Of a stretch of DNA of 64,000 nucleotides, positions 1 through 64,000 are shown in pieces. Each line of letters starts with the position of its first letter. Positions within the stretch are counted from its first letter, which is position 1. Source of the DNA: Thermoplasmata archaeon (lineage in GTDB: Archaea; Thermoplasmatota; Thermoplasmata; Thermoplasmatales; Thermoplasmataceae); the NCBI GenBank assembly GCA_021806295.1, contig JAJZXS010000044.1, forward strand, positions 1-64,000, read 5' to 3'. The position numbers were made by a program, and so were the translations under genes. The notes below the pieces were generated by a model. It saw only the letters and a list, made by a program, of their open reading frames with translations, had not been told where the DNA came from and searched no databases.

Positions 1-411
1 TACCGGCGTATCCGGAAATATGGTATCCATAACACGTCTGTCCGGGAGCTGCCTCTCTTCCATATCATATTCATTGATAGCATATCCCTGAAACCAGCCA
101 TGGACAACTTTATCCCTGTTGTTTTCTAGCATGTCCAGAAACTGGGAAAATGAACGGACACTGGCAAAATTTACCTGATATTTCAATTTCAATGAGGTAA
201 GTGTAAAATGGTTGTGCGAATCTATAAGCCCTGGAGTGACAAATTTATTCCGGTAATCCACCACATTTTCTTTTTTAAGCAATTCTTTTACGGTCTCCTC
301 ATTTATATCATAATTTTTTGATATTACGCCATCTTTTACAATAAAAACATGATCTGAATTGTGTATACTGTAACCATCAAAATATTTCCTGGCAATAACA
401 TACTTTTCCAT
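1..411 (-). CDS. Amidohydrolase-family protein, N-terminal part, cut by window edge
   Basis: Minus-strand reading from ATG at 411: MEKYVIARKYFDGYSIHNSDHVFIVKDGVI...FVTPGLIDSHNHFTLTSL; metal-binding-like TPGLIDSHNH motif. Confidence 0.75.
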   Translation of the reverse strand, partial: MEKYVIARKYFDGYSIHNSDHVFIVKDGVISKNYDINEETVKELLKKENVVDYRNKFVTPGLIDSHNHFTLTSLKLKYQVNFASVRSFSQFLDMLENNRDKVVHGWFQGYAINEYDMEERQLPDRRVMDTIFPDTPV

Positions 412-521
412 TATTTCTACCTCTTTATTCAGATATGCACTTAATTGCGCATTCCTGACCCTGATAAATAATGAGGTTATACTTAATTACTGTTTCGCCA
501 ATGTTATCAATTTATGACAGG

Positions 522-1184
522 TCAGTTTTTTACCTTTCCATCTGTTTCTCTTATCTTTTTTGTGTATACATTAGAATAATAGTCGCAGTCTGATGACACT
601 GGACATATATTGCATCTAGGAGATACAGGTTTGCAGATATTTTTACCGAATTCCACCATAACCGGGTTGAACTCCACCTGCAATTTTTCCGGTACAATTT
701 TCTTCAGCGCCTCTTCTGCCTTATCCGGATCCTTTGCCTTTATAAGCCCGATCCTGTTGCAAATCCTGAAAACATGGGTGTCCACCGCTATAGCCGGTAT
801 TCCGAATCCCTGTGTCAGGACGATATTGGCTGTTTTACTTCCGGTTCCTGGAAGTTTCACAAGTTCATCATGGGTATCCGGCACCTTCCCGCCGTATTCA
901 TGGTTTATTATTCTGGCTATATCTATAATTCTCTGGGATTTTACATTACTGAAACCCACATATTTGATAATTGCCTTCACATCAGCAGGGCTGGCATTCT
1001 CCAGGCCATATGAATCGTGGTATTTGTTGTAAAGTCCCCTTGCTGCTGCATCTGTTACAATATCCTTTGTGCGGTGAGAGAGTATAGTTGTTATAAGTAT
1101 CCAGAAAGGAGAGTCAGTAAACTCAAAATGATGCTCCGGGGAAACCGATTTTATCTTATGATAAATCTTTTCAAAATCCTTCAT
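522..1184 (-). CDS. nth: Endonuclease III
   Basis: HhH-GPD features (LPGTGSKTANIVLTQGFGIPAIAVDTHVFRICNRIGL) and C-terminal Cys cluster CKPVSPRCNICPVSSDC. Confidence 0.93.
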   Translation of the reverse strand: MKDFEKIYHKIKSVSPEHHFEFTDSPFWILITTILSHRTKDIVTDAAARGLYNKYHDSYGLENASPADVKAIIKYVGFSNVKSQRIIDIARIINHEYGGKVPDTHDELVKLPGTGSKTANIVLTQGFGIPAIAVDTHVFRICNRIGLIKAKDPDKAEEALKKIVPEKLQVEFNPVMVEFGKNICKPVSPRCNICPVSSDCDYYSNVYTKKIRETDGKVKN

Positions 1185-1239
1185 GTGAACCTAATAAGAT
1201 AATTATTAATAAAACTATGATAAATTTTATAAAATATAT

Positions 1240-4200
1240 CTAATAGTAATCCCCAAGTTCTCTTATGCCTGCCTTTTTCCCAGATAATATGGAATCAACA
1301 AGCTCCCCTGCAAATTTTATGTTTGTAATCAGGGGTATATCCTTTTTGATTCCAAGGTTCCTTATGGAAAAACCATCCCGGATTGACCCATAGGATTCTG
1401 ATGGAGTGTTGATTATCATTGATATATTTTCATTCCTGATAACCTCGCTCAGGCCGGGAAGCCTCAGGTCCTTCACCCGGTAAACAACCGTTGAACCAAT
1501 GCCAGCAGCCTGCAGGGCGCTGTAAGTACCCGGTGTTGCATAAATCTTTACCCCGTTATGGCTGAGTTTTCTTGCTATTTCAACTGCTTTCGGCTTGTCA
1601 GAATCGTTTACGGTTATTATGACGGATTTAAGCTGGAAGTTACGCTTCATTATGCGTATAACCTTTGACATTGCCTCATGGAAGGTTTCACCACAGCACA
1701 TGGCCTCGCCGGTTGACTTCATTTCCGGGCCCAGTATAACATCCATATCCCTGAACCTCTTGAATGGAAATACAGGAACCTTGATGAAATATGATTTCGG
1801 TTCAATATATTTTATATCTGGATCAATGCCCATCATGGCTTTTATGCCGTAATCAACCCAGTTTATGCCGGTTGCCTTGGCAACAAATGGAACTGATCTG
1901 GATGAACGTGCATTCAGCTCTATAACATATATTTCACCATCTTTTATTGCAAGCTGCAGGTTAGACATACCCAGCAGATTAAAATTTACCCTCAATTTCT
2001 CCACAATATCCTCAATTTTTTGTAATGTTGAGGCCTCCAGCAAATGTGGGCCCAGAACCATGGTGGCATCCCCTGAATGGGTGCCCGCCTCCTCTATGTG
2101 CACTGATATGCCAGCTATCACCGATTTTTTCTTCGATGATATGAAATCCACATCTATTTCCGTGGCATTCTGAAGGTATTTGCTTACAAGGACAGGAGAT
2201 CCAGGCCTCTCTATGAACAGTTCACGGACACGGTCCTGAAGTATTCCATAGTCATATATTATGTCCATTGCCCTGCCGCCGATAATGAAGCTTGACCTGA
2301 TTATAACAGGGAGTTTGATACTTCCTATCTTTTCCTCCAGATCATTCATATTGGATGCTTCAATAAAATCGGGCTGCTTTATGCCGAGTTCCTTAAGGGC
2401 AGCAGAGAATTTTGTCCTCTCCTCTATTCTGAATATATCGGCTGGCTGGGTGCCGATCACTGTATCACTGAATATCTTAGAAAGCCCCTCCGCCATGTTC
2501 TGCCCTGTCTGGCCGGAGAACTGGATTATAATTCCCTGGGGTTTTTCCACAGAAACTATATTTGATATATGCTCCAGCGTTATTGGCTCAAAATACAGCT
2601 TGTCAGATATATCGAAATCTGTTGACACAGTTTCAGGATTGCTGTTGACCATTATTGCCTCAAAACCCATTTTTCTCAATGAGAGTATGGATTTTACTGC
2701 CCCGTAGTCAAATTCCACACCCTGGGAAATCCTGTTGGGCCCTGATCCTATTACTATAACTTTTTTCCCTGATGCTATCTTATTATCGCTGTATCTGTCA
2801 TATGATGAGTACATGTAGGATGTGTCTGACTCAAACTCTGCAGAGCAGGTGTCTATGCTTTTATAAACCGGGATTATATTCTTTTCCAGCCTGTATTTTA
2901 TGATTTCAGGTACACCTATTTTGGAATAATATGAAATGGTTTCATCTGATATTCCCAGAAGTTTCAGGTATTCCATATTTTCCGGTATTTTTCCGGGCTT
3001 TATTGATGATATGCCACCGGCTATGTTCCTCATTTTCTCAACAAAGAATTCATCGTAGCCGGACAGTTCCGATATTTCAGCAGAGGAAATACCCTGAAAG
3101 AGTGCATCAAAAATGGCAAATATCCTCTGATCGTTGGGAATTTTCATGAGTTCACGTGCTTTCTCAGGGGATGTGAACAGCCTCATCGGCACTGCCTGCT
3201 TGATATCCAGTGATGATATGGATTTCATGAGTGCCTCCTCGAATGTTCTGCCAATACCCATGGCCTCTCCGATAGATTTCATTTCTATCCCAATTTCTCT
3301 TTTTACTGAAAATTTATCAAAGGGCCACCTTGGAATTTTCACGGTTATGTAATCCATGGATGGCTCAAAGGCGGCGTATGTATTTTTGGTAACTGGGTTT
3401 TTTATCTCGTTTATATTGTATCCCATTGCAATTTTAGTTGAGATACGGGCTATAGGGTAGCCAGATGCCTTCGAGGCAAGTGCAGATGACCTTGATGTTC
3501 TCGGATTGACCTCAACAACATAGTATTCGTTTGTTGCCTGGTTAAGGGCGAACTGTATATTGCATGATCCTATTACACCTATTTCATTCACAATATGAAT
3601 GGCAGATGTCCTTAATTTCTGGTAATCATCGTTGGTCAGTGTAAGGGACGGAGTCGTTACTATGCTTTCTCCAGTATGTACCCCCATGGGATCAAGATTC
3701 TCCATGTTGCATATGGAAATACAGTTCCCGGCATTGTCCCTCATCATTTCGTATTCTATTTCCTTGAGTCCCAGAAGTGATTCGTCCAGTTCCACAGTAT
3801 CATCATGCACTGAGAAGTAGTCATCACAGTATGAAATTAATTCATCGCGGCTTTTTATTATAACCCCGCCTGATCCACCGAGGGAAAAGCCTGTTCTCAG
3901 TATCAGTGGGTATTTTTTAATGCGGTCAATCATGTTTTTATAATCCTCCCTGACCAGCGTATATGACTCTATTATAGGTTCACCTATCTGCCTCATGAGG
4001 TTAAAAAACTTCTTTCTGTCCTCTGCGATTTCTATGGATGTTACAGGAGTGCCCAGAACCTTTATCCCGTTTGATTTTAGTATTCCGAGTTTGTCAAGCA
4101 AAATTACCAGGTTAAGTCCCACCTGCCCTCCGGTTGAGGGCAAAATGGAATCTATCTTTTCCTTTTTTATAATTTCTAATACACTTTCCGGGTCCACCGG

Positions 4201-4407
4201 CTCTATGTATACCCTGTCGGCTATCTCATGGTCTGTCTGTATTGTTGCAGGATTTGAATTCAGGAGTACTGTACGGACACCCTCCTCCTTCAGGGCCAGG
4301 CATGCCTGTGAACCTGAATAATCAAACTCTGCGGCCTGGCCAATAACTATGGGCCCCGATCCTATAACAAGTGTGCATTTTATATCTGTATTCATTTTAT
4401 TCACCAA
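1240..4407 (-). CDS. carB: Carbamoyl-phosphate synthase large subunit
   Basis: 1055 aa duplicated ATP-grasp protein: LVIGSGPIVIGQAAEFDYSGSQACLALKEEG and VIGSGPNRISQGVEFDYGAVKSI. Confidence 0.97.
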   Translation of the reverse strand: MVNKMNTDIKCTLVIGSGPIVIGQAAEFDYSGSQACLALKEEGVRTVLLNSNPATIQTDHEIADRVYIEPVDPESVLEIIKKEKIDSILPSTGGQVGLNLVILLDKLGILKSNGIKVLGTPVTSIEIAEDRKKFFNLMRQIGEPIIESYTLVREDYKNMIDRIKKYPLILRTGFSLGGSGGVIIKSRDELISYCDDYFSVHDDTVELDESLLGLKEIEYEMMRDNAGNCISICNMENLDPMGVHTGESIVTTPSLTLTNDDYQKLRTSAIHIVNEIGVIGSCNIQFALNQATNEYYVVEVNPRTSRSSALASKASGYPIARISTKIAMGYNINEIKNPVTKNTYAAFEPSMDYITVKIPRWPFDKFSVKREIGIEMKSIGEAMGIGRTFEEALMKSISSLDIKQAVPMRLFTSPEKARELMKIPNDQRIFAIFDALFQGISSAEISELSGYDEFFVEKMRNIAGGISSIKPGKIPENMEYLKLLGISDETISYYSKIGVPEIIKYRLEKNIIPVYKSIDTCSAEFESDTSYMYSSYDRYSDNKIASGKKVIVIGSGPNRISQGVEFDYGAVKSILSLRKMGFEAIMVNSNPETVSTDFDISDKLYFEPITLEHISNIVSVEKPQGIIIQFSGQTGQNMAEGLSKIFSDTVIGTQPADIFRIEERTKFSAALKELGIKQPDFIEASNMNDLEEKIGSIKLPVIIRSSFIIGGRAMDIIYDYGILQDRVRELFIERPGSPVLVSKYLQNATEIDVDFISSKKKSVIAGISVHIEEAGTHSGDATMVLGPHLLEASTLQKIEDIVEKLRVNFNLLGMSNLQLAIKDGEIYVIELNARSSRSVPFVAKATGINWVDYGIKAMMGIDPDIKYIEPKSYFIKVPVFPFKRFRDMDVILGPEMKSTGEAMCCGETFHEAMSKVIRIMKRNFQLKSVIITVNDSDKPKAVEIARKLSHNGVKIYATPGTYSALQAAGIGSTVVYRVKDLRLPGLSEVIRNENISMIINTPSESYGSIRDGFSIRNLGIKKDIPLITNIKFAGELVDSILSGKKAGIRELGDYY

Positions 4408-5443
4408 CTGTGCTCCTTACCATATTGAAAAACCATGTGCTGTCATAGGGCCCAGGATATGCTTCAGGATGAAACTGCACAGAAAATACAGGCAGATCCC
4501 TGTGCCTGATCATTTCAACGGTGCCATCGTTTATATCCCTGCCCGCGACCTCCAGGCCTGTGCCCTGCAGCGAACTGCCATTGACCGCGTATCCATGGTT
4601 GTGGGATGTGATGTAAACCCTGCCATCGATCAGAACAGCATGGTTTATGCCACGGTGGCCGTATTTCATTTTTTCTGTTTTACCGCCGAGGGAAAGTGCT
4701 ATCAGCTGGTTGCCAAGGCATACACCGATTACAGGGATTTCAGATGATTTTTCCCTTACAAAGTCCCTAAGGGGCGCAAGGGATTGGTGATCTGGGTCCC
4801 CCGGCCCATTTGGCAGGAATATGGCATCGTAATGGAATTTAATTGAATCAAAATCATAATTGTATGGAACAATATGAAGGGAGGCCGTTTCACTGATGCG
4901 CTTGACCAGGCTGTTTTTGGTTCCCACATCCACGAATAAAATCTGCTTTTTTCTGCCAGAATTGTAATACTGATAATTTTTTCTGGATACGGTTCCCACA
5001 AGGTCAAGCTTCATTGGATCCTGGAAGGTGTCCGGGAATTCGTTCTTATTGCTGATATAAGCCCTTACAGTGCCATTCTGCCTTATCTTCTCAACCAGGT
5101 CCCTTGTATCTATGCCATCGATTGCAGGAATTTTATTTGCCTTCAAAAAATCATTGAATCCTTTCCCCGGATCGCCACCGTTCAGGAAAGCATGTGCATC
5201 CCTAGTAATGATTCCGGAGACCTGGATTTTGTCTGATTCCATATGCTCCATGCTGACACTGTAATTTGCAATCTCAGGAAAGGCAAAAATCAGTATCTCC
5301 CCGGCGTATGATGGGTCAGTTATAGTTTCCACGTAGCCGGACATTGATGTTGTAAAAACAATCTCGCCGCTGGCCTCCCCATCATAGCCATACCCATAGC
5401 CCTCATATGATGTCCCGTCCTCAAGTAACAAGTATCTTTTCAT
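4397..5443 (-). CDS. carA: Carbamoyl-phosphate synthase small subunit
   Basis: Class I amidotransferase: PVIGVCLGNQLIALSLGGKTEKMKYGHRGINH, FSVQFHPEAYPGP; overlaps carB. Confidence 0.96.
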   Translation of the reverse strand: MKRYLLLEDGTSYEGYGYGYDGEASGEIVFTTSMSGYVETITDPSYAGEILIFAFPEIANYSVSMEHMESDKIQVSGIITRDAHAFLNGGDPGKGFNDFLKANKIPAIDGIDTRDLVEKIRQNGTVRAYISNKNEFPDTFQDPMKLDLVGTVSRKNYQYYNSGRKKQILFVDVGTKNSLVKRISETASLHIVPYNYDFDSIKFHYDAIFLPNGPGDPDHQSLAPLRDFVREKSSEIPVIGVCLGNQLIALSLGGKTEKMKYGHRGINHAVLIDGRVYITSHNHGYAVNGSSLQGTGLEVAGRDINDGTVEMIRHRDLPVFSVQFHPEAYPGPYDSTWFFNMVRSTVGE

Positions 5444-5638
5444 TTAAACCTTAAAAAACCTAATCTCAACATACAATATATTATTTTTCATTATGTTTTA
5501 TAATTATTCCACAGTATACATAATTCTTTTTATATGATATCCATTTTTTGATGCTTGAGTAAAACATAGTCATATTTAGAACATTACTGGTACATACAAT
5601 AACATTAAGTTAATAAACACTTTTTTAATAAACTACTC

Positions 5639-6316
5639 ATGAAAGTTATAGCAGCACCCGGACCGGTTTGCTACCCTCTTGTGGCAGCAATGATGGAAAG
5701 GAAAGATATAGACATAGAATTCAAGAAATCCTCTGATATTGGAAAGGAAAAGCCAGATGTTGTTCTGGATTCCACGGTTTCTCTGGTAAAAAGCGGATTG
5801 CCCATTGATTATGTAACTATTGAGAATCTTTCCAGAGTCGCACCGAAGCTCGGATACAAAATAGGCATGACAAGAAAGGGCGGTGCCTCCGATATTTTAT
5901 TCAGGGCCTATGTTGGTGAAACAAAAAAGGATGTGGAAATCCAGTATTTCGAGAGCATGGGAGAGCTCATGGAGGCAATGAACGCAAATAAGGTTGATAC
6001 GGTTGTCGTACCGGCAATGGACAATGCCGGGGTCAGCATAGAGGAATATTTCAAGAAAAATAATGTTGCAATACCTGGAAGCTGTGGTGCCACTGTATAC
6101 GACAGGGAAAAAGATTTCGTGGATGCATACAACCTTGGAATCAAAATACTTAAGGAAAAACCAGAGGAAGCAGCGAAGTTTATCATTTCACATTTACCGA
6201 TGCAGTTTCCACCCGAGTTCGTGATGAATACCATGAAGAATTCTGATCTTAATGTACATAAGCCCGGAGACTACAGCGAATTTGTGAGGCTTGTTAAAAA
6301 ATATTCTACACAGTGA
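5639..6316 (+). CDS. DUF3834-like putative solute-binding-fold protein
   Basis: MKVIAAPGPVCYPLVAAMMERKD...; resembles a conserved Thermoplasmatales family; assignment from memory. Confidence 0.6.
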   Translation: MKVIAAPGPVCYPLVAAMMERKDIDIEFKKSSDIGKEKPDVVLDSTVSLVKSGLPIDYVTIENLSRVAPKLGYKIGMTRKGGASDILFRAYVGETKKDVEIQYFESMGELMEAMNANKVDTVVVPAMDNAGVSIEEYFKKNNVAIPGSCGATVYDREKDFVDAYNLGIKILKEKPEEAAKFIISHLPMQFPPEFVMNTMKNSDLNVHKPGDYSEFVRLVKKYSTQ

Positions 6317-6395
6317 GATGAGAACTGTTAGAATATTAAATTATTTTAATCTATTATATTGAATTATTAAATACTCAAATTACATTAGAGGTTTT

Positions 6396-6908
6396 ATGTG
6401 GGACTACATCAATCAAATATTTCAGGGATACCCTGCGGAAATGAAGGTCATACAGAAAATGACAAAGGTCGGAATATCAGTGAAGATTGTATACGATGAG
6501 CCGAAATTGTTCTGCGATGCCATTGAAATTAAACCAAATTCCATTGCAAGGGCATATAATGTGGACAGGCGTGTGATTGTCAATCTTATTCAGAAAGTAA
6601 TAAGCGACAAGCGACTTTATGATTTTTTCAGCAATCTTTCTCCTGTTTCCAATTTTGAAAATTCAGGATCAAAAATTGGCTTCGGTGTCATAGAAATTAT
6701 TCCGGTTGATGCCGGAAAGCCAGGCATTATTGCAGGGGTTATGAAGCTTCTTGCGGATAACGGGATTTCGGTCAGGCAGGTAATTACTGATGACCCGGAC
6801 CTGATAGATAATCCCCGGGCAATAATAGTGACAACCGAAACAGTCACCGGAAGCGTACTAAATGAAATAAAAAAAGTTAACGGTGTAAAGGCTGTTCTAC
6901 TGCTTTAA
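6396..6908 (+). CDS. ACT-domain protein, putative amino-acid-metabolism regulator
   Basis: C-terminal ACT-like stretch IEIIPVDAGKPGIIAGVMKLLADNGISVRQVITDDPDLIDNPRAIIVTTE. Confidence 0.75.
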   Translation: MWDYINQIFQGYPAEMKVIQKMTKVGISVKIVYDEPKLFCDAIEIKPNSIARAYNVDRRVIVNLIQKVISDKRLYDFFSNLSPVSNFENSGSKIGFGVIEIIPVDAGKPGIIAGVMKLLADNGISVRQVITDDPDLIDNPRAIIVTTETVTGSVLNEIKKVNGVKAVLLL

Positions 6909-7981
6909 ATAAACTTTTCCAGGCTGTCACCGTATATTATTTCCATTATGCCCTTTATTTTCTCCTCAACCTCCTCATAGGTGTCACCATAAACGTTAAC
7001 GTGCCCCATTTTTCTCTTGCGCCTCACCTCGTTTTTGTGATACCAGTATATGTTGGTTTTGCCCAGTTCCAATATTTTCGGTATATGCCTTTCTATACCT
7101 GTGCCTATTATGTTAACAATTCCAGAAGGTACAAAGAGGTCTGGCCTTACAGCATCCATTCCTGACACCGCCAGTATATGTTCCTCGAACTGGGAAATTG
7201 AACTTCCTGTAAGTGTGTGATGGCCTGTATTGTGTACTCTCGGCGCATATTCATTTATTGTTACATTTCCATCCTTTACGTAGTATTCAATTCCCATAAC
7301 GCCTATATAGTCAAGGGATTCCATGAGCCTCTTTGCTATGTCAATCATTTCAAGGGTATTTTTCACAGGAGAAATGTTGTATATGAGAATACCGTTCTGG
7401 TTATAGTTAAACGACGGCTCAAAATTGAAGAATTTCCCCTTTTCGTCACGGACAGCGATAATAGATGCTTCATAGTCGTAATCAATGAATTTTTCTATTA
7501 CATAGGGCATATCGGGGTGGCTTTCATACTCTGTATCAGGGTTTATATAGTACTGGTTTTTCCCGTCATACCCGCCCATGCAGCTTTTTATTACGGCTTT
7601 CTGGAATGATTTTGCCATGTTGAACGCATCCCTGTATGTTTCAGCGTATTTATAATCTGCTATGGGAAAATTATGGTCCTTGAGAAATTTTTTTTCCAGT
7701 GACCTATCCTTCTTTAACTCCACGGCTTTCCGTGATGGCCTTAATTTACCCTGTTCATCAGCATAATTAAGTATTTCACTGCTTATATGTTCAAATTCGT
7801 ATGTAACATAATCGCAGGCATCAACAAATTCCTTGTATTCTGAAACATCGAAGAATTTATCGGCTATCTCTGATGAGGGCCCCCGATTATCGTCTATTAC
7901 ATAAAATTCAATGGGATACCTGCGCATGGTATTTATCATCATATATCCCAGCTGGCCTGAACCAATAATCCCGATTTTCAT
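6905..7981 (-). CDS. purK: 5-(carboxyamino)imidazole ribonucleotide synthase
   Basis: ATP-grasp protein [31 protein letters not shown]..., [26 protein letters not shown]; adjacent to purE. Confidence 0.93.
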
Positions 7982-8445
7982 AGCTTATCACCCAGTACTG
8001 AATCCCTCTGCTTTGCCACGAAATCATCCAGCATCTCCCTGATCTTGGGATACTTTATTGAAAGAATTCTAACAGCAAGCAAAGCTGCATTTCTGGCACC
8101 GTTGATTGATACAGTTGCCACCGGGACTCCGGGAGGCATCTGAACAATAGAAAGCAGCGAATCCATGCCGTTCAGTGATTTGGATTGGACTGGAACGCCT
8201 ATAACAGGAAGCGTTGTCATTGCTGCCACCATACCAGGCAGATGTGCTGCCCCGCCGGCACCGGCGATTATCACCTCAATGTTGTTTTTAATAGCATCAT
8301 GCGCATACTGAAGCATGAATTCAGGGGTTCTGTGTGCTGAAACAACCCTGTATTCAACCTCAATGCCAAAATTCTTTAATTCTTCCACAGCTGCCTCCAT
8401 TACAGGAAAATCTGATTTGCTACCCATGATTACTGCCACTTTCAT
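7978..8445 (-). CDS. purE: 5-(carboxyamino)imidazole ribonucleotide mutase
   Basis: [23 protein letters not shown]...[11 protein letters not shown]...[28 protein letters not shown]. Confidence 0.97.
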
Positions 8446-8485
8446 AATGGATTATGGAAGCAATAGTTATAAAAATTTTCAAAAA

Positions 8486-10132
8486 TTAAAGGAAGTAACT
8501 TTCGTTTTTTAGTATGTATTCATCCACGGACCTTCTTCCACTCTTCATTGCCTCCAGGATATCGTACTGGTTCTTATCATATAGTTTTATATCGTATGAA
8601 TCCAGGTTCTTAAACTCAATACCCGCCCTCTCTGCTATTTTTCTGTAACCGGATACCCTTGAACGTTCAAGCGAGTTAAGGGAATCATTGCTCATTATCA
8701 CATGGTTCCTTGCCGCGATCAGTAAAACATCATCAAAGTATCTGTATACATTTGTATCAATAGTAATATCTCCACTGTTCCTGATATCGGGATAAGCCCT
8801 GTCAGGGGTGCACATTATTCCATTCTCCTGCGATTCATATCTCACATCTATGCCATACCTTTTCAGCATCGCACTGTAATATTCCATGAGGGGCATGAAA
8901 TCACGCTTTTTGTATTCATCCACGATTTCATTGAACTGGCCACCTACAGACATCTTCTCATATACCACTGGCTTTAAACCGAGGCTGGCAGCGTAAATTG
9001 AGGCCTCCAGACCTTTTATGCCTGCTCCGACTATTACAACCTCCCCGCTGTATTTCCTGTCATGGCATTCAATGCTCTCTATACCTGTATATGGGTTTAC
9101 AGTGCATCTTACTTCTGCATTGGACAGGTTTCTGCATGCCTGGTTGCACCTAATGCATGGCCGGTATGGAATTGCATTCTGCAACTTGAATGGTGTATAA
9201 GGGTCAGCAAGTGCCTGCCTTCCAAGAACAACAAAATCTGAAACTCCCAGTGCTTTCTGTGCATCCTTCATTGAATTTATGGAGCCCACCAGCATAATGT
9301 TTCTATCAAGCTTTTTCCTGAGTTTTTCTCCTATATGCACATGGTCATAGTAAAAGGATGCTGAGGACCCAGGCGGTGCAAATCTGCCGGCAGAGAAATG
9401 CACATAATCAATATTATTAAGTGCTGATGCAACCTTTATTCCATAATCTGCATCGTATCCGTCCATATCGTCCTCATAAAGGCTCAGCCTGATCCCTACT
9501 GGGATGTCAACTTTTTTTCTTATCTGTGATGCGATTTCATTGATAATTCTCACCCTGTTTTCCACGGATCCCCCGTATTCATCAGTTCTGTGGTTAAGAG
9601 CAGGGGATATGAACTCCTGGAAGAGATAACCGTGTGCCCCGTGCAACTCTATGCCATCAAACCCTGCCCTGGCTGAGATTTCTGCAGCATTGAGGAATTT
9701 ATCTTCAACGCCCTTAATGTCCTCAAAGGTCATTTCATCCGGGATATTACCCATATAATCAACACTGGATGGTGCAAATACACTACCACTGTTGTAATGA
9801 GGATTGGCCTTTCCCCCTGCGTGGACAAGCTGTACAAATATTTTTGAACCAGATGCATGAATTCTCTCAGTCAACCTTGAGAGTTTCGGAATCTGTTCTC
9901 TCTTGAAGACACCCAGCTCATTAGGGGAACCCTTTCCATTGGATGGATCAACGTATGCATACTCTGTGATTATAAGGCCGAATCCACCCCTGGCACGTTC
10001 ATTGAGGTATGCTAGATGATTATCATTAGTTGTGCCATCAATATTGCATAAATTCGATATCATCGGTGCCATTACAAATCTGTTTTTAAGCTCAACGTTT
10101 CCTATTGTGCCTTTTTCAAAAGGATTCATCAT
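8486..10132 (-). CDS. NADH:flavin oxidoreductase (Old yellow enzyme family) with divergent C-terminal dinucleotide-binding region
   Basis: OYE barrel NRFVMAPM...GFDGIELHGAHGYLFQEFISPALNHRTDEYGGSVENR; Cys motif CIRCNQACRNLSNAEVRCTVNP; GAGIKGLEASIYAASLG. Confidence 0.88.
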   Translation of the reverse strand: MMNPFEKGTIGNVELKNRFVMAPMISNLCNIDGTTNDNHLAYLNERARGGFGLIITEYAYVDPSNGKGSPNELGVFKREQIPKLSRLTERIHASGSKIFVQLVHAGGKANPHYNSGSVFAPSSVDYMGNIPDEMTFEDIKGVEDKFLNAAEISARAGFDGIELHGAHGYLFQEFISPALNHRTDEYGGSVENRVRIINEIASQIRKKVDIPVGIRLSLYEDDMDGYDADYGIKVASALNNIDYVHFSAGRFAPPGSSASFYYDHVHIGEKLRKKLDRNIMLVGSINSMKDAQKALGVSDFVVLGRQALADPYTPFKLQNAIPYRPCIRCNQACRNLSNAEVRCTVNPYTGIESIECHDRKYSGEVVIVGAGIKGLEASIYAASLGLKPVVYEKMSVGGQFNEIVDEYKKRDFMPLMEYYSAMLKRYGIDVRYESQENGIMCTPDRAYPDIRNSGDITIDTNVYRYFDDVLLIAARNHVIMSNDSLNSLERSRVSGYRKIAERAGIEFKNLDSYDIKLYDKNQYDILEAMKSGRRSVDEYILKNESYFL

Positions 10133-10193
10133 TCATTAGCAGTATATGAAAAATAAAGTTTTTGTGGATAAAAAATATTCAAAATTTTAAAAT

Positions 10194-10754
10194 TTAATTT
10201 ATGACAACTGATGCGCTCATGTTAAATGTCTTGGAGCTCATATGGATATTATTAGACAGATTGAAATCAGTTACCATGGATGTGGTGGTATGTGCAGCTA
10301 CTGTAAGTGGGTGTACAAAGACAACAAGCGCAAATGCGTGTGCAAGATGTAGGCTAACGCTTGTTGAGCTTGTAAATCCAAGGAATCCAGCTTCAATATA
10401 TACTGAAACGTTGCTTATGTATATTTTCATCATATTATAGCTTCCAGCGTGTACAGAGAGATTGGACAGGAAAGCTGCATCGCTTGCGGTGAGATTCATT
10501 ATGTTAACAGTCTTATCATGCAGTGAGTAATTTGTCCATCCTGTAGAATTGGATGATGCCTTATCAGAATGCAGTGCAATTGCACTGAATGTTACATTTA
10601 CATCCATAACCCCACTGAGACCCGTTGGCGTATCTGCTGCACTGACCTTCAATTTTCCGGTTGTTTCGTAATGGTATGCATAGTATCCTCCGCCGGCAAC
10701 AACTGCCACTATGATTACTATCACGATTACCGACATTAATTTATTCGATTTCAT
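10194..10754 (-). CDS. DUF4382-like membrane-anchored/secreted protein
   Basis: N-terminal TM MSVIVIVIIVAVVAGGGYYAY then GKLKVSAADTPTGLSGVMDVNVTFSAIALHS. Confidence 0.65.
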   Translation of the reverse strand: MKSNKLMSVIVIVIIVAVVAGGGYYAYHYETTGKLKVSAADTPTGLSGVMDVNVTFSAIALHSDKASSNSTGWTNYSLHDKTVNIMNLTASDAAFLSNLSVHAGSYNMMKIYISNVSVYIEAGFLGFTSSTSVSLHLAHAFALVVFVHPLTVAAHTTTSMVTDFNLSNNIHMSSKTFNMSASVVIN

Positions 10755-10874
10755 AACCCATATTCGAAAAATTTATATTTAAAGTTTTACAATTGTTATT
10801 ACCGGCAAAATGTTTTCCTACAGAATAATTATTATATTAAAATCATTTAAATACATGGAGTAAATATTTAGTTT

Positions 10875-12326
10875 ATGAAATATAATGTGGCTACCAGCCA
10901 TCCGTTAAGCTCGCAGGCAGGAATTGAAGTGCTGGAAAAAGGAGGTAATGCATACGATGCCATGCTGGCAGCATCATCCTCCCTTGTTGTGGTTCAGCCC
11001 CATTTCAATGGTCTCGGAGGAGATTTATTTGCAACAATAAAGGACAATAAATATTACTGCATCAATGCAAGTGGATATGCTGCGGCAAATGCCAGCATCG
11101 ACTTTTACAGTGAGAAAGGCCTTGCTGAAATACCAAAGAGAGGACCATTATCATCCTTTTCTATACCGGGACTTGTGTCTGCATGGATTATTGCCAGTGA
11201 AAAGGCCAATCTCCCACTGAAAGAGGATTTCAAAAGAGCAATACAGTTTGCAGAAACAGGATTTGAACCCAGCAGAAAGCTGGTTAGGGCGATCAACAAA
11301 TTCGATGGTGGGGATGAGGACTTCAACAGCATATATAAAGATACAGAGAAATGGCTTGTGCAGAAAGACCTGGGAAATACATTGGAATTTCTTGTTAATA
11401 ATGGGCTGGAATCTTTTTACACGGGAGAAATAGCAGGGAAGATTCAAAAGGACATGGAGGAGAAAGGCGGATTAATAACCATGGAGGACCTGGCTAAATA
11501 CAGGGCAGATATAGTTGATCCTATCAGGGTAAAATACAGGGATTATAGTGTATACACCAATCCACCTGTAAGCCAGGGGTTAACAGCTGCTGTATGGTTA
11601 AGAGACCTGGACAAATATGAACTTTCTGGCATGGAACACCAGAAGTACTATGATACACTGATCAAAACTATGTATGATGCCTACAATATAAGGAGAAGTT
11701 ACATCTACGACGGGGTTAAATTGCCCGAAAATATTGATGATTTAAAACCTGATGGTACACAGAATGGCAGTGGCAAATCCGATCTGTCCGATACCACTGC
11801 CTATTCTGTATATGATGGAGATATCGAAATCAGTGCCATACAGAGCAATTATATGGGATTTGGATCAGGGCACACTATCAGGGGCACCGGGATAAATATG
11901 AATAACCGGGGAAGTTACTTTTCACTGGACAGCAAAAACAGAAACTCCCTGAAGCCGGGAAAGAAAACATTCCATACGCTGATGAGCACAATTGCATCCG
12001 GAAAGAATGATATTATGCTGGGCAGCATGGGAGGGGATGTGCAGCCACAGGTGAATGTACAGATTCTTTCCAGGATCATCGATCTGGGGTACAGCATACA
12101 GGACGCCATTGCGTATCCCAGATTCGGATATCCGGCATCAATTTACGGAGACTCAAAGATTTATTATGAGAGTTCCCTGAGGCTGGACCATTACGAGCCA
12201 GTTGATGATCTGAACGATATGATGGGGCATGCACAGGGAATTACTACCGGTAAAGAAGCAGATAGGGGAATAGACCCCAGGGGCGATGGGCTGCTCCTGT
12301 ACATGAAGGGAAAATATTTTACATAA
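10875..12326 (+). CDS. Gamma-glutamyltransferase family protein
   Basis: GGNAYDAMLAASSSLVVVQPHFNGLGGDLFATI; DTTAYSVYD at the processing site; GSMGGDVQPQVNVQ. Confidence 0.9.
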   Translation: MKYNVATSHPLSSQAGIEVLEKGGNAYDAMLAASSSLVVVQPHFNGLGGDLFATIKDNKYYCINASGYAAANASIDFYSEKGLAEIPKRGPLSSFSIPGLVSAWIIASEKANLPLKEDFKRAIQFAETGFEPSRKLVRAINKFDGGDEDFNSIYKDTEKWLVQKDLGNTLEFLVNNGLESFYTGEIAGKIQKDMEEKGGLITMEDLAKYRADIVDPIRVKYRDYSVYTNPPVSQGLTAAVWLRDLDKYELSGMEHQKYYDTLIKTMYDAYNIRRSYIYDGVKLPENIDDLKPDGTQNGSGKSDLSDTTAYSVYDGDIEISAIQSNYMGFGSGHTIRGTGINMNNRGSYFSLDSKNRNSLKPGKKTFHTLMSTIASGKNDIMLGSMGGDVQPQVNVQILSRIIDLGYSIQDAIAYPRFGYPASIYGDSKIYYESSLRLDHYEPVDDLNDMMGHAQGITTGKEADRGIDPRGDGLLLYMKGKYFT

Positions 12327-12329
12327 ATT

Positions 12330-12566
12330 TTATCCGCCACTTACCGGGGGGAAAAAAGCAACTCTGTCTCCGTTCTTCAACGGAAGTCCGGAATAGTACT
12401 CATTATTGACAGATATGAGAAGGTTGCTCAAATTTCTAAGCCCGGGATACATTGAGAACAGGGTTTCCCTTAGCTCATCCATACCGCCTGGACCTATTTC
12501 CAGTGATTCCTGGGATTTGCCTGTGATATCCCTGACATGGGCAAAATAAAGTACTGTTATCCTCAT
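12330..12566 (-). CDS. moaD: MoaD/ThiS-family sulfur carrier protein
   Basis: 78 aa ubiquitin-like protein ending FFPPVSGG; next to moaA. Confidence 0.9.
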   Translation of the reverse strand: MRITVLYFAHVRDITGKSQESLEIGPGGMDELRETLFSMYPGLRNLSNLLISVNNEYYSGLPLKNGDRVAFFPPVSGG

Positions 12567-12569
12567 TAT

Positions 12570-13571
12570 TTACCTCCAGTAAGGCACCCTTGCATCTACC
12601 GCTTTTCTGTATACCCTATCTATTTCCTCGCTGTTTTCAAGTACATCCTTGATATTGAAATAGTCGTTTTCACGGAGCAAACAGGTCTTGAACTGCCCAT
12701 CGGCTGTTACCCTCAACCTGGTGCAGTGTTTACAGAAATCCGTGTTTCTCATGGGCTTTACAAATTCTATCTTGACTTTGCCGGAATCGGTATTTACAGT
12801 GTATCTCTCCCTATTGTGAAGTGGATTGTATTCTATTCCCCCGGCCTGTTTCCTGATTCTATTTTCAATGGAATCCAGTGGCACGTGGTATTTTATGTAT
12901 TCCTCACTGTGCTCCTTCTCCCTGTTTGCCTCGAATTCTATCAACTGAAGTGTGCAATCATTCTCGGCACAGAATTTTATCATGCCATCGACCTGATTCT
13001 CATTAATATTCTTCATCAGGACAAAGTTTATTTTTATAGGGCCCAGCCCGGCATTCTTTGCTGCCTCTATACCCTGCTTTACCATGGGAAGAAAATTCTT
13101 CTTCGTATCTGTTATAAAATGGAAGTTGTATTCATCTATCGCGTGCATGGATATATTGACACGGTCAAGTCCTGCCTTTTTAAGACCAGAAGCAAGCTTC
13201 GGCAGTTCGACCCCGTTTGTTGTCAGTGATATATTGCCTGTAATATGTTTTCTGGTCCTTCTCACAATATCAAGTATATCCTCACGCAGAAGTGGCTCGC
13301 CACCGGTAAATTTAATTTTATTCACACCGTGACTTGCGGCAACAGCAACAACGTTCTCTATCTGTTCCGGAGTCATGTACTGCATGCTTCTTTCAGTGCC
13401 TTCCATATGGCAGAATATGCAGTTGAAATTGCAAATGGCATTTAGTTGAATTCTCAGGCTGTTAACCGGTCTGCCGAATTTATCATAAAGCATTTCGGAA
13501 TCCACAGTGTTTAACATATACTCACATATTGCAGGAAATCTATATAAGCATTTCTTTGTAGCATCTTTCAA
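12570..13571 (-). CDS. moaA: GTP 3',8-cyclase MoaA; start may be internal at MLNTVDSEML
   Basis: Radical SAM motif CNFNCIFCHMEG; FTGGEPLLREDI; C-terminal CKHCTRLRVTADGQFKTCLL. Confidence 0.94.
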   Translation of the reverse strand: MKDATKKCLYRFPAICEYMLNTVDSEMLYDKFGRPVNSLRIQLNAICNFNCIFCHMEGTERSMQYMTPEQIENVVAVAASHGVNKIKFTGGEPLLREDILDIVRRTRKHITGNISLTTNGVELPKLASGLKKAGLDRVNISMHAIDEYNFHFITDTKKNFLPMVKQGIEAAKNAGLGPIKINFVLMKNINENQVDGMIKFCAENDCTLQLIEFEANREKEHSEEYIKYHVPLDSIENRIRKQAGGIEYNPLHNRERYTVNTDSGKVKIEFVKPMRNTDFCKHCTRLRVTADGQFKTCLLRENDYFNIKDVLENSEEIDRVYRKAVDARVPYWR

Positions 13572-13596
13572 ATAATGGATAAATAATAAGGAAAAA

Positions 13597-14328
13597 TCAG
13601 TTCTCCCTCCATCTTACCAGAATCCTTGCCAGTATTGCATAGACAGCTGTTTCAATTATAAGAACATATAGCATTATATTCAGTTGTGGGGAAAGCCCGA
13701 ATGCGCCCTGTGCAAGCACTGCAGCAGGGGTTGTTGGGGATAGCGCAATAATGTACAGGAAAACCCGGGGAACATATGAATATGGATAGAATGTTGGTGG
13801 AAGTATGCTTGTTATGATGGTGAGTATACCTGTAATTCCCCATATATTTCTCAGATGCTTGATTGACCCGGAAATAATAAAGGAAATCGATGTTGTAGAA
13901 ATAATCAGAAGCACCATGATGAGAACCATTACCAGGGAATCATATGCAGTAAACAGATGGTACACCGATCCCAGGTAGATATACAACACTATTCCGGGTA
14001 CAGAAAAAACCAGATAGCTCATTGTGAATGCGGCCATATAGTCGAATGGCGACACTTTGCTTGGAACATAGAGATCCTGTATCCTGAGCTGAAGCCTGAA
14101 AAACGCCGAATCCCCTGCCCCTGAAAGCCCGACAGAACCCACGAACGCTATAAGCCCACCGACTATTGCGAATTTAACAAGCGCTCCATGGCTCAATACG
14201 AATACAAGGAATAAAAGTGTCAGCGGGGTGGCCAGTGAGGCTATCAAATATGATGGACCACGTACTATTGTTTTCACACCGTAATACCATGCCATTGTGA
14301 GTATAAACTTAAGATTCAAGATCAACAC
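13597..14328 (-). CDS. ABC transporter permease
   Basis: Multi-TM protein overlapping the downstream-facing ABC ATPase gene. Confidence 0.85.
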   Translation of the reverse strand: MLILNLKFILTMAWYYGVKTIVRGPSYLIASLATPLTLLFLVFVLSHGALVKFAIVGGLIAFVGSVGLSGAGDSAFFRLQLRIQDLYVPSKVSPFDYMAAFTMSYLVFSVPGIVLYIYLGSVYHLFTAYDSLVMVLIMVLLIISTTSISFIISGSIKHLRNIWGITGILTIITSILPPTFYPYSYVPRVFLYIIALSPTTPAAVLAQGAFGLSPQLNIMLYVLIIETAVYAILARILVRWREN

Positions 14329-15166
14329 CCCTTATTATGAAAAGGTCTTCTATTGAAATTTTTTTCAGGGAATAGTATACATTTTCGTATTTTGAAAGAT
14401 CATCTCTGTTAACGTATTTAATATACATATTGCCAACATGATAGGATCCGGGCATGGATTCCAGTGATTCTACCCTTACCTTATCCTTCAGGTCATATAA
14501 AAGCTGGTCAGCTGTTCCTGAACCTATAAATCTTCCAGAATCCATCATGTATATTTTTTCAGAGAGTTCTGTTGCCTCCTCCATGTAATGTGTTGTTAAT
14601 ACAACATTTCCGGTGAGCTCCTTTATGGCACTCCATGTTTCCATTCTGGATAATGGATCAAGGCCCGTTGTAGGCTCATCAAGAAAAACAGTATCTGCAT
14701 TTGAGCCTAGGGCCATGGCCACAAACATTTTTCGCTTCATGCCGCCGGACAGTTCATCTGTGGGAACATGCATTTTATCACTGAGCCCGACACTTTTCAG
14801 TGCCCTTATGGACTCCTGCCTGGCAGAATGGAATGAAAAACCCTTTCCGGTGAGGTACATGAATACCTGTTCATATGCAGTAAGTATGCCTATGGGGGCA
14901 GCCTCCTGTGGAATGCTTACAATCCTCTCCCTGATCTGCCTGATATTGCCTGTTATGCTCAGACCATCTATAAGTGCATCTCCAGAGGTAGCCTTTAACT
15001 GGGTTGACAGTATCCTTAGAAGCGTGGTTTTTCCAGCACCGTTTTTTCCTATGATAGATATAATCCCATTATCCAGATCCTGGGTAATCGAATCCAGAGC
15101 TTTCTGCTTTTTCCCGTATTCTTTGCTTAGCCCCTGTATCTGAATCATCTGGTCCCATGAATTCAA
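14309..15166 (-). CDS. ABC transporter ATP-binding protein
   Basis: Walker A GKNGAGKTT, signature LSGGMKRKMFVAMAL, Walker B TVFLDEPTTGLDP. Confidence 0.95.
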   Translation of the reverse strand: MNSWDQMIQIQGLSKEYGKKQKALDSITQDLDNGIISIIGKNGAGKTTLLRILSTQLKATSGDALIDGLSITGNIRQIRERIVSIPQEAAPIGILTAYEQVFMYLTGKGFSFHSARQESIRALKSVGLSDKMHVPTDELSGGMKRKMFVAMALGSNADTVFLDEPTTGLDPLSRMETWSAIKELTGNVVLTTHYMEEATELSEKIYMMDSGRFIGSGTADQLLYDLKDKVRVESLESMPGSYHVGNMYIKYVNRDDLSKYENVYYSLKKISIEDLFIIRGVDLES

Positions 15167-15276
15167 TGCATATATATTTTAATATATGCCGGCAATAGTT
15201 TCCTCAAGGTGATAAGACTTTCAGGAAACATAATTATTTCAATTTCCGTAACGGGAATAAGACCACTGTTAAATGA

Positions 15277-16086
15277 TTAAGCAATTCCTCCCTGATTTTC
15301 CATTATTCTCTCCTGTACCCTTTCAAAAAATTTCTCTGTTGGTTTATAATTGGTAACGTTGTGGCCATGTATGGAGAGCGGTGTTACAGAGATGTTTTTC
15401 TCCTCCATCAGCACATAATAATCGGTGTTTTTATCTTCCTGTATTTCTATCTCGTTTCCCAGCCAGTAATAGTCCTTTCCGTTAGGATCCTTATTATGAA
15501 CCAGATAATCATGGAAAACACTTGAAGCCATTGGAACAACCTTTATTTCTGTGTTATCTGCTATATTTTCTGGAAAATTTATATTTAGGACATCAGCACT
15601 TTCTGGGAATCCATTCTGGAGGCACTCCTCCATGATGTATCGGGAGTATATTCCTGCCCTCGAAAAATCTGAATCCTCATTTGCATTGATTTTATCAGTA
15701 ACCATGGAAAAGGCCATGGATTTAATTCCCTTCAGAGCGGCAGCCATTGCAGCGGATATGGTCCCGCTGGCGTAAATAGACCTCAATGATATATTGGACC
15801 CAAGGTTTATTCCGCTTGCCACCAGATCAATTTTTCTGCCGGGAAGTATAACGTTCTGTGCTATGGTTATTGTGTCTGCAGGATAGCCCGATATGGAATA
15901 GCCATTAATTCCGAAGTTTTTAAGCGACTGTATCCTCATTGGCCTTGTAAAGGTAATAGTCATGCCGGAAGCACTTCTCATACTATCAGGTGCAACCATA
16001 ACAGCCTCATCAATCATGGAGGCATTTTTATACAGCTCTTTTATGCCAACTGCATTATATCCATCGTCATTTGTAACTAAAATCAT
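15277..16086 (-). CDS. surE: 5'/3'-nucleotidase SurE
   Basis: MILVTNDDGYNAVGIKELY...VAPDSMRSASGMTITF...VASGINLGSNI...YASGTISAAMAAALKGI. Confidence 0.95.
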   Translation of the reverse strand: MILVTNDDGYNAVGIKELYKNASMIDEAVMVAPDSMRSASGMTITFTRPMRIQSLKNFGINGYSISGYPADTITIAQNVILPGRKIDLVASGINLGSNISLRSIYASGTISAAMAAALKGIKSMAFSMVTDKINANEDSDFSRAGIYSRYIMEECLQNGFPESADVLNINFPENIADNTEIKVVPMASSVFHDYLVHNKDPNGKDYYWLGNEIEIQEDKNTDYYVLMEEKNISVTPLSIHGHNVTNYKPTEKFFERVQERIMENQGGIA

Positions 16087-16119
16087 AGTGTTTTTATATA
16101 CGACTATTATATTTAGTTT

Positions 16120-16833
16120 TTATCTAAAATTTTCAGAATAATCCCCCAGAAGGCATTCAATTGCACTGTAATACTCATTGAAATTTCCGGTTTTCATTGC
16201 ATTCTGCAGTTTCTCCTAGCAGGTGTCATTTTCAGAAGGGGTTATATGGTCGTTGAATAACTCTTTTATGCTGCTGTCAACTGAAAATATCCCGCTTCTG
16301 ACTGTAAATGGGTCAGGAGGGCATTTGTAATCCGTGTTTGATTCTTCATTATAAAGTGTGCACTGCTTCTTCTCATAGTCAATTTTGAAATTTTTAATGC
16401 CGTTGAATTTAGCAATTGCTATGCTTATTCCTCCGGGCTCAACGCCCTTCCACCCACCTTCAAGCATGGAATAGGATTCGCCTCCTGAGAGTGTATAAAG
16501 AAAGGCAACAAGCAGTTCAGAATCTGAGTTTTCTATAACTGCAAGCGGTGCGCTGTTTGTTTTTACATTAACGTTTTTCAGGCTTTCAGGATGTTTTACA
16601 AAATCAACGTTAAAATTATGATAATAAAGTGGATAAAAGGCATCGCCGAAGGCGTATATTTCTGAAACTTTCCCGTTCTGGGAAACCCCCCTTATCAGTA
16701 TGAAAGACTTCGTTGTGCTGCTCCTGTTTTCAAAATTCCACTGCACAATGCCCTGTGAACGGTCATACCACGTATAATCAACTGTCACTGGTGGCTTTCT
16801 TACATCCTCTGAAATAAGTCCTGCAACTGTCAT
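16120..16833 (-). CDS. Hypothetical protein interrupted by an in-frame TAG at 16216-16218; frame continues to TAA at 16120-16122
   Basis: ORF 16216..16833 ends ...SENDTC*; same frame continues EKLQNAMKTGNFNEYYSAIECLLGDYSENFR then TAA. Confidence 0.55.
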
Positions 16834-16989
16834 AACAATATAACTTAATCATGGTATAAAAATGTTCATGAATAATCCCCGGGACTATATGCCATATTCG
16901 GTCTTTAAACAAAAAAGTAAGACCTTGCAATGTTATATCATGTATCTAAATGATTTGTATTTTTCAAAATTATTTATCTACTGTCGGCG

Positions 16990-17139
16990 TTATTTATCGA
17001 GTTTTTTCTTCAATTCATTAATTTCCGCCTGTATAGACTTATCCATAGGATTTTTTCTCGCCTTCTGCTCAAGCTCATCAATTTTCATCTCTATGCTTTT
17101 CTTTTTTCTGTTTAAATCTCTTTTTCCGAGTCCCATCAT
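16990..17139 (-). CDS. Small charged coiled-coil-like protein (49 aa), below the ORF-track cutoff
   Basis: Manual translation: MMGLGKRDLNRKKKSIEMKIDELEQKARKNPMDKSIQAEINELKKKLDK*. Confidence 0.6.
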   Translation of the reverse strand: MMGLGKRDLNRKKKSIEMKIDELEQKARKNPMDKSIQAEINELKKKLDK

Positions 17140-17214
17140 TAATAATATTAACATCGTATAAAAATGTTGATTTAAATTAGGATTGTATAAAAATAAAATA
17201 TTGAATATTATAAT

Positions 17215-18072
17215 TCAATAAAATTCTTCAAGGTCTGCTTCTGTTAATTTATAGGGTTCCTTTTCCCTCAGATTGTATTTTGATAGGGTTTCATCCACGT
17301 CCTCGTAAACCGGGGCATCAACATCATAGAATATGCCTATGGGTATTGTATGTGCCTCCTCTCCCCACTCAGATGCGTGTTTGAATGCCTCAAAGAAGTC
17401 CTTTCTGTTATTTCCCTGAAGCTCGTAGGTTGTTTTCCTGAAGAAATCGTAGCCTTCAATTTTATTGTATGTTACGCATGGGCTGAATACATCAATGAAA
17501 GAGAAACCTTTGTGCTGAATTGCAGCCTTGGTGATTTCTTTTAATTGCTTTATATCCCCAGAAAGCCCACGTGCAACAAATGTGGCACCGGCGGTAAGTG
17601 CATAGTGCATTGGATTGAAAGGCGGTTCTATGTTTCCATCAGGAGTGCTTTTTGTGATTCTTCCAATTGGTGTTGTGGGTGATGCCTGGCCTGTTGTCAA
17701 CCCGAATACCTGGTTATCAGAAACCATATATGTCATGTCAACGTTTCTCTTTGCTGCATGGTAAAAATGCTGTGTCCCCTCAAAGAACCCATCGCCATCG
17801 CCGCCATAGGCTATTACTGTAAGCTTTCTGTTGGCCCATTTGATTCCCTCTGCCACCGGCAGCGACCTGCCGTGAAGCCCGTGGTATCCATATGTATTGA
17901 TAAATTCTGGCATATTGCTTGAGCATCCTATACCGGATGATATTACAACATTCTCGGGCTTTATGTCAAGCTCAGAAAGAGCCATTGAAATTGCCCTCAG
18001 CTGTGAGAAATTCCCACATCCCGGGCACCAGTCAGGTGCCACTTTTCCCTTATATTCTGCTACAGGTATCAT
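17215..18072 (-). CDS. 2-oxoacid:ferredoxin oxidoreductase subunit beta
   Basis: PDWCPGCGNFSQLRAI...GIGCSSNMPEF...GRSLPVAEGIKWANRKLTVIAYGGDGDGFFEGTQHF. Confidence 0.95.
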   Translation of the reverse strand: MIPVAEYKGKVAPDWCPGCGNFSQLRAISMALSELDIKPENVVISSGIGCSSNMPEFINTYGYHGLHGRSLPVAEGIKWANRKLTVIAYGGDGDGFFEGTQHFYHAAKRNVDMTYMVSDNQVFGLTTGQASPTTPIGRITKSTPDGNIEPPFNPMHYALTAGATFVARGLSGDIKQLKEITKAAIQHKGFSFIDVFSPCVTYNKIEGYDFFRKTTYELQGNNRKDFFEAFKHASEWGEEAHTIPIGIFYDVDAPVYEDVDETLSKYNLREKEPYKLTEADLEEFY

Positions 18073-19823
18073 AATTTCTCCTCCACGTTTATTTTCTTTC
18101 CGAATATTGCCTCTTCCAGCTGCATTGCAAGATCTGCAGGGAAGAAAGCCTCTCCATCGTATTTCCCTATGAATGTTGTGTCCACAAGGAATTCTTTCCT
18201 TATCAGGCCATTAAGCTGCCCGGAGAAGTTATTTTCAACAACTATTATCTTCTTTTTCCCGGCAATCAGTTTCTGAATGTCGTGATTCATGGGGAATATA
18301 TGGGTAATTTCCACTGCACCTATTTTTGTGCCGTTCTTCCTCATGCAATCCACGGCTTCCTCTACAGCTCCCCTGGTTGATCCCCACTGTATGATTACAT
18401 ACTCGGCATCATCCATTTTGTATGTTTTTGTTGCAGGTATTTCTTTTATGTATTCGTTCAGCTTCCTCATTCTTTTCTCCATGGAAAGCTTTCTCTGTGT
18501 TGGATCAGTAATTGCATCACTGACCACAGCGCCGTATTCGTTGTGCTCATCAGAATCCTCATTATGCATTAATCCAGGCTGTCCGGGGAATGCCCTCTTG
18601 GATATTCCTGTTTCTGTGAATTCATACCTCTTATAGTCTGGCTCGTTATCCTTTGCCAGAAGCCCCCTGTCCATTTTATAATTTAGGTCAAAGCTCACTG
18701 TTTCATCATGCTCTGCAAGATAAAGATCAGTAACAACAAAGACAGGCAGCTGGTACCTCTCTGCAAGGTTGAAAGCTTCCTTTGTAAGATTGAAGGCTTC
18801 CTCAACTGTTCCCGGGGCAAGGACTATTCTGGGCATATCTCCCTGACCCGCGCCCAGCACCTGATTCAGGTCACCCTGCTCAGTTTTTGTGGGTAGGCCG
18901 GTTGAAGGGCCAGGCCTCTGTGCCTCATAGATAACCAGAGGCACTTCTGTCATTCCGGATAGGCCAACACCCTCTGTCATGAGGGCAAAACCGCCTCCTG
19001 ATGATCCAGTAGCAGCCCTTACACCTGCATAATTTGCTCCTATTGCGGCATTTATGGCACTTATTTCATCCTCTGTAAGTTTAAGGAATACATTATACTT
19101 CTTGCCATGCGTGGCTATGAACTGCAGGAATGATGAGGCAGGTGTCATTGGATACGCGAAATACATCTGCATACCTGCGTTTATTGCCCCCAGCGCTGCT
19201 GCATCTCCGCCTGATATTGTGTAAAGCTTTCTGTCAAATTTATCCAGCTTTCTATAAACTGAATAGTTCTGCAGATAATATTCATATCCTTCCTTTGCAG
19301 CGCTTATATTGGCATCAACAAGTTTTCCTTTCTTATTGAATACCTTCTCTATGACCCCTGAAAATACGTCGAAGTCCAGACCAAGGGCAGCGACTACAGC
19401 ACCAAGTGCCACAGTATTTTTCAGCAATGGATTTGCATCGAATTTCATTGCAATATCCCTCAACGGGACTGGGCAGTATTTTACCTCATTGTATTTCTTG
19501 AAATTTTTAATGGTTCCCGGGTCATATATGGCTATTCCACTTAATGGAGATGCTCCACCCTCGTTTATGTCCCTGTTTGTATGTCTCTCCAGTGAATCAG
19601 CATTGAGCGCCACCAGAACATCAAGACCGCTTCCCTGGTTCCTGACCTTCTCATCCGAAGCCCTTATCTGGTACCAGCTTTCACCCCCTCTTATAAGGCT
19701 CTGATAATAGTTATATGTGCTGATATATAATCCACTTCTAGAAAATGTTTTGGCCAGGGTTAACCCGGCAGACTGCACTCCATCTCCAGCAGCCCCTCCT
19801 ATTCTCACTATTATTTCTTCCAT
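18069..19823 (-). CDS. 2-oxoacid:ferredoxin oxidoreductase subunit alpha (gamma-alpha fusion)
   Basis: MEEIIVRIGGAAGDGVQSAGLTLAKTF; YPMTPASSFLQFIA; ATGSSGGGFALMTEG; ATG at 19823 preferred over the 19922 track start. Confidence 0.94.
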   Translation of the reverse strand: MEEIIVRIGGAAGDGVQSAGLTLAKTFSRSGLYISTYNYYQSLIRGGESWYQIRASDEKVRNQGSGLDVLVALNADSLERHTNRDINEGGASPLSGIAIYDPGTIKNFKKYNEVKYCPVPLRDIAMKFDANPLLKNTVALGAVVAALGLDFDVFSGVIEKVFNKKGKLVDANISAAKEGYEYYLQNYSVYRKLDKFDRKLYTISGGDAAALGAINAGMQMYFAYPMTPASSFLQFIATHGKKYNVFLKLTEDEISAINAAIGANYAGVRAATGSSGGGFALMTEGVGLSGMTEVPLVIYEAQRPGPSTGLPTKTEQGDLNQVLGAGQGDMPRIVLAPGTVEEAFNLTKEAFNLAERYQLPVFVVTDLYLAEHDETVSFDLNYKMDRGLLAKDNEPDYKRYEFTETGISKRAFPGQPGLMHNEDSDEHNEYGAVVSDAITDPTQRKLSMEKRMRKLNEYIKEIPATKTYKMDDAEYVIIQWGSTRGAVEEAVDCMRKNGTKIGAVEITHIFPMNHDIQKLIAGKKKIIVVENNFSGQLNGLIRKEFLVDTTFIGKYDGEAFFPADLAMQLEEAIFGKKINVEEKL

Positions 19824-20036
19824 GTTGTTAGTTAGTAGTAAGTGGCGTATAAATTTTTTTATGATTACGGAATTTATAATTAGCCATTTGACGTGATTTT
19901 TTGTATATTTATATCTGTGCATTGTTTTAAATATATTTATAAAGCCCGAAAATACGTGTTTTTAAACCTAAAATATTTAACTATAAATCGTTTAATGGAC
20001 AATTATTTACTTAATGGAAACCATAAAATAGGACTT

Positions 20037-20057
20037 CTATATCAGTAAATGATATAG
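20037..20057. promoter_or_regulatory. Perfect inverted repeat CTATATCA-GTAAA-TGATATAG immediately before the MarR start codon; putative autoregulatory operator
   Basis: 8-bp arms, 5-nt spacer, read directly; ATG at 20059. Confidence 0.7.
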
Positions 20058-20058
20058 A

Positions 20059-20487
20059 ATGGAAAAAATCAGTAGCTATGATGTTTGGAGGGAATTTCTC
20101 AGAACATGGAAGACATGGTATAAAGCCTCCGAAAAAAATCTGATTTCCATGGGTGTATCTACTGTTGAGTATAGAATTTTAAAAAATTTAACAGAAAGAG
20201 GTTCACTTCCGATGATTGAACTTGCCAATATAAATATGGTAACACAGGGATGGATAACAGGAGTTGTTGATAAACTGGAAGAATTAGGATATGTAAAACG
20301 TGAAAGAAGCGATACAGATAGAAGGGTTATAAACATCTCAGTATCAAATAAGGGAAAGGCCTTTTTCAAAAAAATAGAAACACTGCACCTCAAATTCATT
20401 GATGATTCACTGAAAAATTTTACAGATGAGGAGAAATACAACATTCTTAATTTCCTTAAAAAAATAGAGGTAAATGTCGAGAAATAG
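20059..20487 (+). CDS. MarR-family transcriptional regulator
   Basis: Winged-helix pattern VEYRILKNLTERGSLPMIELANINMVTQGWITGVVDKLEELGYVKRERSDTDRRVINISVSNKGK. Confidence 0.92.
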   Translation: MEKISSYDVWREFLRTWKTWYKASEKNLISMGVSTVEYRILKNLTERGSLPMIELANINMVTQGWITGVVDKLEELGYVKRERSDTDRRVINISVSNKGKAFFKKIETLHLKFIDDSLKNFTDEEKYNILNFLKKIEVNVEK

Positions 20488-20536
20488 AATAAGAAGGGAA
20501 AAAGATTATTATTGATATTTTACTATGAGTTTATAA

Positions 20537-22096
20537 ATGAGCTATAACGACATATTCCTGATAATACTTATTGTTTTTTCGTGGATAATCATAATAATAT
20601 CACTGGCACCTGAAATCAATAAATCAAAGCATTTTTCAACCATGGGGCCTGCATTGATGATCAAATCGACCAGCAACAAGGGCGTGCTTGATGCTGCAGC
20701 AAAACATTTCCCGGCAAAGGGAATGAGCCGTTTCTCTACCATTCTGGTTGTTCTCGGTGGCCTTCTGGCCTTTGCAATGCTTCTCTATGAGGCTGTGCTT
20801 CTCACAATAATTCATGAGCCGCCAAGTGCGGCGCCACCGCTGAACGAATATCTGGCCCTGCCACTCATAAACCCGTTCATACCACTGGGGTATGGGACAG
20901 CCAGCCTGGTATTTGCAGTTGTAATACATGAAATGTTCCATGGCATTGTTGCCAGGAAGCACGGCATAAAGGTAACCAGCGTGGGAGCACTGTTCTTTAT
21001 TATCCCAGTGGGAGCTTTTGTTGAACCGGATGAAAAGGAAATCATGGCGGCTGACCCTGTTGTAAGAAGGCGCATAATAGCTGCCGGACCAGGCATCAAT
21101 CTAATAATTGCCATTATCTGCATAGTTCTGCTGATATTTGTAATGATGCCTGCATCTGCACCAATACATTCAGGTGTCTATGTTGAGGATTCTACGTCAT
21201 TAGATAGCGGCCATTCAATACCTAAGGGCATGGAAATAATATCCTATGGCAATCTGTCCGGGAAGGAGCTGAACAGCCTGGAAACAACTTCCATGATTAC
21301 CCCCGGAATGGCGAATGTCACTCTTTTCAATGGCAAAACCAGTACTGTTGAAAGCGTACCCACCGGAGTTGCCATAGTGGATTTGCTTTCTGGGTTCCCT
21401 GCAGCAGAAGCTAAGGTTCCATCAGATTCAATAATTTATAACATAAGTGATAATGGGAATTCTCATATTATTTACAATATAGACACACTTGGCAATGTTC
21501 TGGACAAAATACCCCCGGGAACAACAATAAATATGACAGTAATTACCTTCGGAAGTACTGAGCATTTCACAACATACACAATTAAGACTGTATCCACATA
21601 TAGTTATTATGCAAAGGATGATCCGGCTGCAAACAGTGCTGCCTACAAGGACGAAAGCTTCATAGGGGTCCAGATATCGTATTCAGGAATCGGCTACGCA
21701 TCCATAGATAGTATGCACAGCCTTGTATTCGGGGCCCAGATAGCCGGCCCGGAATTTTATGAAACCCTCGGCCTTCCCATACTGGGGCTTTCCCCCATAC
21801 CGGGAAGCCTGGCGCATCTGTTTTCAACTCCTTTCGATTCTTACATATTCTTTGGCATTGCAAACAGCCTTTACTGGATATTCTGGATAGATTTCCTTCT
21901 GGGGATCATGAATGCACTTCCACTTTCCATACTTGACGGCGGGCAGTTCTTCAAGGATACACTGAATATAGCTTCCAGAAGGGAAAGGTTCAAATTTCTC
22001 AGGGATGAAAAAAATGTTACAAAGATATATTATGCCCTGGGGCTATTTGTGTTCTTCCTTCTGCTCTATATAATTATAGCCCCCAGGATTTTATAG
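20537..22096 (+). CDS. Site-2 protease family (M50) intramembrane metalloprotease
   Basis: HEMFHGIVARKHG (HExxH) and NALPLSILDGGQFFKD. Confidence 0.92.
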   Translation: MSYNDIFLIILIVFSWIIIIISLAPEINKSKHFSTMGPALMIKSTSNKGVLDAAAKHFPAKGMSRFSTILVVLGGLLAFAMLLYEAVLLTIIHEPPSAAPPLNEYLALPLINPFIPLGYGTASLVFAVVIHEMFHGIVARKHGIKVTSVGALFFIIPVGAFVEPDEKEIMAADPVVRRRIIAAGPGINLIIAIICIVLLIFVMMPASAPIHSGVYVEDSTSLDSGHSIPKGMEIISYGNLSGKELNSLETTSMITPGMANVTLFNGKTSTVESVPTGVAIVDLLSGFPAAEAKVPSDSIIYNISDNGNSHIIYNIDTLGNVLDKIPPGTTINMTVITFGSTEHFTTYTIKTVSTYSYYAKDDPAANSAAYKDESFIGVQISYSGIGYASIDSMHSLVFGAQIAGPEFYETLGLPILGLSPIPGSLAHLFSTPFDSYIFFGIANSLYWIFWIDFLLGIMNALPLSILDGGQFFKDTLNIASRRERFKFLRDEKNVTKIYYALGLFVFFLLLYIIIAPRIL

Positions 22097-22705
22097 CTGT
22101 TCTAAAAATTTTTTAACATTATTAAAAAATATATCTGGCTTTTCTATCTGTACGCAGTGACCTGCCCCATCGATTTTAACAAACGTCGATGATGCAATGA
22201 GGTCATGATATTTTATCCCGTGTTCAACTGGAACCATGTTATCCTTTCCTCCCCACAGTATAAGTACAGGGCTGTCAATCTGGTTAAGCTCATTCATAAG
22301 AGGATCAACCCCAAGGCCGCCTATTATTATGGCAGACTTAATCCTGTCTTTATCATCGATCAAACTTTTCAATGCCGTTCCTGCTGATGCCGATGGACCC
22401 ACCACAACAACATTCTCCAGGTAAAGCTTTTCAGAGAAATCCCTTATGAAATCTGCCCCCTTGGATGGAGCCCCGACAAAGTTATATTGAAAACTGGAAT
22501 CCGATTTCCCGAATCCTGGCATATCAGGTGCATAAACATTATATCCCCACTGACCTATTTTTCTCAGGGCATCTATTCCTGCCCATGATGCCGAAGTTTG
22601 GGATATATCGTGCAGGAGAATAAAGTTTCTCCTGCTACCGCGCGTATAAGAAAAATAATGTATATTAATTCCTCCCACTTCCATGTCATTCTCATTTACT
22701 TCCAT
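22091..22705 (-). CDS. Alpha/beta hydrolase
   Basis: ILLHDISQTSASW, VVVGPSASAGTAL nucleophile-elbow-like, VLILWGGKDNMVP, GAGHCVQIEKP. Confidence 0.85.
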   Translation of the reverse strand: MEVNENDMEVGGINIHYFSYTRGSRRNFILLHDISQTSASWAGIDALRKIGQWGYNVYAPDMPGFGKSDSSFQYNFVGAPSKGADFIRDFSEKLYLENVVVVGPSASAGTALKSLIDDKDRIKSAIIIGGLGVDPLMNELNQIDSPVLILWGGKDNMVPVEHGIKYHDLIASSTFVKIDGAGHCVQIEKPDIFFNNVKKFLEQL

Positions 22706-22843
22706 GTATTCATGATTTATCTATTGTTATTATAATTATAGAGTTAAGTCAATTTGAATTAAGTGCCTGTAGATGTAATAGAATTAAGAAATCCATAGGA
22801 TTATATGACAATGTTAAAATAAGAGCAATCATTAATTGAAATT

Positions 22844-24694
22844 ATGAAACTCAAGGAATCATCACTGGATTTCCATGCATTTGTAAGCATATATGGAGAT
22901 ACCATGCTAAACTCATTCATCAAGAAGATATACCAGGTCAACCAGAAAGAATTTGTATTCCAGCTATACAGGTCCGACCTAAAGAAGAGGGATTTTTTTA
23001 TCTCTCTTACAAAAGGAATAGCCTTCTATGATGCTGAGAAACCTGAGGAGGCAACACAGTTATCAATGCTGTTCAGAAAGCAGCTGTCAGAGAAGAGAAT
23101 AGTTGGAATTGAGCAAATCAATTTTGACAGGGTTGTTAAAATTACCCTGCATACAGGCCAGGAAATAATACTGGAGCTTTTCAGTGGCGGAAATCTTATT
23201 ATCACCGATAATGGGAAAATTGTATTTGCCATGGATCAGCATGTATACAAAACTAGGAAGATACTCATAGGCGAGGAGTATATTCCACCGTCAACCGTGA
23301 ATCCGGTGGAAAGCAGGGAAACATTTTTCGATATACTGAACAGCAGCAAGGCTTCCATAGTGAAAACACTGGCGACCAGGGCTAATCTCGGTGGTGAAAT
23401 TGCAGAGGAGGCACTTTATAGAAGCAACATAGAGAAAAATAAAATGCCCTCTGAGGTAAGAGATGACTATGACAGGCTTTACGAAACGGTACTGGAGATA
23501 ATGGAAGAATCAAAAAAGAATATGGCATATTATTACGAGGAGGATGAACTTCTATCGCCTGTGGTGCTCACTGCATTGAATAAAGATCCGGACAGCAGAT
23601 TTGAGGACTTAAATGAGGGGATCTGCTATTATATAAAGCACTACCCGGAAACGGATAAAAACAAATCCAGCGTTGAGAGAAGGATAGAATCCCAGAAGCG
23701 TTCCATAGAGGAATTCAATAAATTGATGCTTGTATACACAGACTTCGGGAATTACCTCAAAATGAATTTTCAGTCACTGCAGAAACTGATCAACATCGTA
23801 CATAACAATGTAAAACACAACAACAGTGAAAATTTTACATTTTCAGGCCTTGAAATCAGCAACATAAATCCAGCCAGGGGAACATTTACGGTAAACTATC
23901 AGGATACCGGCATAGTATTGAGCTATGTGGAATCACCGGGGAATAATATAAACAGGGTGTTCAGCACAGCCAAGGATTATAGAAGCAAGATCGAGGGTGC
24001 TGAGAGGGCCATAGAGGAAACAAAAAAACTTATTTTAAAAGAAAGGCAGAAGGCAGGAAAAAAGAAGAGGGTAAAATACTGGTTTGAATCCTATCACTGG
24101 TTTACCAGTTCTGCCGGAAATATGGTAATGTCAGGCAGGGATGCAAAAACAAATGAAAAACTGGTAAAGAAGCACATGTCAGATAATGATATTTATGTAC
24201 ATGCTGACCTTTACGGCGCTCCAAGCACAGTCATCAAAAATGACGGCATCGACATAACCGAGGAAACAATCAGAGAGGCATGCGAATTTGCCGTATCACT
24301 GTCCAGGGCCTGGCCTGCCGGGATAGGTTCCGGAACTGCCTACTGGGTAGAGCCATCACAGGTAAGCAAAACTCCTGAATCAGGTGAATTTGTGTCAAAA
24401 GGGTCATGGATTGTCCGCGGAAAAAGAAATTATGTACTCAACCTGCCCCTGCAGTTAAAAATCTCACTTATAGATTATAAGGGAAATACGCTGCCAATGA
24501 TATCCCCGGCAGAAACGAAAACAGAATCTGAAAAGTATGTTATCATAAAACCTGGAAATGAGAAGAGGTCCACTGCAGCAGAAAAAATTTCTAAAATATT
24601 TGGAATAGAGAGGTCAGAAATAGAATCGATACTTCCACCTGGTGGGTCAATCATCGTGGAGAGTTCAAAGGAAATAGCATCCACGACATCATAA
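22844..24694 (+). CDS. rqcH: RqcH/NEMF-family ribosome-quality-control protein (NFACT)
   Basis: KKRVKYWFESYHWFTSSAGNMVMSGRDAKTNEKLVKKHMSDNDIYVHADLYGAPSTVIKN; AYWVEPSQVSKTPESGEFVSKGSWIVRGKRNY. Confidence 0.92.
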   Translation: MKLKESSLDFHAFVSIYGDTMLNSFIKKIYQVNQKEFVFQLYRSDLKKRDFFISLTKGIAFYDAEKPEEATQLSMLFRKQLSEKRIVGIEQINFDRVVKITLHTGQEIILELFSGGNLIITDNGKIVFAMDQHVYKTRKILIGEEYIPPSTVNPVESRETFFDILNSSKASIVKTLATRANLGGEIAEEALYRSNIEKNKMPSEVRDDYDRLYETVLEIMEESKKNMAYYYEEDELLSPVVLTALNKDPDSRFEDLNEGICYYIKHYPETDKNKSSVERRIESQKRSIEEFNKLMLVYTDFGNYLKMNFQSLQKLINIVHNNVKHNNSENFTFSGLEISNINPARGTFTVNYQDTGIVLSYVESPGNNINRVFSTAKDYRSKIEGAERAIEETKKLILKERQKAGKKKRVKYWFESYHWFTSSAGNMVMSGRDAKTNEKLVKKHMSDNDIYVHADLYGAPSTVIKNDGIDITEETIREACEFAVSLSRAWPAGIGSGTAYWVEPSQVSKTPESGEFVSKGSWIVRGKRNYVLNLPLQLKISLIDYKGNTLPMISPAETKTESEKYVIIKPGNEKRSTAAEKISKIFGIERSEIESILPPGGSIIVESSKEIASTTS

Positions 24695-24706
24695 TATGAA
24701 GGAAAA

Positions 24707-25624
24707 TTAGCTTAGTTTAGCCTTGAGTTCCTCTATGGTGGATACATCGGTTGGATCCACATTTCTCACCAGTGCAAGTTCATATGTGAGATAATCCGCA
24801 TAATGAATAAGGTAGAATAATTTCACGAAATAATCATTTGACGGGGATTTAACTACAGAAAACTGCTCTCCTGTTATGTCCTGTGTTATTTTTATCCTCT
24901 GATTAATTCTGGCATTGTCGGATTCGAATGCGTAGAATAGATACTCAGACCTTCTGTAGGCGGATTTCAACGGCATGGTATCATTATGGTTGAGTTCCGG
25001 GAAATAGCTGTAGAATGCGAAGGTCTTTGCATTTTCGTTGAACTGTGTTTTCCATCTGTAGGCAACTGATTTGAAAGGTTTTGATCCGTATATAATTGGA
25101 ATTGAACTGTTCTCGTAAATTTTGAATGCCTCCGATTTCATTTCACCGTGGTTTTTGTCCATATCGTTGAGAACATCATATGCTGCAGAAATTTTGTTAT
25201 CATCTATTGGTGAAAATGTATTATAAAGGGGCATGAGCATATAACCCAGTGCAGACCTTGGCTGGAGGCCGGAAGGTATTATTATAGGGTTTTCAACCAT
25301 GGTTTCCAGCTTTCCACCTGATGTAATAGCCATAACATGGGCACCTCTTTTCTTTGCCTCCTCAACATTATTTATTGTTTCCTCTGTGTTCCCGGAGTAA
25401 CTCACGGCAATAAAAAGCGTCTTTTCATTTACAAAGGACGGGATTCCGTAATCGCCTATGGAGATCACGGGGCGCTCTGTATAGTATTCCTGAAATATAT
25501 TTCCAACTATCCCCGATCCGCCCATTCCAGAAATAACGATGTTGTCAAAGTTAAAATCCACAGTGAATTTGTCCTTGGATTTTAATTGCTCCTTTAAATT
25601 TTTTAACTCGTCCAGAAAATTCAT
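24707..25624 (-). CDS. Bifunctional phosphoglucose/phosphomannose isomerase
   Basis: VISGMGGSGIVGNIFQEYY; SYSGNTEETINNVEEA; FNENAKTFAFYSYFPELNHND. Confidence 0.92.
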   Translation of the reverse strand: MNFLDELKNLKEQLKSKDKFTVDFNFDNIVISGMGGSGIVGNIFQEYYTERPVISIGDYGIPSFVNEKTLFIAVSYSGNTEETINNVEEAKKRGAHVMAITSGGKLETMVENPIIIPSGLQPRSALGYMLMPLYNTFSPIDDNKISAAYDVLNDMDKNHGEMKSEAFKIYENSSIPIIYGSKPFKSVAYRWKTQFNENAKTFAFYSYFPELNHNDTMPLKSAYRRSEYLFYAFESDNARINQRIKITQDITGEQFSVVKSPSNDYFVKLFYLIHYADYLTYELALVRNVDPTDVSTIEELKAKLS

Positions 25625-25665
25625 AATAGATTAGATAAAAATAGCATATTATTTTTTCTATTATA

Positions 25666-26871
25666 TTATTTTATGGTATCTCCTGACAGCCCTGATAAGT
25701 ATGATGTTGAATCCTTTTTCTTTTTTATGGTAACGCTCACTGCAAAAACTGATAAAAGGCATACAAGGGTGGTCAGGTCAATTATCAGTATAAGTTCTAC
25801 ATATCCCACAATGCCGCCAATAACACCCAGAAGTACTGATATAAGTCCACCGAAAAGTGCCCCGAAATTATATGATATCCCGGAGATAAGCCCGCGAACA
25901 GCCGGATCAATTCTATCCATAAGCAGCAGCGGGATTATGGGCATTGATCCCACCCCGAAGGTGAATATAATCATTCCAGGGAGGGCAAATGGCCTTAAAA
26001 ATCCAAAATATGGCATTGCAACCCATGAGAAGGCCAGGGCAACTAATGATCCTGCCATAATCAGATGCTTCTTCCTGAAATTGTTTGAAAGCCTTCCGAA
26101 GATCAGGAATCCTATTGCTACAGTAATGCTTGAGGCTATCATCACAACCCCCACAATTGAACGAGGAAGCCCGAAGGACGGTGCCACTGTCGGGTAAAAT
26201 GAGAGTATGGCAAAATATGCAGAAAAGTAACCTGACATCATAATCATGGACTTGATAAGTGGAATTTTATAATCCATGAGATGTATTTTATTTTTGGCTT
26301 TTTTTATTGCCTGCTTATCGCCCGGAAGCTTTATTATTGTATATGGGGCAATAATAAGAGGTATGGTACCCGTTATGAGGAAAAGCCTCCATGTTGCACC
26401 TATGGTGGGCAGGAACAGGATATATGCAACGCCTGTTAAGGCATATCCTATCCCGTATCCACTCTGTATTATCCCGAATATTGTGGATCTTATATCGGCA
26501 GGAGAGAATTCATATCCAAGAACGGTGCCTGATGTCCATTCACCCCCCATAAATATGCCCTGAACGAATCTTGCAGAGAATAAAATAAAAACATCAGGTG
26601 AGAATGCCATCACCCCGGCAAATATGGCATATCCAGCAGTGCTCAGTGCCATGACACGCCTGGCACCGATCTTATCTGTTAGAGCTCCGAGGTAGAGCCC
26701 TCCGAAAAACCTGCCTATGAGTCCAAGTGCGAAGAGCAGTGATACAACACCGAGTCCTATGTGATAGGATTTTTCAAGTTCAGCGTATATATAAGTTACA
26801 AGAGTGAGATCATATATATTTCCTATCCAGGACCCTGTAGATGCAAAAGTTGCATGAACATAATCCTTCAT
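25666..26871 (-). CDS. MFS transporter
   Basis: 12-TM-like; GRFFGGLYLGALTDKIGARRVMALST; GGEWTSGTVLGYEFSPADIRSTIFGIIQSGYGIG. Confidence 0.9.
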   Translation of the reverse strand: MKDYVHATFASTGSWIGNIYDLTLVTYIYAELEKSYHIGLGVVSLLFALGLIGRFFGGLYLGALTDKIGARRVMALSTAGYAIFAGVMAFSPDVFILFSARFVQGIFMGGEWTSGTVLGYEFSPADIRSTIFGIIQSGYGIGYALTGVAYILFLPTIGATWRLFLITGTIPLIIAPYTIIKLPGDKQAIKKAKNKIHLMDYKIPLIKSMIMMSGYFSAYFAILSFYPTVAPSFGLPRSIVGVVMIASSITVAIGFLIFGRLSNNFRKKHLIMAGSLVALAFSWVAMPYFGFLRPFALPGMIIFTFGVGSMPIIPLLLMDRIDPAVRGLISGISYNFGALFGGLISVLLGVIGGIVGYVELILIIDLTTLVCLLSVFAVSVTIKKKKDSTSYLSGLSGDTIK

Positions 26872-27000
26872 ATTACGTAATTACAGCAATTGAATTAAAG
26901 TTTCCCTGACTATGTATAGCACATTATCCAGATTATCACAGAAAACCGGATAAATTTATCAATCGGGCAATTACAAAAAATCTGCTTAAAAGATTATCTA

Positions 27001-27447
27001 TCATTCCGTAAAATCTATCTTGACCTTCCACATGGAACGCTCCTGAACTGCTGTGGCCTTTACTCCCCTTTGATTTATGAGATCAGCAAGTTTTTCTGCC
27101 CTCTCCTGCCCATTGAATTCAATGTAAAGTGCATCAATTCCGAACTCTGGCATGCTTCCCTGGGAGGAAACAAGATCCCCTATCTTATTCATGACTTCAA
27201 TGAATTTGTCCTTTTCAATATAAAAGATCCCCTTTTCTATCTTGGAAACCCCGGTTTTAACTATCCCGTCATAGGTAATACTTGAAACCTTTTTATTTAC
27301 GTGTATTGATGAAGTTTTATAATAAAGTCCCATTAAAACTATGAAAATAATCAGGAGAGGTATTCCGAGAAACAAGAGCCCAACGGCAAAGGATAATGCT
27401 GACATTATTAGAAATATAACACCGATAGCCAGGTACACGTTTGCCAT
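27001..27447 (-). CDS. Hypothetical protein, two N-terminal TM helices
   Basis: 148 aa, hydrophobic N-terminus then soluble domain. Confidence 0.7.
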   Translation of the reverse strand: MANVYLAIGVIFLIMSALSFAVGLLFLGIPLLIIFIVLMGLYYKTSSIHVNKKVSSITYDGIVKTGVSKIEKGIFYIEKDKFIEVMNKIGDLVSSQGSMPEFGIDALYIEFNGQERAEKLADLINQRGVKATAVQERSMWKVKIDFTE

Positions 27448-27638
27448 TTTGGATGTATCTGTATTAATTATAAATAATTTATTAAAATTCCTCGCAGGGG
27501 AAATTGAATGAAAATATATCTAGAATGCCGGATATCTGGACTTTATCCTGCATCTTTGCGAAAAATCTCAATTTTTTCATTTGTTCATATTGTATATTTT
27601 TAGAAACATTTTATTATATTATGTGATACTGTAATTAA

Positions 27639-28349
27639 ATGGAAAAGATCAGTCTTGACGATTCAACTCAGAAGGTTCCATCAGGCTATAGCTGCCTTGA
27701 TTCCCTGATGGATGGCGGAATAGAGCCGGGGATAATAACTGAACTGTACGGGGAGGGAGGTGCCGGAAAATCCAACCTGGCAATGATATATTCACTTTCA
27801 GTGCTTAAGGAAGGCCGTTCCGTTATATATGTTGATACCGAAGGTTTTTCTACAGAGCGTTTTTTGAGCATATCAAAGGGGTGCACGGAATATTTGCCCC
27901 ATATGAACATATACAGGGTTAAGTCCCTGGATGACCAGTATCTCGCCCTTATCAAATCTGACAAACTAATAGGGGAAAAAAGGGACTCAAAACATAGCAT
28001 AGGAATTATGGTAGTGGATTCCCTCACAAATTTTTTCAGAATGGAAACAGGCAAGGATCCATCGGCCAGAATGGAGGGATACGAGAAACAGTTAAGCATA
28101 CTTTCTGGGATAGCCCTAAAATACAGGATACCGGTTCTAATAACAAATCAGATATATGAAGATGTAAACAACAATTCACTGGAGCCTTTCGGAGGTTTCT
28201 TCATAGATCATGCAATGAAGGCGATTTACAGGGTGGAAAAATTCATGGACGGTACCAGGACCCTGACCGTAGATAAGCACCGATCCATAGCAGAGGGCCA
28301 CAGCACAAGGTTCAGGATAACCGATAATGGAATAACCTGCGAGGTGTAA
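27639..28349 (+). CDS. radB: DNA repair and recombination protein RadB
   Basis: RecA-fold: VPSGYSCLDSLMDGGIEPGIITELYGEGGAGKSNLAMIYSLSVL; VIYVDTEGFS; IGIMVVDSLTNFFRME; VLITNQIY. Confidence 0.93.
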   Translation: MEKISLDDSTQKVPSGYSCLDSLMDGGIEPGIITELYGEGGAGKSNLAMIYSLSVLKEGRSVIYVDTEGFSTERFLSISKGCTEYLPHMNIYRVKSLDDQYLALIKSDKLIGEKRDSKHSIGIMVVDSLTNFFRMETGKDPSARMEGYEKQLSILSGIALKYRIPVLITNQIYEDVNNNSLEPFGGFFIDHAMKAIYRVEKFMDGTRTLTVDKHRSIAEGHSTRFRITDNGITCEV

Positions 28350-28351
28350 AC

Positions 28352-29371
28352 ATGGGAGTTGATATTTCAGGAATACTGGTAAAACATGAAACAACAATAA
28401 AGGAAAATACTGGAATTACAGTTTCAGTTGATGCATACAATATTATATACCAGTTTCTCAGCAGCATAAGGGGGGAGGATGGTGAACCCTTGAAGGATTC
28501 CTCCGGAAATATTACATCCCATTTATCCGGGATTTTTTACCGGACCGCAACACTGCTCCAGAATAGCATAAAGCCAGTATACTCATTTGACGGAAAACCA
28601 TACCACCTCAAAAGTGAGACCCTGAAGGAGAGAAAAGCCATAAAAGACAAGAATATAGCTGAGCTTGATATTGCCATAAAGAATAATGACAGGGAGAGGA
28701 TTAAAACGCTCTCTTCCAGAATCAATTATATTACGCCCGATATAGTTTCTGAGTCGAAGGCACTTCTGGATCTCATGGGGGTCCCCTGGGTGCAGGCTCC
28801 CACGGAGGGAGAAGCACAGGCATCATATATGAGCAAAACAGGAGTGGTTGATTCGGTTGTTTCACAAGATTATGATTGCCTTCTATTCGGTGCCAGAAGG
28901 GTTCTCAGGAACTTTACAATGTATGGGCGCCGCAGGATATCAGGCACAGGAAGATTCATCAACATCAGCCCGGAGATAATAGATTTAAAGGAGAACCTGG
29001 ACAGTATCGGAATCACACAGGATCAGCTCATTGGCATTGGCATACTGGTGGGAACCGATTTCAATCCGGGGATTAGGGGCATAGGTGCCAAGACAGGACT
29101 GTCATTGATTAAAAAATTTGGCACCATCGACAAGGTTTTAAAATATAAGGGAAAGGAGATAGAAAACCTCGATGAAATAAAGGAATTTTTTAATAATCCA
29201 CCGGTGACAGAATGCCATGATATAAAGTTTAAACCTCCTGACAGGGATGGAATCATAGACTACCTCTGCAATGAGCATAGTTTTTCACAAAACAGGATTA
29301 ACCAGATTCTGGATCAAATAGAAAAGGGTTATTCCGGCGCAAACCAGTCGAATCTCGATAAGTATTTTTAA
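28352..29371 (+). CDS. fen: Flap endonuclease-1
   Basis: MGVDISGIL; APTEGEAQASYM; VSQDYDCLLFGARRVLRNFT; GILVGTDFNPGIRGIGAKTGLSLIKKFG; C-terminal PIP-like NQSNLDKYF. Confidence 0.96.
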   Translation: MGVDISGILVKHETTIKENTGITVSVDAYNIIYQFLSSIRGEDGEPLKDSSGNITSHLSGIFYRTATLLQNSIKPVYSFDGKPYHLKSETLKERKAIKDKNIAELDIAIKNNDRERIKTLSSRINYITPDIVSESKALLDLMGVPWVQAPTEGEAQASYMSKTGVVDSVVSQDYDCLLFGARRVLRNFTMYGRRRISGTGRFINISPEIIDLKENLDSIGITQDQLIGIGILVGTDFNPGIRGIGAKTGLSLIKKFGTIDKVLKYKGKEIENLDEIKEFFNNPPVTECHDIKFKPPDRDGIIDYLCNEHSFSQNRINQILDQIEKGYSGANQSNLDKYF

Positions 29372-29646
29372 TGCTTAATTTCCTGCTCTGTGACCATTAC
29401 CTGATGGGACCTTGGATATTCGAGTTCCAGTATATCCTTCATGGCTTTTTTTATATCTTTCTCATCAACATCTATGCTCTGGTTCCTAAATCCCTCTTCT
29501 ATTACCGTAAACTTTTCCCCTGTTTTTTTAACGGTCACGATTCTATCCTTCTTGAAGCTTTTGATAATAAGCATGTGGTTGCTGTCCATCTTGGCCAGCA
29601 TTGTATGGACATGTTTATCTATACTTCTTATTGGCATCCATGGCAT
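29368..29646 (-). CDS. Conserved hypothetical protein
   Basis: 92 aa ORF between fen and tyrS, convergent 4-nt overlap with fen. Confidence 0.65.
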   Translation of the reverse strand: MPWMPIRSIDKHVHTMLAKMDSNHMLIIKSFKKDRIVTVKKTGEKFTVIEEGFRNQSIDVDEKDIKKAMKDILELEYPRSHQVMVTEQEIKH

Positions 29647-30636
29647 TTAATCACTGTTAAGTTTATTGCTTACAGGCAATATAATATTTATGAGTATTTC
29701 CGTTAAGGCTTTTTTTAGGTCCATTGGATGAATCTCGGATTTCAGGTACCTTTCCTCCAGTTCCCTGAAAGATTTAACAGTGTAGGGCCCGCCATGAGCC
29801 TCCGAACGCTTGATTTCCAGATATTTAATATAATATGGAAATACAATATATTTCATTATGTCAATTACTGGATTATTTTCAGTTATTCCCATTGGACAGA
29901 AGGCATTTTTGATTTTCCTCCTTATATCATCTTCCCTGTCAGTTAAAAACAGTGCAGATTCAGGATCACTTTTGGACATTTTTTTGAAATCATCCATCCT
30001 TCCCCTTCCCTTAAGGGATGCTATAAGTGGCATCTCCATGAGAACCGGTTTTTTCCTTCCCATCTTTTCTGCTATATCCCTTGCAAGCATGTACGCATGC
30101 CTCTGGTCTGTGCCTCCCAGTGCCAGATCAGAATTCAAATAAAAAACATCCGTAACCTGCATGAGCGGGTAAATATATTTACTGAAGTCCTTGTCCGCAT
30201 CCTCCTCTGTTCTCCCCATGATGGGAAGCGACCTTCTGATTCTTAAAAGTGAGGAGTTTTTAGCAGTCTGGAGCAGCAATTCCCAGTAACTGGGATTTGC
30301 CACAACATCAGATGCCCAGATAAATTCAACCTCCGGGCTCAATCCTGCATAGATCATGCTGTTTTTCAGCCTGTTTCCACTCTCCCTTATGAGATTTATA
30401 TCGCCTCCGAGTTTATCATTGACCCTTGCGTGCCAGTCTGCAAGCAGAACCTTCATATGAAATCCAAGTTCAACAAGCTGGTTAATTTTATTGACATAAA
30501 TCAGTATAGCTATGTGGGGAAGGCCAGATGGTTCAAAACCTATGTAACCCTGGCCGTTTCCTATGAATAGGGTTTCGCACTCTGAGGGAGTAACCACTTC
30601 CGAGGTATTTGATTTGAGAATTTCCAGTTTGTCCAT
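29647..30636 (-). CDS. tyrS: Tyrosyl-tRNA synthetase
   Basis: Class I aaRS: YIGFEPSGLPHIA; GGTDQRHAYMLARDIAEKMGRKKPVLMEMPLIASL; KMSKSDPESALFL. Confidence 0.94.
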   Translation of the reverse strand: MDKLEILKSNTSEVVTPSECETLFIGNGQGYIGFEPSGLPHIAILIYVNKINQLVELGFHMKVLLADWHARVNDKLGGDINLIRESGNRLKNSMIYAGLSPEVEFIWASDVVANPSYWELLLQTAKNSSLLRIRRSLPIMGRTEEDADKDFSKYIYPLMQVTDVFYLNSDLALGGTDQRHAYMLARDIAEKMGRKKPVLMEMPLIASLKGRGRMDDFKKMSKSDPESALFLTDREDDIRRKIKNAFCPMGITENNPVIDIMKYIVFPYYIKYLEIKRSEAHGGPYTVKSFRELEERYLKSEIHPMDLKKALTEILINIILPVSNKLNSD

Positions 30637-30668
30637 CGGGAGGTAATACAGTGTTATTTTATTAATTT

Positions 30669-30851
30669 TTATTTTTTAAGCAACATGTCCAGAAGCAATG
30701 ATGCCTCTTTTTTTGTTAATTCTTCGAGAGAACCTTTCTTCAGTGACTTTACGTAATCTTCTACTACCTTCTGATTTGATTCTTCCCTCTTGATCAGGTC
30801 ATTGACAAATGATATCTGTTTTTTTGTTATCTCGTCATTTTTATTGTACAT
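30669..30851 (-). CDS. Small helical protein
   Basis: 60 aa: ITKKQISFVNDLIKREESNQKVVEDYVKSLKKGSLEELTKKEASLLLDMLLKK. Confidence 0.6.
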   Translation of the reverse strand: MYNKNDEITKKQISFVNDLIKREESNQKVVEDYVKSLKKGSLEELTKKEASLLLDMLLKK

Positions 30852-31135
30852 AAAGTGAAATGTAATTACTGTACATAAGGTTACGGTTTCTCTTTACGCC
30901 GGATGCACAGGAAATGTTTCAAATCCTTTATGTTGCGCCGTCTAATTCCCATGTACTATACGTTAATTATGCCAGTTGGGTGGGGTGTTTGCCTGGTCTT
31001 TGAATGAGACTACCTGTTTTAAAATTGTTACTTATAATAAATATTTGCGTTGGATTAGATTTCAAGCATAATATAATCGCACTGTAGTAAAGGAAAAATA
31101 GAAAATGTTTTAAATAAATAAGGCATTTATTAGTT

Positions 31136-31849
31136 ATGGAAGCTAATCCAGAACACATAATGAAAACAGCAAACATGCTCAAAATCCTTGGGCTTTCATC
31201 CTATGAAGCCCAGGCCTTTGCCTCATTAGTATATCACGGTGTGGCAAATGCTGATACTATTGCAGACACGGCAGGTATTCCCAGAACATCTGCTTATAAG
31301 GTCATGGAATCACTGGTGGCGCGTGGATTTGCAAGGGAAACAGAGGGCAGGCCCAGGATGTTCAAGCCTGAGGATATGTCAAAAATAAAGGAGGATTTCA
31401 TTAGCAGTGTCAATAAGCTATTTGATGATCTGAAGGAATTACAGGATGTGCTTCCGTCAAAAGGTGATCCCCAGCTGGTCTTTACCATATATGGCAGGTC
31501 GAAGGTAATGAGCAAAATGGCCGAGATGTTTGACCTTACAGAAAGGGAAATCCTTATCGCAACACCACGTATAAGGGAGATCAGGAGTGAATTGAAGAAA
31601 AATATAGAAAACGCTTTGAAGAGGGGAGTAAAGGTTGTTTTTATAACGCCACCGAATAAGAGAGTCCCGCACAATACAATAGTTTACAGAAAAGAAGGAT
31701 TGATAGCAACAGATGTTGCAAGTGATGACTCAAGGGCAATGCTTGCCGGAGCTGACCTGGATGCCTGCGGATATACTGATAACCCTATTCTTTCTCTTCA
31801 TGTATTGCAGTTCATAAATATGATGATGAACGATGAAATTAAGATGTGA
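31136..31849 (+). CDS. TrmB-family transcriptional regulator
   Basis: LGLSSYEAQAFASLVYHGVANADTIADTAGIPRTSAYKVMESLVARGFARETEGRPRMFKP. Confidence 0.93.
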   Translation: MEANPEHIMKTANMLKILGLSSYEAQAFASLVYHGVANADTIADTAGIPRTSAYKVMESLVARGFARETEGRPRMFKPEDMSKIKEDFISSVNKLFDDLKELQDVLPSKGDPQLVFTIYGRSKVMSKMAEMFDLTEREILIATPRIREIRSELKKNIENALKRGVKVVFITPPNKRVPHNTIVYRKEGLIATDVASDDSRAMLAGADLDACGYTDNPILSLHVLQFINMMMNDEIKM

Positions 31850-32678
31850 TTTCGAGAGCAGGAATAAGCTCGTAGGCGGGCATGTCTCAATAGCAGAGAG
31901 CATAGCTTTATCGCCGGGGAGGGCCAATTCCTTCGGATTCAATACATTCCAAATTTTTGTAAAAAGCAATCTTCAATGGAAATATCGAGAAATAAGCGAT
32001 GAGGAATATGAAAATTTTAAACATAATGTCAGGGAATTTAAAATGGAAAAGCCTGTTGTACACGCTACATACCTGCTTAATCTTGGTTCGGAAAATAATG
32101 AACTGGTAGACAGGTCGGTGAATGACCTGAAGTATGAAATTGGGGTGTGCAACCGCCTTGGCATTGAATATCTTGTACTCCACCCCGGATCAAACAGGGA
32201 CAGAAAGCATGCCATCGAATCAATAATGGGCGTAATCAATTCAATCGAAACAGGGAATGTAAGGCTTCTCATTGAGAACTCTTCTGGAAAGGGCAGCACA
32301 GTTCCGGCAACAATTGAAGAAATGCAGTCCATGATGGACATCTCAAAGAATAGAACAGGAATATGCCTAGATACCTGCCATTTCTTTGCAGAGGGGTATG
32401 ACCTTGTTGATAAATACAGCGAGTCCATTGAAAGCCTGAAATCATCGGGCATAATGAAAAATATCCATGCCATGCATATCAATGATTCCATGTTTGAACG
32501 TGGATCAAAGAGGGACAGGCACGAAAATATAGGAGATGGTTTCATCGGTAATGCCGGATTTAAGAATATAATAAACGACAGTTCATTCAACGGGATTCCC
32601 ATGATAATGGAAACTCCCGGCGGGGATGAAAATTATTTATCCAATATCCAAAAATTAAGAGATTTGATGGTGATTTAA
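31833..32678 (+). CDS. nfo: Deoxyribonuclease IV (endonuclease IV)
   Basis: GGHVSIAESIALSPGRANSFGFNTFQIFVKSNLQW; VLHPGS; ENSSGKGST; GICLDTCHFFAEGYDL; DRHENIGDGFIG; METPGGDENY. Confidence 0.96.
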   Translation: MKLRCDFESRNKLVGGHVSIAESIALSPGRANSFGFNTFQIFVKSNLQWKYREISDEEYENFKHNVREFKMEKPVVHATYLLNLGSENNELVDRSVNDLKYEIGVCNRLGIEYLVLHPGSNRDRKHAIESIMGVINSIETGNVRLLIENSSGKGSTVPATIEEMQSMMDISKNRTGICLDTCHFFAEGYDLVDKYSESIESLKSSGIMKNIHAMHINDSMFERGSKRDRHENIGDGFIGNAGFKNIINDSSFNGIPMIMETPGGDENYLSNIQKLRDLMVI

Positions 32679-33838
32679 TGAACGTTAAAGAATTTAAACC
32701 CTATCTATTTTCATGTGATATAAGGGACGTTGTTTCTCCCCCTTTTGATACCATTACACCGGAGCAGGAAAAAAAATTGCGTTCTGCAAAGTGCAATATA
32801 ACCACACTGAGCATGCCTGAGTCAGGAAACACGGGAATGAGCCCGAAAAAAATCCTTGAAAAATGGCTGAAAGATCATCTTGTTTATGAATACAGCAGGG
32901 ACGTAATAATAATCCTGAAACAGATATTTTACATAAATAAAGAGGCTGTATCGAGGTACGGAATTATATCACTGCTTCAAATTAACGGTGCCATAAGCGC
33001 ACATGAAAACACATTTGATAAACAGGTAAGGGAAAGACAGGAGATAATGGAAGAGTTACAGGCTGAACCAGAACCCATATTCATAGTTATCCCAGATAAC
33101 AGCTTCGACAAACTGATAAAAAGATATGCATCTGACCTGGAGGAAAAATTCAAATTTGAGGAACCCCGGGGGGTGGAAAATTATGTTTATTTCCTGGATG
33201 ACCCCCGTCGCATCATAAGGATAAAAGAATCACTTGAAAATGTTCAGGGGATTGTGGCTGATGGCCATCATAGAACGCAGGCAATAAAGAATCTGGAGGC
33301 TGAGACAGGAGACAGTTTCTGGAACTATGCACTGGCTTATACAACATCAATTTATGGAAATGGATTAATGATAGGAGGTGTTGACAGGCTGGTTTACAGG
33401 CTTAACTTCGAGGAAAACCTGAACAGGATAAAAAATTTATTCGATATATATACGGAAAAAACGATGGAAGATGATGGATGTATAAGAGTTTATAGCAGGG
33501 GTTTGTTCTACAGGCTCATCCCCAAAGAATATGCCATAAATGAGACTTTCGGCCCTTCTAAACCTCTTTCTACAGAGATAATAAACAGGATTCTCTTTGA
33601 AAATGCATTCGGCCTGAGCAGGGAAGAAATGGAAACCAAAATCGGTTTTATCTATAACACAACAGATGCCATAAACGCTGTTGACAGCCATGAATGCGAA
33701 TTTGCAGTGCTTATACCTCCCTGGCACAAGGATGATTTTCTGAACCTGACCATGCAGAACAGGATATTTCCCCAGAAATCAACATATTTTTATCCAAAAA
33801 TTCCATCAGGAATTGCAATATACTGCAGGCCATCGTAG
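32678..33838 (+). CDS. DUF1015 family protein; 3' end overlaps tRNA-Thr
   Basis: VVSPPFDTITPEQEKKLRS; ADGHHRTQAIKNL; stop TAG at 33836-33838 lies inside the tRNA. Confidence 0.88.
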   Translation: MNVKEFKPYLFSCDIRDVVSPPFDTITPEQEKKLRSAKCNITTLSMPESGNTGMSPKKILEKWLKDHLVYEYSRDVIIILKQIFYINKEAVSRYGIISLLQINGAISAHENTFDKQVRERQEIMEELQAEPEPIFIVIPDNSFDKLIKRYASDLEEKFKFEEPRGVENYVYFLDDPRRIIRIKESLENVQGIVADGHHRTQAIKNLEAETGDSFWNYALAYTTSIYGNGLMIGGVDRLVYRLNFEENLNRIKNLFDIYTEKTMEDDGCIRVYSRGLFYRLIPKEYAINETFGPSKPLSTEIINRILFENAFGLSREEMETKIGFIYNTTDAINAVDSHECEFAVLIPPWHKDDFLNLTMQNRIFPQKSTYFYPKIPSGIAIYCRPS

Positions 33839-33900
33839 CTCAGCAGGTAGAGTGGTTGATTCGTAATCAACAGGTCGCGAGTTCAAATCTCGCCGATGGC
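33829..33900 (+). tRNA. tRNA-Thr (anticodon CGT)
   Basis: Folded by eye: acceptor GCCATCG/CGATGGC, anticodon arm GTTGA-TTCGTAA-TCAAC, T arm GCGAG-TTCAAAT-CTCGC. Confidence 0.95.
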
Positions 33901-33907
33901 TATACAT

Positions 33908-34123
33908 TTATATAAATTCTTTGACAAAAATTATTTTATCCTCATTGAATACGAGTGCAATTTCATAACTTCTTTCAATGTCATTGAAACTTGTATGTGA
34001 TGTCCAGTTACCGGTGTATTTATCGTGGTTCAACTCACGTATTCTTATATTTTCCACACCGCTATAGTTCTTCAGGATGTATTCTCTAATAAAGTTAATG
34101 GCTTTTACACGATCGTCCATCAA
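33908..34123 (-). CDS. Small hypothetical protein
   Basis: 71 aa ORF MMDDRVKAINFIREYILKNYSGVENIRIRELNHDKYTG... Confidence 0.6.
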   Translation of the reverse strand: MMDDRVKAINFIREYILKNYSGVENIRIRELNHDKYTGNWTSHTSFNDIERSYEIALVFNEDKIIFVKEFI

Positions 34124-34212
34124 AATAAATGGAAATGCAATATAAAATACTTGGCAGATTTGTTATTTCTAAATTTAAAAAGGCTTATAATAACCTATTG
34201 CATTTATTACCT

Positions 34213-34464
34213 ATGGAGTTTAAATTAACCATTGGAAAAATGGAAGATTTAAAAAATATGATCATGGAAGATATGGCAAAAACAGAAAATATAGATATTG
34301 ACGATATTGAATTTGAGGATATATTTTATTATTCTGGATTAAAGAAGTGGAATGCCAGAATTAAATTCAGTAAGAATGGGAAAAATTACAGGTCAAGCAT
34401 GGATATAATGGAAAATGGTATGATCACCAGATACCAGCAGAGGGAGGAAAATGAATTCAAATGA
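34213..34464 (+). CDS. Small hypothetical protein (internal ATG preferred over the 34129 track start)
   Basis: MEFKLTIGKMEDLKNMIMEDMAKTENIDIDDIEFEDIFYYSGLKKWNARIKFSKNGKNYRSSMDIMENGMITRYQQREENEFK. Confidence 0.6.
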   Translation: MEFKLTIGKMEDLKNMIMEDMAKTENIDIDDIEFEDIFYYSGLKKWNARIKFSKNGKNYRSSMDIMENGMITRYQQREENEFK

Positions 34465-34777
34465 ATGTCCGTTGAGCGCAGCATTGAAACCACTTAAGGG
34501 AAAATGGGAACCGGTAATAATCAAATTTCTATCAATAAACGGGAAATCCGGATACAAGGACATATATAACAGAATGGACAATATAACACCCAAGGCACTT
34601 ACAGGGGCCCTGAAACTGCTTTACCAGGAGGGAGTTATCAGTAAAGTAACAGTATCGGAAAAACCACATCGGGTTGTATACAGTCTGACAGAAAAGGGAG
34701 TTGCAATGATTAAACCATTGGATGCCATAGAATCCCTGAATGGCAATACAAAATATACTGGGGCAAAGTCTAAATAA
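34451..34777 (+). CDS. HxlR-family winged-helix transcriptional regulator
   Basis: CPLSAALKPLKGKWEPVIIKFLSINGKSGYKDIYNRMDNITPKALTGALKLLYQEGVISK. Confidence 0.9.
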   Translation: MNSNECPLSAALKPLKGKWEPVIIKFLSINGKSGYKDIYNRMDNITPKALTGALKLLYQEGVISKVTVSEKPHRVVYSLTEKGVAMIKPLDAIESLNGNTKYTGAKSK

Positions 34778-34798
34778 TAATTTTTAGTTATAGCCTGC

Positions 34799-35626
34799 AT
34801 GTCAGATTATACAAGCGGCGATTCCATGGCCAAGATAGACAGAGTATCCAGGTTACTTTTATTCATATCGATAGGATTCTTTATCGCGGCTTCACTGATA
34901 AACACACTGTATACATTGACAGGCCGTCATGACCTTTTATTCAAAACCGGGCTTGTATTTATTATACTGTTTGATATATTTTATGCAGTAATACTCCTGA
35001 GCATCTATCAAACAGGAAAGCTTCAGATAACAGACAGATTAATTTTTCTCTCCCTTGGGCTATTTGCTATAATCTTCATATCTGAAATAATACTGGAAAT
35101 TAATGCAGGTACAGGCCTCTTCCCCGGAATAGTCGGGTTTGTGGGCCTTGCCTTTGGCTTTATGTATTATTATTTTAAGGATGATGAACTCTTATCACGT
35201 GTTATGATAATAGTAGCAGCCATACTGGCTTACATTGCCATGGCTGGATATCCTTTAATGCCCTATATATTCACTTTCGGCACATCATACCTTAATTCAG
35301 CATTGTGGGCGCAGGCATTCATAATTCTGGAGATACTGCTTGTACTTGCATTCCTGTTCAAATCAAGCCAGATTGTTGCAGACTTTCTAACCGAATCAGG
35401 TAAATCCCTCGGGCTGTTCATATTTGCTATAGGCATGATAATAACAGGTGCCTCAATGGTTTCCACAAACCTGGCAGCTCTACCTGCTGGTCTGGGAGAC
35501 ACACTATCTGCCATACTCATCATAGCCGGCATCTTTGCACTCATTGCAGGTATTCTCATAGTTATAATATCCCTTATGGATTTTTATAACTCTGTAATAA
35601 AACCGAGAATCCATTTTATGAGATAA
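34799..35626 (+). CDS. Multi-TM membrane protein of unknown function
   Basis: 275 aa, several hydrophobic segments. Confidence 0.8.
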   Translation: MSDYTSGDSMAKIDRVSRLLLFISIGFFIAASLINTLYTLTGRHDLLFKTGLVFIILFDIFYAVILLSIYQTGKLQITDRLIFLSLGLFAIIFISEIILEINAGTGLFPGIVGFVGLAFGFMYYYFKDDELLSRVMIIVAAILAYIAMAGYPLMPYIFTFGTSYLNSALWAQAFIILEILLVLAFLFKSSQIVADFLTESGKSLGLFIFAIGMIITGASMVSTNLAALPAGLGDTLSAILIIAGIFALIAGILIVIISLMDFYNSVIKPRIHFMR

Positions 35627-35657
35627 AAAATTATATTTCATTAAGGCATTATTGCAT

Positions 35658-37103
35658 ATGACTTTTGACGATTTGAATGATTTTATAAAATACCAGGAGG
35701 GCAATAACGACATTATAAAGATAAACGAAGAGGTGGACCCGGACCTCGAGCTTACATACATACTCAGTGAGGAGGAGAGAATAGGCAAGAAAAAAACAAT
35801 ACTTTTTAACAATGTTAAAGGTTCAAGGATGCCGGTTTTAGGCAATATATTCTCATCTGAAAAGAAGATCGAGGCAATACTGGGTGATACTCCATACAAT
35901 ATAGGCCTTAAATTGAAAAATATAGTCAGGATACCTGACGACACGGAATCAATGATATCAAGGGGGCTTGAGATGCTCAAGGAAATGAGCGGTATAAAGC
36001 CCAAGGTATATAACAGGAAGGGTTCAGAATTTGAGGTGGTTGACCCGCATCTCACTGAATATCCGATAACAAAGAACTGGCCAAAGGATGGGGGGCGTTA
36101 CATAACAATGCCTGTTGTGATAACGAAGGACCCTGATACCGGTACAAGGAACGTCGGAACATACAGAATGCAGGTATACGATGATGAAACTGCCGGCATG
36201 CACTGGCATATACACAAGGGCGGGGCAGAACACATGGACAGGTATAAGCAGGAGGGGAAAATCATGGATGTTGCAGTTGCCATAGGTGTTGACCCATTAA
36301 CATTCTTCTCATCCATAGCACCGCTTCCAAATGGAATAGATGAGTTTTCATTCAGGGGAATACTGGCAAAAAAACATCTCGAACTTATAAAGGGGGAAAC
36401 AGTAAACCTTGAATATCCTCGCAGCTCTCAGATAGTGCTGGAAGGTTACATAGACCCCAGCGAAACAAGGGTAGAAGGGCCTTTCGGTGACCATACAGGC
36501 TACTATTCACTTGAGGAGGAGTTTCCTGTATTCCATATAAAAAAGATTGTGCAGAGGCTTAATCCCATATATTCCACAACAATAGTTGGAAAATTATGGC
36601 ATGAGGATGTAAAAATCGGCAAGGCAATAGAGAGAATGTTTCTCCCACTGATACAGATTCAGATACCGGAAATTGTGGATATGAATATACCCGAAGAAAC
36701 TGTTGTAAGCAACATGATAGTTGTATCCATAAAGAAAAGATATCCGGGACAGGCAAAAAAGGTAATGTTCGCCATATGGGGAACCGGGCAGATGATGTTT
36801 ACCAAGATAGTAGTTGTGGTTGATGATGATGTGGATGTACATGATATGAAGCAGGTCATGTGGGCAATGACAACCAGGATAGACCCTGTAAACGATGTTT
36901 TCATGGTTCCTAATACTCCCACTGATTCGCTTGACCATCCTGCAAGGCTTTTCAATCTCGGGTCAAAAATGGGCATTGATGCGACCAGAAAATCCCCTGC
37001 TGAAAATTATAACAGGCCATGGCCGGACACCTTATCCATGTCACCAGATGTTGAGAAAAAAGCCGATGAATTAATCAAAAGACTGGAACAGTCACAGAAT
37101 TAG
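35658..37103 (+). CDS. UbiD-family decarboxylase
   Basis: RNVGTYRMQVYDDETAGMHWHIHKGGAEHMDRY; FGDHTGYYSLEEEFPVFHIK; ATG at 35658 used in place of the TTG at 35652. Confidence 0.93.
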   Translation: MTFDDLNDFIKYQEGNNDIIKINEEVDPDLELTYILSEEERIGKKKTILFNNVKGSRMPVLGNIFSSEKKIEAILGDTPYNIGLKLKNIVRIPDDTESMISRGLEMLKEMSGIKPKVYNRKGSEFEVVDPHLTEYPITKNWPKDGGRYITMPVVITKDPDTGTRNVGTYRMQVYDDETAGMHWHIHKGGAEHMDRYKQEGKIMDVAVAIGVDPLTFFSSIAPLPNGIDEFSFRGILAKKHLELIKGETVNLEYPRSSQIVLEGYIDPSETRVEGPFGDHTGYYSLEEEFPVFHIKKIVQRLNPIYSTTIVGKLWHEDVKIGKAIERMFLPLIQIQIPEIVDMNIPEETVVSNMIVVSIKKRYPGQAKKVMFAIWGTGQMMFTKIVVVVDDDVDVHDMKQVMWAMTTRIDPVNDVFMVPNTPTDSLDHPARLFNLGSKMGIDATRKSPAENYNRPWPDTLSMSPDVEKKADELIKRLEQSQN

Positions 37104-37105
37104 TT

Positions 37106-37702
37106 TTAAATTTTTGTAAACCTCACCGATATGAATTCTCCAGAGGTGTTTATTTTCTTTTCATAACCGTCAAAATTGAGGGATTCTGCATATTTCTTAG
37201 ATATTGAATGCTTTTTGTGCAGAGATACAGGTGATTTATAATAATCTTCCATAAATTCTACGATAAGAAAAGTTCCATTATCAGAAAGCTTTGACAGTAT
37301 ATATGAAATACTGCTATCCCTGTTTTCCCAGTGATGGAATGATAATGTTGTAAATATGAGGTCGAATTTTCGTTCATAGGGTATTTCCCTGCTGCTTCCA
37401 GGTTTGCACGTAGCCTTTATGCCAGCCTTCTCAAAATTTTTATTCTCTACCCTTACCATGTATTCCGATGGATCGACAGTATAGAATTCTGCATTGGGAA
37501 ATTGCTTAGCAACCATTACTGATAACCTGCCTGGACCGGCACCTATATCCAGCACTGACGATGGAGACATGTTTTTTACCTCCTGAATAGTGAAATTATA
37601 AAGCTTTTTGAGCATGCGCCATGCAAAAACGTCGTAAAATGATGTTGTAAAATATCCGAATTTCTCCTCACCATCAACATAATAATCTTTCATACGATAC
37701 AA
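37106..37702 (-). CDS. Class I SAM-dependent methyltransferase
   Basis: VLDIGAGPGRLSVMVAKQFPNAEFYTVDPS; FDLIFTTLSFHHWEN. Confidence 0.9.
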   Translation of the reverse strand: MYRMKDYYVDGEEKFGYFTTSFYDVFAWRMLKKLYNFTIQEVKNMSPSSVLDIGAGPGRLSVMVAKQFPNAEFYTVDPSEYMVRVENKNFEKAGIKATCKPGSSREIPYERKFDLIFTTLSFHHWENRDSSISYILSKLSDNGTFLIVEFMEDYYKSPVSLHKKHSISKKYAESLNFDGYEKKINTSGEFISVRFTKI

Positions 37703-37765
37703 TATTAAATTATGATTATAAATATGTACCTATTGTACAGTACCAATATATAAAAGTGTATGATA

Positions 37766-37777
37766 ATTGTATACAAT
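37766..37777. promoter_or_regulatory. 12-bp perfect palindrome ATTGTATACAAT just downstream of a TATA-like stretch
   Basis: AATATATAAAAG then ATTGTATACAAT, read directly. Confidence 0.45.
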
Positions 37778-37832
37778 ACGATGCCAGACATTGATTGCTA
37801 AGCAAAAATCGTTCTATTTCATGAGATATTGA

Positions 37833-37872
37833 GCATGGAACCCCATAATCATTATGTTTTCCCGTTCCATGC
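37833..37872 (+). other. Hairpin: GCATGGAAC ... GTTCCATGC (9-bp perfect stem) with nested CATAAT-C-ATTATG
   Basis: Inverted repeat read directly; intergenic. Confidence 0.55.
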
Positions 37873-37962
37873 CTATACTCAAAATTATTTAAAAACATGT
37901 TATAATACTTCCTGAAACTATCATTATTACAAAAATATATATATTCATGTATTAATATTATC

Positions 37963-38079
37963 ATGAATAAAAAGATCATTATAGGAGCTGTTATGTTTGC
38001 AATATTTATTGCAACAGAATTTGCCATTAGTTTGGTACCGCATCAATCTGTATGGCCTTCTGTGTCTCAACCCTGGTGA
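37963..38079 (+). CDS. Small putative membrane peptide (38 aa)
   Basis: Manual translation: MNKKIIIGAVMFAIFIATEFAISLVPHQSVWPSVSQPW*. Confidence 0.4.
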   Translation: MNKKIIIGAVMFAIFIATEFAISLVPHQSVWPSVSQPW

Positions 38080-38128
38080 TAACATGATATAAGAAAATTT
38101 AAAAAGACGCAAACGAATAAATTTATAC

Positions 38129-38500
38129 ATGGCAGCATTATCAGCTGTCTTTATTTTTATTATAGGTTTACTTTTTTACTGGATATCTGAATATGGGCCC
38201 TTCATTGAAAAAAGTGCAGCATTTTTTAACTTTATTACGGTAACCATGCCAGTTATTATTATTGAATATGGATTTGTAGATGCATTATTTTATCTATTAT
38301 CCCTTCGGGAGAAGTATATTGGAACAAAAATGAAAAATATACTTTATCTATGGATATTATTTATTATTCTAAGCTTTTTAGTCCCTGTTTTTGTAGATCA
38401 GTACATGATGATTTATTACATTATTCCTGCCATAATTTCAATATTCTTTCCACTAAGAATGCTTTATAAAATCAAACAGGAAAATGCGGGGAAAAACTAA
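38129..38500 (+). CDS. Small multi-TM protein
   Basis: 123 aa with several hydrophobic segments. Confidence 0.6.
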   Translation: MAALSAVFIFIIGLLFYWISEYGPFIEKSAAFFNFITVTMPVIIIEYGFVDALFYLLSLREKYIGTKMKNILYLWILFIILSFLVPVFVDQYMMIYYIIPAIISIFFPLRMLYKIKQENAGKN

Positions 38501-38524
38501 ATTATCTATTAACCATTAAAGTCT

Positions 38525-39028
38525 GTGGATGCAATAATAATGGCTGGTGGCAGGGGAAGCAGAATGGGAAATAATAAAAAAATGCTTCTTAATATTAATG
38601 GCGTACCAGTGTTATATAGAATTATTGCTTCATTGAGAGGAGCTGGCTTTAAAGTTAATATTTGCATCACAAAAAATACAGAATTTCTATCAGATATAGA
38701 AGGAACTAATATAATAACCGGCACTGGAAACTACGCTGATGATCTTAAGTACTCACTGGGCTTATGCTCTGTACCTGCGCTTGTTCTTCCAGCGGATGTT
38801 ATATTTTCAAGAAATCTCCTGAAAAGTTTCATTGAATTATCAGATAAGGTCAGAACGGACATAGCGACCTTGAAGGTAAACAGTGAACTCTCGGGAATAT
38901 CAATTTTCTTTAGAAGGCCAGAAGATAAGGAGCTATCGTATACTAACATAGAAATAGAAGATAAGAGTTTCTTCAATCTTAATTATCAAGATGATTATAT
39001 AAGGGCTCGGCAATATTTCAAACAATAG
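38525..39028 (+). CDS. Nucleotidyltransferase, CobY-like (adenosylcobinamide-phosphate guanylyltransferase family); GTG start
   Basis: MDAIIMAGGRGSRMGNNKKMLLNINGVPVLYRIIASL; ALVLPADVIFSRNLL. Confidence 0.75.
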   Translation: MDAIIMAGGRGSRMGNNKKMLLNINGVPVLYRIIASLRGAGFKVNICITKNTEFLSDIEGTNIITGTGNYADDLKYSLGLCSVPALVLPADVIFSRNLLKSFIELSDKVRTDIATLKVNSELSGISIFFRRPEDKELSYTNIEIEDKSFFNLNYQDDYIRARQYFKQ

Positions 39029-39062
39029 CAAAATTTTTTTAACATGTCTACATTGCTGTTAT

Positions 39063-39363
39063 ACTGGACTAGACCGGGGAGCCAGGCCCTCCCTGTGACC
39101 CGTGCCGAAATGCGGGGGCGACTGCCTGGCAAGGGCAACCAGGCCTTTGGCAGTCTCCATGAAATCGTAGAGTCTCTGTCCTTTTGGATCGGGGGTTTGC
39201 ATGTATAACTTCAAAGGAAGATATGCATGCAATTTACCGGGAAAACCCGCCAGGCCCGGAAGGGAACAACGGTATCCTGGACCATCGATGCTGAGAGGGT
39301 GCGGGGAGGAGAGGAAGTGGAGGACGCTACCAAAACACCTGGACTGAACCAGGCGTGTCCAGT
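39063..39363 (+). ncRNA. ffs: Signal recognition particle RNA (7S RNA)
   Basis: Helix 8 core GCCAGGCCCGGAAGGGAACAACGGTATCCTGG; ends pair ACTGGAC...GTCCAGT; intergenic and GC-rich. Confidence 0.93.
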
Positions 39364-39375
39364 ATTACGATTATT

Positions 39376-40515
39376 ATGTACAAGATTATTCAGGACCCTG
39401 TAAATGGGCCTATAAAAATAGAGGGGATATTCAACGAAATAGTTGATTCAAAGTATTTTCAGAGGTTAAGGTATATAAAGCAACTGGGTTTATGCAATAC
39501 CGTATTTCCCGGAGCCAACCATACAAGATTTGAACATTCCCTGGGTTCCATGTTTCTGGCTAAAGAACTTATGGAGGCTCTGGGCATTGACAGCAACATT
39601 CCGGCTCTTGCTGCATTGCTGCATGATATTGGGCATATGCCATTCAGCCATGGAATAGAAGAAGAGTTTCACAGCCTTTACGGAGTGGTCCATGAAGATA
39701 TCACAAAAAAAATTATTAAAGGGTCTTCCCCGTATAATGATAGCAATATACCGGACATATTGAAACAGCACGGATATAACCCGCAAGATATAGCAGATGT
39801 TGCCACAGGCACATCGAAAAAATATCCGCTGTTTTCTGAAATAGTCAGTGGCCCCATGGATGTGGATGAAATAGACTACCTAAGAAGAGATGCACTTTTC
39901 TGCGGTGTAACAATGGGCCAGATTGATTACAAAAGATTATTCAACACAGTAGTGGTAGATGATAATGAACTGATCGGAGTTGAGAAATCAATACCGACAA
40001 TTGAATCCGTTATAATAACCAGGATCCTGATGTTCAATACTGTTTATTTCCATAAAACGTGCAGAATAGCGCAGAAGATGCTGGGATATGCCTATATGGA
40101 CATGAAAGATAGGAGTATTGAAGATATCAAGCTAAATGATTTTGAATTTATGGAGAAAATTAAAAAAGGAGACTCTTCCGATATGTTAAAACATATTCTA
40201 AACCGTGAACTTTTTAAGGTGGCATTTAGAGCTGGTTACAGCAAAGAAAAACTTCAATCCGTTAAAGAGTCCCTGGAAGAGTTCAATTCACATGAGTATA
40301 TAATTGATATTATACCTCCACTATATTTTTCTGGCAGGGGAAGAATAAAGAATTATGCTACAGTATATTTCAGCAGTAAAAAACAGGGAATTACTGATGT
40401 TTCATCAATAGCGATGGCGCTTTCAGGTGAAATGGAAAACAGGCAGATTCTTGTATCCTGTGCTAAAGGAATATACAAAAAAGTAAGTGGCATTCTTAAT
40501 GAATTTAATTTGTAA
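39376..40515 (+). CDS. HD-domain phosphohydrolase (SAMHD1/dGTPase-like)
   Basis: RLRYIKQLGLCNTVFPGANHTRFEHSLG; ALLHDIGHMPFSHGIEEEF; GPMDVDEIDYLRRDALFCGV; ATG at 39376 used because the track start lies in the SRP RNA. Confidence 0.92.
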   Translation: MYKIIQDPVNGPIKIEGIFNEIVDSKYFQRLRYIKQLGLCNTVFPGANHTRFEHSLGSMFLAKELMEALGIDSNIPALAALLHDIGHMPFSHGIEEEFHSLYGVVHEDITKKIIKGSSPYNDSNIPDILKQHGYNPQDIADVATGTSKKYPLFSEIVSGPMDVDEIDYLRRDALFCGVTMGQIDYKRLFNTVVVDDNELIGVEKSIPTIESVIITRILMFNTVYFHKTCRIAQKMLGYAYMDMKDRSIEDIKLNDFEFMEKIKKGDSSDMLKHILNRELFKVAFRAGYSKEKLQSVKESLEEFNSHEYIIDIIPPLYFSGRGRIKNYATVYFSSKKQGITDVSSIAMALSGEMENRQILVSCAKGIYKKVSGILNEFNL

Positions 40516-40643
40516 AACAAAATTAAATGGACAAATATTAATTCTTAGAGATGCCTGAGATCACCCTCTATGCCAAAGGCATTTGGATTCGCACTTCCCA
40601 ATTAAAAACTATAATTTATTAACGTTTAGTTTATTACATTTAA

Positions 40644-41246
40644 ATGCCCGCAAACTTAATAGAAATTTTATTAACTGCTGAAAAACCATCATGTGGGGTC
40701 TTAAAGAAACTCTCTACGGTTAATGTTAGAGCCAGAATATTCCAGATAAATCCGGGAATAGAATATACAAACCACCTCATGGGAATTGAAAATTACTCTG
40801 AAAACAGAGAGATTCTCAGGGATGATAACATTACGGTGTATAAAAATCAGAGAGATAAAACGTGGATGGAAACAAAAAGCTGTGAAATATGCAAGGCATC
40901 AGCCGCCTCGGGCGCCATGATAATATCAGTAAAAATTTTTGAGAACCAGAAAGTGCAGTATAAAATTCTTTTAAAAAATAAGAATTCATTAAAGAATTTA
41001 CAGGAAAACATTGAGGGAATAAAATATAGATATTATGAGTCAGATAGCCGCTTACCGGGAGAATTAACCCTGAGGCAAAAGGAAATATTATACATGGCAT
41101 ATTCAAAGGGCTATTTTGATTTCAATAGAAGAATAGACCTTGATGGGATAGCACAGGAAATGGGAATAAGTAAAAAATCCGTACAGGCCACATTGAGGCG
41201 TGGAATAGAAAAGATAATAGAGGAATATATTTTCAATAATCTATAA
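40644..41246 (+). CDS. HTH_10 (bacterio-opsin activator-like) helix-turn-helix protein
   Basis: C-terminal LTLRQKEILYMAYSKGYFDFNRRIDLDGIAQEMGISKKSVQATLRRGIEKII. Confidence 0.87.
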   Translation: MPANLIEILLTAEKPSCGVLKKLSTVNVRARIFQINPGIEYTNHLMGIENYSENREILRDDNITVYKNQRDKTWMETKSCEICKASAASGAMIISVKIFENQKVQYKILLKNKNSLKNLQENIEGIKYRYYESDSRLPGELTLRQKEILYMAYSKGYFDFNRRIDLDGIAQEMGISKKSVQATLRRGIEKIIEEYIFNNL

Positions 41247-41299
41247 ATATATTACACATGTGATACGCCTAGTTTTAATATTACAGGATAATAAGTGAT

Positions 41300-41485
41300 A
41301 TGGTAGAAATGGGATACGAATTTAAATGCAAGGATATAGGAATGGATTGTGGTTTTGACGTAAAGGCTGACTCTGTGGATGAGTTAATACCGGTAATCCA
41401 GGTACATGCAAAGAATGCACATGGAATAAACGAGATAACTCCAGAACTTTTTGAGAAGGTTAAATCCGCAATAAAGGAATATTAA
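41300..41485 (+). CDS. DUF1059 small protein
   Basis: YEFKCKDIGMDCGFDVKADSVDELIPVIQVHAKNAHGINEITPELFEKVKSAI. Confidence 0.85.
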   Translation: MVEMGYEFKCKDIGMDCGFDVKADSVDELIPVIQVHAKNAHGINEITPELFEKVKSAIKEY

Positions 41486-41639
41486 ATAATTTTTTTATTT
41501 TTTTAACTGCTATATATTGAATTAAATAATATATAATGGTTAAACAAAAGTTTTTGAATTTTATGTGTATTGTTTCAATAATAACCTTTAGCATGGATAG
41601 ATTATCATAATTATCTATTTTAGTCAGGGGACTAGATCT

Positions 41640-41845
41640 GTGCGGTACCAGTTAACCTTCAGCGGGAATGCTTCCTGGGAGTCTATGAAGAATGATTACC
41701 TGTACCAGATCATATAATTAGTGAAGATTCTGGTGATTGCATGACGTATCTGCATGGTATGCGTAATATTTCAGGAACGGTATACCAGAATAACAATTCA
41801 TTACAAGGATTAATTCAAACTATTTTTAATGAATCTATCTCTTAA
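41640..41845 (+). pseudogene. Decayed coding fragment of unknown origin
   Basis: RYQLTFSGNASWESMKND in one frame, then PVPDHIISEDSGDCMTYLHGMRNISGTVYQNNNSLQGLIQTIFNESIS* in another. Confidence 0.3.
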
Positions 41846-41903
41846 ATTGAGCCTGTATGATATAAATTTGCTTATATTTAACAAAATAATTCTTAATATT
41901 CAT

Positions 41904-41987
41904 GCAGAGGACGGGATTTGAACCCGCGAACTCCTTCGAGACTAGACCCTTAATCTAGCGCCTTTGTCCTAACTCGGTAACCTCTGC
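41904..41987 (-). tRNA. tRNA-Leu with anticodon reading AAG (unusual; possibly degenerate)
   Basis: RC sequence GCAGAGGTTACCGAGTTAGGACAAAGGCGCTAGATTAAGGGTCTAGTCTCGAAGGAGTTCGCGGGTTCAAATCCCGTCCTCTGC; acceptor 7/7 bp, anticodon arm CTAGA-TTAAGGG-TCTAG, long variable arm. Confidence 0.88.
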
Positions 41988-42119
41988 TGTTGTGTATCAT
42001 TTTTACATATATAACTATTATTAACAGTAGACTTATGCCATGACGTATTTATTTAGGTATTAACCAAACTGACATCTAGAGGAATATAAATAAAACGAAA
42101 TTTTATAAATGTCTGTGTT

Positions 42120-42257
42120 ATGAAAATGCTGCCTATGAAGGCAATCAGGACTGGGCATATTCATTTAAAGGGCACAGAAAAGATTTCTAGCGTGTACCAT
42201 ATATCAAAGAATCCATTCGATCAGTTCAATCACATTATAACAAGCCAGTTTTTTTAA
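42120..42257 (+). pseudogene. Truncated N-terminal fragment resembling TnpB (IS200/IS605 OrfB)
   Basis: MKMLPMKAIRTGHIHLKGTEKISSVYHISKNPFDQFNHIITSQFF* resembles TnpB N-termini (RT..I.LK....L...SK..YNQ.NYI); no intact body follows. Confidence 0.5.
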
Positions 42258-42518
42258 TAAGAAGAAAATATTCTCTTGCAAAACTCTAGCATAGGAATTC
42301 TAAAACCCACAGAATAATGGATTTAGAGATGGAAACAGGATTAGGGGATATCAATTATCCATGAAGTTTAAGCATCAAAGAGATAATAACTTCTAAAGGT
42401 GTTTATTAGCATGGTTGACGGAAATTATAACTTGAGTTTCATCAAATGGTGGCCTTAAAAGCCCATTTTATTCCAATATACCTTAGAATTTATTAGACAG
42501 TAAACAATTAGATTCTAA

Positions 42519-45191
42519 ATGATAAATAAAGATACGCTGGTAATATCAAATCCAGGTACCGGGAAAACAACCAGAATAGCAGATGAGGTAGTTAATCTCA
42601 TAGAAGATGGAGTATCTCCCGATGATATACTTTGCATTACTTTCACCAATAATGCAGTGGCACAGCTTCAGAATACAATAGATAAAAAGTTGATTGAGAG
42701 AAAAATTACTATGCACACCGCCTATGATATAAATATATACACTTTCCATGCACTGGCATTCAATCATCTACCGGGTGTTAAATCAGAAAATTCTATAATT
42801 TCATACAACCTTGCCAGATACCTGATCTATAAAAAACTGAGGGAGTTGAAAGCCTTCAATTACGGGCGGGAGTATGTGATAAACGAAATAGTTCCCAAGC
42901 TTGAAAACGCAATAAGGTATATCAAAAGTTTCGGCATTGCGCCGGATGATATTGATAATCTGAAAGAAAAAATATCAGAAAAAATAAGGGAAAAGTTCTC
43001 TACAGGCAGGGTAAAAAATATCAATGCTGATGAAGAACAGTATCTATTTGATTATTTCTACCAGGCGTTCAAATACTATGAGGAAAAAAAGGGAAACCTT
43101 GACTTCAACGACTTGCTGTTTGAGTTTCATAAATTTGAAGGAAAAAAACGTTATAAATATGTGTTTGTGGATGAACTGCAGGACATAAACGATATAGAAG
43201 CCGCTATTGCTAAGTCCTCTGGAAATATAAAATTCATGGTCGGTGACAGGAAGCAATCCATCTTTGGTTTCCAGGGTGGAGCATTATCTGTATTCAATTC
43301 ATTGCTGTCTGATGAAAGCGTGGCAAAGGAAAGTATGAAAACAAATTATAGAAGCACCGATACAATCCTGGAATATTCCAAGAATTATTATATGAAATTT
43401 GAAAAAGATGCAGAGGAACTGGAAAATTTCAAGGGAGTGCGTGATAAAGGCGATAAGGTTACAATAATACAGTCGGAATCGCCGGAAGAATCTGTTATAA
43501 ATAGAATATCGGAAATAGCGAATCATGATGGCACAACCGGAATAATAGCAAGGACAAACGCACAGATAGACATGATATCCACACTGCTGGATAAATATAA
43601 TATAGAGTATTCCAGTGATTCAAACGTTCATTCTGTAAACGAGGCAAAAAAGGATATTACCTTATTTCTCCGTGGAATTTTGTATGATAGGGATGATGAT
43701 ATTATTTCTGCCATAGTAACACCATTCTCCGGATTATCCCTGAAGGAGGCCTTTGAAATATCAGAATCCCTCCAGAATGATGGCAGTACAATAGATAGAT
43801 TTGATAGGGGAAGTCCATTTTTTTCTATGAGAAACACCGAACTGTCAAAAGAGGGAATAAAAAAGCTCTTCGATATGAGAATATTGCCGGCTGCAGCATC
43901 CATAAGCCCGGAGTACTTCTTAACGGCATCAGCTGTTAAATCTTCCATTGATGAGTTTTTTCAGGGCGAAAAGGAATATACAAGAGAAAACTTCTTCGAT
44001 TTCCTTGATCTGTCATACTCAGAAAATGGCGTTAAAGCCGGCAAGTCAAAATTAGTTCTCACTACTGTGCATAAAGCCAAGGGCAGAGAATTTGACCGGG
44101 TCATATATTTACCAAAAAAGCCGAGGGTATCAGACGCATATATAGACCTCATAGTTTCATCCATAATAGAAACAGTAAAAGGCATAGATGTGGACGATGA
44201 ATTAAAAAATGAGAGCATACGAATTGATTTTGTCGCATTTACCAGGGCAAGGGAAAAATTATGGATATGCGCATCCACCAGGGAGGCAACAAGCTATCTC
44301 ATACCTGAATATTCAGATCTGGTTATAGATGAGGCTTTCAGTGAAAAATCTCCGGTACCTGATAAAACAAAATATGATGAGGCATACTTTCAGTTTGTCT
44401 CCGGAAACTATGCAGCTTCAGAGAAAATTATTAAGCAGGAAGATGGCTGGCTCAGGGAAAAAATATATGAATTCTTCAGGTCAAAAAATGTCCTATCCTA
44501 CTCTCTTATAAGCCTGGACAACCCTTACTGGCTCCTAAAAAATAATATTTTAAAATTGAATGAAAAAACAGAGGCCCTTTATTATGGGTTAAATGCCCAT
44601 GAAATGGCGGAATCACTTTACAAGGGAGAAATCCAGGAGGAAATATTATCCATGAAGGACAGAAAAGTGCTTGACAATATAGGGGCTGTCATAAATCAGA
44701 TAAAATCCGCATATGGCATGGAGCAGATCGAATCTGAGGTTTCTGTCATAGCAAGGGTAAACCAGATGTTCCCGGAGTTCTCCGATGAAGCTGATTCAAT
44801 AATGTTTTATGGGAAACTTGATGCAGTATTCGGGAACGGAAAGAAGTATGTAATACTTGATTATAAAACAGATAAGACAACTGAAAGATCGTCGCATCAC
44901 AGGGTACAGCTGCTTGCGTACCGTATACTTTATGCTATAAAGAACAGCATAGATGTGAATAATATTGATATTGCCATAGGTTACATCAGCCTGAGGGGAA
45001 AAATAAATACCGGAGAAAATTCTAATGGAATAGATTTCAAGCAGCCCGATAAAAGGTCTGTGGAACAGTTAAAAAAGTATATCAGCAGATTCCTGAAATA
45101 TAAACGCAATCCTGATGAATTTATTTCAGATTATTTAAATTATCCCTGCGACGATACACTTTACAGGAGGCTGGGGGACCTGCTTAAATAA
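42519..45191 (+). CDS. UvrD/Rep-family helicase fused to C-terminal PD-(D/E)XK nuclease (AddA-like)
   Basis: Walker A SNPGTGKTTRI; VFVDELQDINDIEAAI; GDRKQSIFGFQGG; NYRSTDTIL; VALTRARE-like VAFTRAREKLW; nuclease core YVILDYKTDKT and VQLLAYRI. Confidence 0.93.
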   Translation: MINKDTLVISNPGTGKTTRIADEVVNLIEDGVSPDDILCITFTNNAVAQLQNTIDKKLIERKITMHTAYDINIYTFHALAFNHLPGVKSENSIISYNLARYLIYKKLRELKAFNYGREYVINEIVPKLENAIRYIKSFGIAPDDIDNLKEKISEKIREKFSTGRVKNINADEEQYLFDYFYQAFKYYEEKKGNLDFNDLLFEFHKFEGKKRYKYVFVDELQDINDIEAAIAKSSGNIKFMVGDRKQSIFGFQGGALSVFNSLLSDESVAKESMKTNYRSTDTILEYSKNYYMKFEKDAEELENFKGVRDKGDKVTIIQSESPEESVINRISEIANHDGTTGIIARTNAQIDMISTLLDKYNIEYSSDSNVHSVNEAKKDITLFLRGILYDRDDDIISAIVTPFSGLSLKEAFEISESLQNDGSTIDRFDRGSPFFSMRNTELSKEGIKKLFDMRILPAAASISPEYFLTASAVKSSIDEFFQGEKEYTRENFFDFLDLSYSENGVKAGKSKLVLTTVHKAKGREFDRVIYLPKKPRVSDAYIDLIVSSIIETVKGIDVDDELKNESIRIDFVAFTRAREKLWICASTREATSYLIPEYSDLVIDEAFSEKSPVPDKTKYDEAYFQFVSGNYAASEKIIKQEDGWLREKIYEFFRSKNVLSYSLISLDNPYWLLKNNILKLNEKTEALYYGLNAHEMAESLYKGEIQEEILSMKDRKVLDNIGAVINQIKSAYGMEQIESEVSVIARVNQMFPEFSDEADSIMFYGKLDAVFGNGKKYVILDYKTDKTTERSSHHRVQLLAYRILYAIKNSIDVNNIDIAIGYISLRGKINTGENSNGIDFKQPDKRSVEQLKKYISRFLKYKRNPDEFISDYLNYPCDDTLYRRLGDLLK

Positions 45192-45216
45192 TAAAAATAT
45201 TTATTAGTTTAATATA

Positions 45217-46062
45217 TCAATTCCGTGAGGCCTGTGAATAGCCGTTTCTCAGTTCTATACGCTCTCCATGGGTATATACGTTGAATCTGTTTCCCCTGAC
45301 AAATGATAGAAGGGTAATATTGAACTCATCGGCCAGTTCAACGGCAAGTGATGAGGGGGCAGATACTGAGCTTACAACCGGTATCCCGAACATTGCAGCT
45401 TTCTGGAGTATCTCAAATCCTGCCCTGCCACTGACCTGAAGCACAGCCTCCGGGCTTCTTTTGGTTCCGTTAAGGACCATCTTCCCTATGGCCTTATCAA
45501 CAGCATTATGCCTGCCGATATCTTCTCCAATGGAGAGAACATTTCCGTAATAGTCTATAATAGCAGCTGCGTGTATTCCACCTGTACTGTTAAATATTTT
45601 CTGTGACCTTTTCATTATCTCCGGCATTTCTAAGATATCTTCGTAATTCAGAACACTTTTATTTTTTATAAGCTCTCCGGATTTGACAAATATATCATCT
45701 ATATTGGTTTTGCCGCAGACACCACAGCTGGAATTTACATAGAAATTCCTCCTGCCCAGAAGATTTTCCTCAAAATCAGAAACTTCAACCTGGACTATAT
45801 TGTTCCTTTCTGATACTTTTGCTGAATTTGAATATTTGATTTCTTTTATGCTGTTCTCCTTCACTATTCCCTCTGTAAATAGAAATCCAGCCGCCAGTGA
45901 GAAATCGTCCACGGGAGTCCGCATTATAACCGATACGCTGTATTCAATTTCATTATGGATTATTTTAATTTCCAGTGGCTCCTCCACAGTGATCGTATCG
46001 GTTTCTTTTACAGGAATCCCGTTATTGACCCGTAATATTTTTCTTTCTACAAATCCGCTCAT
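45217..46062 (-). CDS. fdhD: Formate dehydrogenase accessory sulfurtransferase FdhD
   Basis: SSCGVCGKTNIDDI; FNSTGGIHAAAIID; GEDIGRHNAVDKAIGKM; SGRAGFEILQKAAMFGIPVVSSVSAPSSLAVELA. Confidence 0.95.
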   Translation of the reverse strand: MSGFVERKILRVNNGIPVKETDTITVEEPLEIKIIHNEIEYSVSVIMRTPVDDFSLAAGFLFTEGIVKENSIKEIKYSNSAKVSERNNIVQVEVSDFEENLLGRRNFYVNSSCGVCGKTNIDDIFVKSGELIKNKSVLNYEDILEMPEIMKRSQKIFNSTGGIHAAAIIDYYGNVLSIGEDIGRHNAVDKAIGKMVLNGTKRSPEAVLQVSGRAGFEILQKAAMFGIPVVSSVSAPSSLAVELADEFNITLLSFVRGNRFNVYTHGERIELRNGYSQASRN

Positions 46063-46499
46063 TTTTTCTCCTGAAGACCGGATATTATCTTCAGAATCAG
46101 GGTTATATATCCTGCCACAGTTTTATCGTTGAGCATCCTCATGATATCCATAAACCCCTTATCCTGAAGCTTGCCGGCACTGTTTATAGAATCACCCAGC
46201 CGATTCATCAGGTTAACAGTCACATCCGGATCAAGTTTTGATAGGAGGTCAAATATGCTCATAATATTTGTAACCGATTTTTTTGTTGTGTCAGAGTTAA
46301 ACTGGTCCGAAAACGTGTCCATTATAAACTTATAATTTGCTGCCATGGCGTTAACCAGTGTAAGAAAACCGGAATCGTTGAGATTCTTGATGGTTTTCAG
46401 AAAAGATCCAAGGCTTTCCCTGTATTCATCCGGTATAAGCGAATCCTCCTCCGTTTCCTTTTCCTCAATATATTCTATAGGTTTAGACATTTTAATCAT
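46059..46499 (-). CDS. DUF1641 protein, putative small partner of formate dehydrogenase
   Basis: 146 aa helical protein overlapping FDH alpha; DUF1641-like C-terminus. Confidence 0.8.
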   Translation of the reverse strand: MIKMSKPIEYIEEKETEEDSLIPDEYRESLGSFLKTIKNLNDSGFLTLVNAMAANYKFIMDTFSDQFNSDTTKKSVTNIMSIFDLLSKLDPDVTVNLMNRLGDSINSAGKLQDKGFMDIMRMLNDKTVAGYITLILKIISGLQEKK

Positions 46500-49443
46500 C
46501 CGTTAATTTTACATAATCTGATCTCTTCCATTTCTCGCTCACCATTATGCCTTTCTGTGGATGCGGGGTCCCGTATCTGGAATTGTTGGCAGGTAACGGG
46601 GTTCCACCATTGCCCTTCAATTTTTTGATTTTCACAGGCAACTCCTTGTATGATGGTGTATCCGAATCTGGGTCCCTGTTATAGGATGTGAGAAGGTTTA
46701 CAGTAGCATCATCAGAAGCAGCATTCATTGGCATATAAAGCTCATTCCCACTTACCCTTTCAGTGATAAGTGCACGGAGTTTTATGCTCCCCCACTTTGA
46801 AGTAACACGTACATAATCTCCTGTATTTATTCCATATTCATCTGCAAGTTTCTGTGAAATTTCCAGAAATGTATCAGGAACCTTTTCCTTTATTCCCTCA
46901 GTTTTGAAGGTTTCATTCCCCTCGTGGAAATGCTCCAGCATCCTTCCGTTATTCAAATGCAGAGGATACTCCTCTGATATTGAAAGTGGTGGCCTGTATG
47001 AAAGAGGGTAAAGCCTTGCCTTTCCGTCAGGGAAATTGAACCTGTCTGCATACAGGTACTCCGAATCATGCCCGTTAACCATTGGCCACTGCAGGCTTTT
47101 GAATCCCTCCAGCCTTTCATAGTTTACTCCATTAAATATGGGTGACAGTGAACATGCCTCATCCATTATTTCAGATGGGTGGCTGTAATGCCAGCCAGCC
47201 TCGAGGGAGTTGGCTATTCCCTGTATAATCTCCCAGTCCGGCCTTGTTTCACCGTATGGCTCCATAACCTGGTAAATTCTCTGTATGCGCCTCTCTGTGT
47301 TAACAAATGTACCCTCCTTTTCAAGGCTCACCGAGGCAGGTAATACAACATCAGCGTATTTTGCGGTTTCAGAGAAAAATACATCCTGGACAACCAGGAA
47401 ATCCAGTTTTTCAAGGGCATCCCTTGTCTTTCCTGCATCAGGCCCAGTTGAGGCTATTTCCTGTCCAATAACGTACATTGCCTTGACCTTATCGTTATCT
47501 ATATTTTCTATGCAGGATACATTATCAATTCCAGGTTTTCTTGAAAGTTCAGTGTTCCATGCCTTTTCAAATTTTTTAACGGCTTCCTCATCCTTTATTG
47601 GCTGGTACCCTGGAAGATATGTGGGCATTGAGCCGAAATCACTGGCACCCTGCACATTGTTATGGCCCCTCAATGGATATGCGCCTGTTCCTGGCCTGCC
47701 ATAATTCCCTGTAACAAGGAGCAAATTGGAGATAGCAGTGGATTCGTCTGAGCCTGCGGAATGCTGTGTTATCCCCATGGCCCACAGTATGCACATGCTT
47801 TTTACGCTGTGTATCATTTCTGCTGTTTTAATTATCTGATCTTCCGGTATATTTGTAATTTTAGCTGCATTTTCCAGTGTAAATGTTTCAAGGCTTTTGC
47901 GGTAATCGTCGAAGTTATTAACCCTCTTTTCTATAAACTCCCTGTCGTACCAGCCCTTGTCTATTATATATTTAGAAAGTGCAGACAATAGGACTATATC
48001 TGTACCAGGAGATGGGTGCAAATAAATATCCGCCCTTTCGGCCATTTCATTTTTTCTAAGGTCTGATACTATTAGCTTCTGCTTATTCAGCTTATGTGCC
48101 CTCTTTACCCTTGTTGCAAGTACAGGGTGTGATTCGGCAGTGTTAGCCCCAACAATCATTACAAGCTCTGATTTGTATATATCCTGAATAGAACCGGCAT
48201 CACCGCCATATCCAACGGTTCTCCACAATCCTGTTGTGGCAGGAGCCTGGCAGAATCTTGATGAGTTGTCAACATTATTGTTATGGAATACCTGCCTTGC
48301 CAGTTTCTGCATAAGGTACGATTCCTCATTTGTTCCTTTAGAGGATGCTATAAACATAATGGATTCATTTCCGAATTTATCAGAAACCTTTTTCAGGCCC
48401 TTTGCAGCAAATTTTATGGCCTCATCCCAGGATGCCCTTACAAATTCCCCATTTTTTCTTATAAGTGGGAATTTCAGGCGTTCATCACTGTTGACAAAGC
48501 CCCAGCCGAATTTTCCCTTTATGCATGTTGATATGCCGTTGGCAGGTGATTCAACCTCTGGCTGAACCTTCAAAATTTTTCTTCCCTTAGTCCACATTGT
48601 AAAGGAACACCCGACACCACAGTATGTGCATACGGTCTTGGTCTTTTTTATCTGCTCCTCCCTCATTTTTGCCTCAATATTGCTGACCTTCATTATCAGG
48701 CCATTGCCAACAGGCTTTTCAAGGTCCTTCCCGAATTCAATAAGATTGTATTTTGCCTTCCTTGTAAGTGATGTGAAATAACCTGCCTCTTCAAGCATTG
48801 ATTTTTCCATTAATGCATTCACCGGGCACACAGTAACACAGTGTCCACAGGATACACATGATGAATCATTTATTGCCTTTCCATCATCCCAGACAACACG
48901 TGGCCGGTCAAGTGACCAGTCTATATGCAATGTTTCATTAACCTCTACATCCTGGCATGCCTCCACGCATCTTCCACATAGAATGCACTGGTCCGGGTCA
49001 TACCGGTAAAATGGATTTGTTAAATCAACCTCATACCCCTTGGATCTGAATGGATATTTCTGCCTGGTAACGCTGAGTGTATCCACAGCACTGTGGAGTG
49101 CACAGTCCCCGTTATTGTTCTCGCAAACAGTACAGTAAAGATCATGGTTATGCAGTATTCTATTAACTGCCTCCACCTGCCTGCCTTTCACCTCAGAATC
49201 ATTATATTTTACCTGCATGCCTTCCTTAACCTTTGTTGAGCATGCCCTCAAATATTTGCCATCAACATTTACTATACATGTATCACAGGATTCTATCGCA
49301 CCCAGAGCGGGATTATAGCACACGTGGGGAATATCTATGTTATTCTCCATCATTATCTGCAATATGGTTTTATCCCGGTCTGCATTGAATTGATCCCCAT
49401 CAATAGAAATTTTGCCTGCGGCCATATCATCACAATTATACAA
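46492..49443 (-). CDS. fdhF: Formate dehydrogenase alpha subunit, molybdopterin enzyme with NuoG-like N-terminal Fe-S domains
   Basis: 2Fe-2S CYNPALGAIESCDTC; CILCGRCVEAC; CVSCGHCVTVCP; CTYCGVGC; Cys rather than Sec ligand in NSSRFCQAPATTGL. Confidence 0.94.
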   Translation of the reverse strand: MYNCDDMAAGKISIDGDQFNADRDKTILQIMMENNIDIPHVCYNPALGAIESCDTCIVNVDGKYLRACSTKVKEGMQVKYNDSEVKGRQVEAVNRILHNHDLYCTVCENNNGDCALHSAVDTLSVTRQKYPFRSKGYEVDLTNPFYRYDPDQCILCGRCVEACQDVEVNETLHIDWSLDRPRVVWDDGKAINDSSCVSCGHCVTVCPVNALMEKSMLEEAGYFTSLTRKAKYNLIEFGKDLEKPVGNGLIMKVSNIEAKMREEQIKKTKTVCTYCGVGCSFTMWTKGRKILKVQPEVESPANGISTCIKGKFGWGFVNSDERLKFPLIRKNGEFVRASWDEAIKFAAKGLKKVSDKFGNESIMFIASSKGTNEESYLMQKLARQVFHNNNVDNSSRFCQAPATTGLWRTVGYGGDAGSIQDIYKSELVMIVGANTAESHPVLATRVKRAHKLNKQKLIVSDLRKNEMAERADIYLHPSPGTDIVLLSALSKYIIDKGWYDREFIEKRVNNFDDYRKSLETFTLENAAKITNIPEDQIIKTAEMIHSVKSMCILWAMGITQHSAGSDESTAISNLLLVTGNYGRPGTGAYPLRGHNNVQGASDFGSMPTYLPGYQPIKDEEAVKKFEKAWNTELSRKPGIDNVSCIENIDNDKVKAMYVIGQEIASTGPDAGKTRDALEKLDFLVVQDVFFSETAKYADVVLPASVSLEKEGTFVNTERRIQRIYQVMEPYGETRPDWEIIQGIANSLEAGWHYSHPSEIMDEACSLSPIFNGVNYERLEGFKSLQWPMVNGHDSEYLYADRFNFPDGKARLYPLSYRPPLSISEEYPLHLNNGRMLEHFHEGNETFKTEGIKEKVPDTFLEISQKLADEYGINTGDYVRVTSKWGSIKLRALITERVSGNELYMPMNAASDDATVNLLTSYNRDPDSDTPSYKELPVKIKKLKGNGGTPLPANNSRYGTPHPQKGIMVSEKWKRSDYVKLTDD

Positions 49444-49584
49444 GGATTCATTGTTATTTATATGTTATGCTACCGGGACTTTAACGCTTAAGTATGAAGC
49501 CAACGCATTATCTTTATTGCATTATAATATACAATATGTTTAATAAAATACTAGAGCTTAAATACAACAAATGATTATTAATTT

Positions 49585-50166
49585 ATGATTGCAGCAGCTT
49601 TACCGCCACTGGCGGTTGGGTTCTTCGGTCTGGGAATCGGTTATTTTGTTTTTGGAGGGGCTGTTTTTTTCAAATACCCTAAAGAAAGCAATGAAAATGT
49701 TAACCATGCCATGGGTTTGTGGGGTATATTTATGCCAGGATTTATGCAGTTTCTTGCGGGAACATACATATTTTTGGGACTGACTGTATTCACTGCTTTT
49801 AGGTCCTCGCCAATACTGTACATGGCCGGGCTTGCATTCACTGCTTATGGTGTACACTGGTTTGCCCTGTGATATAACAAGTATAAAAATGCAGATACCA
49901 CAGTGGATGGGTTCATGGCTGTAGGTTTTCTATGGATTTCAATAATAGGATCTGTGGTATTCGGCCTGGGTCATGATATACCTGTGATGATCCTGTTTAT
50001 ACTGCTTGCTCTGGTCTATATCAGCGATATACCGGCCAGTCTTATACACTCGCCTTCATGGGGAAGAACCAAAGCCTTTTTCCAGCTTGTTACAGGTACA
50101 TGGCTTATGTATCTCACATTTGCCGCTACATTGAACTTTGCCCTGGGATACCACCTGTTCCTTTAA
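49585..50166 (+). pseudogene. AcetP/SatP (GPR1/FUN34/YaaH)-like monocarboxylate transporter split by in-frame TGA at 49870-49872
   Basis: ORFs 49585..49872 and 49903..50166 are in the same frame; joined reading ...AYGVHWFAL*YNKYKNADTTVDGFMAVGFLWISIIG...; ~193 codons with 6-TM-like pattern. Confidence 0.75.
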
Positions 50167-50195
50167 AATTTTATATTTATTTGTAATTTCATTAT

Positions 50196-50651
50196 ATGAA
50201 AATATTCACATTTTTTGGGTCCTCTTCATCAGGAAAAACCACGGTAATTGAAAATCTTGTTTCTATTCTCTCTGGAAAGTATAAAATTGTTTATATAAAG
50301 GGCATTCCGCATAACAATATATCACTGGATACTAGAGGAAAGGATACGTGGATTATGGAAAACGCTGGTGCCCATACAACATACGGAGTAATGCCTGACA
50401 GAACATATAAAATGGTCAGGGAGCATATGGAACTTGATAGAATAATCAATGAAAATACGGATTATGATATAATTTTTATAGAGGGTTTTAGGGACTATGG
50501 AAAAGGTACCAGATTTCTTATACTCGGCAATGAGAATTATTTAAAATACGGATATGATTATATTATAAAAGCCAACAACAGCACATATACAGGCGAATGC
50601 ATAACCTACCCTGAAGAAATCCCCAGACTCGTTGACATTATTGCACAATAA
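50196..50651 (+). CDS. mobB: MobB-like molybdopterin-guanine dinucleotide biosynthesis GTPase
   Basis: FFGSSSSGKTTVIENLVSILSGKYKIVYIKG; DYDIIFIEGFRDYGKGTRFLI. Confidence 0.88.
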   Translation: MKIFTFFGSSSSGKTTVIENLVSILSGKYKIVYIKGIPHNNISLDTRGKDTWIMENAGAHTTYGVMPDRTYKMVREHMELDRIINENTDYDIIFIEGFRDYGKGTRFLILGNENYLKYGYDYIIKANNSTYTGECITYPEEIPRLVDIIAQ

Positions 50652-50672
50652 TCTGGAAATTAATATATTCTC

Positions 50673-51224
50673 TTAAAGGTTGCCATTACAGAGAAGCTTT
50701 CTTGCCTCATAAAGATCAGAGATATAATTGATGCTACCTAATTTATTACCATCGGCATCAATACTTTCTATGCCAGAGATGCTGAGAAACCTGCTTATAC
50801 TTTCCCCACCGGAGTTTCTGTATTCTCTCATGGGTTTATAGAGTTTTTCGGTATATATTGTAAAAAGGGGCTGGTAAAATCCACCAGATGTGCATGCAAT
50901 AGTATCTCCATGGTAATTGCTAATTATACTGCGAATCAGTGAGACATCTATAAATGGCATATCCCCGCCAACTGCCAGGAATCTCCTGTATTTCTCAATG
51001 CAGTATAGAATAGAATCAATGAGGATACCGTCAGTTGCATCATATTCTGTCCTGCAATATTTAGATGATACCGATGGATCCTTCGTAAAAATTATTATTT
51101 CTTCGAATAAGTGGGATTGGGAAATTATCCTTGAAACCCTGTCTATGAGGCACTCGCCACATAGGTCCATGCTATGCTTATCCCTGAGCCTCTGGCTTTT
51201 CTTTGCGAAAATTATTGCTCTCAT
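50673..51224 (-). CDS. MobA-like nucleotidyltransferase
   Basis: MRAIIFAKKSQRLRDKHSMDLCGECLIDRVSRII; FLAVGGDMPFIDVSLIRSII; context with mobB/moeA. Confidence 0.78.
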   Translation of the reverse strand: MRAIIFAKKSQRLRDKHSMDLCGECLIDRVSRIISQSHLFEEIIIFTKDPSVSSKYCRTEYDATDGILIDSILYCIEKYRRFLAVGGDMPFIDVSLIRSIISNYHGDTIACTSGGFYQPLFTIYTEKLYKPMREYRNSGGESISRFLSISGIESIDADGNKLGSINYISDLYEARKLLCNGNL

Positions 51225-52975
51225 TGATTTGCTCCATCAAGGGAGGCAAGGGCATTTTTCAGTTCTTTGTATCTCTTGCTCTCTTTATTTATAAGTACAT
51301 GGAAGGTTATGTACCCTTTCTGTTCAAACTCCAGAGAATAAAGTTCCGCGTATTGCTTGTATGTTATCCCTGCATCGCACCTTCCGCTTCGTACGTAATC
51401 ACAGATAATTTCTGGATTCTCAAGGTAGGTTATGTCATTAAGTTCAGGTATTCCTTCTGAATATTCATACAGCCCCGATCCGCGGTACATCAATGCCATG
51501 GTTTTATAATTAATGTGCCTGTACGCCACCCCGTATGGAATTTTAAATGTCACGGAATCATAATAATTTGTCATATCGGGTAGATCCCTGTAATTCCAAA
51601 AATAAACATCCGCGTCGCCGTATTCCATTGACCTGACAATTTCATTCTTCCCCGCTTCAACGAATGTAGACACATCCAGTATCTGGCCGGGTATATGATC
51701 CGTGGCCGGAAGGTACTGCCCGTAGAATAGAATTTCTGGAATTTTAGATGTGAATAACTTTACAATCAGGCTGGAATGGGGTGACAGATATGATGATTCT
51801 GAACATACTATTGAAAAGCCTGTTGCCCTGCCTATTCTCGATATTGAGCCGGAATTGCCGGGAACCTGGTAAGCATAATATGATCCGCCGCGGTTTACCA
51901 GTTTTAACAGAAGAAGGTCTGTATTTCCCTGGTGGAGTTCAATGCGATCCCCTGATGTGGCATTTATTTCAGTAAAGGAAAACACATGCCCGGCCATGGA
52001 GAATAGGGCTGGTAAAACAAGGGAATAAAGTATCATCATCGACGATACTGGGAATCCAGGGAGCCCAAAGATCAACTTATTCCCTGATTTTGCAAATATT
52101 GCAGGTTTTCCTGGCTTAACCCTTATTCCGTGGAAAATTATTCCCGGTTTTTTGTCTCCAAGTACAAGGTAAACCATATCGTGATCCCCGGCAGATGTGC
52201 TACCGATAGTAATGGTTACATCATTCTCCTCTATGGAACTATCTATGGCATTCTTTATTTCTGAATAGTTATCCCTTATAATTCCATAGTTTTTAACCTC
52301 AAAGGCAGGGTGCCTGCAGAGTTCAGAATATATGGATATGCTGTTTGATTCGTAAATTTTACCTTCCTCATATTCCTGCCCAGGATAAAGCAGTTCATTC
52401 CCGGTTGATACTATGCCTATTCTGATCTTTCTGATAACATTTACAGTTCCTATTCCGGTGGATGCCATTACCGCAATGCTTCTCGGATCTATAACAGATC
52501 CCTTGCCAATCAGCCTTTCACCCTTTATTACATCAATGCCGGAGTTAGAAAGCTCGTGGAAACGTTCAATTTTTTTGAAGAATATGATATGGTTTCCATG
52601 TGTTTCAGTATCCTCAAATGGCACCATGGCATCGGCACCAATGGGAATGACACCACCGGTGGGTACCTTTATGCACTTCCCATTCCCGGGAAATTTAACT
52701 GCGGGTTCTCCTATGCTGGTTTCACCAGAAAGATCCAGTGCGACAGGATTCTCCCGTGATGCAGGGGCAAGGTCTGCTGCTATCACAGCGTATCCGTCAA
52801 CCTGGGATCTTGAATAAAGGGGAAGGTTGCTGGCACTGAATACATCCTCAGCGGATACCCTGCCATTGGCCTCGCCTATCTTTATCCTCTCGGTTTCGCA
52901 AATTTTTACAGAATTATTCCATATCTTTTCCTCAGCTTCCCGAAATTTTATAAGATTGTGAAAAATCATTCCCAT
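51221..52975 (-). CDS. MoeA fused to a C-terminal periplasmic-binding/LysR-substrate-like domain
   Basis: MoeA core SRSQVDGYAVIAADL, PTGGVIPIGADAMVPFEDTE, VSTGNELLYPGQE, PGKPAIFAKSGNKLIFGLPGFPVSSMM; C-terminal FYGQYLPATDHIPGQILDVSTFVEAGKNEIVRSMEYGDADVYFW. Confidence 0.92.
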   Translation of the reverse strand: MGMIFHNLIKFREAEEKIWNNSVKICETERIKIGEANGRVSAEDVFSASNLPLYSRSQVDGYAVIAADLAPASRENPVALDLSGETSIGEPAVKFPGNGKCIKVPTGGVIPIGADAMVPFEDTETHGNHIIFFKKIERFHELSNSGIDVIKGERLIGKGSVIDPRSIAVMASTGIGTVNVIRKIRIGIVSTGNELLYPGQEYEEGKIYESNSISIYSELCRHPAFEVKNYGIIRDNYSEIKNAIDSSIEENDVTITIGSTSAGDHDMVYLVLGDKKPGIIFHGIRVKPGKPAIFAKSGNKLIFGLPGFPVSSMMILYSLVLPALFSMAGHVFSFTEINATSGDRIELHQGNTDLLLLKLVNRGGSYYAYQVPGNSGSISRIGRATGFSIVCSESSYLSPHSSLIVKLFTSKIPEILFYGQYLPATDHIPGQILDVSTFVEAGKNEIVRSMEYGDADVYFWNYRDLPDMTNYYDSVTFKIPYGVAYRHINYKTMALMYRGSGLYEYSEGIPELNDITYLENPEIICDYVRSGRCDAGITYKQYAELYSLEFEQKGYITFHVLINKESKRYKELKNALASLDGANQ

Positions 52976-54195
52976 TTTATATCACCTACAATATTTATTA
53001 CTATTCTGCCATCCTTCTCTATGCCCTCGAGGTTTTCGCCTATTAAAGTAAAGGAATTGCCCCTGAGAAGCGAGGAGATTCTTCCTGATGCCGTAGTTTC
53101 CAGAGGCCTTGCATGGATTTCTCCGTCCCTCACGAATGCATTCGTAACCTGAAATGTTGTAAATCCTGTTTTATTATGTATCCTTTCGTCCAGTATGGCC
53201 GGAGCTTTTTCTGTAAGTTCTATGCCGAAAGCATTATGCACATATCTATTCACAAAAATAAGTGAGGATAGGAGGGCAGCTACCGGAAGGCCTGACACAG
53301 ATAGAACCGGTGTATTATCCATGTTGAACAGGGCTATAGTCCGGCCTGGCTTTATGGCAACCCCGGAAAACAACATTTTGCCCAGCCTGGATATTGCATC
53401 AGTTGTCAGATCTTTCCTCCCCAGGCTGCTCCCCCCGGTTACTATAATTATATTGCATTTCCCCCTGAGATTGGAGATCTTTTCTATTATAGAGCCTGTA
53501 CTGTCATCAGCAATACCGCCATCTATTATATCGATGAAAGGCCTTCTGTAAAATGACCTTAACAGGGAACCTGTTGAATTATTGATCTGCCCGGTCAGAA
53601 GTTCCATTCCCGTATTTACTATGCCGATTGTAATATTTTTGTATACCATTACAGATTTAATGCCCGCTGCTGTCATGGATGAAATATTCTGTGGCCTTAT
53701 CATGGATTTTCCCCCCAGTATCAGGGAACCACTGGTTATATCCTCCCCTGATGATGCTACATTTTCTCCGGCCAGTACAGGTGAGTAAACATAAATATGA
53801 TCACCGGACTGTTCACAATTTTCGACCTTGATTACGGCATCGGCACCTTCAGGCATGATAGATCCTGTATAGATTTCCCTGCACTGTCCGTCCTTAAGCG
53901 GCTTCCCTGAACTGCCACCTGCAATGTTAACTCCGGCGAGCTCAAGCCTTGCGGGATTGTGAACAGAAGCATTAACTGTATCCTGATGTTTCACAGCGTA
54001 ACCATCCATGGCAGCCTTATTCCTATCAGGAATATTAACAGGAGAAAACACACTGCATGCCGAAATTTTACCTGCGGCATCCTCAATATTTACCGGACCA
54101 TAGCCAGGCAAATTCCATGGCACTGCATCGAATATGGAAACTGCCTCACTGTATGGCAGCAAACTTTCAAACCGCTCCATAATACGTTTTACCAT
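52966..54195 (-). CDS. moeA: Molybdopterin molybdenumtransferase MoeA
   Basis: DRNKAAMDGYAVKHQDT; IYTGSIMPEGADAVIKVENCE; VNTGMELL; VTGGSSLGRKDLT; KPGRTIALFNMDNTPVLSVSGLPVAALLS. Confidence 0.94.
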   Translation of the reverse strand: MVKRIMERFESLLPYSEAVSIFDAVPWNLPGYGPVNIEDAAGKISACSVFSPVNIPDRNKAAMDGYAVKHQDTVNASVHNPARLELAGVNIAGGSSGKPLKDGQCREIYTGSIMPEGADAVIKVENCEQSGDHIYVYSPVLAGENVASSGEDITSGSLILGGKSMIRPQNISSMTAAGIKSVMVYKNITIGIVNTGMELLTGQINNSTGSLLRSFYRRPFIDIIDGGIADDSTGSIIEKISNLRGKCNIIIVTGGSSLGRKDLTTDAISRLGKMLFSGVAIKPGRTIALFNMDNTPVLSVSGLPVAALLSSLIFVNRYVHNAFGIELTEKAPAILDERIHNKTGFTTFQVTNAFVRDGEIHARPLETTASGRISSLLRGNSFTLIGENLEGIEKDGRIVINIVGDIKWE

Positions 54196-54342
54196 AGGCT
54201 TACATAGTGTTATTTATTCTTTGTATTAATGTTTATAGCCAGTTTAACAGGATAAAGCATAGTTGATGGCTGGCAATTTATTCTATAGAAAAATATAATT
54301 TCTATCAATAAATAATAAATATGGTTAAGTAATAAAGTATAA

Positions 54343-55332
54343 ATGACATTAATTCTGATAATTGTCAAATTCCTTACAATCATCTTTGGTTCTATCATTG
54401 CCGGATTCATAGGATCACTTACAGGCCTCGGTGGCGGTACAGTCCTTGTTCCTGTTCTCACGCTTTTCTATGGTATACCCTTTATCTTCGCGGCAGGTGC
54501 AAGTTTGATATCGACAATAGCAACCTCGGCAGGTTCAGCAAGTGCATACACAAAGAAAAAAATAGCCAATATAAAAATAGGCATTGGCCTGGAGATAGCA
54601 ACAACCACAGGTGCTATTGTAGGTTCCCTGACTCTTGTGTTCATAGATAAACATGCTCTCATATGGGTTGTATATGTAATCTTCGGACTTGTTCTGCTGT
54701 TTTCCCTTATTCCTACCATCAAGAAGATAGGAAAGGAGGTGCCGCCGGAGATGAAACCTGACTGGAGCACAAAGTTATTCCAGTTAACAGGGTCTTATTA
54801 CGACGAGAGGCTCAGAAAAACAATAAAATATCACGGCGTTAGATGGTGGCTGGGAGAAATAGTAATGTTCTTTGCTGGATTTGTTTCCGGGCTTCTGGGC
54901 ATTGGATCCGGGGCATTAAAGGTTCTGGGCATGGACTGGGCAATGAATCTTCCCATGAAGGTTACGACCACATCCAGCAATTTCATGATAGGCATTACGG
55001 CTGCAACGGGCAGTTCAATATACTGGTATGAGGGATATATAAATCTGTTTATTGCGGCAGCCACGGCAATTGGCGTGCTTATAGGTGCTTTTTTCGGTGC
55101 GAAGGTTCTGGTCAGGATCTCCAATGAGAATATAAGATGGATATTCTTTGCAATTTTATCCTTCCTGGGATTTGACATGGTTTTCAAGGGATTGCACCTG
55201 ATAAATTTCCTGATAACATTTTCACTGATGATACAGTTCTTTATATCTGTGATAATATCTATAGTTTTGATAGGAGTACTATTTTATAATTCAAAAAGAA
55301 AGGAATGGGGGAGTAAAAATGCGAAATCATGA
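54343..55332 (+). CDS. TauE/SafE-family permease
   Basis: GFIGSLTGLGGGTVLVPVLTLFYGIPFIFAAGASLISTIATSAGSAS; GFVSGLLGIGSGALKVLGMDWAMNLPMKVTTTSSNFMIGITAATGS. Confidence 0.92.
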   Translation: MTLILIIVKFLTIIFGSIIAGFIGSLTGLGGGTVLVPVLTLFYGIPFIFAAGASLISTIATSAGSASAYTKKKIANIKIGIGLEIATTTGAIVGSLTLVFIDKHALIWVVYVIFGLVLLFSLIPTIKKIGKEVPPEMKPDWSTKLFQLTGSYYDERLRKTIKYHGVRWWLGEIVMFFAGFVSGLLGIGSGALKVLGMDWAMNLPMKVTTTSSNFMIGITAATGSSIYWYEGYINLFIAAATAIGVLIGAFFGAKVLVRISNENIRWIFFAILSFLGFDMVFKGLHLINFLITFSLMIQFFISVIISIVLIGVLFYNSKRKEWGSKNAKS

Positions 55333-55720
55333 TGATGAGGTAATTATAAGTTACTTCCTGAGAGCAGGAGTTCTTATCAGTGTATCGTTTATTATTGTCG
55401 GTGTTATCATACTGTTTGCAAAAAACGGCGGGGATGGGTTTACCCTTTCCCAGATGTCCAGTTATAATTATGCACTTGCACATGGAATAGATTCCAGGTC
55501 TGTGTCACTAAATAAAATTTTATCTGGCCTGTCAGCAATAGACGGGCTTTATTTCATAACAGTTGGTCTCTGGGTTCTCATATTCACACCCATAACGGTG
55601 GTCTTCATAGGGTGGATATCTTTTCTGGATGATAAAAACTACCTTTATGTTGGAATGGCATCCATAGTGCTTTTCAACCTGTTCTTCGCAATGCTTGTTG
55701 TACCAAGATTTCTTATATAA
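55319..55720 (+). CDS. DUF1634 membrane protein, overlapping TauE/SafE gene
   Basis: 133 aa, 3-TM-like; ISYFLRAGVLISVSFIIVGVIILFA; position after TauE/SafE. Confidence 0.8.
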   Translation: MRNHDDEVIISYFLRAGVLISVSFIIVGVIILFAKNGGDGFTLSQMSSYNYALAHGIDSRSVSLNKILSGLSAIDGLYFITVGLWVLIFTPITVVFIGWISFLDDKNYLYVGMASIVLFNLFFAMLVVPRFLI

Positions 55721-55761
55721 AATTGGAAAAATTATAATATTTTATACCAATACAATGTTAT

Positions 55762-56220
55762 ATGGCTGCAGGTAATTCATTTTTTGGATTTGCCAGAGGA
55801 TTCGAGATCAGGGACAGCGAAAGCATTATGGAGATAATTAAATGTTCCTTATCTGAATATTACACAAAATCACTGATACTGGATCTTTACAGATCGTGGC
55901 CCCAGGCTTTTATAGTGTACGATAATTTTGATTCTGTGGTCGGATTCATAATAGGTGCAAAGTATTCTGGAACTGAGGGCAGGATACTTCTCTTTGCAGT
56001 TAAAAAATCATTCAGGGGAGCCGGAGTGGGACAGGCCCTATTAAACAGGGAATTGCAGGTAATGGCCGGCGCCGGGCTTTCTACAGTAAGGCTGGAAGTG
56101 AGAACTGACAATGAAAGTGGAATTAAGTTTTATAAGAAAAATGGATTTTCAATTATATCCACCTTGAAAAATTATTATTCGGATCTATCTGATGCATACT
56201 TAATGTGGAAAATAATTTAA
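55762..56220 (+). CDS. GNAT-family N-acetyltransferase (RimI-like)
   Basis: LLFAVKKSFRGAGVGQALLNRELQVMAGAGLSTVRLEVRTDNESGIKFYKKNGFSII. Confidence 0.92.
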   Translation: MAAGNSFFGFARGFEIRDSESIMEIIKCSLSEYYTKSLILDLYRSWPQAFIVYDNFDSVVGFIIGAKYSGTEGRILLFAVKKSFRGAGVGQALLNRELQVMAGAGLSTVRLEVRTDNESGIKFYKKNGFSIISTLKNYYSDLSDAYLMWKII

Positions 56221-56243
56221 TGGATTCTAAACAGTATAAAAAA

Positions 56244-57458
56244 TTAGAAGACGTCTGCCTTCCCGTCAACAAACATCTGCGTAAGCTGATCTATATGTGC
56301 CAGCTTGTCATCGGCTATTGCCCTGATGTTGTTTTTGTGCTTTGATGGGTCAACATTGTCCTCATATATGAGCTGCAGTGATGCAACATGTGGCTCATCC
56401 ACAGGCCTGCCTATCTGTGATACTATTCTTACAAGAACTTCCTTTATGTCTCCTCCTTCTTCCTCTACAACCTTTGAGGCTATCTGGTTGGACAGTACAT
56501 TGTAAAGTTTGCCTACGTGTGTTACAGGGTTCTTGCCTGCAGCTGCTTCCATGCTCATGGGTCTGTATGGTGTTATGATCCCGTTTACCCTGTTGCCCCT
56601 TCCAACAGATCCATCATCCCCGTTTTCCATTGAAAGCCCGGTTACAGTGAGATAATACACACTGTCTGATTTTACATCCCCTGTATTGACATATACCTGG
56701 AGGTCATTATCTGTGTATTTCATTGCGTTGTCCTTAATCTTGTCAATCAGCTCCTCCTTTATCGAGTTGTATTCTGTGGGGTCCTTGACATATTTATCCA
56801 CATATGCTGCGGCAACTGTGAGGTTTATTGTCTTTCCCTTTCTGAATCCCATAACCTTTATATCGTAACCTATCCCGGGAAGGGATTTCTTAAGGTCGCC
56901 GTTTATGTACTTTTCAGTAAGCTTTACTATGCTTTCTGTATCGGTGAAGGGTGCAAAACCAACACCGAAGGATGTGTCGTTTGCCTTGAATTTTCTTGTG
57001 TCGTACAGTCCTCTCAGATCCACCGAGCCATTGCCGATCCTTGAATCTATCATTATATCAGAGTCTATGTCAAGATCTGGGAAATGTTCCCTGAGATAAT
57101 CCTTGGCCGATTTTATTGCTATGGATTTGACCGGTATCCTTTCATCGCCCACTGTTGCTGTTGCACGTCCACTCAAAAGTATGTATGTGGGCTCCAGCAC
57201 ATTGCCACCCTTGAATTTGGGATCTGCCTGTCCGCCGACCACCTCAACCTGATCGGTATTGTGGTGCAGTATCCTGCCGTACTGCTTAATGTAATATTTG
57301 CTAAGGGACCTGCTAACAGATTCTGCTATTCCGTCTGCAACGCTGTCAGGATGGCCAATGCCCTTCCTTTCAACAATTTCAACTTCTCTGCTCATGGTAG
57401 GGCTCTGCTTTATAGCCTCTACCTGGATATTTCTTTCCTGCTTTAACTGTGATTCCAT
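56244..57458 (-). CDS. mat: Archaeal-type methionine adenosyltransferase
   Basis: [88 protein letters not shown]. Confidence 0.97.
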
Positions 57459-57603
57459 AAGGCACAGATGGGTATAAGTTTTTAAACCTTTTGTCTCTGC
57501 ACCCTATAAATTACTGATTATTCAAAAATATTACTGATAATAATTTTTATCCCGTCCATATCTACCTGCAATAAATATTTATCACATTTTTTAATACTGT
57601 AAC

Positions 57604-59106
57604 ATGAAGGCTTTTATCAGCGTTTATAACAAGGCAGGATTGGTCGATTTTTTAAATGCCATCAGCTCCCAGCTGGATGGGATATACGGTACAGAGGGTA
57701 CTGTCAGATACCTGAAGGATAATGGCATAGATGCTGTAAACTCATCCACACTTACAGGTTTCGATGACCTGCTGGGAGGCAGGGTCAAAACACTACATCC
57801 TGCTGTTTTTTCCGGGATCCTCTCAAAAAGAGACCCAGAGAGCAATAAACAGCTGGAAAAATATGGCTACAAGGATTTTGATATTTTGATCTGCAATTTA
57901 TATCCCTTTGTTGAGGCTTCAAAATCAAATGATTTGTCCAAAATGATAGAAAATATAGACATAGGCGGGCTTTCTTTAATAAGGGCTGCTGCAAAGAATT
58001 ACAGGAACGTAGCCGTTCTATCCGATCCGTCTGATTATGACACTGTAAAGAATTGCCTGAACAAATCAGGGGAAATTGACATGAAGACCAGGGAAATGCT
58101 TGCCCTGCGTGCATTTTCAAGGTCTGCAGATTATGATGTCCAGATATACAACAGGCTTTACAGAAGATTGAATGATAGCCAGCCTGAGGACCTGTTCATA
58201 CACGGATATGGCAGAACTGACCTTAGATACGGAGAAAATCCAGACCAGGAGGCATACATGTTCAAGACCGGCGAAACATACGGAATACCCAACGCTGTTC
58301 AGATAGGTGGAAAGGATCTATCATACAACAATATACTGGATGCAAATGCGGCCCTGGAAACCGTGCAGGATTTTGATGATATAACTTCAGTTATTGTAAA
58401 GCACAGAACCCCCTCGGGCGTTTCAAGTGCTGACACGCTAAGGGAAGCCTTCGTGAACTCCTACAATGCAGATCCTGAATCAGCATACGGGTTTGTCGTG
58501 GCACTGAACAGAAAGCTTGATGTGGAAACTGCCAGGGAAATGCAGAAAAAATTTATTGAGGTGCTCATAGCCCCGGACTTCGACAGTGAAGCCCTGGATC
58601 TGTTCAAAAAGAAGAAGAATATGAGGATACTCAAGTGTTCCATGGATAGGGACCCGGAAAAGGCAGTGTCATCTGTTACCGGTGGAGTGCTTCTACAGGA
58701 CAGGCTGAAATGGGAGTATCCAAAACTGGAATTGAAATCCAGCACAGAGGCAGATGCGGCAAAATATAAGGATCTGGAATTTGCCTGGAAAGTTGTTGCA
58801 CATACAAAGAGCAACGCCATGGTACTGGCAAAAAACAGGACTACAGTTGGCATTGGAGCAGGGCAGACGTCCAGAATAGAATCATTGAGAATTGCCATAG
58901 AAAGGGGAGGAGAGAATGTTAAGGGATCTGTTCTTGCATCAGATGCATTCCTTCCATTTGATGATTCCGTTATAGAATGCTATAAACACGGCATTGATGG
59001 AATTATCCAGCCGGGAGGATCAATCCGCGATGAGGACGTAATAAAGCGCTGCAACGAATATAAGATACCACTGTACTTTACAGGAAAAAGGGTTTTTCTC
59101 CATTAA
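57604..59106 (+). CDS. purH: Bifunctional AICAR transformylase/IMP cyclohydrolase
   Basis: GRVKTLHPAVFSGIL; IDIGGLSLIRAAAKNYRNVAVLSDPSDY; RYGENPDQEAY; KSNAMVLAKNRTTVGIGAGQTSRIES; C-terminal PGGSIRDEDVI. Confidence 0.96.
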   Translation: MKAFISVYNKAGLVDFLNAISSQLDGIYGTEGTVRYLKDNGIDAVNSSTLTGFDDLLGGRVKTLHPAVFSGILSKRDPESNKQLEKYGYKDFDILICNLYPFVEASKSNDLSKMIENIDIGGLSLIRAAAKNYRNVAVLSDPSDYDTVKNCLNKSGEIDMKTREMLALRAFSRSADYDVQIYNRLYRRLNDSQPEDLFIHGYGRTDLRYGENPDQEAYMFKTGETYGIPNAVQIGGKDLSYNNILDANAALETVQDFDDITSVIVKHRTPSGVSSADTLREAFVNSYNADPESAYGFVVALNRKLDVETAREMQKKFIEVLIAPDFDSEALDLFKKKKNMRILKCSMDRDPEKAVSSVTGGVLLQDRLKWEYPKLELKSSTEADAAKYKDLEFAWKVVAHTKSNAMVLAKNRTTVGIGAGQTSRIESLRIAIERGGENVKGSVLASDAFLPFDDSVIECYKHGIDGIIQPGGSIRDEDVIKRCNEYKIPLYFTGKRVFLH

Positions 59107-59996
59107 ATCATTATAATGGAGAATGCCACCAGAAACCCTATAATGGCACCGGTGTTGATAAATGGCAGCCCGGGTGCGGGTTTCCCCCTGCTGGAAAAGA
59201 ACAGGAATATAAGGGCCCCAATGGCACCTGCAAGTGTAAGTACTGCAAATAGTATGGAGTGCGACGGGTTATAAATAAAGGATGATACTATGAGTATTTC
59301 AGGTATTGCCATATCACCGAACCCCAGCATTATAATAGACTGATCTCCACGATTTTCAAAGGTAAGGTCCTTCATTTTGAGGTTTTTTGAGGATGGGAGC
59401 ATAAACATAAGCGGGAACTGGTTATCCACTGCTGCCCTTGCCAGGGTTACCATATGCTTTGTTTTATATACAGCAATATAGTCATAAACAGCGAATACAA
59501 CGAGAAGGGTTATTGCTATCTCTGGCCTCAGGAGTATTCCGAGTATTCCTGCCGCACCTGAGATCATTATTACGCCTGCTGCGTCTGTTACGTACCATTC
59601 ATTCCTGAATATGAGCATGTATGCAAAGAACACTGTAATTACACCTATTATAAGGTAATATTCTGTCAGGTTTACTGCGACTATGCCGGCAATTATGGAT
59701 GCCACCAGGAATATCATATACAGCACAAGTATAAGAAACACAATTTTCATGACGCCTGCATGTTTCTTAACAATGTAAAGCGCAGCTGCTGTGAATATAA
59801 CAATAAAAATAATATAATAAAGAACGAATACAAAGGATATGCCACTGGATTCATCTGCTATCTCTGGCACTGCCTGAAGATAGAATGATATAAAAAGTGC
59901 GAATAGCGTCGATATAAGAAAAAGTGCTATTCCGAAAATTTCACTGTTTATTTTTTTGTTCACTCTTTTCACTTTTATCCTTTCCGTTGTATTCAC
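59103..59996 (-). CDS. Presenilin-like A22-family intramembrane aspartyl protease
   Basis: Multi-TM with YDYIAVYKTKHMVTLAR and GFGDMAIPEIL (YD/GxGD motifs); C-terminal PALP-like PGLPF. Confidence 0.87.
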   Translation of the reverse strand: MNTTERIKVKRVNKKINSEIFGIALFLISTLFALFISFYLQAVPEIADESSGISFVFVLYYIIFIVIFTAAALYIVKKHAGVMKIVFLILVLYMIFLVASIIAGIVAVNLTEYYLIIGVITVFFAYMLIFRNEWYVTDAAGVIMISGAAGILGILLRPEIAITLLVVFAVYDYIAVYKTKHMVTLARAAVDNQFPLMFMLPSSKNLKMKDLTFENRGDQSIIMLGFGDMAIPEILIVSSFIYNPSHSILFAVLTLAGAIGALIFLFFSSRGKPAPGLPFINTGAIIGFLVAFSIIMI

Positions 59997-62220
59997 ACTT
60001 CATATTGGGGCAGAACTTCCATTTGCGTTTCCCGTTTACCATGATCAGCAGGGGGGCATTGCAGTAGGGGCACGTTTCTCCTGTGCTCATTATTACCCCT
60101 TTCTGTGGGAGCGGATATGTAACAGTGCATTTTGGATAATTTGAGCACCCCAGGAATCTTTTGCCGTACCGTGACTGCCTGATGATAAGGTCTCCGCCGT
60201 CAGAGGGGCATTTTCCCACTGTTATCTTTTTCTGGTTGTACTCGCATTTTGGGTCTATGCACCTATACTCTGGAGATTGCCCCTTTCTGATTATCTTTAT
60301 AATTGGCAGTGAGCATACATCACACTTTTTATCGGCCATCTGTATCAGGCCGGTTGCGCTTATGTTAAAGTTTATCCTGCAATTTTCATTGGAACATTTA
60401 ATTTTGTAAAAATTCCTGTATTTTATCAGGGATATGTCCCCGCCATCCAGTGGGCATTTACCGATTACATCCCCCTTGTTGGCATATGACGTTATGGTTT
60501 CTTTTATTTCATCACGGTTTATCCTGAAACCTTTTAGCGCGTCATGAAGCATCTGCCTGGACTCATTTACAACGTCATCAATCCTTTTTTTGTTTTCTGC
60601 TATTTTATCCATTTCTGCTTCCAGGGCTGCAGTCATATCTGGCTTTGCTATATCTGAGTCTATAACAGTTATGGATTTTATGAATCCTATCCCAAGCGGG
60701 GTGGGTTTCAATGGATTTCCAGTTGCAAAATTTCTATCATTAAGTTTCTGTATAATATCGTGCCTGGTACTTTTTGTGCCGAGATTCAGTGATTCCATAA
60801 TTTTAAGAAGGGATGCCACATCATATCTTCGGGGCGGTTCCGTATATTTCTCTTCCATATCCCATTTCTTTCCCATAACAGTCTCTCCAACAACCAGTTC
60901 TGGCAGGCTGGTTTCTCTGAGTTTTCTGTACTTGTATATGTCGAACCACCCATTATCAAGGATTTTTTCACCGGAAGATTTGAAATTGTAGCCGTCGATA
61001 TCTATCTCTGCATCAGACTTTTCTATCAGTGCATTCTTATAAAGTGTGGCAAGGAATCTCCTGACTATCAATTCATAAACATTTTTGTATGCTCCGGTAA
61101 GGGCTTTCTTTGGATATGATACAGGATATATAGGTGGGTGGTCAGTGGTTTCAATCTTTCCCCTGGATGGATACATCTTCTCCTGGGAAAGAACCATCTT
61201 TGCCTCCCCATCGAATTCTGTCCCCTCAAATTTTTTCACAATGCTTTTCAGGGGTATTGACCGCTGGTAAACAGTGTTATCTGTCCTTGGATAGCTTATG
61301 AGTCCACTCATGTATAGCTTTTCAGCAATTTTCATGGCGTTTGAAGGTGTAACACCTATTCTGGATGCCTCCCTCAAGAAATCCGTTGTGCTGAATGGGG
61401 GTGGCCTGTATACTTCCTTTTTCTCGCTCTTATATGATTTTACTGTTCCATTTTTGCCATTTATGGCATTGAATATTTTATTTGCTTCTTCCTCATCCTT
61501 TATGTTTTCTTCATATGTACCTGGAAAATCTATACCCTTGTTGAACGTTACAGTTATAACAAAATATTTCTCAGGTACAAAATTCGAGATTTCCTCCTCA
61601 CGGTTTACCAGAATCGCAAGGGTAGGGGTCTGCACACGGCCTACTGATATAAAGTCCTTCCACAGGCGATTGCTTGTTACCGAAAAAAATCTGGTGAGTA
61701 CGGCTCCCCAGAGCAGGTCAATCTCCTCCCTGGCCTTTGCCGAATCAGCCAGACCGTAATTCACATCCAGTAAATTGTCGAATGCGTCCTTTACCTCCTG
61801 CGCTGTCAGGGCGCTGAACTTTGCCCTTTTAATCTTTGTATAGCCAGGTTCTATGAATTTCAGGGCCTCCACACCGATTAGTTCTCCCTCTCTATCATAA
61901 TCCGTGGCGATTATAATGTTATCTATGCCTGAAAATGATTTTAAAGCCGAAGAGGCCCGCTGGTTTGTGACCTTGTATATTATGCTGGAATCAATGAGCC
62001 GGTCCAGGTCTGATTTTGCCCAGTCCTTGAATTCCTCCGGAAAATCTGCCCCCAGTATATGCCCGCTCAGTGATACCATTATGTTCTGTTCGTTATTTCT
62101 TTCAAATTCTATGTAGCTTATATTTTTAACCTTCTTCTGCCTGGATGTTTTATCAGAAAGTATGTAGGAAATTCTTCTACCTGCATCCATCTTCTCTGCA
62201 ATAATCAAATTGAGTACCAA
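59941..62220 (-). CDS. topA: DNA topoisomerase I (type IA) with C-terminal zinc-ribbon repeats
   Basis: Toprim IIATDYDREGELIG; SVGRVQTPTLAIL; GLISYPRTDNTVY; C-terminal CxxC pairs (CDVC, CSNYPKC, CPYC). Confidence 0.96.
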   Translation of the reverse strand: MVLNLIIAEKMDAGRRISYILSDKTSRQKKVKNISYIEFERNNEQNIMVSLSGHILGADFPEEFKDWAKSDLDRLIDSSIIYKVTNQRASSALKSFSGIDNIIIATDYDREGELIGVEALKFIEPGYTKIKRAKFSALTAQEVKDAFDNLLDVNYGLADSAKAREEIDLLWGAVLTRFFSVTSNRLWKDFISVGRVQTPTLAILVNREEEISNFVPEKYFVITVTFNKGIDFPGTYEENIKDEEEANKIFNAINGKNGTVKSYKSEKKEVYRPPPFSTTDFLREASRIGVTPSNAMKIAEKLYMSGLISYPRTDNTVYQRSIPLKSIVKKFEGTEFDGEAKMVLSQEKMYPSRGKIETTDHPPIYPVSYPKKALTGAYKNVYELIVRRFLATLYKNALIEKSDAEIDIDGYNFKSSGEKILDNGWFDIYKYRKLRETSLPELVVGETVMGKKWDMEEKYTEPPRRYDVASLLKIMESLNLGTKSTRHDIIQKLNDRNFATGNPLKPTPLGIGFIKSITVIDSDIAKPDMTAALEAEMDKIAENKKRIDDVVNESRQMLHDALKGFRINRDEIKETITSYANKGDVIGKCPLDGGDISLIKYRNFYKIKCSNENCRINFNISATGLIQMADKKCDVCSLPIIKIIRKGQSPEYRCIDPKCEYNQKKITVGKCPSDGGDLIIRQSRYGKRFLGCSNYPKCTVTYPLPQKGVIMSTGETCPYCNAPLLIMVNGKRKWKFCPNMKCEYNGKDKSEKSEQKNKQ

Positions 62221-62344
62221 AGTAATCTACTAACAATTAACAATACTAAATAAATATTTTCAATGGTATCTGACTTTTGTTCAATTCACAAATTAAAAAA
62301 AATTTAAGCAACCTTTAAATATACCATTTGACTATATATTATAT

Positions 62345-62620
62345 ATGACAGAAGTAATTGTTATACATAAATGGAAAGATGAGCAGAAAAACGATGTAAT
62401 GAAATTTGCAACCACAATAATGGATATGGCAAAATCAAAGAAATTGCCTGCAGGACTGAAACTGGAAGAGTTATTCCTTGGGCAGAAAGAAAATGAGGCA
62501 GTTTGCAGATGGGATGTTGATACACTTGACCATCTGATGGAAACCGCAAAATCAATGAAGCCAACATGGGACATACAGGCCATAGAAGTGGACCAGAAAT
62601 TCAAGAAAGGATTGTTCTAA
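62345..62620 (+). CDS. Small conserved hypothetical protein
   Basis: 91 aa MTEVIVIHKWKDEQKNDVMKFATTIMDMAKSKKLPAG... Confidence 0.65.
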   Translation: MTEVIVIHKWKDEQKNDVMKFATTIMDMAKSKKLPAGLKLEELFLGQKENEAVCRWDVDTLDHLMETAKSMKPTWDIQAIEVDQKFKKGLF

Positions 62621-63018
62621 GTTTTTTTGTGCTTTTTTGGAGGTATGCCCAGATGTGTGGCATATTCCTCAATTTTTTGTATCTGTTCCTTATGAAGACC
62701 GAAAAATATACCTTTTCCTTTTCCACGAACATATAATTTTCCTTTGAGATTTATAAGATTGCCAAGAACTTTGCTTACAATAATCAGTTCATGTCCTTTT
62801 ACTGGGATCTTTACTTTATCTGAATTCCATACAACTTCAGGAAAATCACTGTGTCTTGGTGGCAGTATTTTATTGAATTTTCTATCCTCCACATCTATAT
62901 GTGTAACTCTTGCCCTGCCATGACCCTTTACATGTATGAATATAACCGCATTTTCCATTTTTGTCCCGTCCAGAAATATGTCTGCAGGGACCATGATTTT
63001 ACCAGGCATCCTATTCAA
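62617..63018 (-). CDS. Conserved hypothetical protein
   Basis: 133 aa basic, mixed alpha/beta-looking ORF. Confidence 0.65.
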   Translation of the reverse strand: MNRMPGKIMVPADIFLDGTKMENAVIFIHVKGHGRARVTHIDVEDRKFNKILPPRHSDFPEVVWNSDKVKIPVKGHELIIVSKVLGNLINLKGKLYVRGKGKGIFFGLHKEQIQKIEEYATHLGIPPKKHKKT

Positions 63019-63115
63019 GGAATACCATGATAATATTTAAACCGCAGTCGTAGGTTTGTTCTTACAGGTGGAGCAGAAAAAAAGGTTATTATATTATTAA
63101 ATACTTATCCAGTAA

Positions 63116-63187
63116 GGGCTCGTAGTCTAGTGGTTATGATACCGCCCTTACAAGGCGGTGGTCACCGGTTCAAATCCGGTCGGGCCC
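63116..63187 (+). tRNA. tRNA-Val (anticodon TAC)
   Basis: Acceptor GGGCTCG/CGGGCCC, anticodon arm CCGCC-CTTACAA-GGCGG, T arm ACCGG-TTCAAAT-CCGGT. Confidence 0.96.
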
Positions 63188-63505
63188 ATTTACAGTTATC
63201 ATTGAGTCTTATTTTTAATGAATAGGCAGGCAGTAAATTATTATTTTAATCGAATAATTATCCCTTTTCATTTTTAATTTCCACACCGGGATATAAGGAT
63301 AGGGCAACATAATCTACCCTATTTCAACTACGTATGCAAGGTCAAAAATAAAGAGATAATTGGCCCCATCTTTTGCTAAAAGCCATAATATTCATGACTA
63401 ACAAGACCATGGAAACAATTGTGACCAATATTATATGATAAATATATTCACCAAAACTCAATTTTTTGCCCTCAACAATGTCATTGAATTATTATATTCT
63501 TAAAC

Positions 63506-63730
63506 CTATCCTTTGTTGGCTTTGCCTTTCTTGACTTTGTATATCCAGCCAACAATGAGAAAAATTAGAGACAATAAAAATAGTGACTTTCCAATATTGA
63601 AGATGTTTGATGTGCTATCTGTGTACACACCAGAGTAATATAAATATAACCCAATCGATACTATAAGAAGAGAAAGTATACCTATATACATCGCGACGGT
63701 CATGATCCTGTTTACAGTGTATAGCAGCAT
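63506..63730 (-). CDS. Small membrane protein
   Basis: 74 aa, two hydrophobic segments. Confidence 0.5.
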   Translation of the reverse strand: MLLYTVNRIMTVAMYIGILSLLIVSIGLYLYYSGVYTDSTSNIFNIGKSLFLLSLIFLIVGWIYKVKKGKANKG

Positions 63731-63738
63731 GATCTTCC

Positions 63739-63978
63739 CTATCTGTCCGTATGTCTATCCAATAAAACCATTCTTGATTTCTGCCCCTTTGATTCATCAA
63801 GTTCTGGCATTAAACACTTACAGGAATCCCTTTTGCAGTCAATGGTTATAAGATGACCTGCAGGCCAGTGTGGGACATGATATAGATTAGCCCGGGTTAT
63901 GTGATGCTTCCATTGACCTTCAAAGAAAACAATTTCATGACCGCAATTTTTACAGATGCCAAAATTTAAAGTCACCAT
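63739..63978 (-). CDS. Small Cys/His-containing protein (possible zinc ribbon)
   Basis: 79 aa: CKNCGHEIVFFEGQWKHH...DCKRDSCKCLMPEL. Confidence 0.55.
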   Translation of the reverse strand: MVTLNFGICKNCGHEIVFFEGQWKHHITRANLYHVPHWPAGHLITIDCKRDSCKCLMPELDESKGQKSRMVLLDRHTDR

Positions 63979-64000
63979 ATATTCTAAATAAGAATATATA

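Follow-up and report, generated by a model that had tools for sequence, protein, structure and literature searches.

A tRNA-Leu(AAG) in place of tRNA-Leu(GAG): a probable CUU-preferring decoder in two related archaeal genera

Does an archaeal leucine tRNA gene with adenosine at position 34 (A34) encode a working decoder, or is it a decaying extra copy? The question was raised by a tRNA-Leu with the anticodon AAG in the window, i.e., the whole 64,000-nucleotide stretch of Thermoplasmata archaeon DNA analyzed here, whose genus appears to be of the Ferroplasma type. Published accounts describe archaea as making no use of A34 tRNAs, and A34 without modification as exceedingly rare (PMC11066159, PMC8007984); a review later than Wu 2018 describes all ANN anticodons as missing in archaea (PMC8007984). 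As a general rule, the first-pass annotation was right that archaea lack A34, yet an exception had already been published: Wu 2018 lists a tRNA-Leu-AAG in F. acidarmanus fer1, with loss of GAG and a G-to-A origin at position 34, as "species-specific" (PMC6000648).

Both ARAGORN and Rfam called the gene (Table 1; the Rfam cut-off for an RF00005 match is 29 bits), in agreement with the minus-strand tRNA-Leu and the anticodon reported in the first-pass annotation. The location given there was right, but the start was one base off, the interval 41904-41987 omitting the discriminator A73 (41903). The gene combines a cloverleaf, a long variable arm and A73, as expected for tRNA-Leu, and is fully paired in the acceptor (7/7), anticodon (5/5) and T (5/5) stems. 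The earlier description of the acceptor stem, the anticodon stem and the variable arm was accurate, as was that of the A10-C25 mismatch, which the pair table contains as the sole mismatch among the 20 stem pairs counted. There is no intron, and CCA is not gene-encoded. An anticodon loop shifted by one base, which would read UAA, was dropped on inspection, as it would break the anticodon stem. Alignment of the upstream flanks of 12 genomes revealed a TTAATATAT-like sequence that is kept at the same distance from the tRNA, while the sequence farther upstream diverges; we regard this TATA-like element as the putative promoter. Just 3′ of the gene (41870-41902), a loose motif, T..NTATAARRGTT, is kept in most genomes (same place in L042-L052) and is perhaps a candidate 3′ processing or termination signal.

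Table 1. Positions of the tRNA-Leu(AAG) gene, its parts and neighbouring features in the window.
Feature	Position	Strand	Basis
tRNA-Leu(AAG), 85 nt including discriminator A73	41903..41987	-	ARAGORN; Rfam RF00005, 39.7 bits
Anticodon A34-A35-G36, loop UUAAGGG, G37	41949..41951	-	ARAGORN
A10, opposite C25	41978	-	Pair table; G10-C25 in outgroup G027, A10-U25 in G077
C25, opposite A10	41960	-	Pair table
TATA-like element (putative promoter), ~20-27 bases 5′ of tRNA	42007..42014	-	Upstream flanks aligned, 12 genomes
TnpB-type transposon 3′-end remnant, separate from tRNA	41582..41781	+	Repeats in same genome 71-79% identical
UvrD/Rep-type helicase with PD-(D/E)XK domain	42519..45191	+	Pfam PF00580, PF13361, PF12705
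DUF1059 protein	41300..41485	+	Pfam PF06348
HTH_10 (bat-type) regulator	40644..41246	+	Pfam PF04967

The tRNA sits in a gap of about 1 kb flanked by the DUF1059 gene and the UvrD-type helicase gene, and the interval between them (41486-42518) holds zero ORFs of at least 60 aa. The gene-poor patch described earlier is thus real, and so is the transposase-like fragment, which represents the 3′ end of a TnpB-type element. A repeat of this remnant forms the end of a 405-aa ORF in L321 of the same genome, and the corresponding ORF in L320 ends in a TnpB-like zinc finger; the name TnpB was assigned by eye, not by profile. Other TnpB-type copies in the window genome lie on contigs C18, C24, C37, C38 and C45, those on C37 and C38 being about 700 bases or less from the contig end. 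The remnant had no match at the corresponding site in the nearest relative, G006, and has no visible bearing on the tRNA. The same helicase adjoins tRNA-Leu(AAG) in G006, too, and its closest records come from Thermoplasmata MAGs and a Ferroplasmaceae archaeon. A plasmid search using the tRNA flank gave no match. We also noted, as a second repeat within the gap, a short dispersed sequence (42356-42431), copies of which (69-91% identical) occur in many congeneric genomes, and an archaeal SRP RNA gene (39062-39364, plus strand, Rfam 176.8 bits). The latter overlaps the called start of an HD-domain ORF (39355), whose true start probably lies further in.

The window genome (1.47 Mb, 49 contigs, 96% complete) contains 40 Rfam-detected tRNAs, and its leucine tRNAs were typed as AAG, UAG, CAG, UAA and CAA. 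A check for tRNA-Leu(GAG) elsewhere in the genome, as proposed in the first-pass annotation, found none among these 40; because a few further tRNAs are likewise missing from this set, this absence alone is weak evidence. In the complete single-contig congener G004, 44 tRNAs were detected by Rfam and all of them typed; the leucine anticodons were again AAG, UAG, CAG, UAA and CAA, and GAG was not among them. Since GAG is absent from both the window genome and the complete congener, we conclude that AAG replaces GAG. The combination considered by Wu 2018, AAG present with GAG absent, is found in the window genome. CUU/CUC have no dedicated anticodon there other than the one with A34, which bears out the earlier suggestion of an "unusual decoder". 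Also not detected in G004 were tRNA-Trp and tRNA-Pro(GGG), both of which are probably hidden by introns.

Comparison across genomes revealed that the 85 bases are 100% identical in 10/10 genomes of the window's genus (g1), the complete genome G009 included; three of the nine other congeneric genomes are single-contig. The copy in G026, a member of the sister genus g18, is 96% identical to that of the window. A pattern for the AAG arm matched all ten g1 genomes and 3/3 genomes of g18, none of the remaining 104 genomes of the order, and no genus beyond these two among 390 genomes drawn from the phylum; the pattern is strict, and variant forms could escape it. In G026, G078 and G077, A34 is kept and one pair of the anticodon stem has changed on both sides, from T-A to C-G; G077 exhibits a further paired change in the variable arm as well as an A-U pair at 10-25. 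In a tree built from 3464 columns of 20 ribosomal-cluster proteins, G026 stands beside g1 and G027 outside, with support of 1.0. This next branch carries a GAG anticodon and G10-C25, and for this reason a single G34-to-A34 change on the common stem of the two genera explains the pattern. Pair 10-25 passed from G-C to A-C, and to A-U in G077.

The nature of the mismatch itself was informative. With 20 stem pairs counted per tRNA, A-C accounted for 11 of the 12 mismatched stem pairs in the window genome and for 10 of 11 in G004. The tRNAs of the window genome thus have hardly any other stem mismatch, and A10-C25 is ordinary for these organisms and not a mark of decay, with the caveat that A-C is also the natural two-transition step between G-C and A-U. 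Bernhardt and Tate (2012) reported ten C-A mismatches and one T-T mismatch in the tRNA stems of F. acidarmanus, quoted an internal pH of 4.9 +/- 0.5 and proposed protonated C-A+ pairs in the acidic cytoplasm (PMC3372908). The tally in G004, ten C-A and one T-T, is alike, and A10-C25 is a pair of the same kind. That proposal concerns stems, not codon-anticodon wobble; its extension to A34-C3, made below, is our own. Individual cases shared by the window genome and G004 are C11-A24 in tRNA-Ser(GGA) and in tRNA-Ser(CGA), and A-C at 27-43 in one Arg tRNA and four Gln/Glu tRNAs.

These comparisons bear directly on the suspicion that the gene is a decaying copy or pseudogene. It is true that 39.7 bits is the lowest score among the tRNAs detected in the window genome, and that the A-C mismatch and the nearby transposon remnant fit such a fate. 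No second copy was found, however: the gene is the sole CUY tRNA, its sequence does not vary among the ten congeneric genomes, and A34 persists in the sister genus together with two-sided stem changes. The tRNA is kept in relatives with its stems maintained, as a functional tRNA would be, and neither drift of the sequence nor a functional copy at another site, the two marks of a tRNA pseudogene, was observed. Moreover, the TATA-like putative promoter is conserved, and the corresponding site in G006 showed no TnpB fragment. We consider decay very improbable, and the pattern of conservation argues for a working gene. An error of sequencing or assembly, which the 49-contig state of the window genome might invite, can practically be discounted: the same base occurs in thirteen genomes of two genera, single-contig ones included, and in the published F. 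acidarmanus (PMC6000648). A read error is ruled out by the independent genomes with the same 85 bases.

Could A34 be edited? The TadA-like deaminase that the first-pass annotation had proposed to look for was searched with PF00383 and PF14437, and neither a TadA nor an ADAT2/3 homologue was found in the A34 genomes. Each of them contained one CDA-fold protein, except for G003, whose assembly has 4% contamination and which yielded two. The protein of the window genome (G000) scored 117 bits to ComEB vs 40 bits to TadA, below both cut-offs, and the translated CDA-fold proteins of G000, G004 and G026 are of the dCMP-deaminase type. A CDA-fold protein is also present in nearly all G34 relatives. 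The ADAR-type domain PF02137 gave no match, but the controls were equally silent and this blank carries no weight.

Codon usage was compared between A34 genomes and G34 relatives, using 64-100 kb of bulk sequence per genome and simple ATG-started ORFs. Genome-wide avoidance of CUC was not seen: bulk CUC/(CUC+CUU) ranged from 0.10 to 0.31 in A34 genomes and overlapped with the 0.14-0.30 of G34 relatives. We then contrasted bulk with a set of ribosomal-protein, EF and thermosome genes, for which high expression is assumed, and corrected the shift of CUC relative to CUU by the median of the UUY, AUY and GUY boxes. The resulting log2 values were negative in the A34 genomes (G000, -0.77; G004, -1.58; G006, -0.36; G009, -1.91; G005, -0.55; G026, -0.63) and positive in the G34 relatives (G027, +0.15; G020, +0.53; G011, +0.49; G032, +0.16). 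Presumed highly expressed genes thus favour CUU over CUC in 6/6 A34 genomes, and the reverse is observed in 4/4 G34 relatives, of which G027, G020 and G011 were seen to carry GAG and G032 is assumed to do so from the missing AAG pattern. Bootstrap intervals exclude zero in three of the six A34 genomes (G000, G004, G009); with G004 and G009 being nearly the same strain and G000 and G006 a close pair, the six amount to about four lineages. Since the A34 genomes form one clade, the shift counts as one evolutionary event. Its direction fits a decoder preferring U at the third position. In A34 genomes, CUC still makes up 2-12% of the leucine codons of the presumed highly expressed set and, because it is not rare in most of these genomes, it must be read adequately.

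Based on the codon usage and the missing TadA, we propose a U-preferring, unmodified A34. We assign a probability of roughly 0.6 to the reading that a working tRNA-Leu replaced the ancestral GAG by a G34-to-A34 change and that its A34, probably undeaminated, reads CUU, and CUC less well. The tRNA is the only one dedicated to CUU/CUC; A34 would most likely not be deaminated, with CUU read through a standard A-U pair and CUC, at lower efficiency, through A-C wobble. The acidic cytoplasm could stabilise the A34-C wobble through protonation (A+-C), tRNA-Leu(UAG) may serve as a backup for CUC, and A10-C25 would be one of many tolerated A-C stem pairs in these organisms. A related situation was created in E. 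coli, where a tRNA with a Methanocaldococcus body, AAG and G37 was free of detectable inosine and read U3:C3 at 87:13 (PMC11066159); residue 37 of the window tRNA is likewise G. Picrophilus has a similarly low reported internal pH, near 4.6 (PMC3372908), yet keeps GAG (PMC6000648), and acidity alone thus does not force A34. It could make A34 possible without being its cause.

Two other accounts differ in how CUC is decoded. An enzyme unrelated to TadA, or the dCMP-deaminase-like protein in a second role, might convert A34 to inosine; IAG would then cover CUU, CUC and CUA, and an inosine formed at position 10 could pair with C25. This would accommodate the CUC codons that persist in highly expressed genes and have to be read, and A-to-I conversion would undo both G-to-A changes, at positions 10 and 34. 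Inosine is indeed present in tRNA of all domains, although position 34 is excepted in archaea (review, PMC8007984). Against this stand the failure to find TadA and the sole CDA-fold protein, which is ComEB-like and shared with G34 relatives. In Lactobacillales, moreover, I34 raised both CUU and CUC (PMC13249217), whereas the highly expressed genes here prefer CUU to CUC. G077 keeps A34 but has A10-U25, so that position 10 needs no editing there, which also weakens the idea of one deaminase repairing both adenosines. Inosine formation is therefore an unlikely explanation in our view. It also seems rather unlikely that A34 reads CUU only and leaves CUC to a relaxed U34 wobble of tRNA-Leu(UAG). 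That tRNA was found in the window genome, G004 and G026, and highly expressed genes make relatively less use of CUC; but CUC stays common in the bulk genes of most A34 genomes, and in E. coli cells an AAG tRNA without detectable inosine did decode some CUC (PMC11066159).

The tRNA of F. acidarmanus described by Wu 2018 is the nearest known case, likely from the same genus, with the same anticodon, absence of GAG and a G34-to-A origin. It was regarded as species-specific, whereas here it is fixed in the sister genus as well as in all ten congeneric genomes; CUC decoding, a codon shift and conservation with paired stem changes do not appear in the accessible part of that paper (PMC6000648). A bacterial counterpart is the tRNA-Leu(IAG) of Streptococcaceae and Lactobacillaceae, where an AAG gene replaces GAG in whole families and is linked to a shift in leucine codons, as in the Ferroplasma type (PMC13249217). 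In those bacteria A34 becomes inosine and the usage of CUU and CUC rises together, with decoding speeds equalised, while the GAG tRNA read CUC about ten times faster (PMC13249217); in the archaeal clade the searches gave no TadA, and the preference is for CUU over CUC. Mycoplasmas resemble the archaeal case in wobble decoding without an A34 deaminase, but this concerns tRNA-Arg in bacteria that have lost TadA, as opposed to tRNA-Leu in archaea in which TadA was not found (PMC3711424). Known before, in the literature as far as it was accessible, was a tRNA-Leu(AAG) in one species; its fixation across a clade and the reversal of the CUU/CUC preference were not met there. The two genera thus constitute a natural clade of at least 13 genomes, some of them complete, with A34 in the dedicated CUY decoder and no TadA found, and they offer a test of unmodified A34 in cells, of the archaeal capacity for I34, and of the effect of cytoplasmic pH on wobble. 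More tentatively, the clade may use unmodified A34 as a regular wobble base for a two-codon set, which the acidic cytoplasm would make feasible, with A+-C pairs forming at the wobble position as well as in tRNA stems. If this were true, intracellular pH would become part of the decoding rule.
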